Shown here: positions 1-22,117 of the stretch, in pieces
Numbering within the stretch: position 1 is the stretch's first letter
Layout of the letters: each line of letters begins with the position of its first letter
DNA from: Pediococcus sp.
GTDB lineage: Bacteria; Bacillota; Bacilli; Lactobacillales; Lactobacillaceae
Reading direction: 5' to 3'
DNA: 22,117 nucleotides
Assembly (NCBI GenBank): GCA_022712335.1
Contig: JALAGR010000089.1
Location: 1 to 22,117 of the forward strand
Notes under the pieces: generated by a model
What the model saw: only the letters and a program-made list of their open reading frames with translations
The model's database searches: none
What the model was told of the DNA's origin: nothing
Position numbers and translations under genes: made by a program

Positions 1-11
1 GGGGTGATAGT

Positions 12-239
12 ATGCAAAAAGAGATTGAAATAAACACGGAGTTTATTACTTTAGGTCTACTCTGGAAAGAAGAAGGTATTATCGGGACTGGCGGACAAGC
101 TAAGTGGTTTTTACGTGAAAATACCGTTCTTGTTAATGGAGAACATGATGATCGTCGTGGTAAAAAGCTTTATGCTGACGATGTAGTCGAAGTTCCAGAC
201 GAGGGTTCTTTCAAGATCACAACGAAATCTGGTAACTAA
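12..239 (+). CDS. yaaA: S4 domain protein YaaA
   Basis: A 75-residue protein made almost entirely of an S4-type RNA-binding fold. The core runs from about residue 24 (IIGTGGQAKWFLRENTVLV) through NGEHDDRRGKKLYADDVVEV, the usual S4 pattern of two helices and a basic turn. Family members of this size sit between dnaN and recF in most Firmicutes; their role is presumed to be binding structured RNA or the ribosome, but the exact function is not settled. The ATG at 12 follows GGGGTGAT at 1-8. The stop codon directly abuts the recF start at 240, so the two are almost certainly co-transcribed and translationally coupled. Its promoter would lie left of the window. Confidence 0.93.
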   Translation: MQKEIEINTEFITLGLLWKEEGIIGTGGQAKWFLRENTVLVNGEHDDRRGKKLYADDVVEVPDEGSFKITTKSGN

Positions 240-3315
<3,076 letters not shown>

Positions 3316-3364
3316 GCAAGTTCTTAAAAGTTAGACAAACCCAAAAAACAAGGGGGAAAACGAA

Positions 3365-5902
3365 TTGTCAGAAGAATTGTCAGGACGAATTACGGACGTC
3401 AATTTAAGTAGTCAAATGCGAACATCATTCTTGGATTATGCCATGAGTGTTATTGTTGCGCGTGCTTTACCTGACGTTCGGGATGGACTCAAGCCCGTGC
3501 ATCGTCGTATTTTATACGGAATGAACGAGTTGGGAGTTACGCCTGAAAAGCCATATAAGAAGTCAGCCAGAATTGTTGGGGACGTAATGGGTAAGTATCA
3601 TCCCCATGGTGACTCCGCAATTTACGAATCAATGGTACGTATGGCGCAAGACTTTAGTTACCGTTACATGCTTGTTGATGGACATGGTAACTTTGGTTCT
3701 GTCGATGGTGATGGAGCTGCTGCCATGCGTTATACCGAAGCTCGAATGAGCAAAATCACGCTTGAAATGCTGCGCGATATCAATAAAAATACCGTTGATT
3801 TCCAAGAAAACTACGATGGAACTGAACGTGAACCAACCATTTTACCAGCGCGTTTCCCAAACTTACTTGTTAATGGAGCAACGGGGATCGCCGTAGGGAT
3901 GACGACTAATATTCCACCTCACAACTTAGCGGAAGTAATTAGTGCTATTCACATTTTGATGAATAACGAAGATGCTACAACTGCTGAATTGATGGAAGCA
4001 GTACCTGGCCCCGATTTCCCAACTGGCGGAATCGTGATGGGTAAGTCTGGAATTCGAAAAGCCTACGAAACTGGTCATGGAACAATCATTCTACGTGCTA
4101 AGGTCGATATCGAGACTGAAAAGAACGGTCGCGAACGCATCGTTGCCACAGAATTACCATACATGGTCAATAAAGCGAAATTGATTGAACGAATTGCTGA
4201 GTTAGCTCGTGATAAACGAATTGAAGGAATTACTGATGTTAACGATGAATCTGACCGTGATGGACTTCGGGTTGTAATCGATGTTCGTCGTGATGTTAGT
4301 GCATCTGTAGTTTTGAATAATCTTTACAAGATGACGTTAATGCAAACAACTTTTGGATTTAACATGTTGGCCATCGTAAACGGTGCCCCTAAAGTGTTGG
4401 GTCTAAAGGAAATCTTGCAACATTACCTTGTTCATCAAGAAGAAGTTATTCGTCGTCGTACTGAATTTGATTTGAAAAAGGCTGAAGCACGTGCGCACAT
4501 CTTAGAAGGTTTGCGAATTGCTTTAGATCATATCGATGAAATCATTGCGATTATTCGTAACTCGCAAACAGCGGAAGTTGCTAAAGACAAATTGATGAAT
4601 AACTATTCATTGTCTAGCAAGCAAGCTCAAGCAATCTTGGACATGCGTTTGGTTCGATTGACCGGACTAGAACGTGAAAAGGTCGAAGAAGAGTACAACA
4701 AGGTCATGGCAGCAATCACTGATTACCGTGACATCTTGGCTCATCGTGAACGTATCAACGAAATCATTTACGAAGAATTACTTGAAATTCAAGAACGCTT
4801 TGGGGATGAACGTCGTACGGAATTGATGGTCGGAGAAGTGCTCAGTCTTGAAGATGAAGATTTGATCGAAGAAGAAGACGTCATGGTAACCTTGACTCAT
4901 AATGGATACATCAAGCGGATGGCTACGTCAGAATTTAAGACGCAAAACCGTGGTGGACGTGGAATCCAAGGGATGGGTGTTCATGATGACGACTTCATCG
5001 AACATTTAGTTTCAACTTCAACCCATGATGTACTATTGTTCTTCACTAACGCTGGTAAAGTTTACCGCATGAAGGGTTATGAAATCCCTGAATACAGTCG
5101 TACTGCTAAGGGAATTCCAGTAATTAATTTACTTGGGATTAGCAGTGGCGAAAGTATTCAAGCGGTAATCAATATCGGACGTGATAATGGTGATGAAGAT
5201 AATGCCAACCGTTTCCTCTTCTTTACAACGTTAAATGGTGTTACAAAACGTACACCAGTTGCTGAATTCTTGAATATCCGTAGCAATGGTCTTAAGGCGA
5301 TTAGCTTGAAGGAAAACGATGAAGTAATCAACGTTGTAATCACTGATGGTAAGCAAAATATCATTATCGGTACGCATAACGGATACGCAGTGAGCTTCAA
5401 GGAAGAAGACGTTCGTTCAATGGGACGTTCAGCTACTGGGGTTCGCGGAATTCGCTTGCGTGACGAAGATTACGTTGTTGGATCAGCCATCTTGAAGCCC
5501 GACAGTAAGGTCTTGGTTATCACTGAAAAGGGTTATGGTAAACAAACTCCTGCTGGTGAATATCCAATCAAAGGCCGTGGTGGTAAAGGGATTAAGACTG
5601 CCAATGTTACCGAAAAAAATGGTCCATTAGCTGGATTAGTTACGGTTGAAGGGACGGAAGATGTGATGTTGATTACGGATCGTGGTGTTATGATTCGCTT
5701 CGATGTTAACAACGTTTCAACGACTGGTCGTGCAACGTTGGGTGTCCACGTAATTAAGACGGACGAAAATTCTAAGGTTGCTACCATGGCAATCGTTGAC
5801 GAAGCTCAAGTTGATGACGAAGAAGAAGTTCAAACAGAATCTCCAGCAACAACGCCAACTGAAACAGAAAATGTAGCAGTTGAAGAAAATTCTGAAGAAT
5901 AA
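3365..5902 (+). CDS. gyrA: DNA gyrase subunit A
   Basis: The DNA breakage-reunion subunit of gyrase, 845 residues. The catalytic tyrosine is Y123 in [10 protein letters not shown]. The quinolone-determining segment [10 protein letters not shown] has S84 and E88, the residues usual in fluoroquinolone-susceptible Gram-positives. The C-terminal beta-pinwheel carries the GyrA box as QNRGGRG at 527-533, which separates it from ParC. The last 40 or so residues are a variable acidic tail rich in E, T and N. The start is TTG at 3365 behind AAGGGGG (3350-3356); the protein begins [14 protein letters not shown] as in related GyrA. An intrinsic terminator follows 11 bases after the stop. Confidence 0.99.
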
Positions 5903-5913
5903 AAATTTTTTTA

Positions 5914-5957
5914 AACGCCGATTGAAGTGAAATTTCACTTTTGATCGACGTTTTTTT
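5914..5957 (+). terminator. Intrinsic terminator of the gyrB-gyrA operon
   Basis: The arm starting AACGCCGATTG (5914-5932) pairs with the arm ending GATCGACGTT (about 5933-5952), with a few wobble or bulged positions, and is followed by seven T residues at 5951-5957. It closes the yaaA-recF-gyrB-gyrA unit. Confidence 0.9.
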
Positions 5958-6029
5958 AATTAAAAAAAGAAAACCAAACTTTTCGATGTACTTATCAGTT
6001 GTATATCGTTAAACAGGATTTTTTAGTTA

Positions 6030-6058
6030 TTGCGTCCACTTAAAATGGATGGTATAAT
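6030..6058 (+). promoter_or_regulatory. Promoter of rpsF-ssb-rpsR
   Basis: The -35 box TTGCGT (6030-6035) and -10 box TATAAT (6053-6058) are separated by 17 bp, and TGG just before the -10 gives an extended -10. It lies after the gyrA terminator and before rpsF, so transcription should start near 6065. This is a strong housekeeping sigma promoter by inspection. Confidence 0.85.
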
Positions 6059-6068
6059 TCTTATTTGT

Positions 6069-6124
6069 GAGTTGCCAGCTTTTTTCGGCAAGCTCTCCTT
6101 GCTTTCTACGTTGTGATAGAAGGC
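6069..6124 (+). promoter_or_regulatory. Structured 5' leader of rpsF (two hairpins)
   Basis: Two hairpins can be drawn in the leader. In the first, GAGTTGCC (6069-6076) pairs with GGCAA-g-CTC (6087-6095) around a T-rich loop. In the second, GCTTTCTA (6101-6108) pairs with TAGAAGGC (6117-6124) around an 8-base loop, just before the ribosome-binding site. Autoregulatory leaders bound by the S6:S18 complex are known upstream of rpsF in many bacteria. I cannot confirm the conserved core here, so the link is an inference from position and structure. Confidence 0.4.
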
Positions 6125-6151
6125 CATAAGTCCAAGAGGAGGTGTAAATCA

Positions 6152-6436
6152 ATGAAAAACTACGAAATCACATACATCATCGCTCCAAATCTTGACGATG
6201 CAGCTAAGACAGCTTTAGTTGACCGTTTCGACAAGATTTTGACAGACAATGGTGCTGAAATTGTTGATTCAAAAGACTGGTCAAAACGCCGTCTAGCATA
6301 CGAAATCGGTGGTTTTAACGACGGTATTTATCATATCGTTAACGTTAAGGCTAGCGACGACGCTGCTTTGAACGAATTTGATCGTCTATCTAAGATCGCT
6401 GACGGAATTCTTCGTCACATGATCGTTGTACGTTAA
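6152..6436 (+). CDS. rpsF: 30S ribosomal protein S6
   Basis: Ribosomal protein bS6, 94 residues from the ATG at 6152, beginning [16 protein letters not shown]. It binds bS18 on the platform of the small subunit; the [20 protein letters not shown] segment is typical. The reading frame stays open upstream to a GTG at 6113, but AGAGGAGG at 6135-6142 is correctly spaced for 6152 and the length then matches the family. It is the first gene of the S6-SSB-S18 operon, which couples a ribosomal protein pair to the replication gene ssb. Confidence 0.98.
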
Positions 6437-6471
6437 TAATAACAACTAAAAACTAGGAAGGAGCGGATATT

Positions 6472-6999
6472 ATGATTAACCGAACAGTACTTGTTGGACG
6501 CCTAACAAGAGACCCTGAACTACGATATACAGGTAGTGGAGCTGCAGTAGTAACTTTTACAGTTGCTGTTAATCGTCAGTTTACTAATTCTCAAGGTGAG
6601 CGTGAAGCTGACTTTATCAATTGTGTAATGTGGCGTAAGGCTGCAGAAAACTTTGCTAACTTTACTCGGAAGGGTTCATTGGTTGGTATCGACGGACGAA
6701 TTCAAACTCGTTCATACGAAAACCAACAAGGTCAACGAGTTTACGTTACCGAGGTTGTAGCTGAAAACTTCTCTCTTCTTGAATCACGTTCATCTTCTGA
6801 ACGTCGTCAAGAAGGAGACAATAATTTTGGCAATAGTCAATCTGCCCCTTCACAACAACAACCATCATCTGGAAATCCATTTGACGGGGGACAATCGAAT
6901 CATAGTGGTGCACAACAACCTAACAATTCGAACCCTAATGACCCATTTGCTAATGGCGGTCAGTCAATTGATATTTCTGACGATGATTTACCATTCTAA
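6472..6999 (+). CDS. ssb: Single-stranded DNA-binding protein
   Basis: Replication SSB, 175 residues. The OB fold covers about residues 1-106 ([20 protein letters not shown] ... [38 protein letters not shown] in shortened form). It is followed by a low-complexity linker rich in Q, N, S and G and the acidic tip DDDLPF, which docks partner proteins such as PriA, RecO and polymerase subunits. The ATG at 6472 follows AGGAAGGAG at 6455-6463. It lies 35 bp after rpsF and 23 bp before rpsR. The presence of the full acidic tip suggests the main chromosomal SSB rather than a competence paralogue. Confidence 0.98.
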
Positions 7000-7022
7000 A
7001 TTTATAGAGGAGGGCAATCATT

Positions 7023-7259
7023 ATGGCATTTCAAAAACGTGGTGGCCGTCGTCGTCGTAAAGTCGACTACATTGCTGCAAACCATATTGAATACATCGAT
7101 TACAAAGACACAGAATTATTAAAACGATTCATTTCAGAACGTGGTAAGATTTTACCTCGCCGTGTCAGTGGTACAAGTGCTAAGAACCAACGTCGTTTGA
7201 CTATTGCAATCAAGCGTGCACGGATCATGGGCTTGCTTCCATTCGTTGCTGAAGACTAA
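7023..7259 (+). CDS. rpsR: 30S ribosomal protein S18
   Basis: Ribosomal protein bS18, 78 residues, highly basic, with the family core [20 protein letters not shown] followed by [20 protein letters not shown]. It pairs with bS6 in the small-subunit platform. AGAGGAGGG (7006-7014) precedes the ATG at 7023. It is the last gene of the operon and is followed by two consecutive terminators. Confidence 0.98.
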
Positions 7260-7271
7260 TCTTTAGCTAAA

Positions 7272-7313
7272 AAAGTACCATTCAGGCTGCGGCTTGGATG
7301 GTGCTTTTTGTTT
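7272..7313 (+). terminator. Intrinsic terminator 1 after rpsR
   Basis: AAAGTACCATTCAGGC (7272-7287) pairs along all 16 positions with 7292-7307, three of them by G-U wobble, around a TGCG loop. The tail is TTTTTGTTT. Confidence 0.9.
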
Positions 7314-7317
7314 AAAT

Positions 7318-7364
7318 AAAATGGAGCTGTGATGGATCAACCTTGCCATTACAGCTCCATTTTT
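7318..7364. terminator. Intrinsic terminator 2 after rpsR, symmetric A/T flanks
   Basis: An 18-bp stem (7318-7335 with 7346-7363, one wobble, 10-base loop) starts with an A run and ends with a T run, so it could stop transcription from either side. It lies five bases after the first terminator. No minus-strand gene reads into it, so the plus-strand role is the certain one. Confidence 0.85.
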
Positions 7365-7411
7365 ATATAGATGGTCTGAGCACAAACGGTTTTAATTATT
7401 AGTCACAAGTA

Positions 7412-7420
7412 TGGTAAAAT
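7412..7420 (+). promoter_or_regulatory. Extended -10 promoter of gdpP
   Basis: TGGTAAAAT (7412-7420) is an extended -10 element; the region 17 bp upstream (TTAATT at 7392-7397) is a poor -35. It is the only good candidate between the rpsR terminators and the gdpP start at 7458. Confidence 0.6.
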
Positions 7421-7457
7421 CAGAGATAGTTAGACACAATTTTTTAGGAGAAGTGCT

Positions 7458-9458
7458 ATGAAATTAGTAGATCGTCTACCTGCATTTATCCGTAACCCGC
7501 GGGTCGGGATCCTGGCAGTAGTCATTATTTTGCTGTCGTTGATCGGGCTTGGACTAGCTTTTTATATTAATTTATTAATGGGAATCATCATGCTGGTATT
7601 GGTTATTGTTACCGGTATTTTTAGTATTCGCACATTGCGACTACTAAGTGATGAGACTGACAAATATATTTCTGAGCTATCATTTCGAATTGATCAGGCT
7701 GAAGAAGACGCAACGTTGTCAATGCCAGTGGGAATTTTAATCTACAGCGAGCAAAATCGAGTAGAATGGGTCAATCCTAAATTTCAGCGTTATTTTAAGG
7801 GACAAAAACTCTTAGGTCATCCATTAAATGAAGTGGATGAAAAACTTGCAAAATTAATTGAAGAACATCAAGATGATGAGAAATTAAACCGAGTAAAATG
7901 GAACGACCGTTACTTTGATATTTTGGTGCGCAAAGATGAACGAGCAGTTTATTTTATCGATGCAACTAAATATGCCGAGATGGAAGAACAATTTGATGGG
8001 CGCCAAGTGGTAATTGGGCAGATTTTTATTGATAATTATGATGAAATCACCCAATCAATGGCTGACTCAGAAGTTTCTAATCTAAACAACTTTGTTACTA
8101 ATCAGGTCTCAAGTTGGGCGCAATCGTTTGGGATGTATCTCCGTCGCGTTGATGATGATCATTTCTTTGTCATTATGTACAACGAAACGTTAGCTAAGGT
8201 GGAAGAAGATAGCTTCAAGTTATTGGATACGATTCGCGAAGCTACTTCGAAGCAAAACTCGCCAGTTACTCTAAGTATTGGTATTGCCTATGGGGATGAC
8301 AATCTCAATAAGCTTGCTGATATTTCTCAAAGTAACTTGGACTTAGCACTTGGACGTGGTGGTGACCAAGTCGTGGTCAAGGCTGAAGATGAACAAGCGC
8401 GTTTCTACGGTGGAAAGACCAACCCGATGGAAAAACGGACGCGTGTTCGAGCTCGGATGATTGGTCAAGCAGTACAAGAATTGATGAATCAAGCCGATCA
8501 AGTTTTCGTAATGGGACATGCACGTGCGGACTTGGATTCGATTGGGTCAGCACTTGGAATTCGTCGAATTGCTCAAATGAACAAAAAAGAATGTTGGATT
8601 GTTTTGGATCAAGAAGGCGTACATTCTGATGTCGCGCGCTTGATTGAAAAAATGGATGAGCACGAAGAACTTAAAGACTCGATTATTAGCGCAGATCAAG
8701 CTTTAGAGCTCGCTAACAGTCAAAGTCTATTAGTTATGGTCGACCATTCTAAACGCTCAATAACGACCTCTGAAGAGCTATTTGATAAACTCAGTGATCG
8801 GGTTATTATCATCGATCATCATCGTCGCGGAACTGAATTCCCCGAAAATCCAGTGTTGGTCTACATTGAACCTTATGCATCATCGACGGGTGAATTAATC
8901 ACTGAAATGTTTGAGTATCAATCTCATGATGGTGAGCCAATTCAATCGATTGAAGCTACTGCTATTTTGGCGGGAATTGAAGTGGATACCAAATCCTTCA
9001 CCGAACGTACAGGAACGCGAACCTTTGATGCAGCTAGTTATCTTCGGTCAGTGGGAGCTAACGAAAAAACAATTCGTTACCTGCTAAAAGAGAACGTTGA
9101 TAGCTATATGCAACGCAATCATTTAATTGATACAATGCAATTTATTGATGAAAAATTCGCGATTTGTATGGGCGAAGATGATCGTACGTACGATCCAGTT
9201 ATTGCTGCGCAAGCGGCCGATTCACTCTTGAATATTTCAGGAGTAGAAGCTTCGTTTGTAATTACCCGCCGTTCCGACGACAGTGTGGGAATTTCAGCGC
9301 GAAGTGCAGGAACAGAAAATGTTCAAGTTATCATGGAAAAACTTGGTGGAGGCGGTCATTTAGCGATGGCAGCAACCCAAATCGACGATGTTAATGTCGA
9401 AGAAGCCAAACAACAATTGGTTGAACTTTTACAAGAAGATCAAAAAGATGAGGAGTGA
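7458..9458 (+). CDS. gdpP: Cyclic-di-AMP phosphodiesterase GdpP
   Basis: A 666-residue membrane-bound enzyme that hydrolyses c-di-AMP to pApA and thereby affects potassium and osmolyte uptake and cell-wall stress tolerance. Two membrane helices (about 15-37 and 38-58) are followed by a PAS-like segment (about 80-170). A degenerate GGDEF domain (about 175-315) has DDDHFF where an active cyclase would have GGDEF. The DHH/DHHA1 catalytic part is intact: HARADLDS (H354, D358, D360), VDH (D429), DHH (453-455) and GGGGH (630-634). The ATG at 7458 follows AGGAG at 7446-7450. The stop overlaps the rplI ribosome-binding site, so rplI expression is probably coupled to it. Length is normal and no lesion is seen. 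Confidence 0.97.
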
Positions 9459-9463
9459 TTCTG

Positions 9464-9916
9464 ATGAAAGTTATTTTTCTTGAAGATGTCAAAGGTAAGG
9501 GTAAACGCGGAGAAGTTAAAAATGTTTCCGATGGATTTGCTCAAAATTTCTTAATTAAAAATGGTAAAGCTAAGGCTGCTACGAGCGCAGCGGTTAGTGA
9601 ATTAAAGGGTCAAAAAAAGGCGGAAGCTAAGCATGAAGCTGAAGTTTTGGCGGATGCAGAAAAGCTTAAAGTCGTTTTAGAAGACGATAAAACAGTCGTT
9701 GAAATTAAAGCTAAGGCTGGAAAAGATGGACGTTTATTCGGCTCAATTCCAAGTAAGCAAATTGCAACAGCGCTTGAAAAACAACATAAAATCAAGATTG
9801 ATAAACGTAAAATTGAGTTAAGCAATCCGATCCGTAGTATGGGATACACGAATGTACCGGTTAAATTACATCAAAATGTAACAGCAACCATTCGCGTGCA
9901 CGTGGCTGAACAGTAG
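9464..9916 (+). CDS. rplI: 50S ribosomal protein L9
   Basis: Ribosomal protein bL9, 150 residues. The N-terminal domain carries the signature [20 protein letters not shown] and continues with [11 protein letters not shown] long charged connecting helix rich in K, A and E follows, then the C-terminal RNA-binding domain, with [15 protein letters not shown] and the ending HVAEQ. The frame is open from a GTG at 9455, but AGGAG at 9451-9455 fits the ATG at 9464 and restores the standard N-terminus. It starts 5 bp after the gdpP stop. Confidence 0.97.
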
Positions 9917-9962
9917 GGTAAAAAGGCTTCGACTCAGATTCTAATTAGCACGGGAGAGTAAG

Positions 9963-11360
9963 ATGGACAACGGTATTTTAGAAAATCAAACACCTCCTCA
10001 AAACGTTGAGGCCGAAAAGGCGGTTTTGGGAGCTGTTTTCTTAAATTCAGATGCATTGATCGACGCGATGGAATACGTCACTGCAGAAGATTTTTATAAA
10101 CACGCTCATCAAGTTATTTTTAAAGTAATGGTAGATTTAAACGATGCCGATGAAGCAATCGATGCATTGACAGTTAACAATGCGCTTGAAGAACATAATC
10201 AAGTCGAAGATGCGGGCGGAATCACGTACATCGCTGAATTGGCAGGATCAGTTCCAACAGCTGCTAACGTTGGTTACTATGCTAAAATCGTTCAAGAAAA
10301 GTCATTGCTCCGAAAATTAATCAAAACAGCAACTGCGATTGCCACTAAAGGTTATACCCAAGATGATGATGTATCAAATATCTTGGATGAAGCCGAACGT
10401 GAAATCATGGATGTTGCCGAAAACCGTAACCAAACGGGTTTTAAGCCGATTGCTGATGTTTTGACCACGTCAATGGAAGAAATTGATCGTCTTTACCAAA
10501 ATGACGATGATATCACCGGATTACCAACTGGATTTAAAGAATTAGATAAAATTACCACGGGGCTCCATGCTGATGAATTAATTATTTTGGCGGCGCGTCC
10601 AGCCGTTGGTAAAACAGCGTTTGCGTTAAATATTGCGCAAAATGTTGGAACTAAAACCGACAAATCAGTGGCTATTTTCAGTTTGGAAATGGGTGCCGAA
10701 CAGTTGGTAAATCGTATGTTATGTGCGGAAGGAAGTATTGATGCAAATCATCTAAGAACTGGTCAGTTAAATGAAGAAGAATGGCAAAACTTGGTAGTGG
10801 CGATGGGTTCATTAGCGAAGGCCAACATTTATATCGATGATACTCCGGGAGTTAAGATGTCGGAAATTCGTGCTAAATGTCGTCGTCTAGCTAAAGAACA
10901 AGGGAACCTTGGATTAGTTGTAGTGGATTATTTGCAGCTGATTGAAGGCTCTGGCGAAAACCGTCAACAAGAAGTTTCGGCTATTTCACGACAACTTAAA
11001 AAACTTGCGAAGGAACTCAGTGTGCCGGTTATCGCTCTTTCACAGCTTTCTCGTGGTGTGGAACAACGTCAAGATAAGCGTCCGGTCATGTCTGATATCC
11101 GTGAATCTGGATCAATCGAACAAGATGCGGATATTGTGGCGTTCCTTTATCGTGATGATTATTACGAACGCGAAGATGGTAACGAGGATGCAGATCGTGA
11201 TCAAGATCCTCGAGACGAAGAGGATCAAAACGTTGGTCCCGTTGAAGTTATCATTGAAAAAAACCGTAGTGGAGCGCGTGGAACGGTTAATCTGTTGTTT
11301 ATTAAGTCGTACAATAAATTTTCTTCATTAGCTTATATGCCTGAAGCGGGAGCGCATTAG
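9963..11360 (+). CDS. dnaB: Replicative DNA helicase DnaB (DnaC of Bacillus)
   Basis: The hexameric fork helicase, 465 residues. The N-terminal DnaG-interacting domain (about 10-110, starting PPQNVEAEKAVLGAVF) is followed by the linker and the RecA-like motor. Walker A is ARPAVGKTA (211-219) and Walker B VVVDYLQL (319-326, D322). SRGVEQRQDKRPVMSDIRESG and the late RSGARGT segment are the usual ring-interface motifs. An acidic loop near 400-422 is lineage-variable. GGGAGAG at 9952-9958 precedes the ATG. It ends the gdpP-rplI-dnaB unit. Confidence 0.98.
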   Translation: MDNGILENQTPPQNVEAEKAVLGAVFLNSDALIDAMEYVTAEDFYKHAHQVIFKVMVDLNDADEAIDALTVNNALEEHNQVEDAGGITYIAELAGSVPTAANVGYYAKIVQEKSLLRKLIKTATAIATKGYTQDDDVSNILDEAEREIMDVAENRNQTGFKPIADVLTTSMEEIDRLYQNDDDITGLPTGFKELDKITTGLHADELIILAARPAVGKTAFALNIAQNVGTKTDKSVAIFSLEMGAEQLVNRMLCAEGSIDANHLRTGQLNEEEWQNLVVAMGSLAKANIYIDDTPGVKMSEIRAKCRRLAKEQGNLGLVVVDYLQLIEGSGENRQQEVSAISRQLKKLAKELSVPVIALSQLSRGVEQRQDKRPVMSDIRESGSIEQDADIVAFLYRDDYYEREDGNEDADRDQDPRDEEDQNVGPVEVIIEKNRSGARGTVNLLFIKSYNKFSSLAYMPEAGAH

Positions 11361-11390
11361 GTATTTGGAAAATGATATTCATTATTCAAG

Positions 11391-11427
11391 ACTGGTTTAA
11401 GGCTTTTTAAGTCTAAATCAGTTTTTT
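11391..11427 (+). terminator. Intrinsic terminator after dnaB
   Basis: The arm ACTGGTTTAAGGCTT (11391-11405) pairs with AAGTCTAAATCAGT (11409-11422) with one bulged A and two wobbles, followed by six T residues (11422-11427). It lies 30 bases after the dnaB stop and only 24 bases before the next start codon, leaving no room for an obvious full promoter between them. Confidence 0.8.
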
Positions 11428-11451
11428 ATTATAAAAATTAGGGGAGGAATT

Positions 11452-12636
11452 ATGCGCGAATTAAAATTAAAGTGGTTATTGTTAGGGGTTTTGATCGATA
11501 GTATTGCAATGAGTTCAGTGTGGCCACTAACGACAATTTATATGAATCAAGAGCTTGGTCATTCACTAGTAATGGCGGGAATTGTTTTATTTTTAAACTC
11601 AGTAGCTAGTATCTTGGGATCATTTGTTGCTGGGCGCTTGTACGATAAGTACGATAGCTATTATTTAATCTTGGGCGGAATTGCGTTCACTTGGATCTCA
11701 TTTTTCACGCTAATTTTCTTCAATGGTTGGCCCGTGTATCCAATCTTGCTTGTATTAATTGGCTTTGGAACTGGTTGGATTGTCGCTTTGAATAATTCGA
11801 TGGGAACATCGATTAAAAGCAAAGATGGACGCTATGTTTTTAACATGCTGTATTTCATGCAAAACTTGGGAGTAATGCTTGGAACTGCGATTGTTGGGGT
11901 CTTATTCAAACATAGTGTTGCCCCACTCTTTACGATTGCGACCATCATGTTTGCGGTATTTTTTGTAGTGGCTTTCTTTACTTATCGAATTCCACAAGAG
12001 GATCGTCCAATCCATGTTGCTGAAGAAAGTAAACGTGAAAAGACCCAAATGCCAAAGGTCAACTTGACGATTATAATGTCATTTTTCATCAGTTTAGTAA
12101 TTATGTGGGTCTTCTATCAGCAATGGAATAGTACCGTTTCGATTTACATGCTGAAATTACACATTCCGCTGCGCTTATACAGCTTCTTGTGGACGGTCAA
12201 CGGATTATTCATCTTAATCGTTCAGGGGCTTCTAAGCTCCAAAGGAGGCCGTTTACTGAAGGATCCATTCCATCAAGTCTACTTGGGGATTGCTTTTTTC
12301 ACGGCTTCATTTGGAATTTTGGCTGTTGCCCACGAGTACTATCACTTTGTAATTGCGATGATCGTTTTGACGATTGGAGAGGCCATTGCCTTTCCTTCGA
12401 TTCCAGCCATCGTTAATAGTCTTTCACCATACGACCAAAAAGGAAAGTATCAAGGCTTGGCAAGTGCCTTTCCTTCTGCTGGTCGAGCAATTGGTCCGCT
12501 AGTTGGTAGTATGATTATTGAATCAACTTCTTTTGTTTTCCTTTATAGTTTAGGACTATTCGTGATTTTGATTGTTTTGATTATCATTGCGGTCATTATT
12601 GAAAGTATGAAACGAAAAGCTAATATGTATGAATAA
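11452..12636 (+). CDS. MFS transporter, substrate unknown
   Basis: A 394-residue major facilitator superfamily protein with twelve predicted membrane helices. The motif-A-like loop between helices 2 and 3 is GRLYDKYDSYYLILGG. A charged cytoplasmic loop (about 178-202) separates the two six-helix halves, and the second half has FPSAGRAIGPLVGSMI. Proteins of this size and shape are usually drug or metabolite proton antiporters. The substrate cannot be read from the sequence. GGGGAGGA (11441-11448) precedes the ATG. It has its own terminator downstream, so it is probably a single-gene unit, though its promoter must overlap or lie before the dnaB terminator. Confidence 0.9.
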   Translation: MRELKLKWLLLGVLIDSIAMSSVWPLTTIYMNQELGHSLVMAGIVLFLNSVASILGSFVAGRLYDKYDSYYLILGGIAFTWISFFTLIFFNGWPVYPILLVLIGFGTGWIVALNNSMGTSIKSKDGRYVFNMLYFMQNLGVMLGTAIVGVLFKHSVAPLFTIATIMFAVFFVVAFFTYRIPQEDRPIHVAEESKREKTQMPKVNLTIIMSFFISLVIMWVFYQQWNSTVSIYMLKLHIPLRLYSFLWTVNGLFILIVQGLLSSKGGRLLKDPFHQVYLGIAFFTASFGILAVAHEYYHFVIAMIVLTIGEAIAFPSIPAIVNSLSPYDQKGKYQGLASAFPSAGRAIGPLVGSMIIESTSFVFLYSLGLFVILIVLIIIAVIIESMKRKANMYE

Positions 12637-12640
12637 ATCG

Positions 12641-12678
12641 AAGTCAGCATTTGATTAAAGTCAAATTGCTGGCTTTTT
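12641..12678 (+). terminator. Intrinsic terminator after the MFS gene
   Basis: AAGTCAGCATTTGA (12641-12654) pairs with TCAAATTGCTGGCTT (12661-12675) with one bulge and one wobble around a 6-base loop. A T run follows at 12674-12678. Confidence 0.85.
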
Positions 12679-12721
12679 ATTTGCACTAGATGAGATAATT
12701 TGGACGAAGAAGAAGGGTACG

Positions 12722-13858
12722 GTGGAGCGGATGGGAGCATTTATTTTTCCAATTAAAATAGCGATAATACTTTTTCCAGTTTTAGCAATTCTTATTTTGT
12801 TACCATTTTTGGTGGTGCAATATCATCGTTACGGGAGTGTCATTTTTTGGCGTGCGGTTGTCATCTATACGTTCATTTTTTACTTGCTGTGCGCTTATTT
12901 CTTGGTTATTTTACCTTTGCCAGCAAGAGAAGAAGTTGCTAAATTAACTACGCAACGCTTCAACTTAGTTCCATTCATGGCTTTGCAAGAGTGGATAAAA
13001 ACAACGGTTTTTGTGCCAACTCAGCCAGGAACTTGGCTTGCATCTTTAAAACAACCTAGTTTTATTCAGCCCTTTTTTAATGTAATTCTGACCTTGCCAT
13101 TTGGAGTTTATTTACGATATTACTTTAGGCAACCATTACGTAAAATCATTCTATGGGGATTTGTACTTAGCCTCTTCTTTGAAATTACGCAACTTTCTGG
13201 TTTATATGGAATTTATCCGCGGCCATACCGTCTTTTCGACGTAGATGATTTAATTTTGAACACGACAGGAGCGTTGATTGGTGGCATTCTTGCGCCTTTC
13301 TTCGTAAAAGCTTTTCCAACACGTAATCAGATGGACAACGCTAGTTACATCAAAAGTCGCCAAGTATCGTTGTTACGCCGATTAACAGCATATTTATTCG
13401 ACTACATTATTACTGGAACGGTGGTTGAAATTTTATTAGGCCTAACGGGGAATGCAATCTTAGCTAAAAATACTTTTCTTTCATGGGTAGTTAGTACGTC
13501 GGTTGTTTTTATTTTAATTCCAATTTTGACTAGGGGACAAACCTTAGGAAAGAAAATCGTTAAAATCCGAATTGTGAAAGCTGATGGAGAACTGGCCACT
13601 CGTTGGCAATTATTTTTTAGACAAATACTTTTGTTTGGAGTTGGCGCGACAAGTTTAATTGGAGCCAACCGGATGATTGAAGAAGTTTTAAGTAAAATGC
13701 ATCAGTCGCAAGGCAATATAGTGCTACTGATCGTATCATTGATAGCTGCACTTTTCGTTGTATTGAACGTACTTTGGGAAATAATCATAAGGGAGAATCG
13801 ATTCTTCTATGATGTGTGGGCCAAAACCACCCAAATTAGTGTTATTAAGGAAAAATAA
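12722..13858 (+). CDS. VanZ-RDD fusion membrane protein
   Basis: A 378-residue integral membrane protein made of two known domains. A VanZ-like part (about 40-198) shows FNLVPF, the membrane segment NVILTLPFGVYLRYYF and FEITQLSGLYGIYPRPYRLFD followed by DVDDLILNTTGA. An RDD part (about 215-372) starts RRLTAYLFDYIITG and includes TLGKKIVKIRIVKADG and FFYDVWAKT. VanZ relatives have been linked to glycopeptide or lipoglycopeptide tolerance and RDD proteins to ion or solute transport. Neither function is proven for this fusion, which is common in lactobacilli. The start is uncertain: GTG at 12722 follows AAGGG (12713-12717), while ATG at 12731 is the alternative. It converges on the minus-strand gene at 13902. 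Confidence 0.85.
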   Translation: MERMGAFIFPIKIAIILFPVLAILILLPFLVVQYHRYGSVIFWRAVVIYTFIFYLLCAYFLVILPLPAREEVAKLTTQRFNLVPFMALQEWIKTTVFVPTQPGTWLASLKQPSFIQPFFNVILTLPFGVYLRYYFRQPLRKIILWGFVLSLFFEITQLSGLYGIYPRPYRLFDVDDLILNTTGALIGGILAPFFVKAFPTRNQMDNASYIKSRQVSLLRRLTAYLFDYIITGTVVEILLGLTGNAILAKNTFLSWVVSTSVVFILIPILTRGQTLGKKIVKIRIVKADGELATRWQLFFRQILLFGVGATSLIGANRMIEEVLSKMHQSQGNIVLLIVSLIAALFVVLNVLWEIIIRENRFFYDVWAKTTQISVIKEK

Positions 13859-13892
13859 AAGAGTTCTGCCGATGAAAGGCAGAACTCTTTTT
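13857..13892. terminator. Bidirectional terminator between convergent genes
   Basis: A perfect 14-bp stem, AAAAGAGTTCTGCC (13857-13870) with GGCAGAACTCTTTT (13878-13891), has a 7-base loop, an A run on the left and a T run on the right. It serves both the VanZ-RDD gene and the facing DUF1304 gene. Confidence 0.92.
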
Positions 13893-13901
13893 GATTGAAA
13901 T

Positions 13902-14270
13902 TTAAAAGAAAATCATGGTCAAAATTAACGTGATTAGAGCTGGAAGACCTTGAACAAAGATAATCTTTTTAGCAACGGTAAGCGCGCCGTATGCAGCTAG
14001 GATAAAGATGCTAGCAAGGAAAAATGTCAGCATAATCTTCATAATTGCACCGGTTGGAATAAAGAGTGCTAAGAAAAGTGATAAAGCAACAAAACCGTTG
14101 TAAAGTCCTTGGTTTGCTAATGCGGTGCGTAAATGGGGACGTTGTACTTCAGTTAGTGGGAGGTCAAAACTTTTAGCGAGTAATTGATCGGTTCCTAATA
14201 ATTCAATTCCCATGATACCAATGTGTTCGAGTGCTACTAGCACTACTAAGATAACTGTTAAAATATGCAA
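13902..14270 (-). CDS. DUF1304 family small membrane protein
   Basis: From the TTG at 14270 this is a 122-residue protein of four membrane helices, beginning LHILTVILVVLVALEHIGIM. It contains the DUF1304 hallmarks EHIGIMGIE, NQGLYNGFVA and a glycine/alanine-rich third helix. The function of the family is unknown. The frame is open up to an ATG at 14306. However, AAGGAG on the minus strand lies nine bases before the TTG at 14270, and a TATAAT (14300 down to 14295) falls inside the longer version. The family length of about 120 also fits the shorter start. Confidence 0.85.
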   Translation of the reverse strand: MHILTVILVVLVALEHIGIMGIELLGTDQLLAKSFDLPLTEVQRPHLRTALANQGLYNGFVALSLFLALFIPTGAIMKIMLTFFLASIFILAAYGALTVAKKIIFVQGLPALITLILTMIFF

Positions 14271-14294
14271 ATTATTCAACTCCTTGTGTTCACC

Positions 14295-14300
14295 ATTATA
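14295..14300 (-). promoter_or_regulatory. Candidate -10 box of the DUF1304 gene
   Basis: A perfect TATAAT reads on the minus strand, 24 bases before the preferred TTG start. No good -35 is visible at 16-18 bp spacing, so this rests on the -10 alone. Confidence 0.45.
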
Positions 14301-14316
14301 ACGCATTGCAATTTAA

Positions 14317-14421
14317 TACGAGTGGATTGAACTTCAATCGAAAGGTACTGAAGCAAAAGTTGAACTTCAATTTGAAGGTGGAAAGTGGCACCAGGGCAAG
14401 CTTTGGAAGGCTATCAAATAA
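14317..14421 (+). pseudogene. Possible 3' remnant of a decayed coding sequence
   Basis: Between a TAA at 14314 and a TAA at 14419 the plus strand has an open stretch without a start codon. It reads EWIELQSKGTEAKVELQ followed by FEGGKWHQGKLWKAIK, a protein-like composition with W, G and charged residues rather than random translation. It contains an 11-codon internal repeat (IELQSKG and VELQFEGG). I read it as the possible tail of a lost gene. The alternative is non-coding DNA whose repeats are regulatory. Confidence 0.3.
14326..14376 (+). repeat. Two palindromic TTGAACTTCAA elements 33 bp apart
   Basis: TTGAACTTCAAT occurs at 14327-14338 and 14360-14371. Each is centred on a symmetric TTGAA-C-TTCAA, with the centres at 14332 and 14365. 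The second is extended by another TTGAA half (14372-14376). They lie upstream of the XRE regulator gene and behind the DUF1304 promoter. They could be operators, or simply the DNA of an in-frame repeat in the coding remnant. Confidence 0.5.
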
Positions 14422-14487
14422 ATTGTTAGGAATTTATAAGGGATGGTGTTTTAATGGTGTTAAAAATAGGAAGGATGGAAGAATAAT

Positions 14488-15060
14488 GTGGCAAGTTTAA
14501 TTGGTGAATTAATCAAACAAAAACGTGAGGAACTAGGATTGACTCAAAAGCAGGTTGCCGATCGCTTATATGTTACGCAGCAAACGATTGCGCGATGGGA
14601 AAGTAATCAGCACACGCCACCAATTAAAGCAGTTCAAGATTTAGCAGCTCTCTTTGACGTAGAAACTTCGTATTTCTTTGGTGAACAAAAGATTGTTGCA
14701 TGGCGATTCAATTTTTTTGCTTTGCTGGGAAGTCTGGTGTTTAATTTTTTATTTTTCTGGATTATAGCAGTTGTATTAGTAAGCTTTTTCCTGACCTTTT
14801 GGGTGGTAACGATAGCCTGTATATTTGCTCCGGTAGTTTGTATATGGCAATTTTGGCATGGAGAAGAACCGTTCATACTAATGCGATTACTAGCGAGTTT
14901 GGTAATGAATATAGCTGCGTTAATCGTTTCACCGATCCTATGGAAAATCACGGAGTACATCGGACACATACTGAAGGCATATTACCGATATAACGTGAAT
15001 TCGATTGTTTATGAAGTCGTGCCTCCTGTGCAGCGAAAGGATGAGTTGGATGATGAATAA
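14488..15060 (+). CDS. XRE-family regulator with C-terminal membrane domain
   Basis: A 190-residue protein. Residues about 6-64 form a Cro/CI-type helix-turn-helix, starting IGELIKQKREELGLTQKQVA and containing YVTQQTIARWESNQHTPP. After it come three strongly hydrophobic segments (about 75-96, 97-120 and 131-152) and a charged tail ending KDELDDE. It is therefore probably a DNA-binding protein held in the membrane. The start is GTG at 14488, with AGGAAGGA at 14468-14475. The stop overlaps the start of the next gene, an ABC ATPase. That suggests it senses the state of the membrane or transporter and controls this operon; this is an inference from layout only. Confidence 0.85.
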   Translation: MASLIGELIKQKREELGLTQKQVADRLYVTQQTIARWESNQHTPPIKAVQDLAALFDVETSYFFGEQKIVAWRFNFFALLGSLVFNFLFFWIIAVVLVSFFLTFWVVTIACIFAPVVCIWQFWHGEEPFILMRLLASLVMNIAALIVSPILWKITEYIGHILKAYYRYNVNSIVYEVVPPVQRKDELDDE

Positions 15061-15793
15061 TAGTGAAATTCTAACGGCTAATAAAATTGTAAAAACGATT
15101 ATTCGGCAAGCAAATGCGCCTGAAATTAAAATACTTCAAGGAATTAATTTAACCGTTCATCAAGGGGAATTCTTGAGCATTTTAGGGCCATCAGGATCTG
15201 GTAAAACAACGTTATTACGCTGCTTATCAGGCTTGATGCAACCAACTAGTGGGCAAGTACATATTTTGAATCAAAATTTATATCAGCTATCGGACCGAAA
15301 ACTAGCTCAATTACGCCGAAAGGAAATTAGCTATATTTTCCAATCGTACAATTTACTTCCAGCTCTCCCAGTTTATGACAATATCGTTTTGCCATTACGA
15401 CTTGGAAAGCAAAAGGTTCAGCCCCAAAAAGTCAGTAACTTATTGGAAGAATTGAACTTCACCGCTGACTTAAAGCAATTTCCGGGTCGGCTTTCAGGGG
15501 GCGAGCAGCAAAAAGTCGCCATTGCGCGGGCACTGATGATGGATGCACAGATTATCTTTGCGGACGAACCAACGGGGGCGTTAGATTCTATCTCACGTCA
15601 ATTAATTTTTGATCAACTTAAAAAGCTGGTCGACAGGGGTGTTTGCGTCATTATGGTAACGCATGATATCGAGCTAGCTTCCAAAACGGATCGGGCATTA
15701 ATTTTACAAGATGGTCAAATTATCCAAGAATTTATGCAACCGACTGAAGCTGAACTTTTACAGGCGATGACAAGCAAAGAAGGTGCATCATGA
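15050..15793 (+). CDS. ABC transporter ATP-binding protein (LolD/MacB type)
   Basis: A 247-residue ABC ATPase. Walker A is GPSGSGKTT (46-54), Q-loop FQSYNLLP, signature LSGGEQQKVAIARAL from 148, Walker B IIFADEPTGALD (catalytic E173) and switch histidine H205. The class is the one that pairs with FtsX-like permeases for lipoprotein, peptide or antibiotic export. The frame is open upstream to a TTG at 15005, but AAAGGATGAG at 15036-15045 supports ATG 15050 (or 15053). It overlaps the XRE gene by 11 bp and the permease gene by 4 bp (ATGA), so all three are coupled. Confidence 0.93.
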   Translation: MMNNSEILTANKIVKTIIRQANAPEIKILQGINLTVHQGEFLSILGPSGSGKTTLLRCLSGLMQPTSGQVHILNQNLYQLSDRKLAQLRRKEISYIFQSYNLLPALPVYDNIVLPLRLGKQKVQPQKVSNLLEELNFTADLKQFPGRLSGGEQQKVAIARALMMDAQIIFADEPTGALDSISRQLIFDQLKKLVDRGVCVIMVTHDIELASKTDRALILQDGQIIQEFMQPTEAELLQAMTSKEGAS

Positions 15794-17136
15794 TTCGGAT
15801 GGGCTGGCTCCAATTCGTGCACTCATGGCGTGTGTGGGTGACTGCAATTTTTATTTTCATCATGTCGGGTTGGCTATTTGGATTTTGTTTGACGGGGATT
15901 TTTACGTTGCAAAGAGAAATCCCCCAATTAATTAATACTTCGCAAGACCTAACACCTTTGTTCTCAATACCATTAGTTTTTGGCGGGATTACGCTATTTC
16001 TTTCACTAAAAGGGATTATTCAAGCAGTTTTAGATGAATTCAAAAATGAATACCAACTTTGGAATATTCTGGGAGCAAACACCGCTCAAATTAGTAGATT
16101 AGTGGCTGTTCAAATTGGAATTTTAACTTTAATTGGAACGATAATGGGATTTATTTTAGCTCAAATAAGTATTGGATCAGTGTATGGCTGGCTTCAATTT
16201 TATATTGGAGAGCAAGTTTTACCAACGATTTCTTTTAACTTTTCGTTTTGGGGATTCATTTTAACCATCGGCGGTGAAGTATTAATTTGTTACTTAGCCG
16301 GTTATCAAGATACTAAACGCATTCTCCATGCTCGAGTAAGGTCGAATATTTTCCGTCTGATTCAAAATTGGACAAGAAATTGCGTATTATTTATTGTCGT
16401 TGTGGCATTAATCAAGTTGTATTTCTTTAATAACCTAAGCGGATTAGCAGTTGAAAGTAAGGAAACCATCATCGCTAATCGGTTATTTGCGGCTTTATTC
16501 TATTTAATCATCATTCAAAGTCTCAGCGGGCGTTTTGTCTTACCATTCTGTTTAAAATGGATTACACGAATTAAGCTGATTCAGCAGAATGCGAAAGCTG
16601 GAACAGGTAGATGGAACGTGATTACAAAACCACAGAAAATGATGGATACGGTTATCCCGATTTTAATTACGCAAACGATTATCGTTTTGTTGATTGAATT
16701 ATTTTTTGGAATACCAGGAGCACAATCAGATCCGAAAAATATGATTGTAAGTTTCATTGTTTATATAGGTGCACCAATCTGTGTTGTTTTTGGGAACATT
16801 ATTTCGTTAGCAATGTTAAAAGGACGCCAGCAACGACATAATTTAACGCAACTAAATTTGATGGGATTCACACGTACAGACTTAATTTTAGAACGCTTAT
16901 TTGAAAGTGGATATTACGCTTTTTCATTTTGGATTGGGGCAATGCTGACTAATATTATTTCGTATTCTATTATGGCAATGGGAATGGCTAGCATGCGACT
17001 TGAAAATGAACTTAATTTTAGTTCGATTGCAGTTTGGTCAATCCTAGTCACCGTTGTACTATGGGCATTTTTAGCGGTGATCGATCTTGCTTCAATTCAC
17101 CGCTGGCAACGCCAAAATCAATTATCTAGAAATTAG
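15790..17136 (+). CDS. FtsX-like ABC transporter permease
   Basis: A 448-residue membrane protein with about ten predicted helices in two halves. Each half carries a degenerate FtsX-like segment: DEFKNEYQLWNILGANTAQI near residue 80, and RQQRHNLTQLNLMGFTRTDL near 345. There is no large extracellular domain of the BceB type and no periplasmic-style MacB domain. The ATG overlaps the stop of the ATPase gene by four bases, so this is its membrane partner. The substrate is unknown; self-protection against peptides or lipids is a guess from the family. No terminator is evident before the next gene. Confidence 0.88.
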   Translation: MIRMGWLQFVHSWRVWVTAIFIFIMSGWLFGFCLTGIFTLQREIPQLINTSQDLTPLFSIPLVFGGITLFLSLKGIIQAVLDEFKNEYQLWNILGANTAQISRLVAVQIGILTLIGTIMGFILAQISIGSVYGWLQFYIGEQVLPTISFNFSFWGFILTIGGEVLICYLAGYQDTKRILHARVRSNIFRLIQNWTRNCVLFIVVVALIKLYFFNNLSGLAVESKETIIANRLFAALFYLIIIQSLSGRFVLPFCLKWITRIKLIQQNAKAGTGRWNVITKPQKMMDTVIPILITQTIIVLLIELFFGIPGAQSDPKNMIVSFIVYIGAPICVVFGNIISLAMLKGRQQRHNLTQLNLMGFTRTDLILERLFESGYYAFSFWIGAMLTNIISYSIMAMGMASMRLENELNFSSIAVWSILVTVVLWAFLAVIDLASIHRWQRQNQLSRN

Positions 17137-17145
17137 TTTAGGGCG

Positions 17146-17174
17146 TTGTCGATTCTTCATTTTCCATATACAAT
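17146..17174 (+). promoter_or_regulatory. Promoter of the TauE/SafE gene
   Basis: TTGTCG (17146-17151) and TACAAT (17169-17174) are spaced 17 bp apart, 34 bases before the start codon and just after the permease stop at 17136. Confidence 0.7.
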
Positions 17175-17207
17175 TAAAACTTGTAATGACTGAAATGAGG
17201 AATTGAA

Positions 17208-17939
17208 ATGATTATTTTAGGAGTATTGATAATTGCTTGGATCGGAGCGCTAACTCGAACGGTTTTTGGGTTTGGAGAGGCTCTAGTTTCAATGCCATTG
17301 TTAGCACTAATCGGATTTGATTTGCAGACCAGTACTGCTTTGATCGGGGCGGTTGGTTTATTAGTCGCGTTGCCAGCTACTATTCGGGAATGGCACAACA
17401 TTGATTTTAAAGCTGTTCGCCGTTTAGTGACCGGTTCGTTAGTCGGGGTACCATTGGGAATTCTAGTAATTAAAAAGGTGCCAGCTGGAATTGTTTTACA
17501 CGGATTAGGAATCTTTTTGATTGTTTACGGGATATATAGTTTATGGCGTAGTTTCTCAGGCCGCATCGGTCGCCCACACCTCGAAGCGCAAGGATATGAC
17601 TATTTAGCAGGGATGATTTCCGGAGCGCTAGGAAGCGCTTATAATAGCCATGGCGTACCAGTGGCGGTTTACGGTACTTTGAAAAAATGGCCTGCGCAAC
17701 AGCTCCGAGCTGTTTTACAAGCTCATTTTCTATGCGTGGGTATTTTGGTAGTTGCCAGTCACATTACAGCAGGTTTTTGGTCGTTGAAAGCAATAGAATT
17801 GTTGGCAATGATCATTCCAGGACTACTAATTACGGTACCATTTGGGAACTGGCTGGTGGGTCGAATCGCCCCTGCTAAGGCAATTAAGCTGGTATATGGA
17901 GCACTAATTATCTTCGGAATTCTATTGATGACGAAATAA
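17208..17939 (+). CDS. TauE/SafE family membrane transporter
   Basis: A 243-residue protein of seven or eight membrane helices in two similar halves. The family glycine-rich pattern is present (LTRTVFGFGEALVSMPLLAL, and later GMISGALGSAYNSHGVPVAV with YGTLKKWP). Members export or import sulfite, sulfoacetate and related organic anions, but lactobacillal members are mostly uncharacterised and the substrate is not evident. GAGGAA (17197-17202) precedes the ATG at 17208. It has its own promoter and appears to stand alone. No clear terminator follows. Confidence 0.88.
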   Translation: MIILGVLIIAWIGALTRTVFGFGEALVSMPLLALIGFDLQTSTALIGAVGLLVALPATIREWHNIDFKAVRRLVTGSLVGVPLGILVIKKVPAGIVLHGLGIFLIVYGIYSLWRSFSGRIGRPHLEAQGYDYLAGMISGALGSAYNSHGVPVAVYGTLKKWPAQQLRAVLQAHFLCVGILVVASHITAGFWSLKAIELLAMIIPGLLITVPFGNWLVGRIAPAKAIKLVYGALIIFGILLMTK

Positions 17940-17983
17940 TACAGAATATGACAAAACTATGAGTTAACCTTACGCTGTTTTAA

Positions 17984-17989
17984 TATACT
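17984..17989 (+). promoter_or_regulatory. Candidate -10 box for the ABC-F transcript
   Basis: TATACT at 17984-17989 is the best -10 in the gap, but its -35 is poor at 16-18 bp spacing. If used, the transcript would start near 17996 and carry a leader of about 285 nt before the ABC-F start codon. Confidence 0.4.
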
Positions 17990-18067
17990 GTTACAAAATG
18001 GAGACATTTCTTGAAAAAGAGCGTATTCATTGTTAAGCTAAGGCTAGCTTATTAGGAAAGGATGTTG

Positions 18068-18091
18068 ATGGGATTGAAGATTGCAGACTAA
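18068..18091 (+). CDS. Putative leader peptide MGLKIAD
   Basis: Seven codons and a TAA follow AGGAAAGG (18054-18061) at a 6-base spacing, a good ribosome-binding site for so short an ORF. An in-frame ATG at 18062 would give MLMGLKIAD but sits directly on the ribosome-binding site. It lies in the leader of a ribosome-protection gene, where stalling peptides are expected. Confidence 0.45.
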   Translation: MGLKIAD

Positions 18092-18107
18092 TTTTGGAAA
18101 TATTGAG

Positions 18108-18149
18108 ATGACGATTTCTTTATTTTCGGGAGTAGTTTGTGGTTTTTGA
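18108..18149 (+). CDS. Putative leader peptide MTISLFSGVVCGF
   Basis: Thirteen codons and a TGA, with a weaker GGAAA at 18096-18100. Its codons for SGVVC contain the sequence that can pair with the region just before the ABC-F ribosome-binding site, so whether a ribosome occupies this ORF would decide which structure forms. Confidence 0.4.
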   Translation: MTISLFSGVVCGF

Positions 18150-18207
18150 TTCGATCGACGTGCTGGCCAAAAAAGTAAATTTTTATTGGTATTATGCACT
18201 TTGTATT

Positions 18208-18238
18208 GCATCAGGACTGCACACCTGGTGCTTTTTTT
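18208..18238 (+). terminator. Intrinsic terminator inside the ABC-F leader
   Basis: GCATCAGG (18208-18215) pairs with CCTGGTGC (18224-18231), one wobble, 8-base loop, followed by seven T residues. It lies 42 bases before the ABC-F start, so it either ends an upstream transcript or acts as a regulated premature terminator. ATGCA at 18194-18198 can pair with TGCAT at 18207-18211 and compete with its left arm. Confidence 0.8.
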
Positions 18239-18256
18239 GTGTCCTGAAAACAACTA

Positions 18257-18274
18257 CTCCTCGAAAGAGAGGAG
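18257..18274 (+). promoter_or_regulatory. Hairpin masking the ABC-F ribosome-binding site
   Basis: CTCCTC (18257-18262) pairs with GAGGAG (18269-18274) around GAAAGA. The GAGGAG is the ribosome-binding site for the ATG at 18281, so the hairpin would block translation unless opened. Confidence 0.6.
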
Positions 18275-18280
18275 ACATAA

Positions 18281-19765
18281 ATGGGAATAATTCAATTAAA
18301 AAACATAAGTTTTAAATATGATAATCAGATAAAACCAATTTTTGACCACGTAGAGTTGGAAATTGATGCGAAATGGAAATTAGGTTTGATTGGTAGGAAT
18401 GGTCGGGGAAAAACGACTTTGATGAAAATTCTGCAAAATCAAATTGAATATGAGGGGAAAGTTGAAACGAATCTGAAGTTTAACTACTTTCCCGCTAAAA
18501 TTAAAACACCGCAAGAAACAGTTCAAATGGTGTTGATGCAAATCACTGGGAGAGACTACTCTAATTTTTGGGAAGTCGAGCGAGAGTTAGACCAAATTGG
18601 TTTGCCAGATGAAATTTTGGAACAAACTTATGCATCTCTAAGCCCGGGCCAGCAGACTAAAGCACTTTTGGCGGCTATGTTTGCAGACCAAAACTCATTC
18701 CAATTGATTGATGAACCAACTAATCATTTAGATACTGCGGGACGAGTACTCTTAGCTAAATATTTAAAACAAAAACAAGGCTTTATTGTAATTAGTCATG
18801 ATCGCTACTTCTTAAATCAGGTCATTGACCATGTAATTTCGATTGATCGTGCTCAAATTAGTAGTTTCAAAGGGAACTATGAAACGTGGGCAACGGAGCG
18901 TGGAAATGCTGATGAACGTGAACGAAGTCTGAATGCGACCTTGAAAAAAGATATCAAGAAAATGGAAATGGCAACGCGCCAGAAACAAGAATGGTCGCGG
19001 GCTACGGAACGTGAGAAAGCAGGGGCAGCTGATAAGGGATTCGTAGGTCATAAAGCAGCGAAGGTAATGAGCAAAGCTTTAAACATCAGAGATCGCGCCG
19101 AAAAGAAAGTCGCGGATAAAAAGCAGCTATTGAAGAACGTTGAGATTCAAGATGAACTTCAAATGAACTATCAACCATATTCAGGGCCGCAATCGAATGC
19201 TTTAATTACGGTGCGTGATGTAGTTTTAAAACGAGATGGCAAGCAATTAAATCAACCAGTAAAATTTGAGCTGAAAACTGGGGATCGAATCGTTCTTAAA
19301 GGTGAAAATGGTTCAGGAAAATCGACATTGATTGCCGCTTTGCTTGGGCAGGAGAATTTAATTGCTGAAGGTGAAGCGCAATTACGTAACACCATACGTG
19401 TATCCTACTTACCACAAGATTTTGATCAGCTAAAAGGAAGTTTAGCAGATTTTGCAGCTGAAAAAGGAATTGAAGTTCAGAATTTGTTTTTGATGCTCAG
19501 AAAGTTAGGCTTTGAACGGACCATGTTTGATTATCAAATTGAACAGATGAGCATGGGACAAAAGCGGAAGGTTGCTTTAGCGCGTTCGCTGTGCGAAGAG
19601 GCTAATTTATATATTTGGGATGAACCGCTCAATTATTTAGATGTAATTACCCGAGAACAAATTCAAAATTTAGTTTTGAATTTCAAACCAACGCTTTTAG
19701 TAGTCGATCATGACCGTGAATTCGTAGATAAAATTGGAACTCAAACAATTAATTTAAAAAAATAG
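18281..19765 (+). CDS. Lsa-type ABC-F ribosomal protection protein
   Basis: A 494-residue soluble protein with two ABC ATPase domains and no membrane part. NBD1 has GRNGRGKTT (38-46), signature LSPGQ (120-124) and QLIDEPTNHLD (catalytic E145). A charged interdomain linker of about 190-300 includes the helical stretch that reaches toward the peptidyl transferase centre in this class. NBD2 has GENGSGKST (341-349), signature MSMGQ (423-427) and LYIWDEPLNYLD (E448). The opening WKLGLIGRNGRGKTT and the MSMGQ/WDEPLNYLDV block strongly recall Lsa(A) of Enterococcus, which confers resistance to lincosamides, streptogramin A and pleuromutilins by dislodging the drug from the ribosome. The resistance spectrum here is an inference. 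The leader upstream supports drug-responsive expression. Confidence 0.88.
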   Translation: MGIIQLKNISFKYDNQIKPIFDHVELEIDAKWKLGLIGRNGRGKTTLMKILQNQIEYEGKVETNLKFNYFPAKIKTPQETVQMVLMQITGRDYSNFWEVERELDQIGLPDEILEQTYASLSPGQQTKALLAAMFADQNSFQLIDEPTNHLDTAGRVLLAKYLKQKQGFIVISHDRYFLNQVIDHVISIDRAQISSFKGNYETWATERGNADERERSLNATLKKDIKKMEMATRQKQEWSRATEREKAGAADKGFVGHKAAKVMSKALNIRDRAEKKVADKKQLLKNVEIQDELQMNYQPYSGPQSNALITVRDVVLKRDGKQLNQPVKFELKTGDRIVLKGENGSGKSTLIAALLGQENLIAEGEAQLRNTIRVSYLPQDFDQLKGSLADFAAEKGIEVQNLFLMLRKLGFERTMFDYQIEQMSMGQKRKVALARSLCEEANLYIWDEPLNYLDVITREQIQNLVLNFKPTLLVVDHDREFVDKIGTQTINLKK

Positions 19766-19775
19766 GCTAATAGTT

Positions 19776-19803
19776 TTGACACCGTGTCAATTTGTGGTAT
19801 TCT
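19776..19803 (+). promoter_or_regulatory. Promoter of the hrtRBA operon
   Basis: Consensus -35 TTGACA (19776-19781), a 16-bp spacer and an extended -10 TGGTATTCT (19795-19803). The -35 lies inside the first operator palindrome, so a bound repressor would block RNA polymerase. Confidence 0.8.
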
Positions 19804-19824
19804 ACAATTACTGACACGGTGTCA
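19777..19824 (+). promoter_or_regulatory. Paired HrtR-type operators
   Basis: TGACACCGTGTCA (19777-19789) and TGACACGGTGTCA (19812-19824) are each palindromic and are exact reverse complements of each other, with centres 35 bp apart on either side of the -10. The form TGACAC-N-GTGTCA matches the HrtR operator described in Lactococcus lactis. Confidence 0.85.
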
Positions 19825-19830
19825 TTTTTT
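19777..19830 (+). terminator. Possible terminator formed by the two operators
   Basis: In RNA, the two 13-base operator copies would pair perfectly around a 22-base loop, followed by six T residues (19825-19830). This could end the ABC-F transcript, which has no other terminator before hrtR. Confidence 0.5.
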
Positions 19831-19849
19831 GTTTAAAGGAGGTAAGGCG

Positions 19850-20353
19850 GTGTCTTCAGAAATGTTGTTAAAGTTAAAACCTGAAAAAAGAACAGCAATT
19901 GAAGCGGCGTTGTTAGCAGAATTTATGCAACATCCGGTCGCAGAGGCGCAGGTTGCCCGTATCGTAAAGGGAGCGGGAATCTCGCGCGGCGCGTTCTATA
20001 ACTATTTTAAAGATTTACCAGATGCTTACCGTTATTTATACAAAATAGCAATGCAAGATATTCATCAGGGTATTCGAAAAAAAGGTAAGCGAAGTAAGGA
20101 CTTTGGTGATGAAACTCGACGATTCATTGAAAATACACAGACTAGTAAGTACTACGAACTGATCCAAATGCATTTTCACTATAATGAGGTCTATGTGACG
20201 CGGTTAGTGGCACCAGTTGAAGCAAATTCTGAACTTCAATGGGCCAAAATGACGCTTGCTCACGATACGATTCGGGGGGCGCTGATTGAACCAGAAACTG
20301 CACAAGCAAGACTTCGACAATTGGAAAAAGTCCTAAAAACTTTGGAGGAATAA
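19850..20353 (+). CDS. hrtR: TetR-family heme-responsive repressor HrtR
   Basis: A 167-residue TetR-type repressor. The N-terminal helix-turn-helix (about 10-57) reads VAEAQVARIVKGAGISRGAF followed by YNYFKD. The all-helical C-terminal ligand domain contains His72 (QDIHQG) and His138 (LAHDTIRGA), candidates for the two histidines that bind heme in lactococcal HrtR (His72 and His149 there, from memory). The start is GTG at 19850, seven bases after AAAGGAGG (19835-19842). The frame is open from 19784, but that start lies inside the promoter and operators. It is followed by the permease gene after a 2-bp gap. Gene order and operator both match L. lactis hrtRBA, so it should repress the operon until heme binds. 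Confidence 0.85.
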   Translation: MSSEMLLKLKPEKRTAIEAALLAEFMQHPVAEAQVARIVKGAGISRGAFYNYFKDLPDAYRYLYKIAMQDIHQGIRKKGKRSKDFGDETRRFIENTQTSKYYELIQMHFHYNEVYVTRLVAPVEANSELQWAKMTLAHDTIRGALIEPETAQARLRQLEKVLKTLEE

Positions 20354-20355
20354 GT

Positions 20356-21420
20356 ATGTTTCTAGCTTTGAAGGAAATTAAAAAAGAAAAATTACGATAC
20401 AGCTTAATCATTGGAATGGTTGTTTTAATTAGTTATTTAATCTTTATTTTAACTAGTTTGGCATTAGGACTAGCGCATGAAAATACGGATGCGATTCATT
20501 CCTGGAAGGCAGATACGGTAGTCTTGAATCAAGATGCGAACGTCAACCTTAGCCAATCATTAATTACCGATCAACAGGTTAAAGACCAAAAATTGACTAA
20601 TAAAGACGCGTTGATTGGTCAAGTGGCAGTGGTTGCTAAAGACAGTAAAGGAAAACAAGCTAAAATTTCTTCTACTTTTGTCGGAATCGACAACAATCAA
20701 TACATTGCTAAAAATTTAAAATTAACTAGTGGACATAAAGTTAAAAATAACCATGAAGTTGTTGTAGACGAAAAATTTGAACAAAGTGGCTATAAGCTTG
20801 GCGACAAGATGGAATTAAACGATGCAGATCAAGCATTCAAAATTGTTGGTTTCACCAAGAATGCGAAGTTAAACATTGCTCCAGTAATTTATGGAACGTT
20901 ACCAGCTTGGCAAGACCTAAAACATGCAACTCCGCAAACTAAAGCCAGCGCCATCGTTTCTAAAACTAAGAATCTGAAGGTCGATGAACCGCTAAAATCA
21001 TATAAGGTTAAAGCCTTCATCGAAAAATTACCAGGTTATTCAGCGCAGAACATGACGTTCTCATTGATGATTGGATTCTTAATGGTTATTTCACTAATCG
21101 TAATCGCAATTTTCCTATATATCCTAACGATTCAAAAGCTTCCAAACTATGCAGTATTACGAGCACAAGGTATCCCAAGTCGCGTTTTGGTTTGGAGTAC
21201 ATTGGCACAATCTCTAATTTTAGTACTAAGTGGGACGATAATTGGAACAGCATTAACAGCCATTACAGCTGCCATTTTACCATCGGCAGTACCAATGGCA
21301 TTTGATATCCCAATCCTAGCACCAGTAGCAGTTGGGTTAATAATCACAGGACTTTTAGGTGGTTTGCTACCAATTCGAAGTGTGTTGAAGTTGGATCCAG
21401 TAAGTGTAATTGGAGGATAA
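20356..21420 (+). CDS. hrtB: Heme efflux ABC permease HrtB
   Basis: A 354-residue FtsX/MacB-like permease. One N-terminal helix (about 15-38) is followed by a large extracellular domain (about 40-235) and three C-terminal helices (about 236-262, 280-312 and 318-338), the four-helix layout of HrtB. The FtsX core is KLPNYAVLRAQGIPSRVLVW and it ends with the usual PIRSVLKLDPVSVIGG. In related bacteria HrtB with HrtA removes toxic excess heme from the membrane. The ribosome-binding site GGAGGA lies at the end of hrtR, and the gene abuts hrtA directly. Confidence 0.85.
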   Translation: MFLALKEIKKEKLRYSLIIGMVVLISYLIFILTSLALGLAHENTDAIHSWKADTVVLNQDANVNLSQSLITDQQVKDQKLTNKDALIGQVAVVAKDSKGKQAKISSTFVGIDNNQYIAKNLKLTSGHKVKNNHEVVVDEKFEQSGYKLGDKMELNDADQAFKIVGFTKNAKLNIAPVIYGTLPAWQDLKHATPQTKASAIVSKTKNLKVDEPLKSYKVKAFIEKLPGYSAQNMTFSLMIGFLMVISLIVIAIFLYILTIQKLPNYAVLRAQGIPSRVLVWSTLAQSLILVLSGTIIGTALTAITAAILPSAVPMAFDIPILAPVAVGLIITGLLGGLLPIRSVLKLDPVSVIGG

Positions 21421-22101
21421 ATGATGACTGCAATTGAAATGAAGAATATTAACCAGATTTATGGAAAAGGAATCGCTAAAGTTCATGTATTACATGACGT
21501 TAACTTCAAAGCTGAACCCGGAACATTAAGCTTGATTATCGGGCCTAGTGGGTCAGGAAAAAGTACATTTTTAACGATTGGTGGGGGCTTGCGCACACCA
21601 ACGACTGGCCAAGTTAAGGTGAACGATCAAGATTATCATGAAAGTTCACGTAAAGATCTTGAAAAATTGAGACTTAATAACATTGGATTTGTACTTCAGA
21701 ACTATCATCTATTACCATTTTTGACGGTTAAAGATCAATTTAAGTTGGTTGATAAAGTTAAAAAAGAAGATAATCTATCGGCAGAAAGTTTGGATAAATT
21801 ATTGAAACAACTTGGTATTGACGATCTAGTCGATAAATTTCCGACTGAACTATCTGGTGGGCAACAACAACGCGTGGCAATTGCACGTGCTTTGTATCCA
21901 GACCCCGCGATTCTTCTTGCTGATGAACCTACGGCTGCTTTGGATAGCGCACGGGTTCAAGAAGTTGGGAAATTGTTCGCAGACTTAGCACATGACCGCA
22001 ATAAAGCCGTCGTAATCGTTACCCACGATATGCGATTAAAGTCGTTCGCTGATCAAATGTTTGAAATTAATGACGGTGTTTTGAAAGAAGCAACGTTGTA
22101 G
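21421..22101 (+). CDS. hrtA: Heme efflux ABC ATPase HrtA
   Basis: A 226-residue ABC ATPase, the partner of HrtB. Walker A is GPSGSGKST (41-49), Q-loop LQNYHLLP, signature LSGGQQQRVAIARAL from 144, Walker B ILLADEPTAALD (catalytic E169) and switch histidine H202. The ATG at 21421 directly follows the hrtB stop, with GGAGGA just upstream; a second ATG follows at once and could also be used. The stop is at 22099-22101 and the window ends 16 bases later, so no terminator can be judged. Confidence 0.87.
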   Translation: MMTAIEMKNINQIYGKGIAKVHVLHDVNFKAEPGTLSLIIGPSGSGKSTFLTIGGGLRTPTTGQVKVNDQDYHESSRKDLEKLRLNNIGFVLQNYHLLPFLTVKDQFKLVDKVKKEDNLSAESLDKLLKQLGIDDLVDKFPTELSGGQQQRVAIARALYPDPAILLADEPTAALDSARVQEVGKLFADLAHDRNKAVVIVTHDMRLKSFADQMFEINDGVLKEATL

Positions 22102-22117
22102 AAGAAAAGAGTATTGA

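Follow-up and report, generated by a model that had tools for sequence, protein, structure and literature searches.

In attenuators of the erm(C) type, a stalled ribosome controls mutually exclusive pairings around a Shine-Dalgarno (SD) sequence, a principle that the Pediococcus leader described here has in common with them. The erm logic works without an intrinsic terminator and relies on a longer leader peptide whose arrest motif is sequence-specific, and in these respects the Pediococcus leader is different.

The vmlR leader of Bacillus subtilis, as described by Takada et al. (2022, PMC9226507), shares with the Pediococcus leader a first stem-loop (SL-1) that holds a short upstream ORF (uORF), a second (SL-2) at the apex, a terminator (SL-3) and a hairpin covering the SD (SL-4). 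In that account the stem-loops were dissected by experiment in B. subtilis; disruption of SL-4 caused a moderate defect and not derepression, and the induced form includes a pairing that would compete with SL-4, as in Pediococcus (PMC9226507). The vmlR leader is given there as 219 nt, compared with about 235 nt in Pediococcus; its uORF, MIN, lies in a bulge, whereas the UUG-started MKIAD of Pediococcus lies in a paired left arm, and the Pediococcus gene is Lsa-like, unlike that of the vmlR system (PMC9226507).

The cplR leader of Clostridioides difficile (Obana et al. 2023, PMC10201436) offers a further parallel, as transcriptional and translational attenuation are described there in combination, likewise with a very short uORF; its terminator hairpin itself contains the SD, unlike that of the Pediococcus leader. 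The consensus uORFs reported in that work for CplR (MR[I/M]) and VmlR2 (MK[L/Q]) resemble the MR[N/I] and MK[I/N] of the leaders that we surveyed, while the uORF predicted there for lsa(A), MAGN, differs from the UUG-started MKN and MKI found here in other families of the order. In Streptomyces coelicolor, are5sc is reported to have likewise a UUG-started micro-ORF, MLV, and a predicted antiterminator, with start-codon stalling by lincosamides, pristinamycin IIA and tiamulin; the gene is an actinobacterial ARE5 (PMC12421871). In its passages on are5sc, this source states no rule about UUG.

Results

Locus and promoter

The window, i.e., the whole stretch of DNA analyzed, comprises 22,117 nt of Pediococcus sp. 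(assembly GCA_022712335.1, contig JALAGR010000089.1, forward strand). The gene and its probable promoter are placed as follows.

18281..19765, + strand: ABC-F gene, Lsa-like, 494 amino acids, ATG at 18281
18011..18039, + strand: probable promoter, -35 TTGAAA at 18011-18016, spacing 17 nt, extended -10 TGtTAAGCT at 18031-18039

The protein passes the NCBIfam model ribo_prot_ABC_F (435.7 bits, cut-off 380), and its best solved relative is Lsa(A) (7nhk). Against NCBIfam NF000167 (ABCF_Lsa_all) it scores 586.1 bits, under the curated cut-off of 750; the protein is Lsa-like, yet outside this curated Lsa family. The -35 TTGAAA is found at the same place in four of the six other Pediococcus leaders and reads TTGCAA in L018 and TTGCAT in L015. 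We infer the promoter at 18011-18039, because a consensus promoter scan left this candidate, with its weak -10, out of its list; transcription would probably start at ~18046, giving a leader of about 235 nt (~18046-18280). A frame of 14 codons from TTG 18011 (MKKSVFIVKLRLAY) was considered as leader peptide and rejected: this TTG overlaps the conserved TTGAAA at -35 spacing from the extended -10 and is therefore read as promoter.

A predicted terminator and its predicted antiterminator

Our reading of the leader, with a probability of about 0.85, is transcription attenuation of the vmlR type, mediated by the ribosome. The leader is built from the following elements.

18064..18159, + strand: SL-1, anti-antiterminator hairpin, 42 pairs, with the uORF in its left arm
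18160..18199, + strand: SL-2, hairpin at the antiterminator apex, from folding, less well kept
18138..18221, + strand: antiterminator, SL-1 right arm paired with the stretch through the terminator left arm, SL-2 at the apex
18208..18238, + strand: SL-3, predicted intrinsic terminator between uORF and gene, stem 18208-18231 followed by T7 at 18232-18238

The first-pass annotation of this DNA mentioned neither the terminator nor the long hairpin at 18064-18159. The region 18060-18165 folds at -47.9 kcal/mol, an energy reached by none of 300 shuffles (mean -19.0, sd 2.8). The gene is present in 11 Pediococcus genomes, the window included; seven have the conserved leader RNA, and four (L019-L022) have another leader and stand outside alignment A1. 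In the seven, 93.4, 91.7 and 100% of alignment cells are paired in SL-1 helices 1-3, and 67.9% in the inner helix of SL-2.

Both alternative structures covary. The repressed structure has 87.9% of its cells paired, and both partners differ in 10 of its pairs (shuffled mean 4.9; 1/500 reaches this count). For the induced structure the values are 84.1% and 13 pairs (shuffled mean 5.9; 0/500), and slid versions of it give 3-6 pairs. Taken singly, the antiterminator shows two-sided changes in 8 of 32 pairs (shuffled mean 3.6; 2/500 reach 8). Further pair types are not clearly above shuffles, with 147, 69, 333 and 56 of 500 shuffles reaching the values for the repressed structure, the induced structure, the long-range helix (below) and the antiterminator. 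A covariance model of the leader, under strict filters, matches 10 of 397 genomes, and all 10 matches stand in front of the ABC-F gene only; a search with the leader DNA finds the seven Pediococcus copies and short matches elsewhere (11/397 genomes). The R1 model picks up six of the 15 distant leader loci with E no higher than 1, five of them below 0.01, so that only for some genera is homology outside Pediococcus clear.

In a wider set of 94 leaders (the window, 33 loci and 60 further loci, drawn from 134 genomes in which the gene search gave a match, in some cases two), a terminator-like hairpin lies at -110 to -20 of the gene in 58, compared with 0 of 34 displaced windows, and within 330 nt in 62. 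These positions refer to gene starts taken from the protein match, which in 2/94 fall on a codon other than ATG, TTG or GTG. One genome represents each species, and since species are related, the counts are not independent events.

Nascent-RNA folding with a ribosome on the uORF yields the antiterminator. In the window, the ribosome footprint takes the terminator probability from 1.00 to 0.00 and the antiterminator replaces the terminator, excluding SL-1 as well. A drop of more than 0.2 is seen in four of the seven Pediococcus leaders. Across all 53 leaders tested, each of which has a uORF as well as a terminator, 18 show such a drop. Equilibrium folding retains the terminator despite the placed ribosome in three of the seven (L013 0.88, L015 0.89, L018 0.95); in three (L013, L015 and L017) the lowest-energy fold of the RNA downstream of the ribosome already contains it. 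In L015 the antiterminator barely overlaps the terminator, and the mutual exclusion is weak there. Eight of the 53 show a rise, from 0.0, and four of these are the distant Pediococcus with another leader; there the scan may well have picked the wrong hairpin.

The NusG pause motif TTNTTT is absent between SL-1 and the terminator in all seven Pediococcus leaders; in the window it occurs at 18116 and 18120, within SL-1, and in the T tract. We treat this motif as a detail of vmlR that does not define the attenuator class. The attenuator model draws its observed part from this anatomy, its conservation and covariation, and the predicted folds.

A UUG-started uORF as the likely sensor

The leader contains a conserved short uORF, led by an SD, within SL-1.

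18054..18064, + strand: SD of the uORF (AGGAAAGGATG), duplex with the 16S anti-SD -8.1 kcal/mol, for UUG 18074
18074..18091, + strand: uORF MKIAD*, UUG start, 5 codons, in the left arm of SL-1

This uORF, and not a 13-codon ORF further along the leader, is the likely sensor. A UUG-started M[K/R] uORF with a purine-rich, G-rich stretch at SD distance stands upstream of 77 of the 94 Lactobacillaceae genes. In other families the best short ORF is UUG-started in 19/19 leaders, these being the 19 best-scoring loci out of 52 genomes matched, with 8/19 from one genus (g57); in L155, one of the 19, a contig end puts the gene start off by 24 bases. A search blind to start codon and peptide recovers the uORF in 72/94 leaders, against 20/940 shuffles and 7/247 windows of real DNA, and finds no SD-led short ORF in 16/94. 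Among the 78 leaders with any short ORF, the best-scoring start is ATG in one (L014) and GTG in one (L108). Within the 77, lengths range from 2 to 8 codons (3 codons in 45) and the start context is UUGA[A/G][A/G] in 73; an in-frame ATG lies at most 12 nt upstream of the UUG in 10, at least 7 of which are Pediococcus. In the window this ATG, at 18068, was rejected as the start, its SD being weaker (-5.7 vs -8.1 kcal/mol); ATG 17998 was weighed and not adopted.

Length, conservation, strong structure and a terminator at the end would also fit a leader that acts as a metabolite-binding riboswitch or is bound by a protein, with no sensing of ribosomes. We consider this very improbable: Rfam gives no match in the window at the gathering score and none in 17980-18300 even up to E = 1, the SD-led uORF keeps its start codon and second residue where much other sequence changes, and the gene encodes a protein of the ribosome-protection type. 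The tRNA search found no tRNA in the window.

The long-range helix and the SD-covering hairpin

Downstream of the terminator, a pairing with SL-1 sequence meets a hairpin over the SD of the ABC-F gene.

18123..18137, + strand: long-range helix, 5' arm, core GGAGTAGTT at 18129-18137
18252..18267, + strand: long-range helix, 3' arm, core AACTACTCC at 18252-18260, U18261 bulged
18257..18274, + strand: SL-4, hairpin of CTCCTC (18257-18262) and GAGGAG (18269-18274) over the ABC-F SD, -10.3 kcal/mol
18108..18149, + strand: 13-codon ORF, MTISLFSGVVCGF, containing the upstream arm, judged non-functional as an ORF

The sequence confirms what the first-pass annotation had read at this site, namely the perfect complementarity of the two cores and the positions of CTCCTC and GAGGAG. 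The helix is indeed extendable, and further than had been claimed: with U18261 bulged, UUUUCG 18123-18128 pairs with CGAAAG 18262-18267, making 15 pairs with one bulge. The long-range helix and SL-4 exclude each other, as had been proposed.

Chance complementarity in an unregulated leader has some points in its favor. Of 5000 dinucleotide shuffles, 118 contain a perfect complement of at least 9 nt between 18046-18207 and 18239-18268, and 18 of 1000 give an equally stable duplex, so that the core complementarity is by itself only moderately unusual; the duplex test falls below 0.05 in just 20 of the 53 leaders, including 4 of the 7 Pediococcus. The comparison across related species, which had been suggested as a check, is the stronger support for the helix. 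In the seven Pediococcus leaders 84.6% of helix cells are paired (shuffles 76.8, sd 1.7), falling to 37-59% when the 3' arm is slid by 1-3 columns, and both partners differ in 5 of the 15 pairs (shuffled mean 2.3; 5/500 shuffles reach 5). Two-sided changes in both alternative structures and the conservation of terminator and uORF against controls also speak against chance, which the covariation of the induced structure and of the helix largely refutes; this explanation is improbable in the extreme. SL-4, as placed from the window, has 64.3% of its cells paired, a low value that is partly due to the poor alignment of 18257-18274.

From these pairings the first-pass annotation had drawn a purely translational attenuation of the erm type, in which a stall upstream leaves 18129-18137 available for pairing with 18252-18260 and so opens the ribosome-binding site, with the 13-codon ORF as part of the leader. 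Its broader outline holds, in that there are signs of a ribosome-controlled switch in front of an Lsa-like ABC-F gene, the stall lying upstream of the helix. The helix and SL-4 are real, and a similarly placed long-range helix covaries in genus g13 (GUUCAA/UUGAAC, GUUCGG/CCGAAC, GUUCAG/CUGAAC and GCUUAG/CUGAGC); there the GUUCNN/NNGAAC pairs are read from 5 of the 6 leaders of alignment A3, L045 lacking the partner, and other leaders were excluded from A3, L031, L037 and L119 for their greater length. In P. stilesii, one of the seven, SD accessibility goes from 0.20 to 0.52 or 0.76 with the ribosome alone and stays at 0.20 with the antiterminator enforced. The erm logic is nevertheless unsupported, because a terminator intervenes between the leader ORF and the gene, where control by the SD only would have none, and because the anatomy is like that described for the vmlR transcription attenuator (PMC9226507). 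The proposed freeing of the ABC-F SD does not appear in the window, where folding gives an accessibility of 0.15 that becomes 0.16 with a ribosome on the uORF and 0.16 with the antiterminator enforced. Among the 53 leaders the ribosome raises it by more than 0.2 in six and lowers it in one; with the antiterminator enforced, the gain is at most 0.08 in every one of the seven.

The 13-codon ORF also loses its assigned role. Its SD is weak (-3.3 vs -8.1 kcal/mol for the uORF), its length is the same in 4 of the 7 Pediococcus leaders, and a ribosome on it would cover the very arm supposedly freed; the conserved uORF has 5 codons, short of the length that an arrest motif would take. The first codons of the 13-codon ORF form part of the SL-1 apical hairpin GAGAT-GACG-ATTTC, where 100% of cells are paired. 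We regard erm-type attenuation as unlikely.

Transcription attenuation could also operate with a helix that has no translational role, one that keeps the SL-1 right arm from re-forming SL-1 after read-through or that protects the mRNA. The helix can coexist with the antiterminator, the two being nested, but the energies leave the SD unfreed: in the window, antiterminator plus SL-4 gives -47.3 vs -43.0 for antiterminator plus long-range helix with an open SD. In the lowest-energy fold of the window the extended helix even takes up the SD, which pairs at about 18115-18121, and the vmlR authors consider that SL-4 might act on the antiterminator indirectly (PMC9226507). Against this, on our reading of the folds, the 3' arm shares sequence with the anti-SD arm of SL-4, both in the window and in the majority of the other Pediococcus leaders; such an overlap would be a strange coincidence. 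We hold a helix of this kind to be doubtful, though it deserves serious weight. A second, translational layer that acts through the long-range helix is possible, and is graded no higher because folding leaves the SD of the window unfreed.

Discussion

For drug induction, the stalling site, the direction of the switch and any SD release, we infer the following course for the vmlR-type attenuator. When drug is absent, ribosomes would translate the MKIAD uORF and leave, and SL-1 would form; its right arm would then be barred from downstream pairing, and SL-3 would terminate transcription before the ABC-F gene. A peptidyl-transferase inhibitor, most likely a pleuromutilin, lincosamide or streptogramin A, would hold the ribosome at or near the uORF start, where it would cover the SL-1 left arm. 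The freed right arm could pair with the terminator left arm to give the antiterminator, with SL-2 at its apex, and polymerase would read into the ABC-F gene. In the read-through RNA, 18123-18137 could pair with 18252-18267 and exclude SL-4, which would be the second, translational layer.

We tentatively suggest, at somewhat under even odds, that the attenuators in front of Lsa-like ABC-F genes have a common sensor across Lactobacillales, namely a very short ORF that is obliged to start with UUG and mostly encodes M-[K/R]. The UUG would be a working part, either setting a slow or drug-sensitive initiation or also serving as a paired element within SL-1; what the switch reads would then be the state of the ribosome at a weak start codon.

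For this leader, the likely sensor shifts from the 13-codon ORF to the five-codon one. In Pediococcus, a genus used in food, the Lsa-like ABC-F gene is probably silent until drug is present, and this likely silence bears on any assessment of such genes that uses only their sequence. If the UUG start is indeed obligate, predictions that consider only AUG would overlook the sensor. The comparison across species also offers a well-defined way to test why the UUG start is retained in these sensors.

The ABC-F locus and its leader

The ABC-F gene lies in a chromosomal block of a Pediococcus draft genome (family Lactobacillaceae, order Lactobacillales), with recF, gyrB, gyrA, ssb, a dnaB-type helicase gene and others presumably among the neighboring ORFs, as we recognize them. 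Its protein passes the NCBIfam ribo_prot_ABC_F model (435.7 bits, cut-off 380), scores 586.1 against ABCF_Lsa_all, below the cut-off of 750, and has Lsa(A) (7nhk) as best solved relative; we therefore call it Lsa-like, with a drug spectrum that is only putative. The closest copy among named genomes is that of P. pentosaceus DSM 20336 (84% protein identity). Downstream, an ABC transporter stands behind a TetR-type regulator (19784-22101). Between the ABC-F and regulator genes (19776-19824) is a promoter-like TTGACA-16-TATTCT, and the two adjoining palindromes, TGACACCGTGTCA and TGACACGGTGTCA, likely form an operator. The main elements are the following.

18011, + strand: TTGAAA, with extended -10 TGTTAAGCT at 18031-18039; probable promoter
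18064-18159, + strand: SL-1 (anti-antiterminator), a single hairpin of 42 pairs
18074-18091, + strand: uORF MKIAD*, UUG start, good Shine-Dalgarno (SD) sequence, inside the left arm of SL-1
18208-18231 plus T7, + strand: SL-3, intrinsic terminator between leader ORF and ABC-F gene
18281-19765, + strand: ABC-F protein gene, 494 residues

TTGAAA with an extended -10 recurs at the matching place in four of the six other conserved Pediococcus leaders (L018 has TTGCAA and L015 TTGCAT as -35), from which we infer a transcription start near 18046. The segment 18060-18165 folds at -47.9 kcal/mol, compared with an average of -19.0 over shuffles (sd 2.8), none of 300 of which reached the native value.

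A predicted transcription switch

The terminator was overlooked in the first-pass annotation, which read the leader as translational attenuation of the erm type. When a ribosome occupies the start of the uORF, the emerging transcript of the window is predicted to fold so that the right arm of SL-1 would capture the left arm of the terminator, forming an antiterminator (18138-18221) with the hairpin SL-2 at its apex. The computed terminator probability falls from 1.00 to 0.00 when the ribosome footprint is placed there. Of the six other conserved Pediococcus leaders, three show a drop (to 0.01, 0.02 and 0.33) and three retain values of 0.88-0.95. In L013, L015 and L017 the lowest-energy form with the ribosome placed already holds the terminator. 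Across the 53 survey leaders having both uORF and terminator, 18 show a drop in probability of more than 0.2 and 8 show a rise; all eight rises begin at 0.0, and we suspect that the scan marked the wrong hairpin. In the window, antiterminator and terminator are close in energy (-38.6 vs -36.8), as expected for a switch. Ribosome-controlled transcription attenuation is the most likely mode of action suggested by this modeling.

Conservation of the two alternative structures

Both structures were derived from the window, and their pairs were counted on an alignment of seven Pediococcus leaders, of which G002 and P. acidilactici are nearly identical; four more distant Pediococcus with another leader were excluded. 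In the repressed form (SL-1, SL-2, terminator and SL-4, the CTCCTC x GAGGAG hairpin over the ABC-F SD), 87.9% of cells are paired, and both partners have changed in 10 pairs (shuffled mean 4.9; 1 of 500 reaches this; slid versions 2-8). Within it, SL-1 and the terminator are well preserved, unlike the inner helix of SL-2 (67.9%) and SL-4 (64.3%). For the induced form (antiterminator plus long-range helix) the figures are 84.1% of cells and 13 pairs (shuffled mean 5.9, with 0 of 500 reaching 13; slid versions 3-6), and for the antiterminator alone 83.9% and 8 (2 of 500). Further pair types are not clearly above shuffles (repressed 147, induced 69, helix 333, antiterminator 56 of 500). Since related sequences can beat shuffles without structure, and a structure taken from one row favors itself over slid versions, these counts support conservation of both structures without amounting to proof.

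The long-range helix and the ribosome-binding site

The pairing 18129-18137 x 18252-18260, proposed earlier to free the ABC-F ribosome-binding site, is present at those coordinates, and the SD and ORF positions are likewise correct. Its extent was understated: the helix comprises 15 pairs (18123-18137 x 18252-18267, U18261 bulged). A 9-nt perfect complement is not very improbable by itself (118 of 5000 shuffles; duplex energy matched in 18 of 1000), so species comparison carries the weight. In the alignment, 84.6% of helix cells are paired, and both partners have changed in 5 pairs, a number attained by 5 of 500 shuffles. Further support comes from helices with differing letters: 13 pairs, CAGAGGUAGUCUG x CAGAUUACUUCUG, in L018 (genome G005), and, at a like place in five of six aligned leaders of genus g13, GUUCAA/UUGAAC, GUUCGG/CCGAAC, GUUCAG/CUGAAC and GCUUAG/CUGAGC; the sixth has no partner arm. 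The helix is not universal, as the duplex test beats shuffles at 0.05 in only 20 of the 53 leaders, including four of the seven Pediococcus.

The 13-codon ORF (18108-18149) holding the upstream arm does not hold up as a conserved element. Its length is kept in four of seven leaders only (window, L013, L016, L017), the counterparts in L014, L015 and L018 have 4, 51 and 22 codons, and its SD is weak (-3.3 kcal/mol). Conserved at this place is an apical hairpin, G[A/G][A/G]AU-GACG-AUUUC, with all cells of the alignment paired.

SL-4 and the long-range helix are indeed mutually exclusive, but the proposed SD release is absent from the folding of the window: accessibility goes from 0.15 to 0.16 with the ribosome and is 0.16 with the antiterminator enforced. 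The other six leaders give 0.01-0.39 enforced vs 0.02-0.31 free. Only P. stilesii responds, from 0.20 to 0.52 with the ribosome alone (0.76 in a second computation); with the antiterminator it stays at 0.20. In the window, antiterminator plus SL-4 beats antiterminator plus long-range helix with open SD by 4.3 kcal/mol. In both the window and P. pentosaceus, the lowest-energy form has a lengthened helix that pairs the SD with the stretch around 18115-18121. In B. subtilis vmlR, according to PMC9226507, SL-4 disruption causes moderate loss of induction, not derepression. Given these foldings and the vmlR result, a translational layer is possible, and its pairing is conserved.

A UUG-started uORF across the order

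Each leader was scanned for its best SD-led ORF of 2-8 codons, with ATG, GTG and TTG all allowed as starts. One was present in 78 of 94 Lactobacillaceae leaders, with TTG as start in 76 and TTG M-[K/R] in 72. First-order Markov shuffles gave 273 of 940 (TTG 142, with K/R 20), and displaced or antisense real DNA 42 of 247 (20 and 7). A targeted search recovered TTG M-[K/R] in 77 of the 94 leaders and 19 of 22 genera, as TTGA[A/G][A/G] in 73 of the 77 and in the full context CC[A/G]TTGA[A/G][A/G] in 38. ATG is the start codon of the ABC-F gene itself in 84 of 94 cases. In the 77 leaders, the base preceding UUG tends to match the middle base of codon 2 (both A in 33, both G in 30, mixed in 14), which may reflect clade or pairing. 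Of the 52 genomes matched in other families, 19 contributed leaders, and in all 19 of these the best short ORF begins with TTG; its second residue is K in 15 (MKN 11, MKI 2, MKK 1, MKF 1). A terminator-like hairpin lies at -110 to -20 in 58 of the 94 Lactobacillaceae leaders and in 9 of the 19 from other families, vs 0 of 34 displaced windows. Among 397 genomes, a DNA pattern encoding MKIANR or MKTANR matches in 7 and the covariance model built on the Pediococcus leader in 10, always preceding an ABC-F gene (one of the former broken).

Some leaders are unusual. L033 (G077) is about 500 nt long, with the conserved uORF block at -504 and extra sequence before a terminator-like hairpin at -61; the covariance model matches it at 33.9 bits. 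L121 (G090) keeps the attenuator leader before a broken ABC-F gene (match to residues 142-488, internal stop). The more distant Pediococcus G008, G007, G004 and G006 (L019-L022) have ABC-F proteins of 45-46% identity and a different leader with an MRN uORF; Pediococcus G009 gave no ABC-F match at 1e-100.

Relation to known attenuators

The same design has been described and tested for vmlR (PMC9226507), and both systems have SL-1 to SL-4 plus a pairing that would compete with SL-4. uORF attenuation is said, in PMC10201436 and PMC12421871, to be the usual mode of control for ARE-ABCF genes. From the vmlR and ARE-ABCF precedent, pleuromutilins, lincosamides or streptogramin A would act as inducers. 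The initial observation was a good one, its reading partly wrong: the locus is most likely a new vmlR-type attenuator of ARE-ABCF genes, a kind already known. One UUG-started uORF is on record in the portion of PMC12421871 used, are5scL1 of Streptomyces; MIN, MK[L/Q], MR[I/M] and MAGN are given in that of PMC10201436 without UUG being named, and the excerpts of the literature searched contained no statement of a UUG rule. The least expected part of the system is this near-invariant UUG start of its likely sensor.
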